Assembly (NCBI RefSeq): GCF_006711645.1 | Contig: NZ_CP041247.1 | Location: 2,666,001-2,730,000, forward strand | Direction: 5' to 3' | DNA length: 64,000 nt | Source: Klebsiella electrica | GTDB lineage: Bacteria; Pseudomonadota; Gammaproteobacteria; Enterobacterales; Enterobacteriaceae | Part shown: piece after piece, positions 1 through 64,000 of the stretch | Numbering within the stretch: the first letter of the stretch is position 1 | How the letters are laid out: every line of letters starts with the position of its first letter | Position numbers and translations under genes: made by a program | The notes under the pieces: model-generated | What the model was told of the DNA's origin: nothing | Seen by the model: the letters and a program-made list of their open reading frames with translations, nothing else | Database searches by the model: none

Positions 1-6
1 GTAAGA

Positions 7-147
7 ATGAAATCGAACCATCAGGCACGTCATCTTCTCGGTCTGAACTATAAACTGTCCCAGCAGAAAAAAGTGGTGCTGGACGGCGATGTAGAAACGA
101 CAATTAACCACGCTCATGCCACCGGGCGTAAGCGCCGCGCGGGTTAA
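7..147 (+). CDS. rpsV: Stationary-phase ribosome-associated protein SRA
   Basis: A 46-residue basic protein (begins MKSNHQARHLLGL, ends TGRKRRAG) that matches the SRA/S22 protein, a small component of the 30S subunit that accumulates in stationary phase. Length and both ends agree with the E. coli protein of 45 residues. The ribosome binding site is mostly outside the window, but AAGA lies just before the ATG. It sits immediately upstream of maeA in the same direction, as in E. coli, and is followed by its own hairpin terminator. Being under 60 codons it is easily missed by gene finders. Confidence 0.93.
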   Translation: MKSNHQARHLLGLNYKLSQQKKVVLDGDVETTINHAHATGRKRRAG

Positions 148-168
148 TTTCTCAGCGGAGAGATGATA

Positions 169-203
169 AAAACACCGTCCTTTGGTCAGGATGGTGTTTT
201 TTT
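169..203 (+). terminator. Rho-independent terminator after rpsV
   Basis: AACACCGTCC pairs with GGATGGTGTT (one G-T wobble) around an 8-base loop and is followed by a run of T. It lies 22 bases after the rpsV stop, so maeA probably has its own promoter in the following 115 bases. Confidence 0.85.
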
Positions 204-319
204 AATTCAATTTCCCCTCTTTGATAACATCTGCTCTATACTGCTTGCGCTGCTTTCCCTGCCAGCCCGCACGCTTATCGCCGCGCACGGTCTGAAGTGA
301 ACATCAAGGAGTTAGTGCG

Positions 320-2017
320 ATGCAATTCACCCATAAGAAAAACCGTTCTCTGTATATCCCCTACGCTGGCCCCGTTCTGCTCGAATTCCCCCTTCTCAAC
401 AAAGGTAGCGCCTTCAGCATGGAAGAGCGCAGCAGCTTTAACCTGCTCGGCCTGCTGCCGGAAGTTGTTGAAACAATCGAGGAACAAGCGGAACGCGCAT
501 GGATCCAGTACCAGGGGTTTAAAACCGAGATCGACAAACACATTTACCTGCGCAACATTCAGGACACCAACGAAACCCTCTTCTATCGCCTGATTGGCAA
601 CCATCTCGATGAGATGATGCCGGTCATTTATACGCCGACCGTCGGCGCCGCCTGCGAACGCTTCTCTGAGATCTACCGCCGCTCACGCGGGGTGTTTATC
701 TCCTACCAGAACCGGCACAACCTCGACGACATCCTGCAAAACGTGCCGAACCACAACGTCAAAGTGATCGTCGTGACCGACGGGGAACGTATTCTCGGTC
801 TCGGCGATCAGGGCATCGGCGGGATGGGGATCCCTATCGGTAAACTCTCGCTGTACACCACCTGCGGCGGTATCAGCCCGGCCTACACGCTGCCTATCGT
901 GCTGGACGTGGGGACCAACAACCAGCAGTTGCTCGACGATCCGCTGTATATGGGCTGGCGCCATCCGCGTATTACCGACGATGAGTATTATCAGTTTGTC
1001 GATGACGTTATTCAGGCGATTAAGCACCGCTGGCCGGACGTTCTGCTGCAGTTCGAAGACTTCGCGCAGAAAAACGCCATGCCGTTGCTCAACCGCTATC
1101 GCAATGAGATTTGCTCCTTCAATGACGACATCCAGGGCACCGCCTCGGTGACCGTAGGTACGCTGATTGCCGCCAGCCGCGGTGCGGGCAGCCAGCTGAG
1201 CGAGCAGAAAATCGTCTTCCTCGGCGCCGGTTCCGCCGGTTGCGGGATTGCCGAGCAGATTATCGCCCAGATCCAGCGTGAAGGATTAAGCGAACAAGAA
1301 GCGCGTCAGCGCGTGTTTATGGTTGACCGCTTCGGCCTGCTGACCGACGCCATGCCGAACCTGCTGCCGTTCCAGAACAAACTGGTGCAAAAACGCGAGA
1401 ATCTGCAGCAGTGGGATACCACCAACGAAGTGCTTTCTCTGCTCGATGTGGTGCGCAACGTTAAACCGAATATTCTGATCGGCGTTTCCGGCCAGCCGGG
1501 TCTGTTCACCGAAGAGATTATTCGTGAGATGCATAAGCACTGCCCGCGGCCGATCGTCATGCCGCTGTCGAACCCGACTTCTCGCGTGGAAGCCACGCCG
1601 CAGAATATCCTCAGCTGGACCGACGGCGAAGCGCTGGTTGCCACCGGCAGCCCGTTCGCGCCGGTCACGCTGAAAGGTAAGCAGTATGTCATTGCCCAGT
1701 GCAACAACTCCTATATCTTCCCCGGTATTGGTCTTGGCGTCATCGCCTCTGGCGCATCGCGGGTCACCGACGACATGCTGATGGCGGCCAGTGAGACGCT
1801 GGCGAAGCACTCGCCGCTGGTCAACAACGGCGAGGGTCCGGTTCTGCCGGAGCTAAAAGATATCCAGACCGTATCGCGCGCAATCGCCTTTGCCGTCGGT
1901 AAAACGGCTCAGGAGCAAGGGGTGGCGGTGAAGACCTCTGCCGAAGCGCTGTTGCAGGCGATTAGCGATAACTTCTGGCTGCCGGAGTATCGCAACTATC
2001 GCCGGACCTCGATCTGA
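320..2017 (+). CDS. maeA: NAD-dependent malic enzyme
   Basis: Oxidatively decarboxylates malate to pyruvate with NAD in the cytoplasm, linking the TCA cycle to pyruvate during growth on C4 acids. The 565 residues equal the E. coli MaeA length and the sequence is near-colinear with it. Malic-enzyme landmarks are visible: VIYTPTVG (residues 102-109), [13 protein letters not shown] (160-172), the FEDF and FNDDIQGTA metal/substrate motifs around 247-275, and a Rossmann glycine motif LGAGSAGCG near 300. AGGAG lies 10 bases before the ATG. It is monocistronic, with terminators on both sides. There is no sign of damage. Confidence 0.97.
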
Positions 2018-2032
2018 TTTAAGCGACTCACC

Positions 2033-2059
2033 AACGGGCCTGACAACGGCCCGTTTTTT
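2033..2059 (+). terminator. Rho-independent terminator after maeA
   Basis: AACGGGCC and GGCCCGTT form an 8-bp GC-rich stem around TGACAAC, followed by TTTTTT. It starts 15 bases after the maeA stop. Confidence 0.9.
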
Positions 2060-2158
2060 CTGTCGCCGCCCCACCATCTTTAGTCACTAGCCAAATATCC
2101 TCTTCCCGTCTAGACTGCCTTTACCCATCAACTGACTGAACTTAAAAGGAGGATCCCC

Positions 2159-2242
2159 ATGCTGTCTTGTGAAATGTTTATTTTTTCACTGACCATTGGC
2201 GATCGTGCCCACTCAAGCGTTATCGGTATCGTGCTGCGATAA
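2159..2242 (+). CDS. Short leader-like ORF upstream of the ABC-F gene (27 aa)
   Basis: Encodes MLSCEMFIFSLTIGDRAHSS plus seven more residues, ending VLR. An almost ideal Shine-Dalgarno (AAAGGAGG, 2145-2152) lies six bases before the ATG, far better than the site before the ABC-F gene 114 bases downstream. I do not recognise the peptide. Its position and strong initiation signal suggest a translated leader that could control the downstream ABC-F gene, as leader peptides do for several antibiotic-responsive ABC-F genes. That is inference, and it may equally be an independent small protein. Confidence 0.45.
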   Translation: MLSCEMFIFSLTIGDRAHSSVIGIVLR

Positions 2243-2356
2243 CTTCAGCTTGAGCGAAGACACTTAGACCAATTCCCTTCCCTCGGGCTTACCGGGTTAT
2301 CGTCAGCGATGTTTGACGAGGCGTTTTTACGCCTGTAACTCTTGAGTAAGTTCACT

Positions 2357-4069
2357 ATGAGCACATTATTTACCGCGCAGTCTCTGCATGTTGAAACGGC
2401 ATTCGGCCCGCTTTTCACCGACCTCTCCTTTACCCTGAAAAAAGGCGATCGTATCGGCCTGATCGGTCATAACGGCTGCGGCAAAAGTACACTGCTCCAG
2501 GTACTGGACGGCACGCTGACGCCCGCTACCGGTAGCGTGGCGTTGGCCCATCATTGTCTGCTGGCACGGGTTGAACAACACCTGCCGGATGCCCTGCTCC
2601 AGCAATCGCTGATCGAGGGGGTTCTGGCGCGGCTCCCCGCCAGCGGACGTGAACAACAGCGCTGGCAGGCAGAGCGTCTGCTGGCGGAAATGGGGTTCGC
2701 GACGGCGGAGTTCACGCAGCAAGCGGCAACGCTGAGCGGCGGGCAACATACCCGGCTGCTGCTGGCCAGAGCGTTAATTCTGCAGCCGGATCTCCTGCTG
2801 CTGGACGAGCCCGGCAACCATCTCGACCTGCCGACCCTGTTGTGGCTGGAAAGCTTCTTGCAAACCTGGCAGGGGAGCTTCGTGCTGGTGTCCCATGACC
2901 CCATCTTACTGGATGCTGTAACTAATAGCAGTTGGATCCTGCGCGACAGAACCCTGCACGCCTTCTCTCTTCCCTGCAGCGCGGCGCGCCTGGCGTTGGC
3001 GGAACGCGACGAAAGCGATGCCCTGCGTCATAAAGCCGAGCAGCGAGAAATCGACCGCGTCACCGCCAGCGCTAAACGGCTGGCCACCTGGGGACAGGTG
3101 TACGACAACGAAGATCTGTCGCGTAAAGCCAAACAGATGGAAAAACAGGTCGCGCGCCTGAAGGAGAGTCAAACCGAGCTGACCGCCGGTACGCCGTGGC
3201 GCCTGGCGCTCAACGGCGACGCCCTGCGGGCCGATCGTTTACTTGAGATGGAGCAACTGCCGGTCCCCCCGGCTCCGGGATTGCCCGCCCTGTTCACCGC
3301 CGGGCTGGCGCGCCTGCGCAGCGGCGACCGGGTGGCGATTATGGGGCGTAACGGCGGCGGGAAATCGTCGTTGCTGCGCCTGCTGTGGCGGCAAATGCAG
3401 CAGGCGGCGCCGGATGCCGGACTGCGTCTGCATCCGCGATTGCATCCGGGCTACTACGACCAGACGCTGCATCAGCTGGCGGATAACGCCACGCTGCTGG
3501 AAGCGCTGGAGAACTTCGAACCCGCTGGCGAACGCCGTAAGCGGGCGCTGATTTCCGCCGGTTTCGGCTGGAACCGTCACGGGCAAAAGGTCAGCACCCT
3601 CAGCGGCGGCGAACGTTCCCGGTTGCTGTTTGTCGGTCTGTCGCTGGCCAGCTATAGCCTGCTGCTGCTGGATGAGCCCACCAACCATCTGGACATGGAG
3701 GGCAAAGAGGCGCTGGCCGCCTCGCTGCGCGAGTATTCCGGCGGTCTGCTGCTGGTCAGTCATGACCGCCAGTTGATTGATAGCAGCTGTAACCGCTTCT
3801 GGCTGATTGATGATAACGGGCTCAGCGAGTGGCATACCGCCGACGAAGTCTATGCCCGCCTGCGCGAGGGGGCGCCCCAGGTCGACAGGCGTGTCGAAGC
3901 GGATACGACGGCCATCGTCGCCGACGACCATGACGCCCTGCTGGAACGGTTAATCGATCTCGAACAGCGGCTGGCGGATGATATATCGCGTAAACCTAAG
4001 CACCAGAAGCCGCACCTGCAGGCCCAGTGGCGTGACGAGATAGCGGTCATTACCGCCAGACTGAGTTAA
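2357..4069 (+). CDS. ABC-F family ATPase, not one of the four housekeeping paralogs
   Basis: A 570-residue soluble protein with two ABC ATPase domains and no membrane segments, the ABC-F layout of ribosome-associated translation factors and target-protection proteins. Domain 1: Walker A GHNGCGKST (37-45), signature LSGGQ (126-130), Walker B LLLLDEPGNHLD (a G replaces the usual T). A charged linker follows. Domain 2: Walker A GRNGGGKSS near 335, signature LSGGERSR, Walker B LLLLDEPTNHLD. The second DEPTNHLD is the ABC-F hallmark. It does not look like EttA, Uup, YheS or YbiT as I know them, so I give no symbol. The ATG at 2357 is preferred to an upstream TTG because GAGTAAG lies just before it. 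The substrate or drug link is unknown. Confidence 0.85.
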   Translation: MSTLFTAQSLHVETAFGPLFTDLSFTLKKGDRIGLIGHNGCGKSTLLQVLDGTLTPATGSVALAHHCLLARVEQHLPDALLQQSLIEGVLARLPASGREQQRWQAERLLAEMGFATAEFTQQAATLSGGQHTRLLLARALILQPDLLLLDEPGNHLDLPTLLWLESFLQTWQGSFVLVSHDPILLDAVTNSSWILRDRTLHAFSLPCSAARLALAERDESDALRHKAEQREIDRVTASAKRLATWGQVYDNEDLSRKAKQMEKQVARLKESQTELTAGTPWRLALNGDALRADRLLEMEQLPVPPAPGLPALFTAGLARLRSGDRVAIMGRNGGGKSSLLRLLWRQMQQAAPDAGLRLHPRLHPGYYDQTLHQLADNATLLEALENFEPAGERRKRALISAGFGWNRHGQKVSTLSGGERSRLLFVGLSLASYSLLLLDEPTNHLDMEGKEALAASLREYSGGLLLVSHDRQLIDSSCNRFWLIDDNGLSEWHTADEVYARLREGAPQVDRRVEADTTAIVADDHDALLERLIDLEQRLADDISRKPKHQKPHLQAQWRDEIAVITARLS

Positions 4070-4081
4070 CGGAGGCTAAAT

Positions 4082-4112
4082 CCCTGGCTAAGGTGGAGAC
4101 ACTTTAGCCGGG
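4082..4112. terminator. Hairpin between convergent genes
   Basis: CCTGGCTAAGGTG and CACTTTAGCCGGG form an imperfect stem of about 12 bp with loop GAGA, exactly between the convergent ABC-F and MarR-GNAT genes. Neither strand has a T-run, so intrinsic termination would be weak. Confidence 0.45.
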
Positions 4113-4129
4113 GTCACGGCGCACGGCGG

Positions 4130-5107
4130 TCAGGCCGAAGCAGAATCGGTCTTGTCGCGGCTGAACTGCTGTTCGGTCATCATCATCCCCCACTGATCGC
4201 CCTGCCACTGTTTATGTAGCGTAAAGCCGAATTTTTCGTACAGCGAGCGGGCAGCGTCAAGTCCGCTGAAGGTCCACAGCTGGACAGCAGCAAAAGCGCG
4301 GCGGTCGCAAAAAGCCATCGCCTCCGTCAGCAGACGTCGGCCAACGCCGCGGCCCCGACAGCTGTCGTCGAGAATAAACCAGCGTAGATGCGCCTGGTTG
4401 TTGCCCAGATCTTCGCCATCGATAGCCACAGAACCGACGATGTTACCCTCCTGCACCGCCAGCCAGATGTGATTGCACTGCGCGTTAAGTCGGGCGGAAA
4501 ATTCCGCCAGCCCGCAGGCAACCTTACCTTCGAAGAAGTGGCCGAAACCGTGGTGCCGGGCGTAATATTCGCCGTGCATCTGCGCGATACGGCCAATCAT
4601 CCCGGGTCGATATCCGCTGACAATCGTCACCTTATCAGTCGCCGCAGGCCGCTGTACTTCACGGCATTTCGCCAGCGCCTGCGCGTACGCCGTCAGCCCC
4701 AGCGCCACGTTTTGCTGTTGTCCGGCATCGAGATGCATCAGGGCATCAACCACCCGCATCGCCCCGTACTCGTTGATCCGCCTGACCGTCACGCACCCCT
4801 GTTGCGTCAGTTCGAGCCGTTTAAAGCGAGCATCTGCACCATCGGGTTTTTCCTGTAACTCGCCGGCGGCCAGCAGACGGGACACCATGCGGCTGACGCT
4901 CGATTTCTCCAGGCCCAGGATCTGCACCAGCTGCGCGGCGGTCATCGCTCCGTGTGCGGAAATTTCCAGCAGCGTATGCACGGCGGAGGGAGAATAGTCG
5001 GTGGCCGCCAGCGTGGAATTCATGAAGCCAAGCTCACGAACCATCAGACGGGAAGAGCGGCGTATTTCATTAATGAGCGATTCGTTAATCAGCGATGGAG
5101 GTGTCAT
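4130..5107 (-). CDS. MarR-type regulator fused to a GNAT acetyltransferase
   Basis: A 325-residue two-domain protein. Residues 1-140 form a MarR winged helix (TAAQLVQILGLEKSSVSR recognition region, then the wing with DARFKRLELTQQG). Residues 155-310 form a GNAT fold with the acetyl-CoA motif DDSCRGRGVGRRLL and a C-terminal YEKFGF. This bifunctional architecture is widespread, but the acetyl acceptor is generally unknown. I chose the start at 5107 (MTPPSLINES) because a more upstream start at 5146 would lie inside a palindromic operator. It is single, convergent with the ABC-F gene and divergent from the transporter operon at 5567, so it may control itself and possibly those neighbours. Confidence 0.88.
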   Translation of the reverse strand: MTPPSLINESLINEIRRSSRLMVRELGFMNSTLAATDYSPSAVHTLLEISAHGAMTAAQLVQILGLEKSSVSRMVSRLLAAGELQEKPDGADARFKRLELTQQGCVTVRRINEYGAMRVVDALMHLDAGQQQNVALGLTAYAQALAKCREVQRPAATDKVTIVSGYRPGMIGRIAQMHGEYYARHHGFGHFFEGKVACGLAEFSARLNAQCNHIWLAVQEGNIVGSVAIDGEDLGNNQAHLRWFILDDSCRGRGVGRRLLTEAMAFCDRRAFAAVQLWTFSGLDAARSLYEKFGFTLHKQWQGDQWGMMMTEQQFSRDKTDSASA

Positions 5108-5129
5108 GGCGATCGGTGCAGGCGAGTTA

Positions 5130-5150
5130 ATGGTTGTACAATACAACCAT
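5130..5150. promoter_or_regulatory. Perfect palindrome, probable operator of the MarR-GNAT regulator
   Basis: ATGGTTGTA and TACAACCAT are exact 9-bp inverted halves around CAA, centred 33 bases upstream of the chosen regulator start. A TTGTA-n-TACAA core is the usual form of MarR-family sites, so autoregulation is likely. Binding itself is inference. Confidence 0.7.
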
Positions 5151-5240
5151 CATCACCCTCACCCTGTCAATCCACGCCGCCACTGGGCTAACCGGCCCGA
5201 TGAGGATTTGCTTCCGGCCAGGCCGCTCTTTTACAGGATG

Positions 5241-5263
5241 AAAAATGGCCTGATCCGGCCATT
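5241..5263 (-). terminator. Minus-strand terminator-like hairpin
   Basis: AATGGCC and GGCCATT form a perfect 7-bp stem, and on the minus strand the stem runs into TTTTT. It lies 65 bases downstream of the stop of the minus-strand relic at 5328, so it probably once ended that gene's transcript. Confidence 0.55.
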
Positions 5264-5327
5264 GCCAGACGAAAAAATCACCGCTACCGGGCAGAGCCTG
5301 TTTTTATCTTATTGTGGATTTTTGGCT

Positions 5328-5402
5328 TTACCAGGCATCCCAGGCCTGTTTGATCTCCTGCTTCGCCGCAGCGGCATCGTTAAAGCCGTCCAGCTCCACT
5401 TT
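5328..5402 (-). pseudogene. C-terminal relic of an unidentified protein
   Basis: The minus strand reads KVELDGFNDAAAAKQEIKQA and then WDAW followed by a stop. It resembles an amphipathic C-terminal helix of a real protein. The frame closes at the next codon upstream (a TAA at 5403-5405), so only 24 codons remain. A terminator-like hairpin follows. Parent family not recognised. Confidence 0.35.
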
Positions 5403-5566
5403 TTACGCCCGTCCGGTTCATGCCGCCTCACCGGCTATCTCCCATGGGGAATATTTCCCCGCTGCGGCAAATGCCTTTTCCGCAAATGCTTAGCGCAATT
5501 CGTTGGTTCCCTTGTTTATATCTGCGCCCGATGATGGCAACACAATAGATAACAAAGGAATTCACC

Positions 5567-7189
5567 ATGCAAAACCGTTTTCGTCTGCCCGCGTTGGCAG
5601 CCCTTTTTTTATCCGGCGCTTTTTCCGTCTGGGCCGCCGATACACCGGTCAAGGGCGGGACATTAATCTATCTGGAGCAGCAGCCGCACACCAATCTCTA
5701 TCCACCGGCCGGAGGATTCTATCCCAACGGCGGCATTCTCAATCAGATAACCGATAAGCTGACCTGGCAAAACCCCAAAACGCTGGAGATCGAACCGTGG
5801 ATTGCCGAGAGCTGGACGACGAACGCCGATAAAACCGAATACACCTTTACGCTGCGTCCCGGCATCACCTTCTCCGACGGCACCCCGCTGGATGCCAACG
5901 CGGTGGCCAAAAATTTTGATACCTACGGTCTTGGCAATAAAACCCAGCGGCTGCCGGTTTCTGAGGTTATCAACAACTACGACCATAGCGAAGTCATCAA
6001 TCCGCTGACGGTGAAGTTTTACTTCAAAAAACCGTCGCCAGGCTTCCTGCAGGGCACCGCCACCATCGGCTCCGGGCTGGTCTCTCTCAGCACCTTGCAG
6101 CGTAATTTCGACGAACTCGGCGATGCGCGTAATATTATCGGCTCCGGGCCCTTTATCGTTAAAGATGAAAAACCGGGTCGCGAGCTGACGCTGGTCGCCC
6201 GCAAAGACTATCAGTGGGGGCCGAAAAACCTGGCTCAACAGGGGCCAGCCAACCTCGACGGCATTACCTTTATCGTCACCCCGGAAGACAGCGTGCGTAT
6301 CGGGGCATTACTGGCGGGTCAGGCCGATTTTATCCGCCAGGTGCAGGCCTACGATGAAAAGCAGGCGACCGACCAGGGATTCCAGGTGTATGCCGCCCCC
6401 ACCCGCGGCGTCAATGACAGTCTGAGTTTCCGCCCGGATAACCCGCTGGTTTCCGACCTGCGCGTCCGCCAGGCACTGCTGCACGCCACCAACGCCAGAC
6501 AGGTGGTCGAGACGCTGTTCTCGGCTAACTATCCACAGGCGACGTCAGTGCTGGCCCGTTCAGCGGCAGGCTACGTCAACCTCAGCGACAAGCTGACCTT
6601 CGATCAGGCCAGGGCCCGGCAGCTGCTCGATGAAGCCGGCTGGAAACCGGCCGCCGACGGGATCAGAGAGAAAGATGGCCAGCGCCTGGCGCTGACGGTT
6701 TATGAATCTCTGCCGCAGCCGCAAAACAAAGAGGTGCTCCAGCTGATTGCCCAGCAGTGGCGCCAGGTAGGGGTGGCGCTGAGCGTAAAAGCCGGCGATG
6801 CCGGTAGCCGGGTTATTGATAACCTCGATCCGCTGAAGACCCCGCTGACCGTTTCGGAAGTGGGTCGCGCCGACCCGGACGTGGTGAAAAGCATGTTCTT
6901 CCCGGCCAACCGCGATGCTCTGCTGCAACAGGGCGGATCCAGCGACAAAGTGCAGCGCTTTCGCGACGATAAGCTTAACGCTCTGCTGACCGCGATTTCC
7001 GCCGAAGTCGATGCGCAAAAACGCCTGCAGCTGACCGGCGATGCCCAGCGCTATCTGCTGGATAACGCCTACGTGATCCCGATATTTGAAGAGCCGCAGG
7101 TCTTTGCCGGTGCGCCTTGGGTGAAGGGCGTAAGCTTTGAAGCCGTCGGCCGACCGTCGTTCTACGGCAGCTGGCTGGAAAAACACTAA
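5567..7189 (+). CDS. ABC transporter solute-binding protein, family 5 (peptide/opine type)
   Basis: A 540-residue periplasmic binding protein with a signal peptide (residues 1-23, cleaved after VWA-A). The mature protein shows the SBP_bac_5 pattern: GGTLIYLEQQP start, ESWTTNADKTEYTFTLRPGI, FSDGTPLDANAV, and a C-terminal YVIPIFE. I recall it as close to the KPN_01854 binding-protein family of Klebsiella. It is the first gene of a six-gene operon in which most neighbours overlap by four bases, and it delivers an unknown ligand to the permeases that follow. The AAAGGAATTCACC before the ATG supports this start. The family also includes dipeptide, nickel and glutathione binders, so the ligand cannot be named. 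Confidence 0.9.
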   Translation: MQNRFRLPALAALFLSGAFSVWAADTPVKGGTLIYLEQQPHTNLYPPAGGFYPNGGILNQITDKLTWQNPKTLEIEPWIAESWTTNADKTEYTFTLRPGITFSDGTPLDANAVAKNFDTYGLGNKTQRLPVSEVINNYDHSEVINPLTVKFYFKKPSPGFLQGTATIGSGLVSLSTLQRNFDELGDARNIIGSGPFIVKDEKPGRELTLVARKDYQWGPKNLAQQGPANLDGITFIVTPEDSVRIGALLAGQADFIRQVQAYDEKQATDQGFQVYAAPTRGVNDSLSFRPDNPLVSDLRVRQALLHATNARQVVETLFSANYPQATSVLARSAAGYVNLSDKLTFDQARARQLLDEAGWKPAADGIREKDGQRLALTVYESLPQPQNKEVLQLIAQQWRQVGVALSVKAGDAGSRVIDNLDPLKTPLTVSEVGRADPDVVKSMFFPANRDALLQQGGSSDKVQRFRDDKLNALLTAISAEVDAQKRLQLTGDAQRYLLDNAYVIPIFEEPQVFAGAPWVKGVSFEAVGRPSFYGSWLEKH

Positions 7190-7199
7190 GGAGTCTGGG

Positions 7200-8144
7200 A
7201 TGAGCCATAACCTTCTGCGACGTCTGGGCCAGAGTTTGCTGGTGCTGTGGGCGGCCTTTACCCTCTCCTTCGTGCTGCTGCAGGTGCTGCCGGGGGATGC
7301 GGTATTGATCAAGTTTCAGAACCCGGATCTCGGTCTCAGCCCGGCGCAAATCGCCGACATGCGCATCGCCTACGGTGCCGACAGCCCGGTCTGGAAGCAA
7401 TATTTCCATACCTTAGCGGCGATGCTGCAGGGGGATTTTGGCTACTCGTTACAGGCCGGTATTGCGGTCAGTACCCTGCTGGCCAGCAACCTGCCGGACA
7501 CACTCAGTCTGGCAATCCCGGCGTTTATACTGGCTATCGCGCTGGCCTTTAGCCTGGCCTTCGCCTCCCGTCTGCCGGGGCTGCGCTGGCTGAGCAATAC
7601 CTTACAGTCTTTGCCGGTGCTGTTTATCTCGCTGCCGACCTTCTGGTTGGGGATTGCGCTGATTCAACTTTTCTCCTTCCAGTTGCGCTGGATCCCGGTG
7701 ATTAATCCTGGCCCGCTACAGGGGCTGATACTGCCGATCATCGCCGTCGCGGTGCCCATTTCCGCCCCGCTGGCGCAGATCCTGATGCGCAGCATGGACC
7801 AGGTGGCCGCCCTGCCGTTTGTCGCCGTCGCCCGCGCCAAAGGGATGAGTGAAACCGGCGTGCTGTGGCGACACGTCACCGGCAACGCCCTGCTACCGGC
7901 GTTGAATATCGCCGGGCTGCTGCTGGGGGAGCTGATCGCCGGGGCATTGATTACCGAAACCGTCTTCGGCCGCGGCGGTCTGGGTCAGTTGACCCAGCAG
8001 GCGGTCAACAACCAGGATATTGCCGTATTACAGGCGGTGGTGATGATCTCCGCCCTCGCATTTGTGTTGATTAATCTGCTGGTGGATCTGCTGATGCCGC
8101 TGTTCGATCCCCGCCTGAAAACCGTAACCGGAGGCGTGGTATGA
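7200..8144 (+). CDS. ABC transporter permease 1 (DppB type)
   Basis: A 314-residue inner-membrane protein of the DppB/OppB family, with six predicted membrane helices and the cytoplasmic EAA loop around VAVARAKGMSETGVLWRH that contacts the ATPase. I chose the ATG at 7200, preceded by TAAGGAGTCTGGG overlapping the end of the binding-protein gene, instead of upstream in-frame codons inside that gene. It overlaps the next permease by ATGA. Confidence 0.92.
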   Translation: MSHNLLRRLGQSLLVLWAAFTLSFVLLQVLPGDAVLIKFQNPDLGLSPAQIADMRIAYGADSPVWKQYFHTLAAMLQGDFGYSLQAGIAVSTLLASNLPDTLSLAIPAFILAIALAFSLAFASRLPGLRWLSNTLQSLPVLFISLPTFWLGIALIQLFSFQLRWIPVINPGPLQGLILPIIAVAVPISAPLAQILMRSMDQVAALPFVAVARAKGMSETGVLWRHVTGNALLPALNIAGLLLGELIAGALITETVFGRGGLGQLTQQAVNNQDIAVLQAVVMISALAFVLINLLVDLLMPLFDPRLKTVTGGVV

Positions 8145-8992
8145 GCCTCGTTGATTACGCTACCGCCGCCCGCCGACGGGTGCCTGGCCGTCGGCCGCTA
8201 CGTTTCCAGCCGGGGCTATGGCTCGCCTGGAGCATCATGTTCATCGCGCTGTTGATGGCGATCGCCCCGCAGCTGTTCAGCGACTATAACCCGCTTGATG
8301 GCACCTCCGGCGCGCCGCGTCTGGCGCCGCAGGCGGGCCACTGGCTGGGAACCGACCAGTTGGGTCGCGACCTGTGGACGCGGATCGTCTATGGCGCGGC
8401 GCACTCGCTTTCCGCCGCGCTGGCGGCTGTCGCTATCGGCCTGTTGGTCGGTACCGCGCTCGGTACGCTGGCCGGTGCCGTTGCCGGACGCGTCGAGTCG
8501 CTGGTGATGCGGCTGGTTGATGTCCTGCTGGCCATCCCGTCGCTGCTGCTGTCGTTAACGGTGATTATTCTGCTCGGCTTCGGCACCGTGAACGCCGCGG
8601 TGGCCGTGGGCGTCGCCGCTATTGCCAGCTTTGCCCGCCTGGCGCGCGCGGAAGTGGTCCGCGTGCGCCGCAGCGACTATGTCGAAGCGGCCTTTGGCAG
8701 CGGCGGCACCTTCTTTGCCGTGTTCTGGCGGCATATTTTACCCAACTCGCTGACCGCCGTATTGGCCTTCGCCACGCTGCAGTTTGGTCAGGCGATCCTC
8801 GCCCTCTCCACCCTGAGCTTTCTCGGCTACGGGACCCCGCCGCCGGTACCGGAGTGGGGGCTGTTGATTGCCGAAGGACGCAACTATCTCTCGACCGCCT
8901 GGTGGCTGACCACCTTCCCCGGCGTGGCGGTGGTTGCCGTGGTGCTGGCCGCCAACCGTATCAGCCGTCAATTTAGCGGAGAGCGCTCATGA
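8141..8992 (+). CDS. ABC transporter permease 2 (DppC type)
   Basis: A 283-residue DppC/OppC-type permease. A short cytoplasmic N-terminus precedes the first helix (LAWSIMFIALLMAIAP), then the conserved periplasmic HWLGTDQLGRDLWTRI signature of this family, then five further helices with the EAA loop VRVRRSDYVEAAFGSGG. It starts inside the stop of permease 1 (ATGA) and overlaps the ATPase gene by four bases, so translation is coupled. It forms the pore heterodimer with permease 1. Confidence 0.92.
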   Translation: MSLVDYATAARRRVPGRRPLRFQPGLWLAWSIMFIALLMAIAPQLFSDYNPLDGTSGAPRLAPQAGHWLGTDQLGRDLWTRIVYGAAHSLSAALAAVAIGLLVGTALGTLAGAVAGRVESLVMRLVDVLLAIPSLLLSLTVIILLGFGTVNAAVAVGVAAIASFARLARAEVVRVRRSDYVEAAFGSGGTFFAVFWRHILPNSLTAVLAFATLQFGQAILALSTLSFLGYGTPPPVPEWGLLIAEGRNYLSTAWWLTTFPGVAVVAVVLAANRISRQFSGERS

Positions 8993-10593
8993 ACGTCTTA
9001 CGCGTGGAAAATCTGCGCATCAGCTACCGATCGCAGCACCGCTGGCAGGAAGTGGTGCATAACGTCAGCTTCAGCCTGCAACGCGGCGAAATGCTGGCCT
9101 TTGTCGGGGAGTCCGGGTCCGGTAAAACCACCACCGCCCAGGCCATTATCGGTCTGCTGGCGAATAATGCCCGGCGCGACAGCGGACGAGTGGAAATTAA
9201 CGGCGAGGATATCAGCGGCTGGTCGGGGAAACGACTTGATAGTCTGCGCGGCACGCGCATCAGTCTGGTCCCGCAGGATCCGGGCAACTCCCTGAACCCG
9301 GTACAAACGATCGGCGCGCAGGTTGGCGAAATACTTCGTCTGCACCAGAAAGAGCCCGCCGCCGTGCGTAAGCAGCAGGTGCTGGCCCTGTTAAGCAAAG
9401 TTGGCCTCAGCCATCCCGAACAGCGCTTTTATCAGTATCCTCATCAGCTCTCCGGCGGCATGAAGCAGCGGGTGTTAATTGCCATCGCTATTGCTCTGAA
9501 ACCGGACTTAATCATTGCCGATGAACCGACCAGCGCCCTCGATGTTACCGTCCAGAAACGCATTCTCGACCTACTCGATACCCTGCGCCGGGAGTCCGGG
9601 ACGGCGGTGCTGCTCGTCACCCACGATCTGGCGCTGGCGGCGCAACGCGCCGACCGGCTGCTGGTTTTTCGCCACGGAGAAGTTCAGGAACAGGGCCTCA
9701 CCGCGGATATCGTCCGCGCGCCACAACACGCCTACACCCGCCAGCTGTTGAGCGATCTGCAGGGAATCCAGCCTACCATCGGGACAGCGCCGCGCCACCC
9801 TGTGGCGACGCCCGCTATCCGCGTCGCCAATATCAGTAAACGTTTTTCGCTGGGCGATGCCGGGCTACAGGCGCTGGACGCCGTCAGCTTTGAGGTCAAA
9901 CGCGGCACGACCCATGCGTTAGTTGGCGAGTCGGGTTCGGGCAAAACCACGCTGGCGCGGATTCTGCTCGGTTTTGAACAGGCCGATAGCGGCCACATCG
10001 CCATTGATGGTATTGATGCCGGTCATTTAAGCCGCGAGGCGCAGCGCCAGCTACGGCGTAAAATTCAGTTCGTTTATCAGAACCCGTTCGCCTCGCTCGA
10101 CCCGCGTCAGACCCTGTTTGAGATTATCGAAGAGCCGCTGAAAAATTTCGACCCGCTGAGCCCGACCATCCGCCGCTCCCGCGTCGAAGCAGTTGCCGCC
10201 CGGGTCGCGCTGGCACCGGAGCTGCTGACGCGAACCGCCCGCGAGCTCTCCGGCGGCCAGCGCCAGCGGGTCGCCATTGCGCGGGCGCTGGTGCTGGAGC
10301 CGACGATCCTGGTCCTCGACGAAGCCACTTCCGCGCTGGATGTCACCGTGCAGGCGCAGATTCTCGCCCTGCTTCAGCAGCTCCAGCAACAGCTGGGGCT
10401 GACCTATCTGTTTATCACCCACGACCTGGCGACGGTGCGACGCATCGCGCAGAGCGTTACGGTACTGCGCGCCGGTCAGGTCGTGGAATACGGCGAGGTC
10501 AACCGCCTGTTTAGCCAGCCGCTGCACCCCTATACCCGCGAGCTCATCGCCGCCATTCCCCACGTATCCACCCTGAGCAAGGAGATCGCATGA
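8989..10593 (+). CDS. Fused double ABC ATPase (DppD-DppF type)
   Basis: 534 residues holding two complete peptide-type ATPase domains in one chain, where most dipeptide systems have two separate proteins. Domain 1 Walker A GESGSGKTT (40-48), signature LSGGMKQR, Walker B LIIADEPTSALD. Domain 2 Walker A GESGSGKTT near 313, signature LSGGQRQR, Walker B ILVLDEATSALD. The conserved C-terminal HPYTREL motif of oligopeptide ATPases is present after each domain (HAYTRQL in the first). It energises the two permeases. Start and stop overlap neighbours by four bases each. Confidence 0.93.
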   Translation: MNVLRVENLRISYRSQHRWQEVVHNVSFSLQRGEMLAFVGESGSGKTTTAQAIIGLLANNARRDSGRVEINGEDISGWSGKRLDSLRGTRISLVPQDPGNSLNPVQTIGAQVGEILRLHQKEPAAVRKQQVLALLSKVGLSHPEQRFYQYPHQLSGGMKQRVLIAIAIALKPDLIIADEPTSALDVTVQKRILDLLDTLRRESGTAVLLVTHDLALAAQRADRLLVFRHGEVQEQGLTADIVRAPQHAYTRQLLSDLQGIQPTIGTAPRHPVATPAIRVANISKRFSLGDAGLQALDAVSFEVKRGTTHALVGESGSGKTTLARILLGFEQADSGHIAIDGIDAGHLSREAQRQLRRKIQFVYQNPFASLDPRQTLFEIIEEPLKNFDPLSPTIRRSRVEAVAARVALAPELLTRTARELSGGQRQRVAIARALVLEPTILVLDEATSALDVTVQAQILALLQQLQQQLGLTYLFITHDLATVRRIAQSVTVLRAGQVVEYGEVNRLFSQPLHPYTRELIAAIPHVSTLSKEIA

Positions 10594-11579
10594 CGCGTAA
10601 ACGCCTGGGTTTTTTCACCCGCCTGCTGGACTCTGCCCCTGCGCAACAGCGCTACCGGCTGGCAACCGAACAGATTCGCCACGCCGAACGTCTCGGCTTT
10701 GACAGCGCGTGGATTGCCCAGCATCACTTCCACGAGCATGAAGGCGGCCTGCCTTCGCCGCTGGTCTTTCTCGCCCACGTGGCGGCACAGACCGCACATA
10801 TTCGCCTCGGTACCGCCATTATTACGCTGCCGATGGAGAACGCGCTGCGGGTCGCCGAAGACGCGGCGGTGCTGGATCTCCTGGCCAACGGACGTCTTGA
10901 GGTCGGCTTTGGCTCCGGCGGTACGCCAACCTCATTTCTGCCGTTTGGCTTAACCAGCGAGCAGCGGGGAGCCGTGTTCGCCGAAAATCTGCATCTGATC
11001 CACAGCGCCTGGCGCGGTGATTCACTGGGCCATCCGGAAAATCATCTCTATCCACCGGCGCCGCAGTTGGCTGAACGGATCTGGATAGCGACCTTTTCAA
11101 TTGACGGCGCCGTTCGCGCCGGTCAGGCCGGTCACGGCCTGATGCTCTCCCGTACACAGCCGCGCCCGCTCGGGCAGCCGGATTTAGCGCTTGATGCTAT
11201 CCAGAATCCCCTGATCGATGCCTACCTCGCGGCGTTGCCCGCTGGCAGAGCGCCAAGGATCCTCGCCTCGCGCACCGCCTTTATTGCCGACAGCCAGCAG
11301 TACGCCCTACAGGTCGCGGAACCGGGATTACGCCAACAGGCGGCGGCACATCGCGCTGCCGGACATGAGATAATCGGTGACACTGTCACGGATTATTTGT
11401 CGCAGCTGGATGCCCATGTCGGCGATGTTGAACATGTGCAGGCATCTCTGGCGCGGGACAGCGTGCTGGCCCGCGTCACCGATATTTCGTTCCAGGTGCA
11501 CTCCGTTGAGCCCTCGCACCGTGACACGCTGCGTTCCCTTGAGCTGATCGCTCAGCATATCACCCCGCAACTAAGGTAG
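10590..11579 (+). CDS. Putative FMN-dependent luciferase-like monooxygenase
   Basis: A 329-residue LLM-superfamily protein (bacterial luciferase TIM barrel). Seen: RLGFFTRLL start, AERLGFDSAWIAQHHFHEHEGG with the HH pair typical of the flavin pocket, LGTAIITLPMENALRVAEDAA, and the GRLEVGFGSGG loop that binds FMN phosphate. I recall this as the KPN_01858-type family encoded with KPN_01854-type transporters. It probably uses reduced FMN and oxygen on the compound imported by the preceding transporter, with which it is translationally coupled (ATGA overlap). No flavin reductase is in the operon; one lies at 34271. Substrate unknown. Confidence 0.88.
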   Translation: MTRKRLGFFTRLLDSAPAQQRYRLATEQIRHAERLGFDSAWIAQHHFHEHEGGLPSPLVFLAHVAAQTAHIRLGTAIITLPMENALRVAEDAAVLDLLANGRLEVGFGSGGTPTSFLPFGLTSEQRGAVFAENLHLIHSAWRGDSLGHPENHLYPPAPQLAERIWIATFSIDGAVRAGQAGHGLMLSRTQPRPLGQPDLALDAIQNPLIDAYLAALPAGRAPRILASRTAFIADSQQYALQVAEPGLRQQAAAHRAAGHEIIGDTVTDYLSQLDAHVGDVEHVQASLARDSVLARVTDISFQVHSVEPSHRDTLRSLELIAQHITPQLR

Positions 11580-11587
11580 GAGTCACC

Positions 11588-12682
11588 ATGACACTGAGTC
11601 AGGATATTTTGGCAGAGCTGGCAGAGATTTCCCCGGGTTCCCCATTAGCCGAGGCCCGGGCCGTGCGCGACGCGGCGACCCGCCACGCGCAGGGCAGCTA
11701 CGAGGTGCTGTTCAGCCAGCAGGATGAGGATTTTCCACCCGATGAGCGTTTTGCCGTCGCCGCCAGAGTGGCGAAGCTGCATCAGGCCGATGCGCTGGCC
11801 GCCCACTATGCCGGTTTTGGCCTTGCCGACCCGACCTCCGCGCGGCTGACCGCGGCGCTGGCGTTTGCCCGCCTGCTAACCTTCAGCCCGCTGGAGGCCA
11901 CGCCTTCGGCACTGCAGGCGCTCACCCGCGCCGGCTGGACCCCGCGTGGGATAGTCACCCTCGCCCAGCTAATCGCCTTCGTCAGCTTCCAGAGCCGGTT
12001 ACTCAACGGCCTGCGCTTATTGAACGGTAAACCCTTCGCCAGCGCCGATACGCCGGTGGCGGCCGGTTTCTGGCATACCACCCGGCAAACCGTCAGCGGC
12101 AAGCGGGCCCCAGGACATTTCACCCGCGATGAACTCAACTGGGAGCCCTGGCTTGAGGCCAAACCGCTGGAAGCCTTCAGCGATGATGAACAGGCGATTC
12201 TGGCGAAATTTGGCCATACGGATTCCCCCTATTTTCGCCTGCTGGCGCGCAATCAGCCGGTGCTGGAGCAGCGCACGCTAACCGACAAAGGCATCTTCTA
12301 TACGCCCGGCGGTCTGCCGCGCGCGGAACGGGAACTGGCCGCCACCGTCGCCAGTAAGGTTAACGGCTGTATTTACTGCGCATCGGTGCATGCCCGCAAG
12401 GCGGCGCAGTTGGCAAAAGATGAGAGCGCGATATAAACGCTGCTGGCGGTGACGCCGGGGGAAACATTGAGCGACGGCCAGTCGCCGCGCTGGCGGGCGG
12501 AAATAGATTTCGCCGCCGCCCTTTCCGTCACGCCGCCGGCCCTGACCGCCGCGCATCTCCATGGCCTGCAAGAGCAGGGTCTGGATACCCTGGCTCAGCT
12601 TGATTTACTGCAATCGGCGGCCTTTTTCGCATGGGCCAACCGGCTGATGTTAACCCTCGGCGAGCCGTGGGAAATCGATTAA
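11588..12682 (+). pseudogene. CMD/AhpD-like fusion protein with an in-frame stop
   Basis: The reading frame runs from ATG 11588 through 282 codons, meets TAA at 12434-12436 (ATA TAA ACG), then stays open in the same frame to 12682 with coherent protein (TLLAVTPGETLSDGQSPRW onward, ending GEPWEID). Without the stop it would be 364 residues. The N-terminal part resembles the CMD family found beside luciferase-like monooxygenases (Avi_7170 type). The AhpD-like redox motif CIYCASVH (C261, C264, H268) lies before the stop, but the helices after it are lost. GTAGGAG precedes the start, 8 bases after the monooxygenase gene. It is either a true nonsense mutation or a sequencing error. The truncated 282-residue product could still be made. 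Confidence 0.8.
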
Positions 12683-13848
12683 TCCATCGTGCCCGCGATC
12701 GGGCGGTTCCGCTGGCCGCGGGCGTAAAGCAACAGCGATGTCATCGCGAGGAAGGAGAGGAACGCCGCCGGGAGCGCGATCGTATTCCAGCCAAAGCCGG
12801 AGGTAATCATCATCCCGCCGCAAAATGCGCCGAGCGCGCTGCCGAGGTTGAAGGCTATCTGCCCGCCAGCCGCCCCCAGCATCTCTCCGCCCCGCGCATT
12901 TTGCAGCAATAAGATTTGCAGCGGCGCCGCCAGCGCAAAGAGTCCGGCACAGCACAAAAATGCCAGCAGCAGCGACGCCGTTTTATGGTCACCAAAGAGA
13001 AAGATCAGCAGCATCACCGCCACAATAGCGCCGTCGGTGGTGGCCGCGATGCGCAGCGGGCTGTAGCGAGCGGAGATTTTCCCGCTCAGCAGATTACCGA
13101 TAACCATCCCCAGCCCCACCAGCATCATGATGGCGATCATCGCGCTTTCGGAAAACCCGGAGACATGGAGCATAAACGGTTTGATATAGCTGAACCACGT
13201 AAATATCCCGGCATTGCCAAACAGGGTCGCAGCGAAAATAAGCCACGGCGCAGGCGACGATAAGAAATGAAACTGTTCCCGCAGTCTTGTCGTGGCTCGA
13301 TCATAGACCGTCGGAACCCACCACAGAATCGCCATCAGCACCGCAACGTTGAAAAGCGCGATGCCCAGAAAGGTATAGCGCCAGCTGAACTGATGCCCCA
13401 GCCAGGTTCCGGCGGGAACACCGATCAGGTTAGCCACCGTCATACCGGCAATCATCCCGGCCACTGCGGCGGTCACTTTGCCCGGCGGCGCCACCTTCGA
13501 CAGAATAATCGCCCCGACGCCAAAAAAGGCACCATGCGGGAAGCCGGACAGCAGGCGGCCTGCTGCCAACATGGGGTAGCTGGAGGAAAAGGTAAACAGG
13601 GTATTCCCGAGAATACACAGCGCGGCCAGGAACAGCATCACCGACTTTAATGAAAAGCGGCTGGAAAACAGCGCCATCACCGGCGCGCCAATCACCACGC
13701 CAAAGGCATACCAGGCTATCATATTGCCGGCGACAGGAATCGAGATCCCGACATCGCGAGCGATCTCCGGCAACACGCCCATAATGCCAAATTCCGCCAT
13801 GCCCAGGCCGAACGTGCCCAGCGCGAGCGAAAAAATCGTCTTTTTCAT
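12679..13848 (-). CDS. araJ: MFS transporter AraJ
   Basis: A 389-residue, 12-helix major facilitator protein of the DHA1 group, closely matching AraJ (394 residues in E. coli) from MKKTIFSLALGTFGLGMAEF onward. Conserved features include GVVIGAPVMALFSSRFSLK with the loop 2-3 motif A region and GRLLSGFPHGAFFGVG. AraJ is an arabinose-induced efflux protein in E. coli whose substrate is unsettled. Here it is not near ara genes, and its stop overlaps the end of the broken CMD gene by four bases (convergent). Divergent from ppk2. Confidence 0.88.
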   Translation of the reverse strand: MKKTIFSLALGTFGLGMAEFGIMGVLPEIARDVGISIPVAGNMIAWYAFGVVIGAPVMALFSSRFSLKSVMLFLAALCILGNTLFTFSSSYPMLAAGRLLSGFPHGAFFGVGAIILSKVAPPGKVTAAVAGMIAGMTVANLIGVPAGTWLGHQFSWRYTFLGIALFNVAVLMAILWWVPTVYDRATTRLREQFHFLSSPAPWLIFAATLFGNAGIFTWFSYIKPFMLHVSGFSESAMIAIMMLVGLGMVIGNLLSGKISARYSPLRIAATTDGAIVAVMLLIFLFGDHKTASLLLAFLCCAGLFALAAPLQILLLQNARGGEMLGAAGGQIAFNLGSALGAFCGGMMITSGFGWNTIALPAAFLSFLAMTSLLLYARGQRNRPIAGTMD

Positions 13849-14268
13849 TCAGTTAATCACGTATTTTGCCTTTTCGGTCGGCATTATTGACCATTCGGGA
13901 TCGGCAAACCAGACAAAAACGTGCGCTGACCCGTTTGTCCATAAAATAACGCGATCCATTCATGCGAGTCATGGTCTGGCAGAGAAGAAGGCAGGAAGCC
14001 TCGATGCGGCGCCCGCCACACCGGCAATGCTCATGAGCAAGGCCTGGCGGTCTGGTGACCCGCAGTCGGCAAACGGGATGCGCTCGCCCGCGCAAGCAAC
14101 GAAAAACCGCGCCAAATCTGCATAAGTCAGCGTCCTCCTGGCTTGTGACACCGCGCAGCGTTATCTGTTTATCGACGAAAATTGCATAATGTCCGCCAGT
14201 CTCGCCCGGGGTGATTACACTTTACGTTACACAAGCCCTATTTCCCCTCTCATAACGGAGCGATAGCC
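13849..14268. other. Divergent intergenic region araJ / ppk2, no clear gene
   Basis: 420 bases holding the two divergent promoters. Two minus-strand frames of 60 and 80 codons exist (13969-14151 and 13853-14095), but neither has a recognisable family, and the first needs a GTG start. A strong AGGAGG on the minus strand near 14128-14133 is the only feature that might mark a small gene. I do not call one. Confidence 0.5.
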
Positions 14269-15087
14269 ATGGGAAACAACAAGAAGGCCAGGGGTGTAGC
14301 GGGTTCGAGTAAATTGAAGCCGCTTGGCGAGAAAGAGTATGAAAAAGCGCTGCGTAAACTTCACGTTGAGCTGGTTAAATTACAGCTGTGGGTGGTCAGC
14401 CAGGGACTGAAGGTCTGTATTGTGTTTGAAGGCCGCGATGGCGCCGGTAAAGGTGGCACCATTAAAGCGATCACCGAGCGGGTCAGCCCGCGCGTATTCC
14501 GGGTGGTTGCTCTGCCGGCCCCGACCGACAAAGAGAAGACCCAGCTCTATTTTCAACGCTATATCCCGCATCTGCCGGCCGCCGGCGAAATCGTCATTTT
14601 CGACCGCAGCTGGTATAACCGGGCCGGCGTTGAACGGGTGATGGGATTTTGCACCGCCGACGAAGTGGAAAAATTCCTCGAGGGGGCGCCGCTGGTAGAG
14701 CGCTCGATGGTAGAGTCCGGCATTATCCTGCTCAAATACTGGCTGGAGGTGACGCCAGAGGAACAGGAACGTCGGCTCCGCGACCGCATCGATGACGGGC
14801 GCAAAATCTGGAAATTGTCGCCGATGGATATCAAGTCGTTTAACCGCTGGGATGAGTTCACGCAGGCCAGGGATGCGATGTTTGCCGCCACCGATACCGC
14901 CTGGGCGCCGTGGTTTGTCGCCCGTTCGGAAGAGAAGAAGCGCGTGCGCCTGAATATCATTACCCATCTGCTGTCGCAGATCCCCTATAAGAGCGTGCAT
15001 ACCGAACCGGTAAAATTACCCAAACGTAAAATCGGTAAAGTGAAAACCGCCAATTATCCTTTCCGCTTTATTGCCGAGCGCTTCTGA
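14269..15087 (+). CDS. ppk2: Polyphosphate kinase 2
   Basis: A 272-residue cytoplasmic PPK2-family enzyme that transfers phosphate between polyphosphate and nucleotides (class I members favour ADP or GDP). Walker A FEGRDGAGKGGTI (53-65), Walker B VIFDRSWYNR (109-118), the lid module RRLRDRIDD and the WKLSPMD motif are intact. Single-domain length is normal. GGAGCGATAGCC precedes the ATG. It is monocistronic. Most Enterobacterales rely on Ppk1 only, so PPK2 here adds a nucleotide-regenerating route. Class cannot be fixed by eye. Confidence 0.92.
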   Translation: MGNNKKARGVAGSSKLKPLGEKEYEKALRKLHVELVKLQLWVVSQGLKVCIVFEGRDGAGKGGTIKAITERVSPRVFRVVALPAPTDKEKTQLYFQRYIPHLPAAGEIVIFDRSWYNRAGVERVMGFCTADEVEKFLEGAPLVERSMVESGIILLKYWLEVTPEEQERRLRDRIDDGRKIWKLSPMDIKSFNRWDEFTQARDAMFAATDTAWAPWFVARSEEKKRVRLNIITHLLSQIPYKSVHTEPVKLPKRKIGKVKTANYPFRFIAERF

Positions 15088-15247
15088 GCGCTGACTCGCC
15101 TTGCCCGCTTCATGCTTTTCTGCCGGAGCGGGAAAGGTTATCCCCCCCTTTTCTGGTGAGCTCAAATCGATAAATCCGCCGTTTACCTCAACTTAACTTC
15201 AGGTATTACGCTTAACGCATACCGTCAGATAACGATAAGGACATGAT

Positions 15248-15679
15248 ATGCATGAGATTGACAGCGGTTTTACCCATGTGGCCTTTATGGTGCGGGATCT
15301 CAACAGGAGCATCGATTTTTATACCCGCTACACCGCCATGCAGGTGATCCATCAGCGCTCGCCGGATCTTCCCTCCGCTCGCCACGTGGCGTGGTTAAGC
15401 GATCGTACCCGCTTATTCGCCCTGGTACTGGTGCAGGCGGATGAACCGACCGATACCCCGCTGGGGCCGTTTGGCCATTTAGGCGTCGCCTGCGCGACCA
15501 AAGAGGAGATCGACGCGAAAACCGCGATGGCACGGCGGGAAGGCGTGCTGCGAAAGGAGCCGGAGCAGCTCGGGGAGCCGGTGGGCTATTACGTCTTTTT
15601 CAGCGACCCGGATGGCAATACGCTGGAACTCTCTTACGGCCAGCGCGTCGGACTGGAAGTCCTGCGTAGCGAGAGCTGA
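15248..15679 (+). CDS. VOC superfamily (glyoxalase/dioxygenase fold) protein
   Basis: 143 residues making one glyoxalase/bleomycin-resistance/dioxygenase fold: FTHVAFMVRDLNRSIDFYTR start, middle FGHLGVACATKEEIDAK, end YYVFFSDPDGNTLELSYGQ. Candidate metal ligands are H10, the GHLGVA histidine and the LELSYG glutamate, the usual H-H-E positions. The reaction is not identifiable; relatives include glyoxalase I, fosfomycin enzymes and extradiol dioxygenases. ATAAGGACATGAT gives a good ribosome binding site. It converges on fdnI with a perfect hairpin between. Confidence 0.82.
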   Translation: MHEIDSGFTHVAFMVRDLNRSIDFYTRYTAMQVIHQRSPDLPSARHVAWLSDRTRLFALVLVQADEPTDTPLGPFGHLGVACATKEEIDAKTAMARREGVLRKEPEQLGEPVGYYVFFSDPDGNTLELSYGQRVGLEVLRSES

Positions 15680-15684
15680 AAGCA

Positions 15685-15709
15685 CATGGCGCGACCCGGT
15701 CGCGCCATG
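15685..15709. terminator. Hairpin between VOC gene and fdnI
   Basis: CATGGCGCGAC and GTCGCGCCATG are a perfect 11-bp inverted repeat with a 3-base loop, placed between convergent stops at 15679 and 15718. No T-run on either strand, so it may protect 3' ends or act weakly in both directions. Confidence 0.6.
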
Positions 15710-15717
15710 AAGAACCA

Positions 15718-16386
15718 TCAGGAACGGCGCGCGGCGATGCCTTCCTCACTCTCTTTTTTCGCCTCCAGACGCTCAACGTCGCGATACCAGCGCGGGTGAT
15801 GCTTCTGCGCCCAGCGGCGGCTCACTTTCCCTTCGACCATCCCCTTAATCGACCCTTTCACCCAGAATGCCATATACATATGGATAAGGATGGCGTGAAT
15901 CAAAATAATCGCCGAGGTGGCGTGAAGCAGCAGGCTGTAGCGAATGACTTCGATCGGGAAGAAAGGGGCAAACCAGGGACGCCAGATGATCACTCCGGTC
16001 ACCAGCAGCACAAAAATCATGCTCATGATGGTCCAGAACATCATCTTCTGCCCGGCGTTATATTTGCCGACGCGGGCCACTTTATGTTCATTGCCCTTCA
16101 GCACTTCAACAATGCCCTTCAGCCACGGGATGTCCTGCTTGTCCGGAATGTTATGCTGGACAAAGCGCACAAACATCAACATCAGCGCCATGAAGATAGC
16201 CACGCCGAAGAACGGATGCAAAATGCGCCCCATCTGCGGCGTACCGAAGGTTTCCGTCAGCCACTGCAGCGTCGGGAAAAAGAACGAGATCCCGGAGAGC
16301 GCCACCAGAAAGAAACAGATAACCACCGTCCAGTGACAGGCGCGATCGATAAACCTGGTGCGCACAATCATTTTCGATTTATGCAT
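15718..16386 (-). CDS. fdnI: Formate dehydrogenase-N cytochrome b556 (gamma) subunit
   Basis: Four-helix inner-membrane cytochrome b that takes electrons from FdnH and reduces menaquinone at the end of the nitrate-inducible formate dehydrogenase. 222 residues, colinear with E. coli FdnI (217). [28 protein letters not shown] and [16 protein letters not shown] carry the heme-ligand histidines. I chose ATG 16386 ([10 protein letters not shown]), which aligns with the E. coli start; an ATG directly upstream at 16389 is possible, and GAGGAGGAG precedes both. It overlaps the end of fdnH by eight bases. Confidence 0.95.
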
Positions 16387-17263
16387 CATGCTCCTCCTCG
16401 TCGTCATCCACTTCTTTATTCGGCCCGATGCCGATGTAGTGGTAAATCAGGCCAGCAAAGGTGGCGATAAAGCCGACCGCCGACAGCGGTTTAAGCGCCC
16501 CCTTCCACAGATTAATACTGGTATCTATCTGCGGCTGCTTCGGCAAATTGTGGTACAGCTCAGGCTGGTCGGCATGGTGCAGGACGTACATCACGTGGGT
16601 ACCGCCCACCCCCGGCGGGTTGTAGACCCCGGCGTGTGGATAGCCGCGCTTCTTCAGCTTTTCCACGCGCTCGTGCGCCACCTCCAGCATCTCTTTCTTA
16701 GTACCAAAATGAATCGCTCCGGTTGGGCAGGTCTTCACGCAGGCCGGCTCCTGGCCGACGCTGACGCGATCCACGCAGAGAGTACATTTATAGACCCGGT
16801 TATCCTCTTTATTGAGCCGCGGGACATTAAATGGACAGCCGGCAATGCAGTAGCCGCAGCCGATGCAGTTCTCCTGCTGAAAATCGACGATGCCGTTGGC
16901 GTACTGAATAATCGCTCCGGCGGAAGGACAGGCTTTCAGACAGCCGGGCTCCTCGCAGTGCATGCAGCCGTCTTTGCGGATCAGCCACTCCAGCTTGCCG
17001 TTCTGCTCGGTTTCGCTAAAGCGCATCACCGTCCACGATTTTGCGCTCAGGTCCGCCGGGTTATCGTACACCCCGACGCAGTGCCCCACCTCGTCGCGGA
17101 TATCGTTCCACTCGGAACAGGCCACCTGGCAGGCTTTGCAGCCCACGCAGGTGGAGACATCAATCAGCTTGGCCACTTCCGCCTTGTAGTCCCGCGCACG
17201 CGGCGCGGGGGTCATCGGGTTGGTTGCGGAGCGCTGAATAATGTCCTGTGTTTCCATCGCCAT
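16379..17263 (-). CDS. fdnH: Formate dehydrogenase-N iron-sulfur (beta) subunit
   Basis: 294 residues, same length as E. coli FdnH. It carries electrons through four [4Fe-4S] clusters from FdnG to FdnI on the periplasmic side. The cysteine groups are visible: [35 protein letters not shown] and [20 protein letters not shown], followed by a single C-terminal transmembrane helix ([14 protein letters not shown]) and an acidic tail. It starts 11 bases after fdnG and overlaps fdnI. Confidence 0.97.
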
Positions 17264-17274
17264 TGAATCGCTCC

Positions 17275-20200
17275 TTACGCTTTCTCGATGTTGACCAGAA
17301 ACGCTTTGTACTCCGGCGTTTGCGAATTGGAATCGCCGACGTTTGGCGTCAGGGTGTTGGCGATGTAGCCCTTCCGCGCCACCCCTTCAAAGCCCCAGTG
17401 CAGCGGGATGCCGACGGTTTCTACCTGCTGGCCGTGAACGTTGAGGGTCCGCAGACGGCGGGTCACCACCGCCACCGCGCGGATAAAGCCGCGCTGGCTG
17501 CTCACCGTCACCCGATCGCCGTTGGCAATCCCTTTCGCCTGCGCCAGACCTTCGCTGATTTCCACAAACTGTTCCGGCTGTGCAATGGCGTTGAGCCGCG
17601 CATGCTTGGTCCAGGTATGGAAATGCTCGGTCAGACGATAGGTGGTCCCGACGTACGGGAACTTATCTTTCTTCCCTAAGCGCAGGGCGTCGTCTTCATA
17701 CAGACGCACCACCGGACTGGAGATCACGTTCGGGTGCAGCGGGTTGGTACCCAGCGGCGTTTCCATCGGCTCGTAATGTTCCGGGAACGGACCTTCCGCC
17801 AGCTTATCGAGGGCAAACAGACGCCCCAGCCCCTCCGGCTGCATGATAAACGGCCCGGTGTTGCTGCCCGGCGCGGCGGTATTGAAGTCAGGGATATCGT
17901 TCCCCGTCCACTTCGTTCCGTTCCACTGGATCAGCATCCGTTTCGCATCCCACGGTTTGCCGTTAATATCCGCCGAAGCGCGGTTATACAGCACGCGGCG
18001 GTTGAGCGGCCACGCCCAGGCCCAGCCCAGCGTATTGCCCAGCCCTGACGGATCGGCGTTATCGCGGTTGGCCATCTGGTTACCCTGCTCCGTCCAGCTC
18101 CCGGCGTAGATCCAGCAGGACGATGCCGTGGTGCCGTCATCGCGCAGCAGCGCGAAGCTGCTCAACAGCTGGCCTTTTTTCGCCAGCAGGGCACCGTTGC
18201 CGTCATACAGATCCGCCAGCGCATAGCCGTTGTTCTCTTTCGCCACCTCTTCCGATTCCGGATGATCCGGCTGTTTGTAGCTCCAGCTCATCTTCAGCAG
18301 CGGCTCGGCGCCTTTCCCACCTTCGGTGCGATACATTTCGCGCAGGCGATGGTAAATGCCGGCCAGAATTTCGCCGTCGTTACGCGCTTCGCCCGGCGCA
18401 TCCTGGCCTTTCCAGTGCCATTGCAGCCAGCGTCCGGAGTTGGCAATCGACCCGTCCTCTTCCGCAAAGCAGGTGGACGGCAGACGGAACACTTCGGTCT
18501 GAATCGCCGCCGGGTCGACATCGTTCGACTCGCCGTGGTTTTGCCAGAAGGTCGAGGTTTCGGTCACCAGCGGGTCGATAACCACCATGTACTTAAGCTT
18601 GCTCAGGCTGCGGACCACCTTGTTTTTGTCCGGGAACGAGGCCACCGGGTTAAAGCCCTGGCAGATATAGCCCGTGACCTGACCTTTATCCATCATGTTG
18701 AAATACTTGATGACGTCGTAAGCCTGGTCCCACTTCGGCAGCCAGTTAAAGCCCCAGTCGTTCTCTTTCTGCGCCGCATCGCCGTAAAACGCTTTCATCA
18801 GGCTGACCGCAAACTTCGGATAGTTGCTCCAGTAGTTCACCTGGTCGGCCAGCGTGGCCTTCGGCGTGTTGGCGTTCAGCCAGGTCTGCCAGTCGCTCTG
18901 TTTTTCTGATGGCAGCGTCAGATAACCCGGCAGGCTGGTAGAGAGCAGACCTAAGTCGGTTAAGCCCTGAATGTTGGAGTGACCGCGCAGGGCATTCACC
19001 CCACCGCCCGCCATCCCCATGTTGCCGAGCAGCAGTTGGATCATCGCCATGGTGCGGATGTTCTGCGCCCCGACGGTATGCTGCGTCCAGCCCAATGCGT
19101 ACAGGAAAGTGGTGGTCCGGTCCGCGGCGCTGGTCGACGCCAGCACTTCGCACACTTTCAGGAAGTCGGCTTTCGGCGTCCCGCAGATGTTCTCCACCAC
19201 CTCCGGCGTGTAGCGCGAGACATGCTGCTTCAGCAGGTTCCATACGCAGCGCGGATGTTGCAGGGTTTCATCGCGCAGCGCATAGCCGTTTTCGTCAAAC
19301 TGATAGTTCCACGATGTTTTGTCATACCGCCGTTTTTCAGCGTCATAGCCGCTGAACAAGCCATCTTCGAAGGCAAAATCGTCGCGTACCAGCAGGTTGG
19401 CGTTGGTGTAGTGTTTAACGTACTGCGCATTGATTTTGTTGTTTTCAATCAGGTACAGCAGCACCCCCGACAGGAAGGTAATGTCGGTGCCGGAACGAAT
19501 CGGCGCATAGATATCGGCCACCGAAGCCGTGCGCGTAAAGCGCGGGTCGACGACGATAAGCAGAGCATCGTTGTTGTTTTTCGCCTCCATCACCCAGCGG
19601 AATCCCACCGGATGGGCTTCAGCGGCGTTGCCGCCCATCACCATCACGACATTAGCGTTTTTGATATCAACCCAGTGGTTGGTCATCGCACCGCGACCAA
19701 ATGTTGGAGCAAGACTTGCTACCGTTGGTCCGTGTCAGACGCGCGCCTGGTTATCCACTGCCAGCATGCCGAGCGAGCGCGCAAATTTCTGCGTCAGCAT
19801 CCCGGTTTCGTTACTGGCCGCCGAGGCGCACAGCATCCCGGTTGAAAGCCAGCGGTTAACCACGGTGCCCTGCTCGTTTTTCTCAATAAAGTTGGCATCA
19901 CGGTCGGCTTTCATCAGCCTGGCGATCCGGTTGAAGGCGTCGTCCCAGGAGATACGCTGCCATTTGTCAGACCCCGGCGCGCGGTATTCCGGGTAGCGCA
20001 GTCGGTTGTCGCTATGAACATAATCCAGCAGCCCCGCGCCTTTCGGGCATAAAGCGCCCCGGCTGACCGGATGATCGGGATCCCCTTCAATATGATAGAT
20101 GGCTTCTTTCGCGTTCTTCGCGCCGTCGCCGAGGCTATACATTAATAGCCCGCAGCCCACGGAGCAGTATGTGCAGGTGTTGCGGATCTCTTTGGCGCGC

Positions 20201-20322
20201 AATAATTTGTAATTACGCGCCTGAGCCAGCGCCATTTTGGGTGCGAAACCCAGGGCAGCGGCTGTTGTTCCGGCCATACCGCCTGCGCAGATTTTAAAAA
20301 ACTTTCTGCGGCTGACGTCCAT
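17275..20322 (-). CDS. fdnG: Formate dehydrogenase-N selenocysteine (alpha) subunit
   Basis: Periplasmic molybdenum bis-MGD catalytic subunit oxidising formate to CO2 for nitrate respiration. Read through the in-frame UGA at 19735-19737 (codon 196, selenocysteine), the protein has 1015 residues, equal to E. coli FdnG, and [18 protein letters not shown] is identical in context. A twin-arginine signal (SRRKFFK, residues 4-10) is present. The first [4Fe-4S] site uses C50, C53, C57 and C92. The start at 20322 (MDVSRRKFF) follows GGAGAAAATCA; longer upstream starts lack support. Automatic calling splits this gene into two ORFs, which is an artefact and not a frameshift. It leads the fdnGHI operon. 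Confidence 0.97.
19695..19737 (-). promoter_or_regulatory. SECIS element directing UGA readthrough in fdnG
   Basis: Directly 3' of the UGA the mRNA folds with GACCAA pairing TTGGTC at the base and the apical GCAAGTCTTGC hairpin, the known SelB-binding shape of bacterial fdnG/fdhF elements. The bases look nearly identical to E. coli fdnG. Confidence 0.88.
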
Positions 20323-20387
20323 TGATTTTCTCCATGCAGGATGCGTGTTCATCGCGGGGGAAACTACCAGCAATGTCCCTGATTTTT

Positions 20388-20401
20388 TTGCGTCAAATCA
20401 A
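20388..20401 (-). promoter_or_regulatory. FNR-like site upstream of fdnG
   Basis: Minus strand TTGATTTGACGCAA matches the FNR consensus TTGAT-N4-ATCAA at 8 of 10 positions and is centred 72 bases before the fdnG start, which fits a class II anaerobic promoter. fdnG is a known Fnr/NarL target in E. coli. I looked for NarL heptamers; the TACCCCCTTGGTA palindrome at 20449-20461 is suggestive but not a standard 7-2-7 site. Confidence 0.55.
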
Positions 20402-20545
20402 TGTCGAAAACCGTCGCCCCCTTAATAGTCAAGGTCAGCGGATTTCATTACCCCCTTGGTATTAAGCGCGAAGGAAAACAGGGGCCAGACGGAATGAAAA
20501 AGTGTTATAAATCGGCTCTTGATAAATATCGGTGTCAGGTTTGAC

Positions 20546-21424
20546 ATGGAAAAGAAAAAAGCGACGTTGACCGGTCTGGCCGCCATTGTGCTGTGGAGCA
20601 CGATGGTCGGATTAATTCGCGGCGTCAGCGAAGGGTTAGGCCCGGTCGGCGGCGCGGCAATGATCTATACGCTGAGCGGCTTATTGCTGCTGACCACCGT
20701 CGGGTTTCCCCGGCTGCGGCAGATGCCGCGCGCCTATCTGCTGGCCGGCAGTCTGCTGTTCGTCAGCTATGAAATATGTCTGGCGCTGTCGCTGGGCTTT
20801 GCCGGTAGCCGTCAGCAGGCGATTGAAGTCGGGATGGTCAATTATCTGTGGCCCAGCCTGACGATACTCTTTGCCATTCTCTTTAATGGGCAGAAAACCA
20901 GCTGGCTGGTCGTGCCCGGCTTATTTCTCGCGCTGCTTGGCGTCACCTGGGTATTAGGCGGCGAGCACGGCCTGAATAGTGATGAAATTACCCGCAACGT
21001 CGTCTCCAGCCCCCTGAGCTATATTCTGGCTTTTGTCGGCGCATTTATCTGGGCGACCTACTGCACGGTCACCGCGAAATATGCGCGCGGCAAAAACGGC
21101 ATTACCCTGTTTGTTTTATTAACCGCCCTGACCCTGTGGCTGAAGTTTATGCTCAGCGATCAACCGCCGATGATTTTCAGCTGGCCGGTGGTCATTAAGC
21201 TGGTAATGTGCGCGGTGGCGCTGGGATTTGGCTATGCGGCCTGGAACGTCGGTATTCTGCACGGCAACGTCAGCCTGCTGGCGGCCGCCTCTTACTTTAC
21301 CCCGGTGCTCTCTTCGGCGCTGGCGGCGGTGCTGCTCAGCGCGGCCCTCTCCTGGCCGTTCTGGCAGGGCGCCGGTATGGTTTGCGCCGGCTCCCTGCTC
21401 TGCTGGTATGCCACCCGACGCTAA
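20546..21424 (+). CDS. yddG: Aromatic amino acid exporter
   Basis: A 292-residue ten-helix DMT (EamA) family inner-membrane exporter for aromatic amino acids, near-colinear with E. coli YddG: ATLTGLAAIVLWSTMVGLIR, EVGMVNYLWPSLTILFAIL and WNVGILHGNVSLLAAASYF are conserved. The ATG at 20546 (MEKKKATLTG) is used; an upstream TTG at 20519 lacks a ribosome binding site. It is divergent from fdnG as in E. coli. Its stop codon overlaps the stop of a benD-like relic on the other strand. Confidence 0.95.
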   Translation: MEKKKATLTGLAAIVLWSTMVGLIRGVSEGLGPVGGAAMIYTLSGLLLLTTVGFPRLRQMPRAYLLAGSLLFVSYEICLALSLGFAGSRQQAIEVGMVNYLWPSLTILFAILFNGQKTSWLVVPGLFLALLGVTWVLGGEHGLNSDEITRNVVSSPLSYILAFVGAFIWATYCTVTAKYARGKNGITLFVLLTALTLWLKFMLSDQPPMIFSWPVVIKLVMCAVALGFGYAAWNVGILHGNVSLLAAASYFTPVLSSALAAVLLSAALSWPFWQGAGMVCAGSLLCWYATRR

Positions 21425-21512
21425 CCGAGGTCGCCTCCGGCCACCGGCAGCGTGACGCCGGTGATATAACTGGCCTCATCGCTGGCAAGAATAATCAATT
21501 CAGGAATATCCC
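21421..21512 (-). pseudogene. 3' tail of a benD-like short-chain dehydrogenase
   Basis: The minus strand encodes IPELIILASDEASYITGVTL and then PVAGGDLG-stop, the classic C-terminus of short-chain dehydrogenases (xSxYITGxxLPVxGG). Because catA-catC-catB lie directly upstream and benABCD usually follows catA in Klebsiella, this is best read as the last ~30 codons of benD (dihydroxycyclohexadiene carboxylate dehydrogenase). Nothing of benABC is visible between it and catA, so a deletion is implied. Confidence 0.65.
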
Positions 21513-21551
21513 CGGCCGCGCGGCAGGCCGGGCAATAGTATGACTCACCGC

Positions 21552-21571
21552 CCCGGGCGCACCGGCCCGGG
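21552..21571. terminator. GC-rich hairpin after catA
   Basis: CCCGGGC and GCCCGGG form a perfect 7-bp stem 11 bases beyond the catA stop. No T-run follows on the minus strand, so termination strength is uncertain. Confidence 0.45.
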
Positions 21572-21582
21572 AGGTGTACCGG

Positions 21583-22512
21583 TCATGACTCTTGTGCGCG
21601 CAGGCGGGAAATACGCTGCTCTTCTTCGGCGTTGAGGGCCGGGCACAAGGTAAAGTCGAAGCGAACTTCGGTGTGCTCGCCGTCGAGCTTACGCTGCGCA
21701 ATCAGCTCACGATCGGTGATTTTTACCGGGTCGGCAATCAGGCCATCGCGGGTGGCGAAGGCAAAGTCGTCCCACAGATACTTATCGCCGTTAAGGTTAA
21801 TCTGGCTGGTTAAATGCTTGTGGCCCGGCGCGGAGACGAAGAAGTGAATATGCGCCGGACGGTTGCCGTGACGACCCAACTGGTTAAGCAACTTTTGCGT
21901 CGGACCATCCGGCGGACAGCCGTAACCGGAAGGCATGATACTGCGCACGCTGTAGCGGCCATCTGCGCCGGTACGGATGCGGCGACGCAGGTTGTATTCA
22001 CTCTGGCTCTGGTCAAAGAACGAGTAGTTCCCGAGGGTGTTGGCATGCCAGATATCCACAATCGCGTTGGCGACCGGACGGCCCTGGGTATCGCAAACCT
22101 GACCGTGCAACCACATGACCTCCCCGGCATCGAGACCGTCATCCATCCGCGCGTGCCCTTCGACAAGCGGCGCATTGGCAACGTACAGCGGCCCTTCAAT
22201 GGTACGCGGCGTGCCGGTTTCACGATGCGCTGCGGCGTCGATCGCATCCTGACGCAGATCGAGGAAATGTTCCAGCCCGAGACCCGCCGCCAGCAGCGCC
22301 GCTTCCTGACGTCCGCCCAGTTCGTGCAGATAGTTCACCGCATGCCAGAACTCTTCCTGGGTAATATTATAATCGTCGATCAGGGTGCATATATCTTCCA
22401 GTAAACGATGGACAATGACTTTAAAACGCTCATTACCGCCGGGAACGGTTAATCCGGCACTTTCACGTAATAATTTCTGCACGGCTTCTTGTTGTACGAA
22501 AGAATTTTTCAT
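21583..22512 (-). CDS. catA: Catechol 1,2-dioxygenase
   Basis: Intradiol ring-cleaving non-heme Fe(III) enzyme converting catechol to cis,cis-muconate. 309 residues. An N-terminal helical dimerisation region precedes the catalytic domain with EGPLYVANAPL, DIWHANTLGNYSFFD (tyrosine ligand), SGYGCPPDGPTQ (tyrosine ligand) and RPAHIHFF (two histidine ligands). I chose ATG 22512 (MKNSFVQQ), because the longer frame begins with a GTG three codons earlier. Last gene of catB-catC-catA, 76 bases after catC. The pathway continues catA, catB, catC to the beta-ketoadipate enol-lactone. No pca genes are in the window. Confidence 0.95.
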   Translation of the reverse strand: MKNSFVQQEAVQKLLRESAGLTVPGGNERFKVIVHRLLEDICTLIDDYNITQEEFWHAVNYLHELGGRQEAALLAAGLGLEHFLDLRQDAIDAAAHRETGTPRTIEGPLYVANAPLVEGHARMDDGLDAGEVMWLHGQVCDTQGRPVANAIVDIWHANTLGNYSFFDQSQSEYNLRRRIRTGADGRYSVRSIMPSGYGCPPDGPTQKLLNQLGRHGNRPAHIHFFVSAPGHKHLTSQINLNGDKYLWDDFAFATRDGLIADPVKITDRELIAQRKLDGEHTEVRFDFTLCPALNAEEEQRISRLRAQES

Positions 22513-22588
22513 TTTGATTCTCACTTATTGCTTGCAGGTGGCTTGTAGGGTTTACGCCGGCCTGTCCGGCGCGAGGTTTTTATTATTT

Positions 22589-22879
22589 TTAGCTATCGTC
22601 TTCACGAATCGAGGAGGGATGGCGGCACAAGGCCTCCACGCGGATTTCCATAAACGGGTATAATGGCAACCCCATTAATATCTGGTGCAACTCATCGGCA
22701 TCACGCACATCAAAAATACTGACATTGGCGTACAGTCCGGCGACGCGCCAGATATGTCGCCAGGTGCCTGCACGCTGTAATTGCTGCGAATAAGCTTTTT
22801 CTCGTTGTTTAATCTCCTCAAGCTCGGCGGCGGGATAGCCCAGCGGGATCTTGACGGTCATATCCACTTTAAACAGCAT
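22589..22879 (-). CDS. catC: Muconolactone delta-isomerase
   Basis: A 96-residue protein typical of the small decameric isomerase that converts muconolactone to beta-ketoadipate enol-lactone. It begins MLFKVDMTVKIPLGYP and contains WRHIWRVAGLYANVSIFDV and LPLYPFMEI, all characteristic of CatC. It lies 19 bases downstream of catB with GGAGAAA before its ATG. Confidence 0.95.
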   Translation of the reverse strand: MLFKVDMTVKIPLGYPAAELEEIKQREKAYSQQLQRAGTWRHIWRVAGLYANVSIFDVRDADELHQILMGLPLYPFMEIRVEALCRHPSSIREDDS

Positions 22880-22898
22880 ATTTTTCTCCTGTCATGCC

Positions 22899-24017
22899 CT
22901 ACGCTTTGCGGGCATAGAAGTGCAATTTATCTTCATCAAGTTCGACACCTAAGCCCGGGGTCTGAGGCACAACGACGCTGCCGTTGGCGAAGGTCAGCGG
23001 TACGCTGACGATGTCATCTTTGAGCAACAGCGGGCCGAACATTTCCGTGCCCCATTGCAGCGGCAGCGTCGACCAGGCGTGCAGCGATGCGACGGTGCCG
23101 ACGGTGCCTTCCAGCATGGTTCCGCCATACAACCCGATACCCGCCGCCTGCGCGACATGCGCCAGGGCTAAAACGCTGGCCGGGCCGCCCGCTTTGGCGA
23201 TTTTCAGCGCATAGGCGCCGCTAAAGCCCTGCTGCGCCAGGCGATAACCATCGTAATGCGTCGCCACCGCTTCATCCGCCAGAATCGCGGTTTCAATATG
23301 CTGACTAAGGCGAACCAGCGCCGCGCTGTCCTGCGCGCTGACCGGTTGCTCAATTAAGTCGATGCCCATTGCCGCCAGTTCACGACAGCCTTTGGCCGCC
23401 GCGGTGGCGTCCCAGGCCTGGTTAACGTCGACGCGAATACTCGCCCGATCGCCCAGCGCCTCGACAATCGCTCGGGTGTGGCGTAAATCGGTCGCCAGTT
23501 CGCGCGCGCCGATTTTTAACTTAAATGCCTGGTGGCGGCCTTCGACCAGCAGCCTTTCCCCTTCGGCGATGTCCTTGCTGGTCTCCCCGCTCGCCAGGGT
23601 CCACAGCACCGGCAGCGACGTCTGCAGCGCGCCGCCCAGCAGCGCCGAAACCGGCAGACCCAGCGCCTTGCCCTGCGCATCCAACAGCGCGGTTTCAATC
23701 GCCGATTTGGCGAACGTATTACCTTTGATGGCGCTGTTGATACGCTGCATCAGCGCATTCAGGTTATCGGCGGGCTGCCCCTTGAGCAGCGGCGTCAGGT
23801 AATGGTTAATGGCGCTGGAGATGGCTTCCGGACTCTCGACGCCATAGCTCAACCCGCCGATGGTGGTCGCCTCGCCGATTCCACAAATGCCGTCAGAGCG
23901 CGTAATGCGGACAATCACCAACGTCTGGCAGCCCATGGTTGTCATCGAGAGTTTGTGCGGGCGAATGGTCGGGACGTCAACCAGCCAGCTTTCAATGCGT
24001 TCTACGGTCGCGGTCAT
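22899..24017 (-). CDS. catB: Muconate cycloisomerase
   Basis: Enolase-superfamily enzyme turning cis,cis-muconate into muconolactone. 372 residues from ATG 24017 (MTATVERIES), preceded by CAGGAAGAAA; the frame extends upstream but without a ribosome binding site. Active-site features are visible: the KLKIG lysine pair, metal ligands in DVNQAWD, IEQPV and ADEA, the second-side lysine in LKIAKAGG, and the C-terminal EMFGPLLL. First gene of the operon, divergent from the IclR regulator. Confidence 0.95.
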   Translation of the reverse strand: MTATVERIESWLVDVPTIRPHKLSMTTMGCQTLVIVRITRSDGICGIGEATTIGGLSYGVESPEAISSAINHYLTPLLKGQPADNLNALMQRINSAIKGNTFAKSAIETALLDAQGKALGLPVSALLGGALQTSLPVLWTLASGETSKDIAEGERLLVEGRHQAFKLKIGARELATDLRHTRAIVEALGDRASIRVDVNQAWDATAAAKGCRELAAMGIDLIEQPVSAQDSAALVRLSQHIETAILADEAVATHYDGYRLAQQGFSGAYALKIAKAGGPASVLALAHVAQAAGIGLYGGTMLEGTVGTVASLHAWSTLPLQWGTEMFGPLLLKDDIVSVPLTFANGSVVVPQTPGLGVELDEDKLHFYARKA

Positions 24018-24121
24018 GTTTTCTTCCTGCTCGTTAAATACATAACTTTTTGTGCCGCCAACCATAACGAGGGGTGACGGTGACTTTGACAATAGGGGCG
24101 AGCCGGTGAAATGGTCAACGG

Positions 24122-24149
24122 CGATAATCGAAATGTTGTGCGATTATCG
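24122..24149. promoter_or_regulatory. Inverted repeat between catB and its IclR regulator
   Basis: CGATAATCG and CGATTATCG are exact 9-bp inverted copies with 10 bases between; each half is itself close to palindromic. It is placed between divergent starts at 24017 and 24278, where IclR-type aromatic regulators (PcaU, PobR, CatR types) bind. A strong operator candidate, untested. Confidence 0.65.
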
Positions 24150-24277
24150 ACGCGCTTGTTAAAATGAGGTTAATAGTGTGATCCGGGTGGTAAAACGGGC
24201 ACATTCCGTCGCCGCCCTTTTTCCCCGCGGTATAGTGGTGCCCCGTGAGCTTTTGTTTTCGAACGGAGAGGAATTCA

Positions 24278-25075
24278 ATGAGCGCGACACCGCCAACCCC
24301 CCTCAGCGCCAGGCAGGCCGAACACGACCCGAATTTCATGCTGTCGCTGGCGCGCGGACTGGAAGTTCTCAATGCCTTTACTCCCCAGCGCCAGCGGCTG
24401 ACTATCTCGCAGCTCAGTCAGAAAACGCAGATTTCCCGCGCCGCCGTCCGCCGCTGCCTGTATACCCTCGCCGCGCTCGGCATGGTGCACAGCACGGACG
24501 GACGCAGCTATGAATTGCTACCGCGGGTATTGGCCGTCGGCCATGCCTACCTGGCCGGGACGCCGCTGGCGAAAGTGGCTCAGAGCGCGCTGGATAATCT
24601 CGGCAAGACCCTCGGCGAGTCCTGCTCCGCCGCCACCCTCGATGGCGATAACGTGCTCTACATCGCCAGAGCCGCCGTCAACAATCTGCTGAGCGTCGAC
24701 ATCGGTCGCGGCAGTCGTCTCCCCGCGTGGGCGACCTCAATGGGCCGCGTCCTGCTTAGCGCCCTGGCGGAAGAACAGCTAAACGTGACATTGTCACGCG
24801 CAAATTTACTTCGCTACACCCCGCATACGCTGTGTGATTTAGCGGGATTGCGGCAGGAAATAGCCCGGGTCCGTATGCAGGGGTACGCGATAGCCGATCG
24901 GCAAATTGAGGTGGGATTATGTTCGCTGGCGGTTCCGCTGCTGTCCCGCAGCGGCCAGGTGGTCGCGGCGCTCAATGTCGGCGTACCCGCCAGCGCCATG
25001 AGCGCCGCCGCGCTGCGAGAGAAAGCGCTGGACCCGCTGCGACGAGCGGCCATGGCGCTTTCTCTCCAGCTATAG
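24278..25075 (+). CDS. IclR-family regulator of the cat genes
   Basis: 265 residues. The N-terminal winged helix (LARGLEVLNAFTPQRQRLTI, then SQLSQKTQISRAAVRRCLYT) and the C-terminal effector domain place it in the PcaR/PcaU/PobR branch of IclR regulators, which respond to aromatic acids or muconate. GGAGAGG precedes ATG 24278, which is preferred to an in-frame GTG at 24245. It is divergent from catB across an inverted repeat. In Pseudomonas the cat operon is controlled by a LysR protein, so this locus uses a different regulator family. Confidence 0.85.
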   Translation: MSATPPTPLSARQAEHDPNFMLSLARGLEVLNAFTPQRQRLTISQLSQKTQISRAAVRRCLYTLAALGMVHSTDGRSYELLPRVLAVGHAYLAGTPLAKVAQSALDNLGKTLGESCSAATLDGDNVLYIARAAVNNLLSVDIGRGSRLPAWATSMGRVLLSALAEEQLNVTLSRANLLRYTPHTLCDLAGLRQEIARVRMQGYAIADRQIEVGLCSLAVPLLSRSGQVVAALNVGVPASAMSAAALREKALDPLRRAAMALSLQL

Positions 25076-25077
25076 GG

Positions 25078-26568
25078 CTAGTTCATTTTCGGCGCCTGCG
25101 CCAGACTGCGCCAGATCCCGGCGGCCAGCAGCAACAGCAGCACTCCGGCGGTGGCCAGCACAATACTGTGAGCGCTGATAAATGCGGTTTTCGCCGCGAC
25201 AATCAGCGAATGCGCCGGAACCGCGGGCAGCGACTGCGCCAGCGCGATCGCTTCGCTGATGGATGATGAGGCCTGCGCCGCGGTCTGGCCGTCCACCCCG
25301 ACGGGCAGCACAATCGATGAACTGTAGCTGCGGGTCAGGATCAGGCCGAACAGCGCGATCCCCAGACCGGCCCCCAGCTCATACGCCATGGTTTCAATGG
25401 CGCCAGCCGCCGCCGCTTTCTCTTTCGGCGCCGCCGCCATAATGGCGGAGCTGGAAGCCAACAATGCGCTGGCGACGCTGAACCCTAAGAGAGTCATTAA
25501 TCCCCATGCCAGCCACTGCTGGGTGCTGAAATCGGTCATCGACAGGCCAAGGAAACTGAGCGCGCTCAGCAGCATCCCGCCGGTTGCGACCTGGCGCAGA
25601 CCGAGACGGGAAACCATCGCTCCGGCGACGGGGCCGCTAAACCCGCTCGCCAGCATCAGCGGCAGCATAAACAGCCCGGCTTCAAACGGCGTTTTGCCGT
25701 GGACGAACTGCAGTTCCTGCGCCATCAGCAACTCAAAGCCGACGAGGGTGATCAGCGCGGTCATCGCCATCATCACGCCGCTTAAGATAATGCGATGCGT
25801 AAACAGGCGCATATCGACCATCGGAGTCGCGGCGGAAAGCTGCTGGCGAACAAAACGCACCAGCAGCGCCAGCCCCACCAGCGCGATGGCGCCGGTCATC
25901 CATACGGCCATTTGCCCTTTCAGCGCCGATTTTGCGCTGAACACCAGCATCAGGATCGCCACAATCAGCATCAATGCCTGGGTCAGATTAAGCGGCTGTT
26001 CGCGGCGCGCCGGCTGACGAGGTACCATCCGGGCGCTGAAGGCGATAACCGCCAGCACGATGGGCACGTTGAGCAGGAACACCGACCCCCAGTAAAAATG
26101 TTCCAGCAGGATGCCGCCCACCAGCGGGCCGAAGGCGGCCCCGCCAGAGCCAATCGCCGCCCACAGGCCAAGCGCCATGTTGCGGTGACGCGCCTGCGAA
26201 AACGTGGTGCGGATACCGGCGAGCGTCGCCGGGACGATCATCGCCGCGCCGATAGCCAGCAGCGCGCGGGAGCCGATCAGCGCCAGCGCTGTGGGTGAAA
26301 ATGCCGCCGCCAGCGACGAGACGCCAAAAATAGCGCTGCCGAGCAGCAGCAGACGTTTAAAGCCGATTTTATCGCCGAGCGCGCCCATCGGCAGCACCAT
26401 ACCGGCCATCACTAATGAATAAATATCAATGATCCACAGCAGCTCATTGCTGCTGGTCCCCAACGACATACTAAGCGTTGGCGCGGCGACATGCAGTACC
26501 GTGGCGTCAATCGCCACCGGCAGATAAACCAGTAAAATCGCCACCAGCGTTAACCATTGCCGAGACAT
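25078..26568 (-). CDS. smvA: Multidrug / methyl viologen efflux MFS transporter
   Basis: A 496-residue, 14-helix DHA2-family drug:proton antiporter matching SmvA, which exports methyl viologen and cationic biocides such as chlorhexidine and quaternary ammonium compounds in Klebsiella and Salmonella. Seen: YLPVAIDATVLHVAAPTLS with the motif D1 acidic residue, LPMGALGDKIGFKRLLLLGS (loop 2-3 motif A) and SGGAAFGPLVGGILLEHFYW (motif C). Convergent with the cat regulator, separated by two bases. Divergent from smvR with two operator-like palindromes between. Confidence 0.92.
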   Translation of the reverse strand: MSRQWLTLVAILLVYLPVAIDATVLHVAAPTLSMSLGTSSNELLWIIDIYSLVMAGMVLPMGALGDKIGFKRLLLLGSAIFGVSSLAAAFSPTALALIGSRALLAIGAAMIVPATLAGIRTTFSQARHRNMALGLWAAIGSGGAAFGPLVGGILLEHFYWGSVFLLNVPIVLAVIAFSARMVPRQPARREQPLNLTQALMLIVAILMLVFSAKSALKGQMAVWMTGAIALVGLALLVRFVRQQLSAATPMVDMRLFTHRIILSGVMMAMTALITLVGFELLMAQELQFVHGKTPFEAGLFMLPLMLASGFSGPVAGAMVSRLGLRQVATGGMLLSALSFLGLSMTDFSTQQWLAWGLMTLLGFSVASALLASSSAIMAAAPKEKAAAAGAIETMAYELGAGLGIALFGLILTRSYSSSIVLPVGVDGQTAAQASSSISEAIALAQSLPAVPAHSLIVAAKTAFISAHSIVLATAGVLLLLLAAGIWRSLAQAPKMN

Positions 26569-26591
26569 ACCTTGTTCCTCTACTTTCCAAA

Positions 26592-26607
26592 TTGGACACG
26601 CGTCCAG
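26592..26607. promoter_or_regulatory. SmvR operator candidate 1
   Basis: TTGGAC-ACGC-GTCCAG is an inverted repeat (TGGAC/GTCCA) just upstream of smvA, in the shared smvA/smvR control region. A second near-copy lies 37 bases further on. Confidence 0.6.
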
Positions 26608-26628
26608 GATTACGATCCTGCCGGATTG

Positions 26629-26644
26629 TTGAACGACTGTCCAA
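26629..26644. promoter_or_regulatory. SmvR operator candidate 2
   Basis: TTGAAC-GACT-GTCCAA is a one-mismatch inverted repeat of the same form and spacing as the site at 26592, nearer to smvR. Two sites of one type between divergent genes support a single repressor acting on both. Confidence 0.55.
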
Positions 26645-26687
26645 CTTTTTGTTACTATCGAGGAAAACCACGGTTCTGCGGGGAAAT

Positions 26688-27269
26688 ATGCACTACTTAA
26701 ATCGGGAAGCTCGTCGCGAGGTGATCATGCTGGCGGCGATGCGCGTCGCACTGCAGGGTGGCCTGGGCGCCATGACCGTCCGGCAAATCGCCGCCGAAGC
26801 CGGGGTCGCCACCGGGCAGCTGCATCACCATTTCACCTCCATCGGCAAACTTAAGGCGCAGGTCTTCGTCCGTTTAAACCGCGAGATGCTCGATATCCAG
26901 CTGGTCGCGGAAGACGCCAGCTCCCGCGAGCGTTTATTCTCAATGCTCGGCAGCGAGGATGGTCGGCTGGAACCCTACATCCGCCTGTGGCGCGAGGGAC
27001 AGCTGCTTTCCGGTAGCGATAGCGACATCAAAGAGGCCTATCTGCTCACCATGTCGATGTGGCATGAAGAGACGGTCAGGATAATACGCCGCGGTTGTGA
27101 CAGCGGCGAATTCCACCCCGTGGATAGCGCGGAGAATATCGCCTGGCGCTTAATTGCCCTGGTCTGCGGGCTGGACGGGATTTATGCGCTGGGAATGGAG
27201 GCTATCGACGACAGCGCATTTACACAATACATCAATCATTACATAACGTTAGAGCTGATGCCCCGCTAA
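26688..27269 (+). CDS. smvR: TetR-family repressor of smvA
   Basis: 193 residues: an N-terminal HTH (MTVRQIAAEAGVATGQLHHH, then FTSIGKLK) and an alpha-helical ligand domain. Loss-of-function changes in SmvR are known to raise SmvA efflux and biocide tolerance in Klebsiella. The ATG at 26688 is chosen; the frame extends 70 codons upstream through the operators and the start of smvA and cannot be real. The HTH and frame are intact, so repression should work here. Confidence 0.88.
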   Translation: MHYLNREARREVIMLAAMRVALQGGLGAMTVRQIAAEAGVATGQLHHHFTSIGKLKAQVFVRLNREMLDIQLVAEDASSRERLFSMLGSEDGRLEPYIRLWREGQLLSGSDSDIKEAYLLTMSMWHEETVRIIRRGCDSGEFHPVDSAENIAWRLIALVCGLDGIYALGMEAIDDSAFTQYINHYITLELMPR

Positions 27270-27507
27270 AGCCTTTGCGCCGCCAACAGCACGGCAGTTT
27301 GCATCACATTTCAGGTATAAGGCACAAACTGGCATCCTGTTCAGCAGACAAATCAGCCTCCGCGCCAGGGGCTGATGCGTTTAAAAACAGGCGCTAAAGA
27401 AGGGGTAAAGCTGTAGTCGCTGCCGGCAATGGCTTATACTCTTTTCGTGTTTCAGACCTGCGCCTGAAGCCTCTGACTCAGCCGGATGATACGTTTGCGA
27501 GGGAACC

Positions 27508-27780
27508 ATGGGTAAATATGTCATTTTTATCAGCAGCCGTGGCGGGAAAGCCGTACCAAAAGACCAGGTGACATCCTCTTTGATTAAAGAGATTAAACGA
27601 CAGGGTTTCAGAAAACATCACCTTGATGTAGACGCTGAAAATGAAGCAGATGCCGTTAAAGCGTTAAATCAATTTAATGACGATTACCTGACGGAGGTCA
27701 AGGAGTACAGCGCAAGCACTATATTTATCTGCCTGTGCGCGATGGTTATTTTCATCGTTTTTCTCTTTTCAAATAGCTAG
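27508..27780 (+). CDS. Small protein with a C-terminal membrane anchor (unknown)
   Basis: 90 residues: a soluble, lysine-rich N-terminal two-thirds (MGKYVIFISSRGGKAVPKDQ and onward) and one C-terminal hydrophobic helix (STIFICLCAMVIFIVFLF). GAGGGAACC precedes the ATG, and a TATACT box at 27435-27440 offers a promoter. The coding sequence is less GC-rich than its neighbours. I do not recognise the family; the layout suggests a tail-anchored inner-membrane protein. Confidence 0.65.
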   Translation: MGKYVIFISSRGGKAVPKDQVTSSLIKEIKRQGFRKHHLDVDAENEADAVKALNQFNDDYLTEVKEYSASTIFICLCAMVIFIVFLFSNS

Positions 27781-27827
27781 CGAATTTACGCCGCCAGGCT
27801 CACAAACACCGGTTCACAGACCGGCTT

Positions 27828-28736
27828 TCAGCGCCAACCAGAATCATCCGTCGGCGGTACAGGCGGCGCAAAACAGGCGATAATCGTGTGCAGCAGCAGT
27901 TTCGCCGGCGCGGAAAGCAGATTTTCATCACCGTATAACCCGACGCCAATATCACCCGCCGCGGGTAATTTCGCGCCATGAACGACCTGTAGCGAAGCGG
28001 GCATGCCCATTGTGGGCCGTAGCGCCACCCCCAGTCCTGCCGATGCGGCGGCCCAGATACCGTTCAGGCTGCGGCTGGTAACGGCAATACGCCAGGGGAT
28101 ACTGGCTTTGTCCAACGCCCTGGTGGCGGCGGTGCGCATGACGCACGGCGCTTCGAAGGCCAGCAGCGGCAGCGGCTGGTTTCTGTCGAGGCAGCCGGAG
28201 AGATCGAACTCCGTCGCCGCGATCCATTGCAGCGGCAGTCTTCCCAACAGATGATCAAAAGCCGGTTCGTCTGGCCCTTCCCAGCTCAGGGCCAGATCAA
28301 GTTCCTAGCGCATCATCGCCTCGCGCAGCGGCGCATTTCGCGTGACGGTAACCGCGATCTCAACCGCGGGACAGGCCCGGGCAAACTGCCCGAGGACCGC
28401 CGGCAGTAGCACCTCGCCAAAATCTTCCTGCAGTCCAAGACGCACCTCGCCGCTTACCCTTCTGGCCTGGAGCGCAGTCCAGGCTTCGTCATTCAGGCTC
28501 AGCATGCGCCGCGCGTAGCTCAGCATGATCTCCCCTTCTGCCGTCAACGCCAGATGACGCCCGGCTTTTTGTACCAGCGCCGTACCGGTCTGCTGCTCAA
28601 GCTTTTTAAGCTGAGCGCTGATAGCCGATGTGGAACGCCCGAGGCGTTCGGCAGCCAACGCAAAACTGCCGAGTTCCATCCCGGTCACGAAAGCGCGCAG
28701 CGCGTCGGCATCAAAGGTCAGAGGTCGTCTGCTCAT
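27828..28736 (-). pseudogene. LysR-family regulator interrupted by an in-frame TAG
   Basis: Frame-consistent reading from ATG 28736 gives a normal LysR HTH (ALRAFVTGMELGSFALAAER, then LGRSTSAISAQLKKLEQ) and 143 codons, a TAG at 28305-28307 after LREAMMR, then the effector-binding domain continues in the same frame (ELDLALSWEGPDEPAF onward) to 27828. Total length of about 302 codons is normal for LysR. A single C-to-T change of a CAG codon would explain it. The gene diverges from the CMD/tautomerase pair, which it presumably once controlled. Confidence 0.85.
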
Positions 28737-28841
28737 CATTAACCATCCCGTTTTTCAGGATTATTAGTCATAAATTATATGATTATCGAAACCATCATAA
28801 CCGGATATCGTCTCCCTGACATCCCACCTATGAGGTTGAAA

Positions 28842-29156
28842 ATGGACAAAGTTAATCTGACACGAGAAAACCTGGCGGCGCTGGCGCCAAAGCTGGCATC
28901 ACTGAGTGAAGAGGTCCTGTTTGGCGATATCTGGCAGCGCCCGGCGCTGTCGCCGCGCGACAGAAGCCTCATCACTCTCAGCGCGCTGGTCGCGATGTAT
29001 CGCCCGGAACAGCTTGCCTGGCACCTGAAATTTGCCCGCGCTAACGGCGTAACGGAGAGCGAAATCACCGAGCTTTTTACCCATCTGTCGTTTTACGCCG
29101 GATGGCCTGCGGCGGTGTCGGCACTGAATGTGTTTAGCCAGCCCGATACCGAATGA
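28842..29156 (+). CDS. Carboxymuconolactone decarboxylase-family protein
   Basis: 104 residues from ATG 28842, placed six bases after GAGG. It shows the CMD fold signature (LFGDIWQRPALSPRDRSLIT, ALVAMYRPEQLAWHLKFARA, SFYAGWPAAVSAL). The C-x-x-C of AhpD-type peroxidases is absent, which points to the decarboxylase-like branch, but substrates of these small proteins are mostly unknown. It forms a pair with the tautomerase gene 10 bases downstream, and both face the broken LysR gene. Confidence 0.82.
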   Translation: MDKVNLTRENLAALAPKLASLSEEVLFGDIWQRPALSPRDRSLITLSALVAMYRPEQLAWHLKFARANGVTESEITELFTHLSFYAGWPAAVSALNVFSQPDTE

Positions 29157-29166
29157 GGAGACATTT

Positions 29167-29577
29167 ATGCCGGTAACCCACATCGCCATATCTGAGGCGC
29201 GCTTCGGGCAATGGCACGCTCAAATCTCCATCGACTTGCAGCAGGCGCTTGTCGACCATTTTTCGGTCCCGCCTGGCGACTGTTTTCAGCTTTTTGACTG
29301 CTACAGCCCGCGACAGCGCGTGTTTGACCCTGACTACCTCTGCGGCGCAGAGGGCGGGCGCAGCGACGATTATCTGCTGTTTCAGATAACGGCCGGTAAA
29401 GCGCGCAGCCCTCATCAGAAACAGGTTTTTTATCAACATTTAGTCGCCAGACTTGAACAGTCGTTGGGGATCAGCCCGCACAACATCATGGTGGTCATCG
29501 CATTTACCGCGCCGGAGGACTGGTCATTCGGCTGCGGGAAAATGTTCGGCTTAACGGATATTCCGCCGCCGCTGTGA
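29167..29577 (+). CDS. Tautomerase-superfamily protein
   Basis: 136 residues beginning MPVTHIAISEARF. Proline follows the initiator methionine, as needed for the catalytic N-terminal proline of the 4-oxalocrotonate tautomerase superfamily. The length fits the larger Tautomerase_2 type. GAGGAGACATTT precedes ATG 29167. It probably works on the same small metabolite as the CMD protein upstream. Contains HNIMVVIAFTAPEDWSFG near the end, typical of this group. Confidence 0.85.
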   Translation: MPVTHIAISEARFGQWHAQISIDLQQALVDHFSVPPGDCFQLFDCYSPRQRVFDPDYLCGAEGGRSDDYLLFQITAGKARSPHQKQVFYQHLVARLEQSLGISPHNIMVVIAFTAPEDWSFGCGKMFGLTDIPPPL

Positions 29578-29656
29578 GCAATGTGCGGATAACGGAGGCT
29601 GAGTTCAGCGAGGGGCCGGAGACAGGCTTTCGCCCCCTCGTCCTGGCAATGACTGA

Positions 29657-30502
29657 CTACTTCCCCGCCTCCGGATGGGTATCAAACGCCGCCATGACCG
29701 CTGCAAGCTCGGCTTCGGTAAAGCCATATTTGGTATCATCGACGCCAAGACCGAAGCGGGTTTGCAGCGCTTCATACAGCGCCGGAACATCCGGTAAATC
29801 AACCTTCTCGACCACATGGGCGTTATCCCAATGGGTGAAGTGGAAATTGGTTAACGTCATTTTTCCGCCGTCCGGCAGGTGACGGCACATCAGCAGATGG
29901 TGGCGGAAATGCGACTGCGGCCAGTGCGCCGACCAGAAATTCCCCATCACATAGTCAGCGGCATACTGGTGCCCGAGGTCGAAAAGGTACATCGACTGCC
30001 AGTGGCCGTGATGGCTGTACTGCAACGTCCATTCATCGCCTTCACAAATCAGCCGGTAGACGCCGTGCGGAGTTGACTGTTCCACATCCGCCAGCAGGCG
30101 GATGGGCGCGGTCAGGGTCTGGCCGCCGAAGCCGACATCGGCAATCCAGCGCTCGCCTTCAACCTCGACCAGCAGCAGGCGATGGGTTCGCGGCGGCATC
30201 TGCGGCGGATTCGCCAGCACCACGCGGCCCAGCAGGCTGCGGACATCAAAACCCAGCTCGCGCAGCGCCCGCTCCAGCAGCCCGTTTTGCTCAAAGCAGT
30301 AACCACCGCGACGGCCATGAATCAGCTTCTCTTCCAGCGTCCGATCGTCGAGATGGATCTCTCTGGGCAGCAGCACATCCAGATTTTCAAACGGGATCGC
30401 GCCATTGTGGTGAATATGCAGTTCGCGCAGGGTGTTAAGCGATACCTCAGGGGTTCCCGTCCAGCCCAGACGAGAAAAATAAGCGCTTAAAAATTGACTC
30501 AT
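29657..30502 (-). CDS. nhoA: Arylamine N-acetyltransferase / N-hydroxyarylamine O-acetyltransferase
   Basis: 281-residue NAT enzyme that acetylates arylamines, hydrazines and N-hydroxyarylamines from acetyl-CoA. The catalytic triad is intact: C69 in RRGGYCFEQN, H107 in THRLLLVEVEG and D122 in IADVGFGG. The start at 30502 (MSQFLSAYF) agrees with E. coli NhoA (281 residues). It is a backbone gene, since nhoA lies in this segment in E. coli. Convergent with the tautomerase gene. Confidence 0.95.
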   Translation of the reverse strand: MSQFLSAYFSRLGWTGTPEVSLNTLRELHIHHNGAIPFENLDVLLPREIHLDDRTLEEKLIHGRRGGYCFEQNGLLERALRELGFDVRSLLGRVVLANPPQMPPRTHRLLLVEVEGERWIADVGFGGQTLTAPIRLLADVEQSTPHGVYRLICEGDEWTLQYSHHGHWQSMYLFDLGHQYAADYVMGNFWSAHWPQSHFRHHLLMCRHLPDGGKMTLTNFHFTHWDNAHVVEKVDLPDVPALYEALQTRFGLGVDDTKYGFTEAELAAVMAAFDTHPEAGK

Positions 30503-30572
30503 CAATGCCTCCAGCAATCGGTGTCCGACATTTATAGCCTATTTTTCCCGTCTGACTGCATATTTTGTGCGT

Positions 30573-32234
30573 TCACCGTTGACCGCGCGTGCCGCGCTGC
30601 ATCAAGGCCAGCGCGCCGAGCATCAACACCAGACCGGTCAACAGCGTCAGCGAGGCCATCGCCATACCCTCGCCTATCGACCCCTGCTCAAACTGACGCC
30701 AGATAAATACCGCCACGGTTTGCGTCCCCGCCGGAGCCAGCAGCAGCGACGTCACCAGCTCGCGTGAAGCGATGGCAAACACCATCAGCATCGCCGCCAG
30801 CAGCGCCGGAAAGACCAGCGGCAGCACAATCAGACGCAGCGCCTGCAGCGGCGACGCGCCGTGCACTCGCGCCGCCGGTTCGAGATTCGTGCCCAGCTGA
30901 CGCAGGGCGCTGCCAACATAGCGCACCGGCCACGGCAGCAACAGGCAACAATAAGACAGCAGCAGCATCCATCCGCTGTTATAGGGCGAAACCGGCCAGA
31001 ACGGCTGGTTCCACAGCAGAATCAGCCCGACGCCGACGACCACGCCCGGCAGCGCCGCCGGCACCAGCGACAGCGCATCGACGATCCCGCGGCCTTTGAT
31101 TTTCTGCACCAGCACCAGCCACGCGACGACCAGCCCCAACAGACCGACGATCAGCGCCGAGGCCAGCGCCAGAGAAAGGCTGGTGCCCAGCGCCGACAGC
31201 GCATCCCCCTGCCGGGCAAACAGCGCGGCAAAATGGCGGAAGGTAAAATTATCGGCATGAATGCCGCCTGATAAGGTGCCCATCAGGCCGGTCAGAACCA
31301 TCGCCGCCCCCGGCAGCACCACCGCGACGCCTCCGATGCCCAGCATCAGCAGAACCGCGGGCAACGCCAGCCACCCCAGCTCCGCCCCACAATTTTCTCC
31401 CGGCTTGCCGGTCACGCTGGTAATCTCTTTATCCCCCACCAACCGCTTTTGCAGCCACCAGGCCAGCAGCGCCACCGCAATCAGCAGCAGCGACAGCAAC
31501 GACGCGCCGGGCAGATCGATGGGCCAGTCGGCCAGCTTTTTCTCGATACCGACGGTCAGCATCACCAGCCCGGCCCGCGTGCCCAGCGCCGCCGGGACGC
31601 CAAACTCCTCAATCGCCAGGGTAAACGCCAGCAGCATCCCTGCCGCCAGCGCCGGGGAAAGCATCGGCAGCGTAATATGCCAGAAGGCCCGCCAGGCGCT
31701 GGCGCCGTGAACGCGCGCGACGATCGCCAGCCGCTGGCCGCTCGCCAGCAGGCTGCGGGAGACGGCAAAATAGACCACCGGGAAAATATTAAAGGTCATC
31801 ACCAGCACGATGCCGCTGCGGCTGAACAACAGATCGTTCAGATCCCAGCCGGTTAGCTGTTGCAGATAACCGTTGCTTTGCAGCACCAGCATCCACGACA
31901 GCGCCGCGATATAGGGCGGCGTGAGAAACGGGATCAGGAACAGCAGGTCCCACAGGCGCGGCAGCGGAACATTAAACAGACCGCGCAGCACCCCCAGCGG
32001 CAGGCCGATAACCACACTCATCAGCGCCACGCCGCCGGCGACCCACAGGGTGCCGCCGAGCATCGGCAGGAGCTGAGGATCGGCTAACAGCGTCGGTACG
32101 CCGGTCAACGCTTCGCTCAGGGAACCGGCGCTAAAATGGGGGAAAATCGCCTGTAACACGATGAATAAAAGCGGTAACGCCACCAGCACCAGCAGCACCG
32201 TCAGGGTGACGCCGGAAATCAGTTTCTGTTTCAC
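30573..32234 (-). CDS. ABC transporter permease, FbpB/SfuB type double domain
   Basis: 553 residues with about 12 helices, formed by two fused permease halves, each carrying an EAA-like loop (ARVHGASAWRAFWHITLPML and ARVHGASPLQALRLIVLPLV). This arrangement is typical of ferric iron, thiamine and 2-aminoethylphosphonate importers. It is the third gene of the ATPase - binding protein - permease unit, separated from the binding protein by a 155-base REP-containing gap. Ligand uncertain. Confidence 0.88.
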   Translation of the reverse strand: MKQKLISGVTLTVLLVLVALPLLFIVLQAIFPHFSAGSLSEALTGVPTLLADPQLLPMLGGTLWVAGGVALMSVVIGLPLGVLRGLFNVPLPRLWDLLFLIPFLTPPYIAALSWMLVLQSNGYLQQLTGWDLNDLLFSRSGIVLVMTFNIFPVVYFAVSRSLLASGQRLAIVARVHGASAWRAFWHITLPMLSPALAAGMLLAFTLAIEEFGVPAALGTRAGLVMLTVGIEKKLADWPIDLPGASLLSLLLIAVALLAWWLQKRLVGDKEITSVTGKPGENCGAELGWLALPAVLLMLGIGGVAVVLPGAAMVLTGLMGTLSGGIHADNFTFRHFAALFARQGDALSALGTSLSLALASALIVGLLGLVVAWLVLVQKIKGRGIVDALSLVPAALPGVVVGVGLILLWNQPFWPVSPYNSGWMLLLSYCCLLLPWPVRYVGSALRQLGTNLEPAARVHGASPLQALRLIVLPLVFPALLAAMLMVFAIASRELVTSLLLAPAGTQTVAVFIWRQFEQGSIGEGMAMASLTLLTGLVLMLGALALMQRGTRGQR

Positions 32235-32258
32235 GGTATTTTCCTGGATACGATCTTA

Positions 32259-32350
32259 CCCGGCTCGCGCTGCGCTTAGCCGGGCTACAGGTTCACAGCC
32301 ATCTGCGGTCCAGTAGCCCGGACAGGCGCGCCAGCGCCGCCTCCGGGTAA
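32259..32350. repeat. REP pair (BIME) between binding-protein and permease genes
   Basis: Two inverted GC-rich palindromic units, CCCGGCTCGCG...GCCGGGCTAC and GTAGCCCGGACAGGCGCGCC...CCGGG, inside the operon. They have the standard look of enterobacterial REP/PU elements and could form 3' stabilising hairpins that lower permease expression relative to the binding protein. Confidence 0.65.
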
Positions 32351-32389
32351 TGTGCCCGAGCAAACTTTCGCAACCCGGGAAAAGTTGGT

Positions 32390-33358
32390 TTACTGGGCGA
32401 AAAGCGTATTAAAGCGGGAAAGCACCGCGCTGCGTTCGCTCTTGCCATCGCTGGTGGTCGGCAGGATTTTCAGTTCTTTGAGCAGCGGGCGTTTGGCCGG
32501 AATGTCGCTACGCGCAGGCATCAGCCACGCCCCGGCGACCAGCGCCTGGCCCTCCGGCGACAGCACGTAGTCCACGAAGGCTTTGGCATCGTCAGCATGC
32601 GCCGTGGTTTTGAGGATCATCATCGGTCGCGGGGCAATCACCGTGCCGCTGGCGGGGAAAATCACCTTCAGGGATTCACCCTGGTCGATATTGCCGTAAG
32701 AGACATAGTCCACCGCGCCAAACACCGCCGCTTTCGCCCCCTGCATCACCGGCGTCACCGCCTGCGCATTCGGCCCGCTGACCACCATGCCGTTCTTTTT
32801 CAGATCGTCGAACAGTGCCCAGGCCTTGTCGCCCATGCCATTTTGCAACCCGATCAGCAAATCCAGCGATGCGCCGGAGAGCGCCGGATCTGGCGTGGTG
32901 ACCTTATCTTTAAACGCCGTTTCGGTCAGGTCGCGCCACTCTTTCGGCTCCGGGGTGCCACTTTTGCTGTTCCAGACGATCCCCAGTGCCGATATCCCCT
33001 GCGCCACATAATCCGCCGATTTCAGGTTCGCCGGGACCTTATCGGCATTAGCGCTTTGATACGGCAGCAGCCAGCCGCGTTGATGCAAATCTTCCGCGGT
33101 ATCCCAGGAGGCGGAGATCAGCACATCCGCCTGCGGGTTGGCCTGCTCCGCATCAAGACGAGCCATTACTTTGCCGGTCGTGGCCTGGAAAATATTGACC
33201 TTCACCCCGGTTTTCTTCTCATAGCCGCTGGCGAGACTTTTCGCCAGCGAACCCGGTCCAGCGGTATATACGGTCAGCGCGTGGGCGCTGGACATCATGG
33301 TGGCAGACAACAACATCGCGAGCACAGCTCCTTTCTTAACGGTCATAACGGTTTTCAT
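32390..33358 (-). CDS. ABC transporter binding protein, ferric iron / phosphonate type
   Basis: 322 residues with a signal peptide (cleavage after SSAHA, residue 26) and the mature start LTVYTAGPGSLAKSLASGYE of the FbpA/PhnS-like SBP_bac_6/8 group. It begins inside the stop of the ATPase gene (ATGA overlap at 33355-33358). The periplasmic protein would bind an iron(III) chelate or an anion such as 2-aminoethylphosphonate; ligand residues are not clear enough to decide. Confidence 0.85.
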   Translation of the reverse strand: MKTVMTVKKGAVLAMLLSATMMSSAHALTVYTAGPGSLAKSLASGYEKKTGVKVNIFQATTGKVMARLDAEQANPQADVLISASWDTAEDLHQRGWLLPYQSANADKVPANLKSADYVAQGISALGIVWNSKSGTPEPKEWRDLTETAFKDKVTTPDPALSGASLDLLIGLQNGMGDKAWALFDDLKKNGMVVSGPNAQAVTPVMQGAKAAVFGAVDYVSYGNIDQGESLKVIFPASGTVIAPRPMMILKTTAHADDAKAFVDYVLSPEGQALVAGAWLMPARSDIPAKRPLLKELKILPTTSDGKSERSAVLSRFNTLFAQ

Positions 33359-34056
33359 GCGAGTTCCCCGGAGGATGAAGTGATGGTACGAACGGCGGCA
33401 ATAGTGCCGGCAGATAAATGAACAATTCGGTCGGCCAGCAGTTCGGCTTCGCGGCGGTCGTGAGTCACATACACCGCGGTGATCCCCAGCTGGCGCAGCA
33501 GACGGCTCATCTCCACGCACAGCGATTCGCGCAGTTCGCTATCGAGGTTGGAGAGCGGTTCGTCAAATAGCAGCACGCGAGGTTCAGCGACGATGGCGCG
33601 AGCCAGCGCCACGCGCTGCTGCTGGCCGCCGGAAAGGCCGGAGGGTTTACGATCGGCAAAGCCGCTCAGACCAACCATCGCCAGCGCGTCATTCACCCGC
33701 TGCTGTCGGGCATCGCGCGCTACGCCGCGCATACGCAGAGGAAAGGCGACATTCTGCGCCGCCGTCATATGCGGCCACAGGGCGTAATCCTGAAAAACCA
33801 TGCCGATATCACGCTGCTCCGGCGGCATGCCCCAGCCGGGTTTCGCCACCAGACGATCGCCAAAGCGTATTTCGCCGCCAGCCGGGACGCTGAGCCCCGC
33901 CAGCAGGCGCAGCAGGGTGCTTTTGCCGCAGCCAGACGGCCCCAGCAGCGCCACGATGCTGCCAGCATCGATATGCAGGTCTATCTGATTCAGAACGGTA
34001 TGAGTGCCGAAGGCGAACGAAACGCCGTCGAGTTTGATGCCGGTAAGCGCGCGCAT
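33355..34056 (-). CDS. ABC transporter ATPase (FbpC type, short)
   Basis: 233 residues: Walker A GPSGCGKST near 39-47, Q-loop MVFQDYALWPHMT, signature LSGGQQQR, Walker B VLLFDEPLSNLD, switch THDRREAELLADR. It lacks the C-terminal regulatory TOBE extension of typical ~350-residue FbpC proteins, so it is a minimal ATPase. It starts in a TAATG junction with a 30-residue ORF and overlaps the binding-protein gene by ATGA, so three reading frames are coupled in series. Confidence 0.92.
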   Translation of the reverse strand: MRALTGIKLDGVSFAFGTHTVLNQIDLHIDAGSIVALLGPSGCGKSTLLRLLAGLSVPAGGEIRFGDRLVAKPGWGMPPEQRDIGMVFQDYALWPHMTAAQNVAFPLRMRGVARDARQQRVNDALAMVGLSGFADRKPSGLSGGQQQRVALARAIVAEPRVLLFDEPLSNLDSELRESLCVEMSRLLRQLGITAVYVTHDRREAELLADRIVHLSAGTIAAVRTITSSSGELA

Positions 34057-34148
34057 TATCGCCCTCCCTGCCGGGAAAGCGTTGCTCCGCCCGCCGTCAA
34101 CAGCCGACGGGCCGCACTCACCTGTGATAAAGACAGGAGAGCTAACAT
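34056..34148 (-). CDS. 30-residue ORF translationally coupled to the ABC ATPase
   Basis: Encodes MLALLSLSQVSAARRLLTAG and ends SRQGGR. Its stop and the ATPase start share TAATG (34054-34058), and AGAGGATAACAAT upstream gives it a good ribosome binding site while the ATPase gene has none outside this ORF. That layout is typical of a coupling or leader peptide. No similarity recognised. It may have no function beyond delivering ribosomes. Confidence 0.5.
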   Translation of the reverse strand: MLALLSLSQVSAARRLLTAGGATLSRQGGR

Positions 34149-34270
34149 ATTGTTATCCTCTTTGGGATTTAGTGGTGCCGACTATAGGGAGCCTGTATGA
34201 CGTATTGATTACATTTTCATTGCGGATTAACGTGTTGTCTGGCACCAGACCCATTTACCAAGGAACGCTT

Positions 34271-34852
34271 ATGAGCCGTTTTCGCCATGTGGAACTCCAG
34301 TACGCCAGCCGCCTGCTCAATCATGGGCCGACCATTCTGATAACCAGCTACGATGCCGCTTCGCAGCGCCGTAACGTCATGGCCGCCGCATGGTCGATGC
34401 CGGTCGAGTTTGCGCCGCCCCGGCTCGCCATCGTGGTGGATAAGAGCGCCTGGACACGGGAAATCATTGAGCGCAACGGCACTTTCGGCATCGTCGTACC
34501 CGGTGTCGAGGCCGCCAGCTGGACCTACGCGGTCGGCAGCATCAGCGGACGCGATGAGGATAAATTTAACGCTTACGGCATTCCCGTCGTGCAGGGGCCG
34601 GAGCTGGGACTACCGCTGATTGAAGAGAAGTGCCTGGCGTGGATGGAGTGCCGACTGTTGCCGCCAACGGCAGCTCAGGAGCAGTACGATACGCTGTTTG
34701 GCGAGGTGGTTTCCGCCGCCGCCGATGAGCGCGTTTTCGTTACCGGGCGCTGGCAGTTCGACGACGATAAGCTCAATACGCTGCATCATCTCGGCACCGG
34801 CAACTTTGTCGCCAGCGGCCGCCACGTGCGCGCCAATACTCTGGAAGAGTAA
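34271..34852 (+). CDS. Flavin reductase-family protein
   Basis: 193 residues of the flavin reductase-like FMN-binding split-barrel family: ILITSYDAASQRRNVMAAAW and SMPVEFAPPRLAIVVDKSAW are the signature FMN-binding strands, followed by FGIVVP and a DEDKFNAYGI loop. It likely reduces or binds FMN with NAD(P)H. The start follows CAAGGAACGCTT. It is single and divergent from the ABC operon. It could in principle supply reduced FMN to the luciferase-like monooxygenases of this window; that is inference. Confidence 0.85.
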   Translation: MSRFRHVELQYASRLLNHGPTILITSYDAASQRRNVMAAAWSMPVEFAPPRLAIVVDKSAWTREIIERNGTFGIVVPGVEAASWTYAVGSISGRDEDKFNAYGIPVVQGPELGLPLIEEKCLAWMECRLLPPTAAQEQYDTLFGEVVSAAADERVFVTGRWQFDDDKLNTLHHLGTGNFVASGRHVRANTLEE

Positions 34853-34926
34853 AGCCCGCAAGCCGGTAGCGGCAGGATTTCACGGCCTGCCCGGATGGCT
34901 GACTGCACAGTGCGTTTCAGGAAAAT

Positions 34927-34957
34927 AGCCCGGCGGCGCTTCGCTGGCGCGGGCCTA
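34927..34957. repeat. REP-like palindrome
   Basis: AGCCCGGCGGCGC-TTCG-CTGGCGCGGGCCT is an imperfect GC-rich hairpin about 75 bases after the flavin reductase stop. It opens a 340-base REP-rich stretch without genes. Confidence 0.55.
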
Positions 34958-35003
34958 CGCGATCGGCGCATAACATCAACGCCCTCACCCGTCAGGACCA
35001 TCG

Positions 35004-35072
35004 CGCAAGCAAATCCGCAGCCACCGCTAGCCCGACCGGTAGGCCGGGTAAGGCGTCAGCCGCCACCCGGCA
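35004..35072. repeat. 69-bp direct repeat, copy 1 (REP-containing)
   Basis: Begins CGCAAGCAAATCCGCAGCC and ends GCCGCCACCCGGCA, with an internal REP palindrome GCCGGGTAAGGCG...CACCCGGC. The same 69 bases recur at 35121 with only two differences. Confidence 0.75.
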
Positions 35073-35120
35073 AAATACCGGTACGCCGTCCAGGCCAGCA
35101 CAAGGGCCCATCACTCATTA

Positions 35121-35189
35121 CGCAAGCAAATCCGCAACCACCGCTAGCCCAACCGGTAGGCCGGGTAAGGCGTCAGCCGCCACCCGGCA
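35121..35189. repeat. 69-bp direct repeat, copy 2
   Basis: Copy of 35004-35072 with two G-to-A changes, 117 bases further on. It abuts the broken alkylation-repair gene directly, so the duplication may mark the deletion breakpoint. Confidence 0.75.
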
Positions 35190-35556
35190 ATTTTGGCATT
35201 CGCGAATGGGCCTGGCTGGCGCTGCGCCCGCATCTGGCGCACGATTTGGATCTCACTGTTGCCCTGCTCCCCCCTGGACCTCTTGCGCTTCGGAAAATAT
35301 TCGCCGTTTCGCCTGCGAGTCTCTGCGTCCGCGCGGCGTCTGGTGCGCGCATATCGGCGAGCTGAAACTGGCAATCCTTTCCCCCCTGCGCGCAGACCCG
35401 TCGAAATATGTCCAGGATTCCGTAGCCAACTGGCTGAATGACGCGGGTAAAGAGAATCGGCAGCGGGTACAATCGCTATACGCGCAATGGCTGGCAGACA
35501 CCTCTGCACCCGCCATCTTGCGTATTTGCCAGCGCGCGAGGCGAAATTTAATCTGA
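35190..35556 (+). pseudogene. 3' remnant of a DNA alkylation repair (HEAT-repeat) gene, frameshifted
   Basis: The first frame reads REWAWLALRPHLAHDLDLTV; after the C6 run at 35269-35274 the homologous protein continues in another frame as NIRRFACESLRPRGVWCAHI and then PSKYVQDSVANWLNDAGKEN to the stop at 35556. These are the HEAT-like repeats of AlkC/AlkD-type alkylation repair proteins. The 5' part of the gene is missing, replaced by REP repeats, so it is a dead relic with at least one frameshift. The family assignment rests on the ENIRRFA-ESLRPR-W and DPS-YV-DSVANWLND patterns. Confidence 0.75.
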
Positions 35557-35634
35557 GGAGCGACGCTGGCGACCAGCCTCATTCTTTGGACATATACCGT
35601 ATAGCCGCACCATCGACACGGCAAGGAACTCACT

Positions 35635-36153
35635 ATGAGCGTACCGCAAACCCAGGCGCAACTTCTGCAAGCCATCAATAAAAACTACGATAAATTAGCC
35701 GGTTATCTGGCGCATATTCCCCCGGAGATCGCGGAGCAAAAGACCCTCCCCGGTCATGTCCAGGGAAGCGAAATGAGCGTTCGCGATCTGGTCTGTTACC
35801 TTCTGGGATGGCAGGATCTGGTGCTCAAATGGCTGGCTCACGACGAAGCGCAGCAACCCATCGACTTCCCGGAAACCGGTTTTCAGTGGAACCAGCTTGG
35901 GCTGCTGGCGCAAAAGTTCTACCTCGATTACCCCTCGCAGGACTACCCCACTCTGCTCGTCTCTTTGCATCAGGCTAAACGGCAGATTATCGCCCACATC
36001 GAGGCGCGGAATGATGACACGCTTTATGGCCGACCGTGGTACGGGAAATGGACGCTGGGGCGGATGATTTCACTTAACACCTCGTCGCCTTATGCCAACG
36101 CCAGCGCGCGCCTGCGCAAGTGGGCGAAACAACAGCATGTCGCCTTGAAATAA
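35635..36153 (+). CDS. ClbS/DfsB-family four-helix protein
   Basis: 172 residues matching the ClbS/DfsB family (formerly DUF1706): N-terminal TQAQLLQAINKNYDKLAGYL, central MSVRDLVCYLLGWQDLVLKW, C-terminal WTLGRMISLNTSSPYANASA. ClbS proteins of pks islands hydrolyse the colibactin cyclopropane and protect the producer. Chromosomal relatives have no settled role, and no colibactin cluster is visible here. AAGGAACTCACT precedes the ATG. The upstream promoter region TTGGACATATACCGTATAG is plausible. Confidence 0.82.
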   Translation: MSVPQTQAQLLQAINKNYDKLAGYLAHIPPEIAEQKTLPGHVQGSEMSVRDLVCYLLGWQDLVLKWLAHDEAQQPIDFPETGFQWNQLGLLAQKFYLDYPSQDYPTLLVSLHQAKRQIIAHIEARNDDTLYGRPWYGKWTLGRMISLNTSSPYANASARLRKWAKQQHVALK

Positions 36154-36269
36154 TGGCCTCCTCAGCACCGCCAACCACGCCGGTCTTCGCCGGGGAAAAC
36201 GGGCCGGAGATTGCCCGGGAAGTGATAACCGCCATTTGATAAGCACAGGCGGCCGACTGAAGGCAGGGA

Positions 36270-36302
36270 GCCCGGAGCGGTGCAAGCGCACCACCCCGGG
36301 GG
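36270..36302. repeat. REP-like palindrome between convergent genes
   Basis: CCCGGAGCGGTGC-AAGC-GCACCACCCCGGG folds into a long imperfect hairpin just before the pptA stop on the other strand. It probably ends or protects both transcripts. Confidence 0.55.
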
Positions 36303-36308
36303 GCGCGA

Positions 36309-36536
36309 CTACATGCTGTAACCTGGCTTCTTAATCAACTGCGCCATCTGCGGGGCGATTTCGCTGTCCCAGACTTTTTGCCAGTCGCTTTGCTCAACCA
36401 GAGTGAGGGCGACGCTCACCGCCCCGTCTTTACTGTTCAGATGGCGGATCAACACCTCGGTGATGTCGGCGGCCAGAGCGCTTTTTTGTTCATCGCTCAG
36501 TTCGCGGGGGAAACATTTAATATCAACATGCGGCAT
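36309..36536 (-). CDS. pptA: Tautomerase PptA
   Basis: 75 residues beginning [20 protein letters not shown], colinear with E. coli PptA (YdcE, 77 residues), a dimeric 4-oxalocrotonate tautomerase-superfamily enzyme with phenylpyruvate tautomerase activity. The catalytic proline follows the initiator. ATG 36536 preceded by AAGGAGCCTGCT is the right start; the longer frame has no basis. It is next to yncG, another backbone gene. Confidence 0.95.
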
Positions 36537-36603
36537 AGCAGGCTCCTTATTGTGAGATCGATAAACTAGCATAGCGGTAGCCAGTCGGTTGGCCTTTTGT
36601 GCT

Positions 36604-37221
36604 TTAAATCAACTCGTTGTCACGCAGTACCCGCTGCAGCTCCGGGCGCTGGCAGACCTTGTCAGCCACGGCGATAAACTTCGGCGTATGTTCGGCAAAC
36701 CACTCCCGCCGCGGGCCCCAGCGGCACATCGTCGCGATATAACAATCCAGCAGGGTTATCTCCGCCCCCAGCGCATAAGGCGCCGCCGCCAGCTGCTGCT
36801 CCAGCCACAGATACAGCGATTGACGATAGCGGATGCAGTTTTCCCGCAGCTGTTCCGCCGCGTCGGCGGCCCAGCGCTGCGGATAATCGGCATAGGTAAA
36901 GGTGGGATAAACATTGGCCACCAGCCAGATCAACAGACGCTGAAACTGATGGCGCTGCGCTGTGCCCGGCGCAGGCGCCAGATCCGGACGGCTATCGAGG
37001 ATCATCAGGGCGATAGCGGCGGATTCGGTCATCACGCTGCCGTCCGCCAGTCGTAAAGTGGGAACCTGACACAACGGGTTTATCTGCATCAGACTGTCGC
37101 GCTGCGGGCCAGGCTGGTCGAAACCCGCCACGTCGACGAAATGGTAAGGAATATTGGCCAGGGTCAGCATCAGCTCGCTAATCGCCGATCCCCAGCCGGG
37201 AACGCCATAGACGGTAATCAT
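36604..37221 (-). CDS. yncG: Glutathione S-transferase-family protein YncG
   Basis: 205 residues with a thioredoxin-like N-domain ([39 protein letters not shown]) and an alpha-helical C-domain, colinear with E. coli YncG. It likely uses glutathione, but the substrate is unknown. Two ATGs are adjacent; the second (37221) has a six-base spacing to GGAGG and matches the E. coli start, so it is used. Confidence 0.92.
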
Positions 37222-37437
37222 CATCTGCCTCCACGATAAAGCTTAAGTTTAGGCAGAAAACCGGGGTGACAGGCAGGAGGTATCGGGCAGCAGTACGGCG
37301 CAAGATGCTACAGAACAGGCGTTATCCGCGATGATCTTTGACCGGTAGCACTACGTTTAGCGTAGCGACGCCCTGCTTTTCAATACCTCATACCTTACCG
37401 TTTATCCGCAGAATACTCGCGGCGTTGCAAGCATTAT

Positions 37438-38094
37438 TCATGGCTGACGATTGAGAAAGGGTGAAAATGTCTTCCAGAATTTTTTGGCACACTGAATGTC
37501 ATATAAGCTGTTAACCACGGCACTGACAATCAGAATAAACATCGCCAGGTAAACAAGAAATAAAACGACAAAGCAGGCTACCGCGGCCGCGCCTGACATT
37601 TCGGCTACTACATCGGGCACCGACATAAAGAATCCGTATATGATAGCGGCAATCATCAGCCCGCCGAAAATAACTATCTCCCGGCGCGCCTTTTTCCTTT
37701 TACTGGACGTTTGCGTCACGCCTGAATCCGTAACATTCAGCAGCCTCGACATCCGAAGAAAGCTATTCAGGGTTGGCTCATTGAAATCGATATTGTTGCT
37801 GGCAATATACTCAAGAATTTTATGACTGATGGTCACCGGATATCTTATGCCGATACCTTCATATAACGCCTTGATAGCCAGTAAATCAAACGGGGTAAGA
37901 TCGTTTTTATTTTTCAATTGATTAATACGGCGAAACGTTGCCAGGCGCTTTTCCACATTCACTTTATCAAACTGACTGTCACGATGAAGCTTCCTGCCTT
38001 CTCCCCAGCGATTATAAACAGCACGAATAAATGCGACAACAGCAGGAAACACCACGCCCGATAAGGGTATAATAACTTCTGATAATATATTCAC
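37438..38094 (-). CDS. Membrane protein of unknown function
   Basis: 218 residues: one N-terminal hydrophobic helix (ILSEVIIPLSGVVFPAVVAF), a basic soluble middle region of about 110 residues (KKARREIVIFGG end), then two C-terminal helices (IVIFGGLMIAAIIYGFFMSV and CFVVLFLVYLAMFILIVSAV). Codon and base use is clearly more AT-rich than in the flanking genes, suggesting acquisition. No ortholog recognised. A perfect FNR-type box lies about 90 bases upstream. The middle region has no motif I can name. Confidence 0.7.
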   Translation of the reverse strand: MNILSEVIIPLSGVVFPAVVAFIRAVYNRWGEGRKLHRDSQFDKVNVEKRLATFRRINQLKNKNDLTPFDLLAIKALYEGIGIRYPVTISHKILEYIASNNIDFNEPTLNSFLRMSRLLNVTDSGVTQTSSKRKKARREIVIFGGLMIAAIIYGFFMSVPDVVAEMSGAAAVACFVVLFLVYLAMFILIVSAVVNSLYDIQCAKKFWKTFSPFLNRQP

Positions 38095-38453
38095 TTCAAT
38101 CCCTTGATGATTATTGATGTAAAGAGATGGTCCCAGCAGAACTACGAAGTGAAAATATTAATCATACGAAAAACCTACGAGTTTTGATAAAAATCAAAAT
38201 TATCATCATATTAATCTTTGGAATTAAAAACCGGCGAGCTGAAAATCAGGGGGTGTTTATCATATTAAATACGTTGTCGAAAGCTAAATCAGCCACACAA
38301 CGCATAAAGTGGCATTGGCATCATCTTTGCCGATTGGTGAACAACGCGATGAAAGCCGATATCAATAATCGCGGCGCCTTCGCCATAGCCTTCTGCCCAG
38401 TCAACTAACAACATCGCCGCCTGATGTCATATCGCTGGCGAAGATTCGCCCCC
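38095..38453. other. AT-rich intergenic stretch with an FNR-type box
   Basis: About 360 bases. It holds the promoter side of the unknown membrane gene, a perfect TTGAT-AAAA-ATCAA site at 38184, and a plus-strand open frame (38127-38408, 93 codons) of unnatural composition that I do not call. A plus-strand terminator follows, so a non-coding transcript across 38230-38490 is possible. Confidence 0.5.
38184..38197. promoter_or_regulatory. Perfect FNR/CRP-type palindrome
   Basis: TTGATAAAAATCAA fits the FNR consensus TTGAT-N4-ATCAA at all ten specified positions. It could serve the minus-strand membrane gene starting at 38094 or a plus-strand transcript ending at the 38454 terminator. CRP sites are similar but have a wider spacing. 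Confidence 0.6.
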
Positions 38454-38492
38454 GCTGTTTCGCCCTGTACTCCGGCGAAACAGCGTTTTTTT
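38454..38492 (+). terminator. Strong plus-strand terminator
   Basis: GCTGTTTCGCC and GGCGAAACAGC form a perfect 11-bp stem with a 9-base loop, followed by G and seven T. The T-run is on the plus strand, although the adjacent gene ends on the minus strand, so something must be transcribed rightwards through 38100-38450, unless the hairpin serves mainly as a 3' stabiliser for the minus-strand operon. Confidence 0.8.
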
Positions 38493-39384
38493 AGTAGGTA
38501 ATCCCCGGCGGATTCACCTGCGATTGTGCCACCGCCTCTCCCTGTTCGCCCCAGCGCTCCAGCACCTGCTGGTACTCCCCGCGCGCAATCGCGCCATTGA
38601 GCGCCGCCTGCAGCGCATACACCAGCCCGCTGCCCTTTTTGGTGGTGGTGGCGACCCACGCTTTTTTCGGCCCCAGCCCGACCACTTTGGTTGTCCCGCT
38701 CAGCGCCGCTTTATACGCTGCCGCAGACTGCGGGCCAAAAAAGACGTCGGCGCGTCCTGACTGGATATACAGGTTGCCGGAGGCGTCATCGGTCAAATAG
38801 ATCGGCAACGCCGGTTGCCGCCCCGCCGCGTTGTTTTCCTCGTTCCAGCCCAGCAAAATACGCTCCTGATTCGTGCCGGATCCCACGATCACCTTACGCC
38901 CGGCCAGATCCGCCGCGCCGCTGATTTTCTCGATGGCGCTGGTGGATTTAACGGAAAATGCCAGCGAATCGACGCGATAGGTGGCGAAATCGAATTTCTC
39001 TTTGCGCTGTTCGGTGACGGCAATATTGACCAGCGCCACGTCATAGCGCCCGGAGGTGATCCCCAGCGGCCAGTCTTCCCATGCCGTCGGCACCAGCCGG
39101 AGCTTCAGCCCTAAACTGCCCGCCAGCAGACGGGCAATATCCGGGTCGCTACCGATGCGCGTCCGGTTGTCGCTGGCCAGCAGCGCCAGCGGCGGTGAGT
39201 TAAGCGCAGAAATCGCCACCGTCAGCGTACCGGGCTCGACAAAACGATAGCCGGGCGGGATCCTGGCGATCGCCGCGTTGTCAACCGTTACCGGCAGCGG
39301 CTGTTCATTCGCCCGGAGATCAATTTTCGCCTGCGCCTGCGCAGAGAGGGCGCCCAGCGCCATAACAACTAACCATTTTCTCAT
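38491..39384 (-). CDS. Polar amino-acid ABC binding protein 2 of the sulfur-salvage-like cluster
   Basis: 297-residue periplasmic SBP_bac_3 protein, signal peptide to AQA (about residue 17). Motifs: GTLTVAISALNSPPLALLA, GSDPDIARLLAGSLGLKLRL, PTAWEDWPLGITSGRYDVAL. It resembles the other binding protein of the cluster (41601) in layout and motif order: an N-terminal extension of about 35 residues before the ligand domain, WEDWPLG, and VGSGTNQE. They are probably paralogs with different ligand preference. Starts in ATGA overlap with the ATPase gene. Last gene of the operon. Confidence 0.88.
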   Translation of the reverse strand: MRKWLVVMALGALSAQAQAKIDLRANEQPLPVTVDNAAIARIPPGYRFVEPGTLTVAISALNSPPLALLASDNRTRIGSDPDIARLLAGSLGLKLRLVPTAWEDWPLGITSGRYDVALVNIAVTEQRKEKFDFATYRVDSLAFSVKSTSAIEKISGAADLAGRKVIVGSGTNQERILLGWNEENNAAGRQPALPIYLTDDASGNLYIQSGRADVFFGPQSAAAYKAALSGTTKVVGLGPKKAWVATTTKKGSGLVYALQAALNGAIARGEYQQVLERWGEQGEAVAQSQVNPPGITY

Positions 39385-40157
39385 GCCAGCACCTTTGATA
39401 AAAATTGCCGCGTACGCTGATGCTGCGGATGATTAAGCACCGCGTCGCTGCTGCCCTGCTCAATAATTTTCCCCTCGACCATAAACACCACCTGATCGGC
39501 CACTTCGCGGGCAAAACCAATCTCATGCGTCACCACCACCAGCGTAGTGCCGGAGCGGGCCAGCTTTTTAATCACATCGAGCACTTCGCCCACCAGTTCC
39601 GGGTCCAGCGCCGATGTGGGTTCATCAAACAACAGCACTCGCGGCTTGAGGGCCAGCGCCCTGGCGATAGCAATACGCTGCTGCTGGCCGCCGGAGAGAT
39701 GGCGCGACCAGGCATCGGCTTTGTGGCGCAGCCCCACCACTTCCAGGAGTTCGTAAGCGTTGGCGATGGCCTCTTTGCGGCTCGTCTGCCGGTGGGCAAT
39801 CGGCGCTTCAATCAGGTTTTCCAGCACCGTCAGATGCGGGAACAGATTGAAGTTCTGAAAGACATAGCCCACGTTAACGCGCTGACGCAGAATCTCCCTC
39901 TCCTTCAGCTCATAGAGCTTATCGCCCTGACGTCGATAGCCGATGTAGTCGCCATCAATCTGAATAAACCCTTCATCTACCCGTTCCAGATGGTTTATGG
40001 CGCGCAGCAGGGTTGATTTCCCCGAACCGGACGGCCCGAGGATCACCGTCACCGTGCCGGGAGGGATCTCCAGAGAGACATCATCCAGCGCTGTATGGCG
40101 GCCAAAATACTTGCTGACGCCGGTAATCGAGATATGGCCGTTACGAGAGTTGGGCAT
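39381..40157 (-). CDS. Polar amino-acid ABC transporter ATPase
   Basis: 258 residues of the GlnQ/HisP/TcyN class: Walker A GPSGSGKST, Q-loop VFQNFNLFPHLTVLEN, signature LSGGQQQR, Walker B VLLFDEPTSALD, switch THEIGFAREVADQ. ATG 40157 follows AGGAGACCATTC and lies 17 bases inside the permease gene, so translation is coupled. In E. coli and Bacillus the closest functional relatives carry cystine, glutamine or S-substituted cysteines. Confidence 0.92.
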   Translation of the reverse strand: MPNSRNGHISITGVSKYFGRHTALDDVSLEIPPGTVTVILGPSGSGKSTLLRAINHLERVDEGFIQIDGDYIGYRRQGDKLYELKEREILRQRVNVGYVFQNFNLFPHLTVLENLIEAPIAHRQTSRKEAIANAYELLEVVGLRHKADAWSRHLSGGQQQRIAIARALALKPRVLLFDEPTSALDPELVGEVLDVIKKLARSGTTLVVVTHEIGFAREVADQVVFMVEGKIIEQGSSDAVLNHPQHQRTRQFLSKVLA

Positions 40158-41070
40158 GAATGGTCTCCTGCGATTTCTGCGGTTGACGAGAGGATTCATC
40201 GGCGCGCGCGCGGCGCGGCGAGTTGACCGCCGAACGGCGTTCGCTGCGTGCCAGGGCGCGTTCCACCAGATATTGAATCAGCGACAGGACGCTGGTGATC
40301 GCCAGATACCAGACGGCCCCGACCATCAACAGCGGGATCACCTCCTGGGTCCGGTTGTAAATCATCTGGATGGTGTAAAACAGCTCGGGCATCGCCAGCA
40401 CATAAACCATCGCGGTCCCTTTGGCGAGGCTGATAATTTCATTGAAACCCGCAGGCAAAATCGTGCGCAGCGCCTGAGGCAGAATAATACGCAGCGTACG
40501 CCGCCACGCCGGCAGCCCCAGCGCAGCGGCAGCCTCATACTGACCGTGGTCGACGCCGAGGAAGCCGCCGCGAATGATCTCCGCGGTATAGGCGCTCTGC
40601 ACCAGCGTCAGCCCCACGACCGCCGTGGAAAACTGCCCCAGCACGTTGATGGTCTGATAATTACCCCAGCTGATCCCGGTAAACGGAATACCGAGCGACA
40701 GCGTGTCGTAGAGATAGGAGAAGTTGTAGAGGATGATCAGCACCACAATCAGCGGCAGCGAGCGGAACAGCCAGATATAGCCCCAGGCCAGGCTGCTCAG
40801 CAGCCATGAAGACGAGAGCCTGGCCAGCGCCAGCAGACCGCCGAGTATCACGCTCAGTACGGTACCCAGCAGCGTCAGCAGCAGCGTTTGTCCCAGTCCT
40901 TCCAGGATAACCGGGGCAAAGAACCAGCGAGCGAAAACCGCCCACTCCCAACGCGGGTTAAAGGCCACCGACTGCACGACGACCGCCAACACCAGTAGCG
41001 CCGCTACCGCGCCAACGGCGCGCAGCGGATAGCGCGCCGGGACCACTTTAATCGTTTCCGTTCTGTTCAT
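40141..41070 (-). CDS. Polar amino-acid ABC transporter permease
   Basis: 309 residues of the His/Glu/Gln/Arg/opine permease family. The core has five helices with the conserved loop EAAAALGLPAWRRTLRIILP and FRSLPLIVVLIIL. Unusually there is an N-terminal extra helix (VGAVAALLVLAVVVQSVAF) and a 35-residue basic C-terminal tail. Only one permease gene is present, so the pore is probably a homodimer. It starts nine bases after the GNAT gene. Confidence 0.9.
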   Translation of the reverse strand: MNRTETIKVVPARYPLRAVGAVAALLVLAVVVQSVAFNPRWEWAVFARWFFAPVILEGLGQTLLLTLLGTVLSVILGGLLALARLSSSWLLSSLAWGYIWLFRSLPLIVVLIILYNFSYLYDTLSLGIPFTGISWGNYQTINVLGQFSTAVVGLTLVQSAYTAEIIRGGFLGVDHGQYEAAAALGLPAWRRTLRIILPQALRTILPAGFNEIISLAKGTAMVYVLAMPELFYTIQMIYNRTQEVIPLLMVGAVWYLAITSVLSLIQYLVERALARSERRSAVNSPRRARADESSRQPQKSQETIHAQLS

Positions 41071-41079
41071 GTTCTCTCC

Positions 41080-41589
41080 TCAGGCGCTGTGGCTTAAAAT
41101 GCTTATCGCCAGCGCTTTAGTGAAGCGCAGTCGCCCATCAAACGGCGGCTGGCTGTACTCCTCCGGGTTGCGCGCCAGGTCAAACTGCGCATCGTAGCCC
41201 TGGCTCAGATAGAGCCTGACCGCTTCCGGCTGGCGAAAGCCGGTCGTCAGGTAGATATGGCTGTAGCCTGCCAGCACCGCCCGCCGCTCCAGTTCCTGGA
41301 CCACCTTCGCCGCCAGCCCCTGCTGGCGCAGGGCCGGATGGGTCCAGATACGTTTGATTTCCGCCGTGCGGCTATCCTTGGGCTTATAGGCGCCGGTGGC
41401 GATAATCTCGCCGTCACGTTCAAGGACGATAAACAGCCCCTGCGGCGGCAGATACCACTCGGTCAGCTCGACCTCCGCATCGCGAGAAAAATAGTCGCCA
41501 TAGCGCGACGCGTATTCGGCGAACAGGCCGTGAATAATTGGCTGGAGTTCCGGCGCTTCAGGTGAGATATCGCGGAATGCTGCGCTCAT
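41080..41589 (-). CDS. GNAT N-acetyltransferase of the sulfur-salvage-like cluster
   Basis: 169 residues with the acetyl-CoA motif RIWTHPALRQQGLAAKVVQE and the closing strand YSHIYLTTGFRQPEAVRLYL. Encoded between a binding protein and the permease of an amino-acid importer and together with an M20 deacylase, it fits the role of Bacillus YxeL/SnaA-type enzymes, which N-acetylate S-substituted cysteines before oxidative cleavage. The substrate is inferred from context only. Confidence 0.88.
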   Translation of the reverse strand: MSAAFRDISPEAPELQPIIHGLFAEYASRYGDYFSRDAEVELTEWYLPPQGLFIVLERDGEIIATGAYKPKDSRTAEIKRIWTHPALRQQGLAAKVVQELERRAVLAGYSHIYLTTGFRQPEAVRLYLSQGYDAQFDLARNPEEYSQPPFDGRLRFTKALAISILSHSA

Positions 41590-41600
41590 ATTGCCTCCTG

Positions 41601-42533
41601 TTAATCGCCGAGCCCGGCCGGGTTAATTTCAGATTGCGGGATGCTCTCCACGCTTTCCCCCCAGCGGGTAAGCACTTTGGCATAGTCGCCATTCTGAATG
41701 GTGCCGTTCAACGCGGTCTGCACAGCCTCAACCAACCCGCTGCCTTTTTTCAGCGTGACCGCAATGTGCGCCGCTTTCGGCCAGCCGCCATCCACGCTGC
41801 CCACCAGTTTGGTCTTCCCGGTCAGCGCGGCCTTCCAGGCGCCGATCACGTTCGGGCCAAAAAAGGCGTCGGCGCGACCGGACTGAATGGCCAGCGTCTG
41901 GGCGGCATCATCTTTGGTGTAGACCGGCGTAAAGGGCTTCAGCCCCTTTTTCAGGTTTTCCGCATTCCACGCCAGCAGAATGGCTTCCTGGTTGGTGCCG
42001 GAGCCGACGATAATCCGCAGCCCGGCAATCTCTTGCGCCTGGTCAATTTTATTCAGCGGGCTGGTACTCTTGACGTAGAAACCCAGCGAGTCCTTACGAT
42101 AGGTGGCGAAGTCGAACTTCTCTTTGCGCTCTTTGGTGACGGTAATATTGCTGATCGCGGCATCATATTTGCCGGAGGAGACGCCCAGCGGCCAGTCCTC
42201 CCAGGAGGTCGGTACGACGTTCAGCTCCAGTCCCAGACTGTCGGCGACCAGGCGGGCGATATCGACTTCGCTGCCAAGCAAGGTCTTGTTATCGTCCGAG
42301 AACACGGTCAGCGGCGGCGAGTTCAGTGCCGCGACCGCCACGGTAAATTTCCCCGGCACCGCAAAGTGATAATTGGCCGGCAACCGGGCGATAGCCTGCG
42401 GATTTTTTGCCGTGTGCACCGGCGCTTTATTGGCCTCCACGCTCACGCCGGTCCCGTTGATATTGACGTCCTGCGCCCATAATGGCGCGCTGAAACCCAG
42501 CGCAAAGGCCAGTAAAAGTGACTTTTTCTGCAT
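41601..42533 (-). CDS. Polar amino-acid ABC binding protein 1 of the cluster
   Basis: 310 residues, signal peptide cleaved after LWA (about residue 20). An SBP_bac_3 domain follows an N-terminal extension: GKFTVAVAALNSPPLTVFSD, GSEVDIARLVADSLGLELNV, PTSWEDWPLGVSSGKYDAAI, VGSGTNQEAILLAWNAENLK. Same plan as the paralog at 38491. Two binding proteins with one permease and ATPase broaden ligand range, as with TcyJ/TcyK in Bacillus. It lies 18 bases after the monooxygenase gene. Confidence 0.9.
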   Translation of the reverse strand: MQKKSLLLAFALGFSAPLWAQDVNINGTGVSVEANKAPVHTAKNPQAIARLPANYHFAVPGKFTVAVAALNSPPLTVFSDDNKTLLGSEVDIARLVADSLGLELNVVPTSWEDWPLGVSSGKYDAAISNITVTKERKEKFDFATYRKDSLGFYVKSTSPLNKIDQAQEIAGLRIIVGSGTNQEAILLAWNAENLKKGLKPFTPVYTKDDAAQTLAIQSGRADAFFGPNVIGAWKAALTGKTKLVGSVDGGWPKAAHIAVTLKKGSGLVEAVQTALNGTIQNGDYAKVLTRWGESVESIPQSEINPAGLGD

Positions 42534-42551
42534 AGCAAACGTTCTCTGTTG

Positions 42552-43868
42552 TTATTGTTGTTGGAATTGATTAACCGGCAACGTCAGCCCCAGGCTTTCA
42601 CGCAGCGTCGTTCCCGGATACTCCCGGCGGAACAGCCCGCGCGCTTGCAAAAGCGGCACCACCCGATCGACAAAGCGCGGGAAGGTATCCGGTGTGCCGC
42701 CCTGAATGATAAAACCGTCGGCCCCCCGCTGTTCGAACCACTGCTGCAAGCCATCGGCAACCTCCTGCGGCGTACCGGCGAACAGCGGGCGCGGACTGGC
42801 GGCTTCCAGCGCGACCTGACGCAGGGTCAGACCGCGTTCGCGGGCGTTGCGCTTAATTTCATCGGTGGTACTGCGGAAGCTGTTTTTCCCCAGATCGCCG
42901 ATATCGGGGAACGGTTCATCCAGCGGGTACTGCGCAAAGTCGTGGTGTTCGAAATAACGCCCGAGATAGTTGAGGGCATCCTCAATCGATACCAGCGCGG
43001 CGGTGGTCTGGTATTGCTGTTCGACATCGTCGGCATCGTCACCGACAATCACGCTGACGCCCTGGAAAATATGTAATTGGTTATCCTGACGACCACAGGC
43101 CGCCAGCTGATTTTTCACATCGCGATAAAACGCCTGCGCTTCCGCCAGCGATGCCTGGTGGGTAAAAATGGCATCGGCATGGCGGGCCGCCAGTTTTTTG
43201 CCGTCATCGGAGGCCCCGGCCTGAAAAATAATCGGCCGCCCCTGCGGCGTGCGGGAAATATTCAGCGGGCCGGCAACCTGGAAAAAATCACCGCGATGGT
43301 CGAGGGTGTGCAGCTTATTTTTATCGAAGAACTGTCCGCTGGCTTTATTACGGACAAAGGCATCCTCCTCCCAGGAATCCCATAAGCCTTTCACCACCTG
43401 TAAATATTCATCGGCAATGCGGTAGCGCAGCGCGTGGTCGGGATGCTGCGCGCGCGAAAAGTTCTTTGCCGAACCTTCCAGCGGTGAGGTCACCACGTTC
43501 CAGCCCGCGCGTCCCTGGCTCAGATGGTCAAGGCTGGCAAACTGCCTCGCGGTGGTGAAAGGCTCGCTGTAGGAGGTGGATAAGGTGCCCACCAGCCCGA
43601 GATTGCGGGTGACCGCCGCCAGCGTCGAGAGCACGGTCAGCGGTTCAAAACGGTTTAAAAAATGCGGGATAGATTTCTTATTAATATATAAACCATCGGC
43701 GACAAATAAAAAGTCCAGCTTGCCCTCTTCGGCTTTTAAGGCCGTCTGTTTAACGAACTCAAAATTAATACTGGCATCCGCCTGGGCGGCCGGATGACGC
43801 CAGGCGGACATATTTCCCGATGCGCCGTGTAATATTGTGCCCAGACGCAATTGTCGTTTTTCAGACAT
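42552..43868 (-). CDS. FMN-dependent monooxygenase, NtaA/SnaA/DmoA family
   Basis: 438 residues, full length for this two-component flavin monooxygenase family: [20 protein letters not shown] start, [52 protein letters not shown] and [14 protein letters not shown]. Members use reduced FMN and O2; Bacillus YxeK and CmoJ cleave the C-S bond of N-acetylated S-substituted cysteines. Its partners here (GNAT, M20 deacylase, amino-acid importer) argue for that role, but sulfonate or nitrilotriacetate-type substrates cannot be excluded. It starts 52 bases after the M20 gene. Confidence 0.9.
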
Positions 43869-43920
43869 AGCAACCCCTTTCCTTGTCGAAAATGAAAACA
43901 GAAACCCGAACGCTCAGGCG

Positions 43921-45042
43921 TCAGATCTGGCGTAAAGCCTGCTCAGCCAGCGCCGCAAAATAGCGGGCCGCCGGGGCGATTAAGCTGTCGTCCGGATTGT
44001 AGGCCGGGTGGTGAAGGCCAAATTCGCTGGCGCTGCCGATACTGACAAACGCGCCGGGAATATGCTGTAGATAGACGGCGAAATCCTCGCCGCCCATATG
44101 CAGATCCGCATGCCGGGTACGGTAGCCGGAGTGGGCGGCAACATCGCCGGCAAATGTCGCCCAGCGCGAGTCATTGACCAACGCCGTCGGTCCGGCGTAC
44201 CAGAACACATCAATCTGGGCACCAAAAGCACTGGCAAAACCGGCGGCAATGTCGCTGACCCGCGCCTTGACCCGCTGCTGCACCTCGCTGCTGTGGGTAC
44301 GCAAGGTCCCTTCCAGCTCCACGCTTTCCGGCAGTACGTTCCAGGTATTGCCGCCCTGAATCCGCGTTACGCTCAGGACCACCGAATCGAGGGTATTCAC
44401 CTCGCGGCTGGCCACGCTCTGCAGGACGGTGACCAGTTGACTGGCCAGCAAAATCGCATCTTTGCCTTCGTGCGGCCGGGCGGCATGCGCCCCTTTGCCG
44501 GTGACCTTAAAGACGAAGCGATCGACGTTGGCGTAAAACGCCCCGCCGCGGGTAGCAAACTCGCCCACCGGCAGGCCGGGTTCATTATGCATACCGAAGA
44601 TAGCCGCGACCCCCTCCAGCGCCCCGGCGCGAATCAGGGTTTTCGCCCCGCCAAAATTCTCTTCCGCCGGCTGGAACAGAATCCGTACCCGTCCAGGGAG
44701 CGTCGCTTCGCGTTCTTTGAGCAGCAGCGCCGCCCCCAGCATCACGCTGGTGTGAATATCATGGCCGCAGGCGTGCATCACCCCTTCGTATTGCGAGCGA
44801 TACGGCAGGCCGGTAGTCTCGGCAATCGGCAGCGCATCGATATCCGCGCGCAGGGCGATAATCTTCTCGCCGCTGCCCACTTCGACGACCAGCCCGGTTG
44901 TCAGCTCATAGGGCAGCACCCGCAGGCCGCCGCTTTCAAGCCAGTCGCGAATGCGCGCCGTCGTCGCCACCTCCTGCAACGAGAGTTCCGGATATTGATG
45001 CAGCTCGCGCCGCCAGCTAATCAGCTGTTGTTCAAAGCTCAT
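43921..45042 (-). CDS. M20-family N-acyl amino-acid amidohydrolase
   Basis: 373 residues of the M20D amidohydrolase group (hippurate hydrolase, YxeP, SndA type). Metal ligands are seen in HACGHDIHTSVMLGAALLLK, FQPAEENFGGAKTL and FGMHNEPGLPVG, and the lid domain in GKGAHAARPHEGKDAI. It would remove the N-acetyl group after sulfur-carbon cleavage. It starts in ATGA overlap with the upstream monooxygenase. Confidence 0.93.
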   Translation of the reverse strand: MSFEQQLISWRRELHQYPELSLQEVATTARIRDWLESGGLRVLPYELTTGLVVEVGSGEKIIALRADIDALPIAETTGLPYRSQYEGVMHACGHDIHTSVMLGAALLLKEREATLPGRVRILFQPAEENFGGAKTLIRAGALEGVAAIFGMHNEPGLPVGEFATRGGAFYANVDRFVFKVTGKGAHAARPHEGKDAILLASQLVTVLQSVASREVNTLDSVVLSVTRIQGGNTWNVLPESVELEGTLRTHSSEVQQRVKARVSDIAAGFASAFGAQIDVFWYAGPTALVNDSRWATFAGDVAAHSGYRTRHADLHMGGEDFAVYLQHIPGAFVSIGSASEFGLHHPAYNPDDSLIAPAARYFAALAEQALRQI

Positions 45043-46040
45043 GGCAACACCTCCGCGCCGTGATGGGCCTGAGCCAGCAGGCGGAGTGAGTCGAGGCGCG
45101 CCTGCCCTTCGCTGACCGGCGTGTCGATGATAAATTCGTCAATATGCCAGGCAGCATGCAGGGCGTCGAGCTGCGCTTTTACCTCATCAGCGGTTCCCGC
45201 CAGCAGCGAGGCATCGCGACGGGCGATGCGCACCGGCGGACTTCCGGCCTGGCGGGCAAAGGCGGCCGCCTGCGCTTCGCTCGCCACCGTCACCCGCTGG
45301 CCGTTTTCCAGTTCAACGCCCCAGACTTCAACCTGTTGCGCCAGCTCAAGCGCCGTGGCGCGCTCTTCGGCGACGATGACCTGAATCGCGACGATGGCGT
45401 CGCGGCGACTCAGCGCCCGCCAGCGGGTTAACACCTCGCGCAGCAGCGTTTTGTCGCCGTTAAGATGGGCGGCGAAAACAAAATTCCAGTCCAGCCGGGC
45501 GGCGAGCTCAACGCTCTCCAGGCTGGCGCCGAGCAGAAATCCGTCGGCGCGGCGCGGCGGGATTGGCGTGGCGCGCAGGCTCTCTTCCCCCTCGGCATCG
45601 GTGAGCGACAGCCAGTTATCCAGCTGCGCGAGGCTGTCGGCAAATGTTCCTTTCTCCGCCGGATGAACCCCCAGTTGCAGCGCCCGCGTTGACAGCGGCA
45701 GGCCGCCCGGCGCTTTCCCGACGCCAAGATCGACACGTCCAGGCGCTATCGAGGCCAGCAGATTGAAGTTTTCCGCCACTTTGTACGGGCTGTAGTGTTG
45801 CAGCATGACGCCGCCGGATCCGACGCGAATCTGCCGGGTCTGGCCGAGGATCCAGGCGATCACCACTTCCGGCGACGGGCTGGCTAATTGATCGGTGTTG
45901 TGGTGCTCGGCAATCCAGAAGCGATGATAGCCCCAGGCTTCCGCCTGTTGCGCCAACGTTAATGTACGCGTCAGCGCCTGAGCGGCCGTTTCTCCCGCCG
46001 CCAGCGGACTTTTATCCAGGATACTGATTCGATAAGACAT
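45039..46040 (-). CDS. Luciferase-like flavin monooxygenase, first gene of the cluster
   Basis: 333 residues of the LLM superfamily, YhbW/YtmO-like group: LAQQAEAWGYHRFWIAEHHN, SPSPEVVIAWILGQTRQIRV, GSGGVMLQHYSPYKVAENFN, LLASIAPGRVDLGVGKAPGG. Bacillus ytm/snd operons carry a similar second monooxygenase beside the NtaA-type one, so two oxygenases with different S-substituent preferences are plausible. The start at 46040 follows TACGAGCCTGCGAA. Upstream 105 bases must hold the operon promoter. Confidence 0.88.
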   Translation of the reverse strand: MSYRISILDKSPLAAGETAAQALTRTLTLAQQAEAWGYHRFWIAEHHNTDQLASPSPEVVIAWILGQTRQIRVGSGGVMLQHYSPYKVAENFNLLASIAPGRVDLGVGKAPGGLPLSTRALQLGVHPAEKGTFADSLAQLDNWLSLTDAEGEESLRATPIPPRRADGFLLGASLESVELAARLDWNFVFAAHLNGDKTLLREVLTRWRALSRRDAIVAIQVIVAEERATALELAQQVEVWGVELENGQRVTVASEAQAAAFARQAGSPPVRIARRDASLLAGTADEVKAQLDALHAAWHIDEFIIDTPVSEGQARLDSLRLLAQAHHGAEVLP

Positions 46041-46145
46041 TTCGCAGGCTCGTATTAATTAACATACCTGCATTATTAGAATCTGCTGCGGCCACTGAGA
46101 AACAATTTATTTACATGTACTCTGCCGGAAAATAGATATACGCCG

Positions 46146-46691
46146 TTAACGCGCCGCCACCTGCCGCTGTAGCTGGCGGATAAAATCCTCGGTTTGCCGC
46201 GGATGGCGCAGGCGTACAAAGCGAATGTGCCGGTACGCCGGGTCAGTCATATCAGACTGATAACGCTGGCGATTATTCTTCCAGGTTTTGATGGTCCAGC
46301 CGATAATCGAGTCGCGGCTGAAGAAGGCGCGACGGAAGCTTTCACAGTTGCCGGTTCCCGGCCACAGCTCCTGACCGCGGCTGGCCCGGGAGATGGCCCG
46401 ACAGACGGCCTGTCGCAGGGTTCGGGCAAAACTGTAATCCACCCACACCACCAGATCGACGTCGCGCCACTTCACCGGGCGACTGCGGTTGTAATTGCCG
46501 TCCAGCACCCAGCCAGGAGCCTCGATGGCAGCGGCCACGTCGGCGAAGAACGTCTCATCCGGCGCGCCCTGCCAGTCCGCGCGCCAGTAAAGCCTGTCCA
46601 TCTCAATACAGGGAACGGACAGGATCTGCGCGAGCCGTCGCGCCAGCGTCGATTTGCCGACGCCGCTGGTACCCACTACGTTGATATTCAT
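46146..46691 (-). CDS. P-loop kinase-like protein (adenylate/shikimate kinase fold)
   Basis: 181 residues. P-loop GTSGVGKST at residues 8-16, then PCIEMDRLYWRADWQG and GWVLDGNYNRSRPVKWRDVD, VVWVDYSFARTLRQAV: the AAA/FlaR-like putative adenylate kinase family of bacteria. Cytoplasmic NTP-dependent phosphotransfer to an unknown small molecule is likely. It is a single gene upstream of the sulfur cluster in the same direction, with no obvious link to it. Confidence 0.8.
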   Translation of the reverse strand: MNINVVGTSGVGKSTLARRLAQILSVPCIEMDRLYWRADWQGAPDETFFADVAAAIEAPGWVLDGNYNRSRPVKWRDVDLVVWVDYSFARTLRQAVCRAISRASRGQELWPGTGNCESFRRAFFSRDSIIGWTIKTWKNNRQRYQSDMTDPAYRHIRFVRLRHPRQTEDFIRQLQRQVAAR

Positions 46692-47168
46692 CGTTATCTC
46701 TCAGCCATTGCTTTGCCGGGAATCATAGCCCGAAACAGCGGGCTGGCGCTACCGGCTGGCCCGGAGAACGCGCCTGAGGGCCAGCGAGCATGCCGCAGAG
46801 TCCGGAGTAGGCTAGCCTATGTGCCGGAAGATAGCGTGCAACGGGTGCTGGCGGAAGGATGGCTCACCCGGGCCCTTGATGAGCGGACCCCCTCTTTCCC
46901 CGGTTAGCCCCTCTTTTTCTCCAGCCGCCGTCACCATACCACGACCTTCCGCCTGCTGATGGACGCCCTTCGTCGTCGAACTCATTGATATTTAAGCAAG
47001 TGCGGTCGATAAATGTTTTACGTGCGTGACTATCTCGATACGTGTAGGATGCTGCGCCATGCTCTGCTTATCTCCTACGTCAGAATGATGGGAAAGCCAG
47101 CATAACGTACTGCGACTTGGCGGTGCGAAGAACCACTCATGGACATTGACAGGAAAATGGGTACATCA
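46692..47168. other. Divergent intergenic region, no clear gene
   Basis: 477 bases between the kinase-like gene and ansP, which are transcribed away from each other. A short GC-rich palindrome (GCCCGAAACAGCGGGC, 46728-46743) lies near the left end. Plus-strand frames here continue from an antisense frame and are not convincing. The ansP promoter should lie in the right part. Confidence 0.5.
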
Positions 47169-48632
47169 ATGAATACAAAGCAAAACTCGACGGCGGAGCA
47201 CCATGCCGCCAGACGTCACTGGCTCAATTCTCAGGAATCGGGCTATCACAAAGCGATGGGCAACCGTCAGGTACAGATGATTGCCATCGGCGGCGCCATC
47301 GGTACCGGGCTGTTTCTCGGCGCAGGCGCGCGTTTACAGATGGCTGGCCCCGCGCTGGCGCTGGTTTATCTGGTATGCGGCCTGTTCTCATTCTTTATTT
47401 TACGCGCACTCGGCGAACTGGTTCTGCATCGGCCTTCCAGCGGCAGTTTCGTCTCCTACGCCCGCGAGTTTTTGGGTGAAAAAGCGGCCTACGTCGCCGG
47501 CTGGATGTACTTCGTCAACTGGGCGATGACCGGGATTGTCGATATCACCGCCGTGGCGCTGTATATGCACTACTGGGGCGCCTTTGGCGATGTCCCGCAG
47601 TGGGTCTTCGCGCTCGGGGCGCTGGCGATTGTCGGTACCATGAACATGATCGGCGTGAAGTGGTTCGCCGAAATGGAGTTCTGGTTCGCCCTGGTCAAAG
47701 TGCTGGCGATTGTCGCCTTCCTGGTGGTGGGGACCATTTTCCTCGGCAGCGGCAAACCGCTGGACGGCAATGCCACCGGCTTCCACCTGATTACCGATAA
47801 CGGCGGCCTGTTCCCGCACGGACTGATGCCTGCGCTGGTGCTGGTACAGGGGGTGGTGTTTGCCTTTGCCTCCATCGAACTGGTCGGGACCGCAGCCGGT
47901 GAGTGTAAAGAGCCGCAGACGATGGTGCCGCGCGCCATCAACAGCGTTATCTGGCGTATCGGCCTGTTCTACGTCGGTTCCGTGCTGCTGCTGGTGCTGC
48001 TGCTGCCGTGGAATGCCTATCAGGCCGGACAGAGCCCGTTTGTGACCTTCTTCTCGAAGCTGGGCGTGCCGTATATCGGTAGCGTGATGAATATCGTGGT
48101 GCTCACCGCCGCGCTCTCCAGCCTCAACTCGGGTCTGTACTCCACCGGGCGTATTCTGCGTTCGATGTCGATGGGCGGTTCTGCACCGAAGTTTATGTCG
48201 AAGATGAGCCGTCATCACGTGCCTTATGCCGGGATTCTGGCTACGCTGGCGGTGTATATCGTCGGGGTGTTCCTGAACTATCTGGTGCCGTCGCAGGTCT
48301 TCGAAATCGTCCTCAACGTGGCTTCGCTGGGGATTATTGCATCGTGGGGCTTTATCGTGGTGTGCCAGATGCGCCTGCGTCAAGCCATCAAGGAAGGGAA
48401 AGCGGCGGATGTCAGCTTCAAGATGCCGGGTGCACCGTTCACCTCGTGGCTGACCCTGTTGTTCCTGTTCAGCGTGCTGGTGCTGATGGCCTTCGATTAC
48501 CCGAACGGGACCTATACCATCGGCTCCATTCCGCTGATTGCGGTACTGCTGGTGGCCGGTTGGTTCGGCGTACGTAAGCGCGTTCATGCTATTCATAGTA
48601 CTGCGCCGGGCGCACAGTCCGCGAAAAAATAA
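47169..48632 (+). CDS. ansP: L-asparagine permease
   Basis: A 487-residue, 12-helix APC-family amino-acid:proton symporter, near-colinear with E. coli AnsP: GYHKAMGNRQVQMIAIGGAI, GTGLFLGAGARLQMAGPALA and SFVSYAREFLGEKAAYVAGW. ATG 47169 gives exactly the E. coli N-terminal spacing; in-frame ATGs at 47157 and 47139 are possible, and the best Shine-Dalgarno-like AGGAAA is just before 47157. The C-terminal tail is shorter than in E. coli. Confidence 0.94.
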   Translation: MNTKQNSTAEHHAARRHWLNSQESGYHKAMGNRQVQMIAIGGAIGTGLFLGAGARLQMAGPALALVYLVCGLFSFFILRALGELVLHRPSSGSFVSYAREFLGEKAAYVAGWMYFVNWAMTGIVDITAVALYMHYWGAFGDVPQWVFALGALAIVGTMNMIGVKWFAEMEFWFALVKVLAIVAFLVVGTIFLGSGKPLDGNATGFHLITDNGGLFPHGLMPALVLVQGVVFAFASIELVGTAAGECKEPQTMVPRAINSVIWRIGLFYVGSVLLLVLLLPWNAYQAGQSPFVTFFSKLGVPYIGSVMNIVVLTAALSSLNSGLYSTGRILRSMSMGGSAPKFMSKMSRHHVPYAGILATLAVYIVGVFLNYLVPSQVFEIVLNVASLGIIASWGFIVVCQMRLRQAIKEGKAADVSFKMPGAPFTSWLTLLFLFSVLVLMAFDYPNGTYTIGSIPLIAVLLVAGWFGVRKRVHAIHSTAPGAQSAKK

Positions 48633-48639
48633 CGCTATC

Positions 48640-48667
48640 GCGGTTTGTCCGTTTCCGGGCAAACCGC
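48640..48667. terminator. Hairpin after ansP
   Basis: GCGGTTTGTCC and GGGCAAACCGC form an 11-bp stem with a 6-base loop, between the convergent ansP and lipoprotein genes. No clear T-run. Confidence 0.6.
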
Positions 48668-48677
48668 CTCTTGCGGC

Positions 48678-48899
48678 TTAGTTATCTTCCACCAGTTGCG
48701 ATACATCGCTGCTGTTAATCTGGCGATGGTTGCCGGATTCATCCACATAGCTGGTCATACCGGTCTCTTTATCCAGACGCGGCTTACCCTGAGTCACAAT
48801 GGTCTGCCCGCTTTTCGTCGTCATCACATAGTTTGAAGTACAACCGGCAAGCAGTGCCAGCATCACGCCAGCGCACAGAGCCATAAATGGCTTATTCAT
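48678..48899 (-). CDS. YgdI/YgdR-like small lipoprotein
   Basis: 73 residues with a lipoprotein signal peptide ending LLAGC (lipobox, cysteine at 20) followed by the short beta-rich YgdI/YgdR domain: NYVMTTKSGQTIVTQGKPRL, DKETGMTSYVDESGNHRQIN. ATG 48899 follows GGAGG; the longer upstream frame is ignored. After lipidation it should sit at the periplasmic face of the inner or outer membrane. Function unknown in this family. Confidence 0.88.
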   Translation of the reverse strand: MNKPFMALCAGVMLALLAGCTSNYVMTTKSGQTIVTQGKPRLDKETGMTSYVDESGNHRQINSSDVSQLVEDN

Positions 48900-49043
48900 A
48901 CATCCTCCAGAATGATTCATTCCGCCCGATAGCAGGCGGCAAAACGATAAGTGTAAAACCATAATCGCCGTAGGGCCAATAAGTGTTTGTAACAGAGGGT
49001 GATTCCGGCAGGCGGGAGGGGTTTCCCCCTCCTCAATCAGGGT

Positions 49044-50105
49044 TTACAGCGCAATGCGGATAACGTCATCCGGCTGGGTCGCTTCTTTCTGACGGCTTGA
49101 TTCTTGCTTCACGCTGACGTACAGCGTTTTACCGTCGGCGGAGAGCGCGAGGCTGTTGGGGTGGGTTGGCGTTTTGAAGGTTTTGACCACTTTGTTGCTT
49201 TTACCATCAATCACGCTGACTTCCCCGGCTTTACGATGCGTCACGTAGACTTCATTGCGCGTCGGGTTGAACAGCACCGCCAGGGATTCCGGCGCCGCGA
49301 TTTTCTGCAGCACTTTGCCGTCGCGCAGATCAACAACCAGCACTTCCGGCTGTTTGCTATCGGTAATGAAGGCGCGGTGACCCGCGGTATCCAGGCTCAG
49401 GTTCAGATAGAAGTGCTCTTTACCGTCATCCTGCAACTTCTTGCGGCTCAGAATTTTGTTGCTCTCGCTGTCGATGGTCAGCAGTTCACCGTCGGCGTTG
49501 GTGGTGTAAATACGCTTCGCATCAGCATCCACCGCCAGCCCGGTCGCCATGGCCCCGGTATTGGTGATGGTCTCTTTCAGCGTCAGCTTTTCACCATCCA
49601 CCACCCAGATGACGCTCTCTTTACCCAACCCGGTGATGTAGACCGTATTGGTTTTTTCATTGACGGCCAGTTCACGCGGCGCCAGCGGGCGCACGGTTTC
49701 GCTGCGTTGACGATTGTCGAGCACCAGGCGGCCTTTCACCGCGCCGGTTTTGGCGTCAATGGCGGTAACGGTACTGTCAGTGGTGTTACCCAGCCACAGC
49801 GTTTGCGTCGCGTTATTGATCGTCGCGCCGAACGGTTTCAGATCGTTATGAATAACCTGCGTCACCTCCAGCGTGGTCGGGTCAAGACGATAAACAATCC
49901 CGCCCTTATCCAGTGAACGGCTTTGCGAAGTAGCGACCCACAGCGCATTTTCCTGCTGGCTGTAAGCCATTTCGTACGCGCCCTTACCGACCGCCTTGCG
50001 CAACATTTCTTCTGCCGCGTGAGCGCTGAAGCTCCCCGCCAGCAGTAAAGAGGTTAATAACAGTGAACGGCGCAGACGCGGCGCGGACAGATGACGTAAT
50101 GACAT
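49044..50105 (-). CDS. yncE: YncE, periplasmic beta-propeller protein
   Basis: 353 residues, signal peptide to AHA (about residue 30), then a seven-bladed propeller of YVTN type (repeated KRIYTTNADGELLTID and RNEVYVTHRKAGEVSVIDGK patterns). Near-colinear with E. coli YncE, a Fur- or iron-responsive secreted protein that binds DNA in vitro. ATG 50105 matches the E. coli start. Divergent from yncD with a Fur-like box between. Confidence 0.94.
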   Translation of the reverse strand: MSLRHLSAPRLRRSLLLTSLLLAGSFSAHAAEEMLRKAVGKGAYEMAYSQQENALWVATSQSRSLDKGGIVYRLDPTTLEVTQVIHNDLKPFGATINNATQTLWLGNTTDSTVTAIDAKTGAVKGRLVLDNRQRSETVRPLAPRELAVNEKTNTVYITGLGKESVIWVVDGEKLTLKETITNTGAMATGLAVDADAKRIYTTNADGELLTIDSESNKILSRKKLQDDGKEHFYLNLSLDTAGHRAFITDSKQPEVLVVDLRDGKVLQKIAAPESLAVLFNPTRNEVYVTHRKAGEVSVIDGKSNKVVKTFKTPTHPNSLALSADGKTLYVSVKQESSRQKEATQPDDVIRIAL

Positions 50106-50191
50106 GACGACTCCCTTGAATAAAACACCTATGTGCCTGCTTGACATTGCTTCCCTGACGCAAAGTCCTGGCTTTGCGTTCTTTTTCAAAT

Positions 50192-50210
50192 GCGAATAGT
50201 AATCATTATT
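50192..50210. promoter_or_regulatory. Fur-like box between yncE and yncD
   Basis: GCGAATAGTAATCATTATT matches the 19-bp Fur consensus at about 14 positions, with AATCATTAT exact. Both neighbours are iron-regulated in E. coli. Confidence 0.6.
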
Positions 50211-50365
50211 TGACATGAAGTGGAGCGTTATTTATGGCAACCGACGCTGAAAATAACCATTCGGTGCCATTATTTAACGAAAATAACGTTAATAATTTTC
50301 AAAAAATTACAAAAGAGTTAACATATCGACATATGTTCCGTTTGGTTCGTTTTACGAGTAGCTTT

Positions 50366-52477
50366 ATGAAAATCCATTCCGTGCGCACGGCTGCACTACC
50401 TGCCCTCCTCTTTCCGCTGATCGCGGTGGCCCAGACTAACGCCAGCGATGAACAAACTATGGTTGTGACCGCCGCCCCGACCGCGGTCTCCGAACTCGAT
50501 ACCCCTGCGGCGGTCAGCGTCGTTAACGGGGATGAGATGCGTCAGGCGGCGCCGCGGGTGAATCTCTCGGAATCGCTGGGCGCCGTACCGGGGCTACAGG
50601 TTCAGAACCGCCAGAACTACGCTCAGGATCTGCAATTATCGATTCGCGGCTTCGGTTCTCGCTCCACTTTTGGCGTGCGCGGACTGCGCATTTATGTTGA
50701 CGGCATTCCGGCCACCATGCCCGATGGCCAGGGACAGACTTCAAATATTGATATTGGCAGCATAGAGACGCTCGATGTCCTGCGCGGACCGTTCTCTGCG
50801 CTGTACGGCAACTCCTCCGGCGGCGTCATTAACGTGACGACGCAAACCGGCAGTCAGCCGCCAACCCTCGAAGCCAGCAGCTATTACGGCAGCTTCGGCA
50901 GCTGGCACTACGGTATGAAAGCGACCGGTGCCGTCGGCGACGGCACCCACGCCGGAGATGTCGATTACACCGTATCGACCAACCGCTTTACCACCCACGG
51001 CTACCGCGATCACAGCGGCGCCCGTAAAAATCTGGCCAACGCCAAACTGGGCGTGCGCATCAATGAGGTCAGTAAGCTGACTCTGCTGTTTAACAGCGTG
51101 GATATTAAAGCCAATGACGCCGGCGGCCTGAGCTACGATGAATGGCAGAATAACCCGCGCCAGTCGCCGCGCGGCGATCAGTACAATACCCGTAAGTCGA
51201 CGAAGCAGACCCAGGCCGGGTTACGTTATGAACGTCAACTGAGCGAACAAGATGACCTGAGCGTGATGATGTACGCCGGCGAGCGTGAAACCACACAATA
51301 TCAGTCAATCCCGCGCGCGCCGCAGCTCAATCCAGGCCATGCGGGCGGCGTTATCGACCTGACGCGTCATTATCAGGGGATTGATACCCGCTGGACCCAC
51401 CGCGGCGAGCTGCTGGTGCCGGTCACCTTCACCACCGGTCTCGACTATGAAAACATGAGCGAGCGCCGTAAGGGTTACGAAAACTTTGTTATGAGCAACG
51501 GCGCGCCGCAGTATGGCGAAGAGGGCAGCCTGCGGCGTAATGAACGTAATCTGATGTGGAACATCGACCCGTATCTGCAGACCCAGTGGCAGCTGACGGA
51601 CAAACTCTCCCTTGATGCCGGGGTGCGCTACAGCTCGGTGTGGTTCGACTCCAACGATTATTACGTGACGCCGGGTAACGGCGATGACAGCGGCGATGCC
51701 AGCTACCACAAATGGCTGCCCGCCAGCTCGCTGAAATATGCGCTCACCGATGCCTGGAATGTCTATCTTTCCGCCGGTCGCGGCTTTGAAACGCCGACCA
51801 TTAACGAGCTCTCCTACCGTTCCGGTAACCAGAGCGGCCTGAATTTCGGCCTGCAGCCTGCGACCAATGATACGGTCGAGGTAGGCAGTAAGACGCGGGT
51901 TGGCAATGGCCTGTTTACCGCCGCGCTCTTCCAGACCAATACCGATAACGAGATTGTGGTGGATGCCAGCAGCGGCGGGCGTACCAGCTACAAAAACGCC
52001 GGTAAAACGCGTCGTCAGGGCATGGAGCTGGGGCTGGATCAGCAGTTCGGCGAAAGCTGGCGACTGAAAGCCGCATGGACCTGGCTGGATGCCACCTACC
52101 GGACCAACGTCTGTAACGATGCCGATTGCAACGGTAACCGTATTCCGGGTATCGCGCGCAATATGGGCTACGCGTCGTTCGGCTATCAGCCGGAACACGG
52201 CTGGTACGCCGGCAGCGATATTCGCTATCTGAGCGATATCATGGCTAACGATAAGAACAGCGCCAAAGCGCCGTCCTGGACGGTGGTCGGCCTCACCACA
52301 GGCTATAAGTGGAGCTACGGCAAGATGGACATGGATCTGTTCGGCCGCGTCGATAACCTCTTCGATCGCCGCTACGTCGGCTCGGTGATTGTCAACGAGT
52401 CCAACGGGCGCTACTACGAGCCCGCCCCGGGACGTAACTATGGCGTCGGCCTGAACCTCGCCTGGCGTTTTGAATAA
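50366..52477 (+). CDS. yncD: TonB-dependent outer-membrane receptor YncD (PqqU)
   Basis: 703 residues: signal peptide to VAQ (about 22), TonB box DEQTMVVTAAP, plug domain (LSIRGFGSRSTFGVRGLRIY, VDGIPATMPDGQGQTSNIDI, LRGPFSALYGNSSGGVINVT), and a 22-strand barrel ending in the terminal phenylalanine motif NYGVGLNLAWRFE. It is closely colinear with E. coli YncD, shown to import pyrroloquinoline quinone. ATG 50366 (MKIHSVRTAA) matches E. coli; the longer frame upstream is not supported. Confidence 0.94.
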   Translation: MKIHSVRTAALPALLFPLIAVAQTNASDEQTMVVTAAPTAVSELDTPAAVSVVNGDEMRQAAPRVNLSESLGAVPGLQVQNRQNYAQDLQLSIRGFGSRSTFGVRGLRIYVDGIPATMPDGQGQTSNIDIGSIETLDVLRGPFSALYGNSSGGVINVTTQTGSQPPTLEASSYYGSFGSWHYGMKATGAVGDGTHAGDVDYTVSTNRFTTHGYRDHSGARKNLANAKLGVRINEVSKLTLLFNSVDIKANDAGGLSYDEWQNNPRQSPRGDQYNTRKSTKQTQAGLRYERQLSEQDDLSVMMYAGERETTQYQSIPRAPQLNPGHAGGVIDLTRHYQGIDTRWTHRGELLVPVTFTTGLDYENMSERRKGYENFVMSNGAPQYGEEGSLRRNERNLMWNIDPYLQTQWQLTDKLSLDAGVRYSSVWFDSNDYYVTPGNGDDSGDASYHKWLPASSLKYALTDAWNVYLSAGRGFETPTINELSYRSGNQSGLNFGLQPATNDTVEVGSKTRVGNGLFTAALFQTNTDNEIVVDASSGGRTSYKNAGKTRRQGMELGLDQQFGESWRLKAAWTWLDATYRTNVCNDADCNGNRIPGIARNMGYASFGYQPEHGWYAGSDIRYLSDIMANDKNSAKAPSWTVVGLTTGYKWSYGKMDMDLFGRVDNLFDRRYVGSVIVNESNGRYYEPAPGRNYGVGLNLAWRFE

Positions 52478-52478
52478 C

Positions 52479-52690
52479 CCCAGCACCACCGGGGAGACAG
52501 ACCGCACCACCCCGTAGCCCCGGTAAGCGTAGCGCCACCGGGGAAACAGACCGCACCACCCCGTAGCCCCGGTAAGCGTAGCGCCACCGGGGAAACAGAC
52601 CGCACCACCCCGTAGCCCCGGTAAGCGTAGCGCCACCGGGGAGACAAACCGCACCATTCCGTAGCCCCGGTAAGCGTAGCGCCACCGGGG
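52479..52690. repeat. 49-bp tandem repeat with REP-type palindrome (about 4.5 copies)
   Basis: The unit starts CGTAGCCCCGGTAAGCGTAG and contains CCCCGGT...ACCGGGG, an inverted repeat. Units begin at 52513, 52562, 52611 and 52660, exactly 49 apart; the first two are identical, the third differs in the spacer, the fourth is cut short, and a partial copy precedes at 52479. A further single palindrome follows at 52751-52780. It lies directly after the yncD stop and could stabilise its mRNA or block transcription toward rihA. Confidence 0.9.
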
Positions 52691-52893
52691 AGAGGTTCCC
52701 GGGCGGCGGGATACATCCCTTGCCCGGGCTACGGCCCGGCATCAATTGTCGCCCCGGTAAACGTAGCACCACCGGGGAAACGCTCTCACTCCCGTCTTAT
52801 TGCGGCTTACTTCACGCTTTGTTTTATCCTTTCTCGTCTGTTGTGCTCCCGAGCGTTACTCTTGTCACAAATAACCGCCAACAAGGAGCTGCT
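52691..52893. other. Promoter region of rihA with isolated REP palindromes
   Basis: About 200 bases. It contains TTCCCGGGCGGCGGG...CCCGGGCTACGGCCCGG palindromes, one more CCCCGGTAAACGTAGCACCACCGGGG unit, then a TTTATCCTTTCTCGTCTGTT stretch that must include the rihA promoter. No gene seen. Confidence 0.5.
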
Positions 52894-53829
52894 ATGGCAC
52901 TGCCGATCATTCTCGATTGCGATCCCGGTCATGATGACGCCATTGCGATGATTCTCGCCCTCGCCTCACCCGAACTTGACGTCAAAGCGATCACCGCCTC
53001 CGCGGGCAACCAGACACCGGACAAAACCCTGCGCAACGTGCTGCGTATGCTGACGCTACTGAGACGGCAGGATATTCCGGTGGCCAGCGGCGCGCGCAAA
53101 CCGCTGATGCGGGAGCTGATCATCGCCGACAACGTTCACGGCGAAAGCGGGCTTGATGGCCCGGCGCTGCCGGAGCCTGATTTTGCGCCGCAGACCTGCA
53201 CCGCCGTCGAACTGATGGCGAGCACGTTACGCGCAAGCCCGCAGCCAATAACCCTTGTCGCGACCGGCCCGCAAACCAACGTTGCCCTGCTGCTCAACAG
53301 CCACCCGGAACTGCATGACAAGATTGCCCGCATTGTCCTGATGGGCGGCGCGATGGCGTTGGGCAACTGGCAGCCCGCCGCCGAGTTTAATATCTACGTC
53401 GACCCGGAAGCGGCGGAGATCGTCTTTCAGTCCGGCATCCCGATAGTCATGGCCGGGCTGGACGTGACGCATAAAGCGCAGATCCATGATCAGGATATCG
53501 CGCGTTTTCGCCAGCTGGGCAACCCGGTGGCGACGGTCGTTGCCGGGCTGCTCGATTTCTTTATGGCATACCACAGAGACGAGAAATGGGGCTTTGTCGG
53601 CGCGCCGCTGCACGATCCTTGTACTATCGCCTGGCTGTTGAAGCCGGAGCTGTTCACCAGCATTGAACGCTGGGTGGGCGTGGAAACACAGGGAAAATAT
53701 ACCCAGGGGATGACGGTGGTCGATTATTATTTCCTGACCGGCAATCCGCCAAATACGACGCTCCTGCTGGATGTCGACAGACAAGGGTTCGTGGATTTGT
53801 TAGCCGAGCGGCTGGCGTTTTATGGCTAA
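52894..53829 (+). CDS. rihA: Pyrimidine-specific ribonucleoside hydrolase
   Basis: 311 residues, same length as E. coli RihA and colinear with it. It hydrolyses cytidine and uridine to base and ribose. The calcium site [11 protein letters not shown] (residues 8-18), [27 protein letters not shown] and the catalytic histidine region [11 protein letters not shown] are intact. AAGGAGCTGCT precedes ATG 52894. In E. coli rihA lies at another locus, so this is a Klebsiella-specific arrangement or insertion between yncD and curA. Confidence 0.93.
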
Positions 53830-53853
53830 CGGAGAGCCTGCTGGCTCTGTTCT

Positions 53854-53882
53854 CAGGAAAAGCACGCGCTGTGCTTTTCCTG
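53854..53882. terminator. Perfect hairpin after rihA
   Basis: CAGGAAAAGCAC and GTGCTTTTCCTG form a perfect 12-bp stem with loop GCGCT between convergent rihA and curA. There is no separate T-run, so it may be a weak terminator for both. Confidence 0.65.
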
Positions 53883-53934
53883 CTGAATCAACGGGCAAGC
53901 CCCGGCATGTGCCGAACTGCCGGGGTAATATTGA

Positions 53935-54972
53935 TTAATCGTCCGGGGAGACGCGCACCACCACTTTACCGAAGTTTTCACCCTTCAGCAGGCCAATCAG
54001 CGCATTGGGCGCCTGTTCCAGGCCATCGACAAGCTGCTCGCGGTATTTGATTTTACCTTCCTGTACCCAGCGCCCCATCTCCGCCTGGAACTCGGCAATA
54101 CGATGCCCGTAATCCTGGCCGATGATAAAGCCCTGCATCCGGATACGTTTTTTCAGCAGCGTCGCCATCAATAGCGGCAGACGATCCGGGCCTTCCGGCA
54201 GGCCGGTCGCATTATAGCCACTGACCAGGCCGCACAGCGGAACCCGCGCCGAGGTGTTGAGCAGCGGCAGTACGGCATCAAACACCTTGCCGCCGACGTT
54301 TTCGTAGTAGATATCAATACCCTGCGGGCAGGCCTCGGCCAGCTGGCTGGCAAAGTCAACGGCATGATGATCGAGGCAGATATCAAACCCAAGGGTTTCG
54401 ACCGCATAACGGCACTTCTCGCTGCCCCCGGCAATTCCCACCGTGCGACAGCCTTTCAGTTTCGCGATCTGGCCGACCGTGCCGCCAACCGGACCGGTAG
54501 CCGCGGCCACGACCAGCGTTTCTCCCGCCTTCGGCTGGCCGATATCCAGCAGCCCCATATAGGCTGTAAAACCAGGCATCCCAAGAATACCGAGCGCCCA
54601 CGAGGGGTGTTGCGGATGCTCGCCCAGCTTGACCAGCCCGTTGCCATCGGAGAGTTCAAAATCCTGCCAGCCGCCGTAGTTCAGCACCCACTCTCCCGCT
54701 TTAAAGTCAGCATGGTCAGACGCTTCAACGCGACTCACCGTTCCGCCGACCATCACGGCACCGATGGCAACCGGCGGCGAGTAGGACGGCGCGTCGCTCA
54801 TGCGTCCGCGCATGTAGGGGTCTAACGAAAGATAAACCGTGCGCAGAAGCACCTGCCCGGGACCGGGCGTCGGGGCATCGCTCTCTTCCAGACGGAAATT
54901 ATCCCCCGTCGGCTCGCCGTGCGGGCGAGAGGCCAGCACCCAGCGGCGGTGACGTTGTGGATGAAAAGCCAT
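53935..54972 (-). CDS. curA: NADPH-dependent curcumin/dihydrocurcumin reductase
   Basis: 345 residues of the zinc-independent medium-chain dehydrogenase/reductase family: RRWVLASRPHGEPTGDNFRL, LSLDPYMRGRMSDAPSYSPP, and the NADPH Rossmann stretch VVAAATGPVGGTVGQIAKLK. Colinear with E. coli CurA (YncB), which reduces enone double bonds. ATG 54972 follows AGAGGAGTTTGTT; the longer frame overlaps the regulator gene. It lies 65 bases downstream of the XRE-cupin regulator on the same strand. Confidence 0.94.
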   Translation of the reverse strand: MAFHPQRHRRWVLASRPHGEPTGDNFRLEESDAPTPGPGQVLLRTVYLSLDPYMRGRMSDAPSYSPPVAIGAVMVGGTVSRVEASDHADFKAGEWVLNYGGWQDFELSDGNGLVKLGEHPQHPSWALGILGMPGFTAYMGLLDIGQPKAGETLVVAAATGPVGGTVGQIAKLKGCRTVGIAGGSEKCRYAVETLGFDICLDHHAVDFASQLAEACPQGIDIYYENVGGKVFDAVLPLLNTSARVPLCGLVSGYNATGLPEGPDRLPLLMATLLKKRIRMQGFIIGQDYGHRIAEFQAEMGRWVQEGKIKYREQLVDGLEQAPNALIGLLKGENFGKVVVRVSPDD

Positions 54973-55037
54973 AACAAACTCCTCTTGTTTAAGACCTGTA
55001 ATGAGGCTAGTCGCAATTGCTGCCGCGCACATTGGCA

Positions 55038-55592
55038 TTATGAGGCAGATTGATTTAAGCGCACGACCAGATAGGTGCACGATGCGCTGGACTCATTGAT
55101 AAAACGGCAGTCGTCAGGCGGCCCCAGCTCAAGGCAATCGCCGGCCCGCATCTCATGCCGGGTCGCGCCCTCGACAAAAACCAGCTCCCCCTGTTGCAGC
55201 CAGATAAGCTGACGCGCCAACGCGTAGGAGGAGGCGGGCATCGACACATCGCTGCCTGCCGGCAGCTCTACCTGCACCAGATCAATGGGCAGATCGCTGC
55301 GCGGCGAAACATGACGCCGTAAATAGTGGCTTTGCGGATCGCGCCATACCGGCTGCTGGGCAAAGCGCAGCAGTTTGCCTTCCTGCATCTCCGCGCGGGC
55401 GATCAGCGTCGACATACTGATCCCGAACGCGCCGGAAAGCCGCCCCAGCATCGACGCCGTCGGGCTGCTCTCGCCGCGTTCGATCTTGTGGATCATCGCG
55501 CGTGAGGCACCGGCGCGTTCGGCCAGTTCGCTGAGTGACCAGCCGCGAGATTCGCGTTCAATGCGGATACGGGCGCTAATGCGCTGATTCAT
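55038..55592 (-). CDS. XRE-cupin transcriptional regulator
   Basis: 184 residues: a lambda-repressor-type HTH (GWSLSELAERAGASRAMIHK, IERGESSPT) and a C-terminal cupin sensor domain (EGATRHEMRAGDCLELGPPD). I use ATG 55592 (MNQRISAR) because a promoter with -10 TATAGT ends only nine bases before the alternative ATG 55613, which would be almost leaderless. E. coli has the GntR protein McbR next to curA; this gene takes that place. It likely controls curA and the divergent mnaT through the repeated ACTATAGTGTA sites. Confidence 0.85.
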   Translation of the reverse strand: MNQRISARIRIERESRGWSLSELAERAGASRAMIHKIERGESSPTASMLGRLSGAFGISMSTLIARAEMQEGKLLRFAQQPVWRDPQSHYLRRHVSPRSDLPIDLVQVELPAGSDVSMPASSYALARQLIWLQQGELVFVEGATRHEMRAGDCLELGPPDDCRFINESSASCTYLVVRLNQSAS

Positions 55593-55621
55593 ATTGTCTT
55601 CAATAGTATTCATAGCGTAGT

Positions 55622-55650
55622 ACTATAGTGTATGAATCAATCCCCGACAA
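55622..55650 (-). promoter_or_regulatory. Promoter of the XRE-cupin gene overlapped by a palindromic site
   Basis: Minus strand -35 TTGTCG, 17-base spacer, -10 TATAGT. The -10 lies inside ACTATAGT, a perfect 8-bp palindrome, within the 11-mer ACTATAGTGTA (plus strand 55622-55632) that recurs at 55779. Confidence 0.6.
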
Positions 55651-55778
55651 GGCGACGCCTGCGCCGTCCCCTGAGGAGCGGCGGCCCCGCTGCATCTGCC
55701 TGGTAACCACCGGCCATGATAAATTTCTTGCGAAAACAGATGGCAGCATCGCGTACATTATTGTAATAATATCGTACT

Positions 55779-55789
55779 ACTATAGTGTA
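55779..55789 (+). promoter_or_regulatory. Second ACTATAGTGTA copy, -10 region of mnaT
   Basis: Exact repeat of the 11-mer at 55622 and, like it, containing TATAGT at the proper distance (26 bases) before the gene start at 55813. Shared sites in two divergent promoters support one regulator for both. Confidence 0.55.
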
Positions 55790-55812
55790 CAGAGATTGAG
55801 TTGAGGTTTGCT

Positions 55813-56331
55813 ATGACCATTCGTTATGCCAGCAAAGAAGATTGCGCGGCGATTGCCGAAATTTACAACCACGCGGTGCTGCATACCGCCGCCATCTGGA
55901 ATGACAAAACCGTCGATACCGATAATCGCATCGCCTGGTTTGAAGCACGTCAGCTGGCAGGCTACCCGGTTCTGGTGAGCGAAGAAAACGGCGTCGTCAC
56001 CGGCTACTCTTCGTTTGGCGACTGGCGCGCCTTTGATGGCTTTCGCCATACCGTCGAGCATTCGGTCTACGTCCACCCCGATCATCAGGGTAAAGGATTA
56101 GGCCGCAGCCTGCTGGTGGCGCTGATTAAAGAAGCCCGTCGCCTGAACAAACATGTCATGGTGGCCGGTATCGAAGCGCAAAACCAGGCCTCTTTGCATC
56201 TGCACGAAACGCTCGGATTTGTGATCAGCGGGCAGATGCCGCAGGTCGGCACAAAATTTGGCCGCTGGCTGGATCTGACCTTTATGCAGCTCCAGCTCGA
56301 CGATCGTCGCGATCCGGACGCCAGCGCATGA
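55813..56331 (+). CDS. mnaT: L-methionine sulfoximine/sulfone N-acetyltransferase
   Basis: A 172-residue GNAT enzyme colinear with E. coli MnaT (YncA), which acetylates methionine sulfone, methionine sulfoximine and phosphinothricin-like toxic analogs. VYVHPDHQGKGLGRSLLVAL is the acetyl-CoA loop, and MVAGIEAQNQASLHLHETLG the C-terminal half of the fold. GAGGTTTGCT precedes ATG 55813. It overlaps ydcZ by four bases. Confidence 0.95.
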   Translation: MTIRYASKEDCAAIAEIYNHAVLHTAAIWNDKTVDTDNRIAWFEARQLAGYPVLVSEENGVVTGYSSFGDWRAFDGFRHTVEHSVYVHPDHQGKGLGRSLLVALIKEARRLNKHVMVAGIEAQNQASLHLHETLGFVISGQMPQVGTKFGRWLDLTFMQLQLDDRRDPDASA

Positions 56332-56777
56332 ACGCTTCTTTGACCCTCGCCTGTCTGATTGCCGCAGGCGTCGGACTGGTCGTACAAAATACGCTGATGG
56401 TACGTATTACGCAGTCCGCCTCGACAATACTCATTGCGATGCTGCTGAACTCACTGGTCGGAATGGTGATTTTCGTTACCATCCTGCTCCTGCGTCACGG
56501 TGCGGCAGGCTTTCAGGAGCTGGCGCTCAACATACAATGGTGGACGCTGATTCCCGGATTGCTGGGGTCGTTTTTTGTCTTCGCCAGCATCAGCGGTTAT
56601 CAGAACGTTGGCGCGGCCACCACCATTGCGGTACTGGTTGCCAGTCAACTGGTGGGAGGATTAGCGATGGATATTATTCGCGCTCACGGCGTGCCGTGGC
56701 GGGCGTTACTAGGGCCGCTGTGCGGCGCAGTCATGCTGGTGGCAGGCGCCTGGCTGGTTGCCAGACGCCAGTTTTAG
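56328..56777 (+). CDS. ydcZ: Inner-membrane protein YdcZ (DUF606/DMT type)
   Basis: 149 residues with five predicted helices of the DUF606 half-size drug/metabolite transporter group (LTLACLIAAGVGLVVQNTLM, GLLGSFFVFASISGYQNVGA). It matches E. coli YdcZ by type and position. It begins in ATGA overlap with mnaT, so the pair are co-translated; transport of the acetylated product is possible but unproven. Confidence 0.88.
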   Translation: MNASLTLACLIAAGVGLVVQNTLMVRITQSASTILIAMLLNSLVGMVIFVTILLLRHGAAGFQELALNIQWWTLIPGLLGSFFVFASISGYQNVGAATTIAVLVASQLVGGLAMDIIRAHGVPWRALLGPLCGAVMLVAGAWLVARRQF

Positions 56778-56786
56778 CGCGCAATA

Positions 56787-57020
56787 TCAGAGAATGGCGC
56801 CGCCTTTGTTCAACTGCTCGCGGCGCGCTTCCTGCTCTTCATGCTGCTGACGGCCGTGATGGGCAATCGTGGTCCGTAAACGCTGCTGCTGGGTAAAACG
56901 CTCGTCGCGGGTCAGCTCAGCATCGTCACTCAACGCCACCAGCAGTTCGTTCATGTGAGTAATCACCCCCTCGGCAATCGCCGCATCGACGCGGGCGATA
57001 ACGTCATCCAGATGTGCCAT
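56787..57020 (-). CDS. ydcY: Conserved protein YdcY (DUF2526)
   Basis: 77 residues, MAHLDDVIARVDAAIAEGVI to KGGAIL, near-identical in plan to E. coli YdcY (77 residues). Helical, charged, cytoplasmic, function unknown. It is convergent with ydcZ here, and its start is only 15 bases from the stop of the binding-protein gene upstream on the same strand. Confidence 0.93.
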   Translation of the reverse strand: MAHLDDVIARVDAAIAEGVITHMNELLVALSDDAELTRDERFTQQQRLRTTIAHHGRQQHEEQEARREQLNKGGAIL

Positions 57021-57035
57021 GTATGCTTCCCCGGC

Positions 57036-58634
57036 TTAGTTCAATTTAACTTTCGAAAAATCGCTACCCATCAGGCTCACGCTATAGCCGCTGACGTTAC
57101 TGCGCGTGGCGTAGAAGGTTTTCCCGGTCGCGAGGGTAATCCATGGCGCCTGCTGATAAAAGATCTCTTGCGCCTGACCATACAGTTTGGCGCGTTGCTG
57201 CGGATCGCTGACCAGAATCGCTTTTTTGACCAGCGCGTCATATGACTTATCGCACCAGCGGGCAACGTTGGAACCGGTCTTGATATTATCACAGCTCAGC
57301 AATGTGCCGGCGAAGTTGTCCGGGTCGCCATTGTCCGACATCCAGCCAAACAGGGCGCTGTCGTGTTCACCTTTGCGCATGCCGGAGAGATATTCACCCC
57401 ATTCATAGGTGACGATTTTGGCCTTGATGCCCACTTTGCTCCAGTCGTTCTGAATCATTTCGGCAATGCGCCGCGAGTTAGGGTTGTAGGGGCGCTGTAC
57501 CGGCATCGACCACAAGGTCACCTCTGCCCCTTTTTCCAGCCCGGCCTGCTTCAGCAGCGCTTTGGCCTTTTGCGGATCGTAGTCGTAATCCGGCAGATCT
57601 TTCTTATAACCGAGCATATTTGCCGGCAGCGGAGATTTGGCCACCGCGCCAGAATCCATAAACACCGCGTTGACGATGGCCTGTTTGTCGGTGGCGTAGT
57701 TCAGCGCCTGACGGACCAGCACGTTATCAAACGGTTTTTTCTCGGTATTAAACGCCAGATAGCCGACGTTCAGCGCTTCAACAGCATGCAGCGCCAGATC
57801 TTTATTGCCCTTGATAACGGCGAACTGTACCGGCGACGGTGCCGGGATAATCTGACATTCGTTGGTTTGCAGTTTCGCCAGACGGGTCTCGACATTCGGG
57901 GTGATGGAGAAGATCAGATGTTTTGTCGGCACGTCACCTTCCCAGTAATGCGGGTTGGCAATGTAACGGATTAGCGAATCGACTTTATACTGCTGAAGCG
58001 CATACGGGCCGGTGCCGACAGGCCAGGTATCAACATACTCCGGCGTGCCTTTCTTCATCATCGCATCGGCGTATTCCGCCGACAGTATTGAGGCAAAATC
58101 CATTCCCCAGTCGGCGAGGAAGGCGGCATTCGGTTCCGTCAGTACGAACTGGACATGATAATCGTCGACCTTTTTCACCTCTTTAATCAGCTTATCCAGC
58201 CCGACGTCGTGGAAATACTCATAATTACCCTGCGAGACTTTATGATATGGATGATTCGCATCCTTCTGCCGCAGGACCGAGAAGATCACGTCATCCGCGT
58301 TAAAATCGCGGGTCGGTTTAAAATATTTATTGCTGTTGAACTGAACGCCTTTGCGCAGCGTGAAAGTCCAGGTTTTACCATCCGGGGAAACGGTCCAGTC
58401 AGTCGCCAGTGAAGGAATCGGCGTATTTTTCACCGGATCAAAGGTAATCAGACGGTTGTAGAGCACCTGGGAGCTGGCGACGAAAGAAGGTCCGGAGCTG
58501 GCAATCTGCGGGTTAAATGATTCCGGCGATGCTTCGGAGCAATAGACCAGCGTATCGTTACCGGCCGCCCACGCGGCTCCGGCGGGCAGCAAGGTGCTTA
58601 ACGCCAGCGCAATCAGCGTTTTCCTGGTAGACAT
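57036..58634 (-). CDS. Orphan family 5 ABC binding protein (DppA-like)
   Basis: 532 residues; signal peptide to WAA (about 24), mature start GNDTLVYCSEASPESFNPQI typical of DppA-type dipeptide/heme binding proteins, with two cysteine pairs likely to form the DppA disulfides (CSEA...NEC; LLSCD...RWC). No permease or ATPase genes are beside it, so it probably lends ligands to a dipeptide system encoded elsewhere. ATG 58634 (MSTRKTLIAL) is chosen over an upstream ATG. It sits between ydcY and ortT, which are neighbours in E. coli. Confidence 0.9.
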   Translation of the reverse strand: MSTRKTLIALALSTLLPAGAAWAAGNDTLVYCSEASPESFNPQIASSGPSFVASSQVLYNRLITFDPVKNTPIPSLATDWTVSPDGKTWTFTLRKGVQFNSNKYFKPTRDFNADDVIFSVLRQKDANHPYHKVSQGNYEYFHDVGLDKLIKEVKKVDDYHVQFVLTEPNAAFLADWGMDFASILSAEYADAMMKKGTPEYVDTWPVGTGPYALQQYKVDSLIRYIANPHYWEGDVPTKHLIFSITPNVETRLAKLQTNECQIIPAPSPVQFAVIKGNKDLALHAVEALNVGYLAFNTEKKPFDNVLVRQALNYATDKQAIVNAVFMDSGAVAKSPLPANMLGYKKDLPDYDYDPQKAKALLKQAGLEKGAEVTLWSMPVQRPYNPNSRRIAEMIQNDWSKVGIKAKIVTYEWGEYLSGMRKGEHDSALFGWMSDNGDPDNFAGTLLSCDNIKTGSNVARWCDKSYDALVKKAILVSDPQQRAKLYGQAQEIFYQQAPWITLATGKTFYATRSNVSGYSVSLMGSDFSKVKLN

Positions 58635-58896
58635 GGTTATAAACCTTATCAATTTGTTATAAGTGTTCTAATAACAACACAACAGCATTCAACCAGCAAA
58701 TAATCAATCGCTATCAGGTTATGCTGAAAGCGCTTTTTTTGCCGATTTATTCTCCAGACCGGGTCAACCTGCTGAAGTTGTGAACTGCTTATAAAACCAG
58801 AAAAAAAACGTGCGATAACCGCCCTGCCTGCCCCACGCGGCCCCGGCGCCCGATACACTCGGAAAACCGCAGAACGCAGTACAACGAGGTTTTCCC

Positions 58897-60330
58897 ATGA
58901 CAATAACCTGCAACTTATATACCCGTGGCCAGTGGCATGATGCTGAAGGCCAGGCCACCTTTACCCGCACTAATCCGCTCAGCGAACAGCCCGCGTCCAT
59001 CGCAGCGGCTGCGAGCCTGGCCGATGCCCGGCACAGCGTCGAAGCCGCCGCTGCCGCCTTCCCGCAATGGCGCGACACCGCCCCCGCCGAGCGCCGTCGC
59101 CTGCTGCTGGGGGCGGCGGAACAAATGCAGCGTCGTGAAGCCAAATTCATCGCCGCCATGTCGGCGGAGACAGGTGCGACGGCACACTGGGCGGGCTTTA
59201 ACGTCCATCTGGCCGCCGACATTTTGCGTGAAGCCGCCGCCCTTACCACCCAGATTGAGGGGCAGATTATTCCGTCGAATGTCCCGGGTAATCTGGCGAT
59301 GGCCGTCCGTCAGGGGGCTGGCGTGGTACTGGCAATGGCGCCGTGGAATGCGCCGCTGATCCTCGCTACTCGCGCGATTGCGACGCCGCTCGCCTGTGGG
59401 AATACGGTGATCCTCAAAGGGGCGGAAATGTCGCCCGCCAGCCAGGCGCTGATTATTGATGCGCTGGCGGCGGCCGGATTACCGGACGGCGTCGTGAACT
59501 ATCTCACCTGCGCGCCGGCGGATGCGCCCGCGCTGGTGGAGTCGCTTATCGCCCATCCGGCGGTGCGCCGCGTTAACTTTACCGGCTCCACGCCGGTCGG
59601 GCGCATTATCGCCCGCACCTGCGGGCAGTATCTGAAACCGGCGGTGCTGGAACTTGGCGGCAAAGCGCCGCTACTGGTCCTCGACGATGCCGATCTCGAG
59701 CAAGCGGCGGCTGGCGCCCTCTTTGGCGCATTCGCTAACGCCGGACAGATCTGTATGTCAACCGAGCGCATTATCGTCGACGAATCAATAGCCGACGCTT
59801 TTATCGCCCTGCTCAGCCGCCGCGCGGCAACGCTGCCTGCCGGGCTGATGGGACCGGTTGTCGATATGAAAACCGTCACGCGCTGCAATGAACTCATTGA
59901 TGACGCGCTGGCAAAAGGGGCCCGCCTTTTAACCGGAGGTAAAGCCGACACCACGCAGATGCGCGCCACGCTGCTTGATGGGGTAACCCGCAGCATGCGG
60001 ATATGGCAGGAAGAATCCTTCGGTCCGGTAAAAGCCATTATTCGGGTGCACGGCGAGCAGGAAGCGCTGGCGGTAGCCAACGACAGTGAATACGGGCTCT
60101 CTTCGGCGGTCTACAGCCGCGACACCGCCCGGGCGTGGAACGTAGCCCAGGGGTTACAAACCGGCATTTGCCACATTAATGGCCCTACCGTACACGATGA
60201 AGCGCAGATGCCGTTTGGCGGCTGTAAAGCCTCCGGCTACGGACGCTTTGGCGGCCGCGCAGGCATTGCTGAGTTTACCGAGCTACGCTGGATGACATTG
60301 CAGACCACCCCGCGCGAACTGCCGTTTTAG
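58897..60330 (+). CDS. Aldehyde dehydrogenase (aromatic aldehyde type)
   Basis: 477 residues of the NAD(P)-dependent ALDH superfamily. General base E252 in LELGGKAP and nucleophile C286 in NAGQICMSTER are present, with NAD-site motifs MAPWNAPL and FTGSTPVGR and the C-terminal EESFGPV and PFGGCKASGYGRFGG. The CMSTER context and overall style recall vanillin/salicylaldehyde dehydrogenases. TACAACGAGG precedes the ATG. Substrate unproven. Diverges from the orphan binding protein. Confidence 0.9.
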   Translation: MTITCNLYTRGQWHDAEGQATFTRTNPLSEQPASIAAAASLADARHSVEAAAAAFPQWRDTAPAERRRLLLGAAEQMQRREAKFIAAMSAETGATAHWAGFNVHLAADILREAAALTTQIEGQIIPSNVPGNLAMAVRQGAGVVLAMAPWNAPLILATRAIATPLACGNTVILKGAEMSPASQALIIDALAAAGLPDGVVNYLTCAPADAPALVESLIAHPAVRRVNFTGSTPVGRIIARTCGQYLKPAVLELGGKAPLLVLDDADLEQAAAGALFGAFANAGQICMSTERIIVDESIADAFIALLSRRAATLPAGLMGPVVDMKTVTRCNELIDDALAKGARLLTGGKADTTQMRATLLDGVTRSMRIWQEESFGPVKAIIRVHGEQEALAVANDSEYGLSSAVYSRDTARAWNVAQGLQTGICHINGPTVHDEAQMPFGGCKASGYGRFGGRAGIAEFTELRWMTLQTTPRELPF

Positions 60331-60333
60331 CGT

Positions 60334-60432
60334 TCAGGCCAGCAGATAACGCGGTTCCCACTGCAAGCGATCGCCATCGGCATGCCACATAGGGTCGCTT
60401 GCCATCGGACGCGGACAGGCAAACGCTTCACT
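60334..60432 (-). pseudogene. Possible C-terminal relic of an unknown protein
   Basis: The minus-strand frame ends YHRSEAFACPRPMASDPMWH, then ADGDRLQWEPRYLLA and a stop. It looks like real protein sequence, but the frame has no start of its own outside the neighbouring hydrolase gene. It may be the end of a lost or frameshifted gene, or chance. Low confidence. Confidence 0.25.
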
Positions 60433-61213
60433 ACGGTGATATCGAGGCGTTTGCCTGAGCGGGGGCGAAAAATTGCGCCATGCAATCGGCCAGCGCAACG
60501 GGATTCTCCCAGGCCATAGAGTGGCCCGCATCCGGCACTACCAGCAGCGGAATACCGGCGGCGACAACGTCGTCAGCTTCCTGAGCCGGGAGCGACAATT
60601 CGCCATAGATCAGCGCCTTGCGACAGGATAATTGCTGAAAGCGCGCGAACCAGGACGGCGACACCCCGTCAACCAGGCTGCGGGCCCCTCGCCATACGGC
60701 TCTGGGGGCACTGTTTTGCAGGCACCCGGCCCAGGGAGACGTTTCTGCCGCCAGCAGATCGGCGAAGCCCTGCGCGATAAACCCGGCTTCCGACTGGGCG
60801 GCGATAGCCCGACTGTACATGCCGCCACCGGCATAAAGATTGGGTTCAGAGACCAGCAGAGCCTGGACGCGGTGGCCCAGAAGCTCAGCGGTTTCAATGG
60901 CAATACTGCCGCCCATGCTATGCCCGAACAGAGAGCAGCGGGTCAGTTGCAGACTGTCAAGCAGTTCCACAACAACCCGCGCCTGCTCACTGGTACCGTA
61001 GCCAAAGGAGTCAGGCTTACCGCTATAGCCAAAGCCAGGCAGGTCGATCAGCAAAACCCGCTGCCCGGGAAAAGCCGGATCGGTCACCACGCGTAGATAG
61101 TCATAAGAGGACGCGCAACCCAGCCCGTGAATAAAGACCAGCGGGTCGCCGTACCCAGGGAAATCGAACCAGCGCACGTTAGCGCCAGCGAATAAGGAAA
61201 AATAGCTATTCAT
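60431..61213 (-). CDS. Alpha/beta hydrolase
   Basis: 260 residues of the alpha/beta hydrolase fold: oxyanion segment HGLGC (29-33), LIDLPGFGYSGKP, nucleophile elbow GHSMGG with S99, and a C-terminal PDAGHSMAW histidine. It is similar to esterase or meta-cleavage-type hydrolases; the substrate is unknown. Convergent with the aldehyde dehydrogenase gene. Confidence 0.85.
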   Translation of the reverse strand: MNSYFSLFAGANVRWFDFPGYGDPLVFIHGLGCASSYDYLRVVTDPAFPGQRVLLIDLPGFGYSGKPDSFGYGTSEQARVVVELLDSLQLTRCSLFGHSMGGSIAIETAELLGHRVQALLVSEPNLYAGGGMYSRAIAAQSEAGFIAQGFADLLAAETSPWAGCLQNSAPRAVWRGARSLVDGVSPSWFARFQQLSCRKALIYGELSLPAQEADDVVAAGIPLLVVPDAGHSMAWENPVALADCMAQFFAPAQANASISP

Positions 61214-61284
61214 CAGGTTGCTCCGCCCAGGATTACTGTATTTTTATACAGTAAAACAGCGACGGTTGCCATCGCTTTATGCTG

Positions 61285-61458
61285 TCAGAATAAAGAGATC
61301 AGTAGCGCCATCGGAAAGCTAAACGGCCAGGTGGCCCCGATCAGCAGCGCGGCCAGCAGGCGAATCAAACGGCTTTCTTTGGTCAGAAACCAGCTGATGA
61401 TCGCACAAATACATCCCATAACTGCATAAAAAACCAGCATTTTCTGGTATAAGGTCAT
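61285..61458 (-). CDS. ortT: Orphan toxin OrtT
   Basis: 57 residues with two membrane helices (MLVFYAVMGCICAIISWFLT and LLAALLIGATWPFSFPMALL), colinear with E. coli OrtT (YdcX, 57 residues), a membrane-damaging orphan toxin of the GhoT type linked to growth reduction under antimetabolite stress. ATG 61458 follows AGGGAAGGAATAATA. No antitoxin is seen beside it, as in E. coli. Confidence 0.9.
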   Translation of the reverse strand: MTLYQKMLVFYAVMGCICAIISWFLTKESRLIRLLAALLIGATWPFSFPMALLISLF

Positions 61459-61648
61459 TATTATTCCTTCCCTGATAAGCCCCATTATGATACGGAGATG
61501 AGCGGCACAAGGAGTGCGACACAGCCCGCAAAATCACACAACGAATCGCGCGCTTAATCAGCGGAAAACAACCAATTCATCCTTGTCTGATAGCACTTCC
61601 TTTCTCCCCGTACTATACATGTAGAGGCTTACTCATAAAGGTGGCGTT

Positions 61649-61744
61649 ATGGATGTTTCCAGCAAAACCGTAATTCTGATTAATGTCGGCGTAGCTTTCG
61701 CGCTTATCAGCCTGTTATCTGTTCGTTTTGGTTGGTTTTACTGA
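61649..61744 (+). CDS. yncL: Small membrane protein YncL
   Basis: 31 residues, MDVSSKTVILINVGVAFALI then SLLSVRFGWFY, one transmembrane helix. It matches E. coli YncL (31 residues, MNVSS-TVVLIN...RFGWF pattern), a small stress-responsive inner-membrane protein. AAAGGTGGCGTT precedes the ATG, and a strong terminator follows 21 bases after the stop. Diverges from ortT. Confidence 0.9.
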   Translation: MDVSSKTVILINVGVAFALISLLSVRFGWFY

Positions 61745-61765
61745 TTTTATTCAGCAAAGAGACCT

Positions 61766-61795
61766 AAAAAAGCAGCCTCCCTGGGCTGCTTTTTT
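61766..61795. terminator. Bidirectional rho-independent terminator
   Basis: AAAAAAGCAGCC and GGCTGCTTTTTT form a stem with T-runs readable from both strands. It ends yncL rightwards and the convergent gene at 61794 leftwards; its edge overlaps that gene's stop codon. Confidence 0.92.
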
Positions 61796-62081
61796 ACGAT
61801 TTAATCGCGACGGTGTTATCCGCGCGGCTCTGCGCCTGTAGCACAGCAATAGCCTTTATATTCTCAGGGTTATAGCCGGGCAGCAGATTAATTCTTTCAT
61901 TATCCCACTCAGCCGCCATACAGATGGGCTCGCTGACCCCCTGCTGTTCACAAAGACTAATACGCTGGGCGGGTAAATGACCGTACAGAATTGCCGTGGC
62001 GCAGGCCACTGGCAGAAAAAAAGCTATCTTTTTCAAAACAAGATCAACGTCAAAGTAACAAACTATAACAAATGTTCGCAT
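61794..62081 (-). CDS. Small exported protein of unknown function
   Basis: 95 residues from ATG 62081 (MRTFVIVCYFDVDLVLKKIA). The true start may be the TTG fifteen codons later, giving MKKIAFFLPVACATAILYGH, a signal-peptide-like N-terminus followed by a soluble region with two cysteines (LCEQQGVSEPIC). Neither start has a strong ribosome binding site. AT-rich relative to the backbone. No family recognised. Confidence 0.55.
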   Translation of the reverse strand: MRTFVIVCYFDVDLVLKKIAFFLPVACATAILYGHLPAQRISLCEQQGVSEPICMAAEWDNERINLLPGYNPENIKAIAVLQAQSRADNTVAIKS

Positions 62082-62665
62082 GAGCCAGTCGGTAAAGTCA
62101 AACCTCAACCGCCTTTTCCCCCTGGCCGCCGCGGCCAGACAGGGTTTTTTAACTTTTATTCCACACAATAGCGTGGTTCAAACAATGTCCCTGCCGCTCC
62201 CTTTTCATTCTCCATCTTTAACCGCAGCAGGTTATTGGACAATATGAACAAGTAGTCGTCATTTATCCCTATAGAAACAATCTGATCAGGTGAAATGACA
62301 AAGGAAATAAATGCCTGATACCTGACATGATGTTACGAAGATTCGATGGATAATAAAAATAGTGTATAAGAATAAACCTAAAAAGCAGCATAAATCCCAC
62401 GGAGAATTAATAACGCATAATAAAACAACCGCCCACAAGTTGACTAAAAATGCGCAGAGGATTTAAGAAACCAACCACAAAGCCAGCAAACAAAAAACCG
62501 CAAGATATTGTTTTACAAACCAAAATTAAATACAGGCTGTATTTTCAGTACTGGCTGACAATGCACTTATCAGTAAATATTATTTGCGTTACCGTTTTTC
62601 AGAAATTACATTCTTAATTACATATTTTTGATTTTTTCTGTTACTCATTTATTTTGGGGTGGTAT
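62082..62665. other. AT-rich intergenic region without recognised genes
   Basis: 584 bases, markedly AT-rich from about 62240 on, with many A/T tracts that would suit H-NS binding. No ORF of convincing composition on either strand. The promoter of the small membrane protein at 62666 should lie near its right end. Confidence 0.5.
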
Positions 62666-62788
62666 ATGTCTGGAATTATTGTGCTTATTGTGGCACTGCT
62701 GTTGCTGGTAATTGCAGCGTATAATCTGGTTTCTTACATTCGCGACCGTCGCCAGTCTGGGTTACCAACTAAAAAATCAAAGCGATAG
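62666..62788 (+). CDS. 40-residue single-helix membrane protein
   Basis: MSGIIVLIVALLLLVIAAYN, then LVSYIRDRRQSGLPTKKSKR: one N-terminal transmembrane helix and a basic cytoplasmic tail. GGGGTGGTAT precedes the ATG. It resembles the numerous short small-membrane-protein entries of Klebsiella genomes; function unknown. It sits in AT-rich DNA. Confidence 0.7.
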   Translation: MSGIIVLIVALLLLVIAAYNLVSYIRDRRQSGLPTKKSKR

Positions 62789-62869
62789 AACTACGCGCTG
62801 CTGACAACAGCATACGCATGCGCCAGAAAACCTTTTGCTCACTGCGGCTTCATACGCGATAAATAACAT

Positions 62870-62985
62870 TATAGTCTATGTGGAAAATAGATAGTCGCGG
62901 TCTGCCTTCACTTTTCTCTCAGTTATTGTCTCGACGTTTGGCGCGCACGAACAAAAAACCCCCTGTACTCAAAACAGGGGTTTTC
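62870..62985 (+). ncRNA. Candidate small RNA ending in a strong terminator
   Basis: A TATAGT box at 62870 (weak -35 CTTCAT 16 bases upstream) would start a transcript of about 100 bases near 62882 that ends in the hairpin AAAACCCCCTGT / ACAGGGGTTTT with trailing T at 62953-62985. The hairpin is 165 bases beyond the 40-residue gene, so it could simply end that mRNA instead. Confidence 0.3.
62953..62985 (+). terminator. Rho-independent terminator
   Basis: AAAACCCCCTGT pairs with ACAGGGGTTTT (one bulged C) around a short A-rich loop, followed by TTTTC TT. It is usable from both strands, with the better T-run on the plus strand. Confidence 0.75.
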
Positions 62986-63353
62986 TTGTCACTTGCTGGC
63001 AGCGACAGATATTAATCAGGGTTATGTCTCTGTTTGTCCGCGCTGAACGGCATGTTACGCGCCCCACCCGGCGCTTATCTCCGGCACTCATTCTGGCTTA
63101 GCTCTTGAAGGGGCATAAGAATCCTCTCATATTTCGCCGCCTCTGTTTTAGCAATAACTGCCATTGAGACTATTAGCAGGCTAATGTATAAAAAATGTGA
63201 TTATCTCATCCGTAACAAGCTTGCGACCGCGCCACTACCTTCGCCGAGGCATAGCCCCATATTCACAGGAGACGCTTGCAGGTTGCACCCGGCAATAGCG
63301 GACGTAAATAATCAGGGCTGGAATTGACGGAGCCTCTCGAGTGAATTAACTGA
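62986..63353. other. Intergenic stretch, nothing recognised
   Basis: About 370 bases between the terminator and the omptin gene end. One GC-rich palindromic patch (CGCGCCCCACCCGGCGC near 63058-63074) breaks otherwise mixed sequence. No ORF, RNA gene or clear promoter seen. Confidence 0.45.
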
Positions 63354-63373
63354 AAAGCCCCATTTGGGGCTTT
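63354..63373 (-). terminator. Terminator after the omptin gene
   Basis: AAAGCCCC and GGGGCTTT flank a 4-base loop; on the minus strand the stem runs into TTTTC, 37 bases beyond the omptin stop. Confidence 0.85.
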
Positions 63374-63409
63374 ATGTTCAAAGAGAGATATATCTACGAA
63401 CGGTACTAC

Positions 63410-64000
63410 TTAGAATCGATATTGCAGACCAGCGGTCACGGTATAGTTTTTATTTGAAATGCCGGCAGCGTCTCCACCAATGGAGGCCGACTCGCCGCTA
63501 TTGGTGTCAATGATCTGAGTGCCGCCCTTGCCTTCTTCATATTTACTGTATGTAAATTCAGCAAAAACTTTGGCATTAGGTGTGACATAATATCCGGCAT
63601 CAATAGACGTACCATAATAACGCGAGTTAGTCGTCTTCTCACGGAAAGTGAGATCCCGCATGTAGTGCTCATCGTTATCATGTGCCCGAACCCAGTCGCT
63701 GAATTTAAACAAGGCATTAAATTCAAAATCATTGATACGATACTGACCAGCAAGGCCAATGTATGGCATAGAGAACCGCTGACTATAACCGATTCCTTGT
63801 TCTCCTGTCGGGAAATTTCCAGTATAAGCACCGTTATCATAGTTGTATGAACCACCGGTAGCCGTCCAGCTGAAACGAGTTTCCTGATAACCTGCGATTA
63901 CACCGGCTTTATAAGCTTCATTCTGGAAGATCCAGCCTTTTACATTGAGGTCGTATTCATTGGCATAATTGACATTCGTGGCAGGGTGAGATGAGTGATC
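63410..64000 (-). CDS. Omptin-family outer-membrane protease, C-terminal part
   Basis: 196 codons of the 3' part; the 5' end lies beyond the window. Omptin landmarks are clear: [65 protein letters not shown], the active-site pair in [13 protein letters not shown] (Asp-x-His of the catalytic dyad), [20 protein letters not shown], and the barrel end [12 protein letters not shown] with terminal phenylalanine. Relatives are OmpT, PgtE, Pla and Kop, which cleave between basic residues in host peptides and surface proteins. The lower GC content than the backbone suggests acquisition. Reported starts inside this frame are artefacts. Confidence 0.9.

Follow-up and report, generated by a model that had tools for sequence, protein, structure and literature searches.

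An enterobacterial operon predicted to salvage S-alkylated cysteines by a sna/cmo-type pathway

An eight-gene operon of Klebsiella electrica very probably encodes an enterobacterial version of the sna/cmo-type salvage pathway for S-alkylated cysteines. Its predicted proteins combine a CmoJ-type monooxygenase with, in the same operon, a CmoO-type LLM enzyme, an N-acetyltransferase and an M20 enzyme, together with an ABC importer and its solute-binding proteins (SBPs). The eight open reading frames lie on the minus strand, from 46040 to 38491, of the 64-kb window (the whole stretch of DNA that was analysed). As the first-pass annotation had described, no gap exceeds 52 bases and overlaps occur at three junctions; along the operon from 5' to 3' the junctions are an overlap of 4, gaps of 52, 18, 11 and 9, and overlaps of 59 and 4 bases. 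The overlap of 59 bases, between the permease and the ATPase, falls to 17 if the ATPase starts at the internal Met-15. By profile scores the encoded proteins belong, in order, to the families MsnO8 LLM, M20, NtaA/DmoA, SBP_bac_3, GNAT, permease, ATPase and SBP_bac_3. The operon and its surroundings comprise the following features.

46072..46140, minus strand: putative operon promoter region, conserved; AT-rich block with a -35-like TTCTCA and a -10-like AATAAT
45039..46040, minus strand: CmoO-like MsnO8-family LLM flavin monooxygenase (TIGR03558); putative N-acetyl-S-alkylcysteine sulfoxidase
43921..45042, minus strand: M20 amidohydrolase, YxeP(ScmP)-like (match to YxeP, 1ysj); putative N-acetylcysteine deacetylase
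42552..43868, minus strand: CmoJ(YtnJ)-like FMN monooxygenase, 56% identical to YtnJ; predicted to cleave the C-S bond of the N-acetyl sulfoxide
41601..42533, minus strand: SBP1, family-3 solute-binding protein (SBP_bac_3), with Arg136, Thr131 and Pro227
41080..41589, minus strand: GNAT N-acetyltransferase; putative S-alkylcysteine N-acetyltransferase (SnaA role)
40141..41070, minus strand: single amino-acid-type ABC permease; best named family PRK15100
39381..40199, minus strand: ABC ATPase, nearest to TcyN
38491..39384, minus strand: SBP2 (SBP_bac_3), a paralogue of SBP1, with Arg127, Ala and Pro218
36604..37224, minus strand: glutathione S-transferase (GST), a downstream companion of the cluster, beyond 38491..46040

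The cluster is not a chance assembly, as among the best 80 of the 310 loci found the seven-gene order is kept in 68 and the eight-gene order in 51. An M20 match was absent from the stretch examined in six of these 80 relatives, and a separate SBP2 copy was not seen in 20 (a count that includes truncated contigs). Of 198 sampled genomes from the window's family, 40 carry a CmoJ that is at least 68% identical (one match being partial), and in 37 of these 40 a CmoO-like match lies within 10 kb of it (again one partial). The CmoJ-bearing genomes include Klebsiella, Citrobacter, Enterobacter, Pantoea and other plant-associated genera. The CmoO-CmoJ pathway is presented as soil-bacterial, with B. 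subtilis as the model, in PMC10863075; its equivalent in 40 of 198 genomes means that Gram-negative hosts for study of the pathway exist.

The NtaA/DmoA-family FMN monooxygenase scores 546.1 bits against TIGR03860, and its top solved-structure match is B. subtilis YtnJ, also called CmoJ (569.9 bits, 56% identity over 428 residues). The genome's own paralogue at 1.81 Mb is only 42.6% identical to YtnJ. The host is Raoultella-like: proteins of Raoultella ornithinolytica and R. planticola are 98-99% identical to the window enzyme. TIGR03860 is a broad family and the second solved-structure match, 3sdo (497.7 bits), was named a nitrilotriacetate monooxygenase by its depositors, both of which would suit an operon directed at chelators (NTA or EDTA) or at organosulfur compounds of another kind (sulfonates, DMS or dibenzothiophene-like ones). 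We regard this reading as very unlikely, as YtnJ outscores DszA (301.4 bits), DmoA (249.2 bits) and EDTA monooxygenase (205.2 bits), with 7e36 at 310.5 bits. We know of no role for a GNAT enzyme, an M20 enzyme or an amino-acid-type ABC transporter in any of those pathways. With YtnJ ahead among the solved structures, the outcome that had been set beforehand as speaking against salvage, a sulfonate or nitrilotriacetate oxygenase as closest characterized homologue, was not observed.

The second oxygenase belongs to the MsnO8 family of LLM oxidoreductases (TIGR03558, 331.7 bits). It matches the CmoO type by its subfamily, its position and its 43% identity to CmoO-like proteins encoded in Bacillota CmoJ clusters (Niallia and Paenibacillus). 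Its score against the YhbW equivalog (PRK10508) is 180 bits, under the NCBIfam cut-off of 540. Genes for CmoO-like and CmoJ-like proteins also adjoin in Niallia, in Paraburkholderia (with GNAT and permease/ATPase) and in Rhizobium, where M20, GNAT and permease/ATPase genes and a pair of SBP genes accompany them; in Paenibacillus both belong to a cluster that also encodes a GNAT, an M20 enzyme, an SBP, an ATPase and two permeases. Some records label these genes `alkane 1-monooxygenase' or `nitrilotriacetate monooxygenase family protein'; a CmoO/CmoJ assignment would sharpen such family-level names.

The top solved-structure match of the M20 enzyme is YxeP (1ysj; 369.5 bits, 47% identity), and the alignment shows HACGHD, PAEE, GMHN and HHPA stretches common to the two proteins, which are presumably metal ligands. 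The YtnJ and YxeP matches together support the salvage of S-substituted cysteines proposed in the first-pass annotation. That part of the proposal stands, most likely in the sna/cmo (ytm) form; the extension to S-(2-succino)cysteine (2SC) is not supported. Breakdown of 2SC by a yxe/scm-type operon, in which the NtaA/DmoA-like enzyme would take the place of YxeK, would fit the match to YxeP and the sequence of acetylation, cleavage and deacetylation that is common to both pathways (PMC9706529, in part). We nevertheless regard it as very unlikely. Both systems have broadly similar ABC importers. The yxe/scm operon and its 2SL variant cleave by YxeK or 2SL, whereas cleavage here would proceed by sulfoxidation and CmoJ. 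The monooxygenase is YtnJ-like (as measured against YtnJ) and has a CmoO-like partner, and neither a 2SL-type lyase nor an MmgE/PrpD (YxeQ-type) gene is found among the eight operon genes. MmgE/PrpD is a listed but not a required component in the yxe/scm definition given in PMC9706529. Both genes occur, with GNAT, M20 and ABC genes, in a separate cluster of this genome (G000:C1:1800941-1808284), which is the better candidate for 2SC. The lyase there is 73% identical to one of Dickeya undicola; the 2SL of D. dadantii has been described (PMC9706529, in part). The M20 enzyme of the window is no closer to YxeP than that of the lyase cluster (334 and 352 bits, respectively). R. planticola, R. ornithinolytica and K. 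pneumoniae carry the window-type cluster but have lyase matches of only 33-34%.

The GNAT protein matches at the family level only; a Rhizobium CmoO-CmoJ cluster encodes a GNAT to which it is 54% identical along 156 residues. In the Niallia and Paenibacillus clusters, the GNAT is more like the one encoded by this genome's lyase cluster than like the window protein. The importer is of the cystine/polar amino-acid ABC type, with one permease and two SBPs, and its profile scores lie under every named cystine-transporter cut-off (permease, 132 bits against a cut-off of 300 for the cystine permease PRK15100; ATPase, 303 bits against 406 for the TcyN model).

From these matches we infer the following sna/cmo-type route. 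S-Alkylcysteines, their sulfoxides or their N-acetyl forms would be bound by SBP1 and SBP2 and passed to the single permease/ATPase, and the GNAT enzyme would acetylate any free amino group. Using reduced flavin and O2, the CmoO-like enzyme would then oxidize the thioether to a sulfoxide, whose C-S bond the CmoJ-like enzyme would cleave. The products would be an aldehyde and a sulfenic acid of N-acetylcysteine, the latter being reduced in turn. Finally, the M20 enzyme would strip the acetyl group and release cysteine to metabolism. Sulfoxidation by CmoO with C-S cleavage by CmoJ (PMC10863075, in part) and deacetylation of N-acetylcysteine by ScmP, YhaA and YtnL (PMC12757645, in part) have been published. 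The reduced flavin would be supplied by a reductase encoded elsewhere. To call the cluster `complete' was too strong, since no flavin reductase gene is found among the eight; such genes, one of the PF01613 family in Pectobacterium aroidearum and an MsuE gene in Rhizobium ruizarguesonis, lie in or beside the clusters of relatives.

The two SBPs carry a signature that appears to be new. The carboxylate-binding arginine (equivalent to LAO Arg77) is kept, and proline occupies the position of the amine-binding aspartate of LAO/HisJ (LAO Asp161), in all 80 SBP1 and all 60 SBP2 orthologues; the second amine contact differs invariantly, being threonine in SBP1 (Thr131) and alanine in SBP2. The AlphaFold2 model of SBP1 has a mean pLDDT of 85.2. 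Taken together, the proline and the Thr/Ala split suggest N-blocked ligands such as mercapturates. NocT and OccJ of Agrobacterium, also family-3 SBPs, have another residue in place of LAO Asp161 and bind N-substituted amino acids (PMC4192606 and PMC5740067, both in part). With Asp161 replaced and Arg77 kept, SBP1 and SBP2 would fall with these proteins, although NocT and OccJ have Ser or Asn at this position rather than Pro. A tentative refinement, which overlaps the sna/cmo-type explanation, is that the importer mainly takes N-acylated S-conjugates including mercapturates, so that the oxygenases would act directly on imported N-acetyl-S-alkylcysteines. SBPs lacking the aspartate are more often found near M20 genes in this genome; however, this linkage is not significant in one Rhizobium plasmid. 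The cluster also retains its GNAT gene, the lyase-cluster SBP has the same proline, the equivalent OccJ residue (Asn202) is reported as not critical (PMC5740067, in part) and structural neighbours do not discriminate between ligands. It is possible, but we think rather doubtful, that already amine-blocked S-conjugates (mercapturic acids, i.e. N-acetyl-S-alkylcysteines) are imported with a division of labour, SBP2 (Ala, Pro) taking N-acylated conjugates and SBP1 (Thr, Pro) a different or less blocked set. Through this signature, bacterial uptake of mercapturates, the excreted end products of glutathione detoxification, could be tested directly and cheaply.

The importer of the B. subtilis sna/cmo (ytm) operon has two binding proteins, TcyJ and TcyK, which serve cystine import, and two permeases, TcyL and TcyM. 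This operon likewise has an N-acetyltransferase, CmoO with CmoJ, a deacetylase and an amino-acid ABC importer; two oxygenases and two binding proteins, first seen as setting the window operon apart, are therefore normal for the B. subtilis type. The window differs in its one permease, its gene order, its GST companion and its SBPs, which are only weakly YtmK-like (29.5 and 22.8 bits for SBP1 and SBP2), and the B. subtilis CmoI, RibR and YtnM have no counterparts among the eight genes. The 2o1m record names YtmK an extracellular-binding protein. Two Rhizobium plasmid clusters (L158 and L159) have the same enzyme set and two SBPs without the amine-binding aspartate, which show a comparable split (Thr/Gly, against Thr/Ala in the window). 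In contrast to the window, their first SBP has Val instead of Pro at the aspartate position, permease and ATPase are in one gene and there are extra LLM and DsbA-like genes, with an MsuE FMN reductase in L159.

Expression may start from a sigma-70-like site at 46101-46072, which is weak evidence alone because the region has five such sites against a shuffle mean of 3.5; the promoter block before CmoO is conserved across genera whose upstream genes differ. A GST homologue lies downstream in 31 of 79 loci, on the same strand in all 31 and within 150 bp in 12, which suggests a glutathione conjugate as the starting form of some substrates. If mercapturates are indeed imported, the operon and its GST companion would represent bacterial sulfur harvest from animal and plant detoxification products.

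The window ORFs bear out the cluster proposed in the first-pass annotation: eight genes lie on the minus strand between 46040 and 38491, with three overlapping junctions and intergenic gaps of 52 bases or less, in the order

45039..46040, minus: LLM oxidoreductase of the MsnO8 family, CmoO-like (CmoO)
minus: M20 amidohydrolase
42552..43868, minus: NtaA/DmoA-family monooxygenase, YtnJ-like (CmoJ)
41601..42533, minus: family-3 solute-binding protein (SBP1)
minus: GNAT, permease and ATPase, in that order
38491..39384, minus: second family-3 solute-binding protein (SBP2)

A block 5' of CmoO (about 46140-46072) is strongly kept in a hand-selected alignment of 11, made up of the window and ten loci with Raoultella, Klebsiella or Enterobacter titles. 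It is kept more loosely in a second hand-selected set of 12, which joins the window and K. pneumoniae with ten loci of other genera. Because the genomes bearing this block include some with no upstream copy of the 46146-46691 gene (for example loci L018, L038 and L063), the operon's first gene is most likely CmoO, the upstream gene lying outside it. The product of the 46146-46691 gene (minus strand, just upstream) is small and P-loop-like and weakly matches models named 'DNA topology modulation protein'; in many other loci the gene is placed elsewhere or not seen.

The operon is real and conserved. One genome per species was scanned for relatives of the monooxygenase, and the best 80 of the 310 stretches found were compared (monooxygenase identity 77–99%); all but one have enterobacterial titles. 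By tblastn positions in these 80, the order CmoO-M20-CmoJ-SBP1-GNAT-permease-ATPase is kept in 68 and followed by SBP2 in 51; the SBP2 query lands on the SBP1 gene in 20, among them truncated contigs such as L036 and L061. There was no tblastn match for M20 in six of the 80 or for CmoO in one, a truncated contig, and the CmoO-like gene is inverted in six (five Pectobacterium and one Dickeya). Within the window's family, CmoJ is found at 68% identity or more in 40 of 198 genomes (one a partial match), 37 of which have a CmoO-like match within 10 kb (one partial); in a class-wide sample of 274 genomes only the window's own gave a CmoJ match at E ≤ 1e-150. The exceptional title, Chryseobacterium sp. 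18061 (L020), accompanies an enterobacterial cluster with an 88% CmoJ; the record is probably mislabelled or mixed.

Among solved structures, the monooxygenase is most similar to B. subtilis YtnJ (569.9 bits, 56% identity over 428 residues), which we take to be the same protein as CmoJ, followed by 3sdo (497.7 bits; it carries the name nitrilotriacetate monooxygenase), 7e36 (310.5), DszA (301.4), DmoA (249.2) and EDTA monooxygenase (205.2). Two binding proteins had been thought to set the operon apart, but such a pair is normal for the B. subtilis CmoO-CmoJ system, TcyJ and TcyK both being binding proteins. The two oxygenases, also put forward as a difference, are best read as putative successive enzymes of a single pathway. 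In the available text of Hazra and Begley (PMC10863075), CmoO is a stereospecific sulfoxidase and CmoJ the sulfoxide-cleaving enzyme, with N-acetylation earlier and deacetylation later. On sequence comparison, the operon is best explained as an enterobacterial form of this S-alkylcysteine salvage pathway. No flavin reductase gene is among the eight, and reduced flavin must therefore come from elsewhere; the Pectobacterium aroidearum cluster has such a reductase gene (PF01613, RutF-like) between M20 and CmoJ.

The top structure match of the window M20 enzyme is YxeP (369.5 bits, 47%). In a single BLASTP, the M20 enzyme of a separate cluster of the same genome is about as close to YxeP as the window M20 (352 versus 334 bits):

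G000:C1:1800941-1808284 (own-genome contig, about 1.80-1.81 Mb; locus L109:3942-11285): lyase of the adenylosuccinate-lyase superfamily, GNAT, M20, MmgE/PrpD, SBP, permease, ATPase

This lyase cluster matches yxe loci in which, in the part of PMC9706529 available, 2SL stands in place of yxeK, and S-(2-succino)cysteine, put forward in the first-pass annotation as a substrate of the window operon, is not borne out. The lyase shares 73% identity with a lyase of Dickeya undicola, 75% with one of P. aroidearum and 95% with one of K. michiganensis; matches in R. planticola, R. ornithinolytica and K. pneumoniae reached only 33-34%. As all six species have the window-type CmoJ locus (in D. undicola with no M20 gene in the stretch compared), the two clusters are, by these matches, separable. 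A YxeK-like activity of the window monooxygenase is conceivable though unlikely. An Fe-ADH-like gene, another NtaA/DmoA-family monooxygenase and an aminotransferase adjoin the lyase cluster. A third such monooxygenase, above the curated cut-off (575.8 bits), lies at G000:C1:933137-934420, with weaker matches to the family immediately upstream (930611-931489).

Related clusters occur beyond the enterobacteria. Two Rhizobium plasmids carry CmoO-CmoJ-M20-GNAT-permease/ATPase-SBP-SBP-LLM-DsbA, followed directly in one of them by an FMN reductase, MsuE. CmoO-like adjoins CmoJ-like in Niallia and Paraburkholderia (43% and 47% to the window CmoO, respectively), and a Paenibacillus cluster has CmoO-like (43%), GNAT, SBP, two permeases, ATPase, M20 and two CmoJ-like genes. 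The window GNAT resembles those of the Rhizobium (54%) and Paraburkholderia (49%) clusters; the Niallia and Paenibacillus GNATs are like that of the lyase cluster.

In LAO/HisJ, the ligand carboxylate is held by Arg77 and the α-amine by Ser72 and Asp161, and NocT/OccJ, which bind N-substituted amino acids, have Ser or Asn at Asp161 (available portions of PMC5740067 and PMC4192606). In 25 aligned family-3 SBPs of the window's genome (of 28 matches, three dropped), the Arg77 position is always Arg; the Asp161 position is Asp in 15, S, I, M, V or G in seven, and Pro in SBP1, SBP2 and the lyase-cluster SBP. Relatives keep this Pro and Arg in 80 of 80 SBP1 and 60 of 60 SBP2, with Thr (80/80) and Ala (60/60), respectively, at the Ser72 position. 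In the Rhizobium pairs, Thr at the 72 position goes with Val or Pro at 161, and Gly at 72 with Pro at 161; two Bacillota cluster SBPs are without the Asp and have Glu at the Ser72 position. From these residues we infer that the proteobacterial cluster SBPs may bind N-blocked S-conjugates, although a GNAT is present in the same operon, the lyase-cluster SBP has the same Pro and a FliY docking model urges caution. A one-residue argument is also weakened because OccJ Asn202 is, in the accessible text of PMC5740067, not critical, Asp there leaving ligand recognition unchanged. The predicted SBP1 model has the expected fold (mean pLDDT 85.2), and its structural neighbours did not discriminate between ligands. 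In the window's genome an M20 gene lies within 7 kb of eight of the ten SBPs without the amine-binding Asp versus two of the 15 others; such proximity may single out importers of N-acylated amino acids, but on one Rhizobium plasmid it did not reach significance. Of all its features, the operon's binding-protein signature most deserves a bench test.

In 31 of 79 relatives the cluster has a GST gene downstream (36604-37224 in the window), on the same strand in all 31 and within 150 bp in 12. This companionship fits the statement, in the available text of PMC10863075, that S-alkylcysteines arise mainly from S-alkyl glutathione. Between SBP2 and the GST gene lies a 218-residue ORF (37438-38094, minus) with no Pfam or NCBIfam match; R. 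ornithinolytica (L009) has a 99% match to it, and the R. planticola stretch (L010) lacks one. Elsewhere in the window, Rfam matches were obtained to the selenocysteine insertion element SECIS_3 (19682-19740, minus, 84.3 bits), suggesting a selenoprotein gene there, and to rydB RNA (63054-63114, minus, 79.5 bits).
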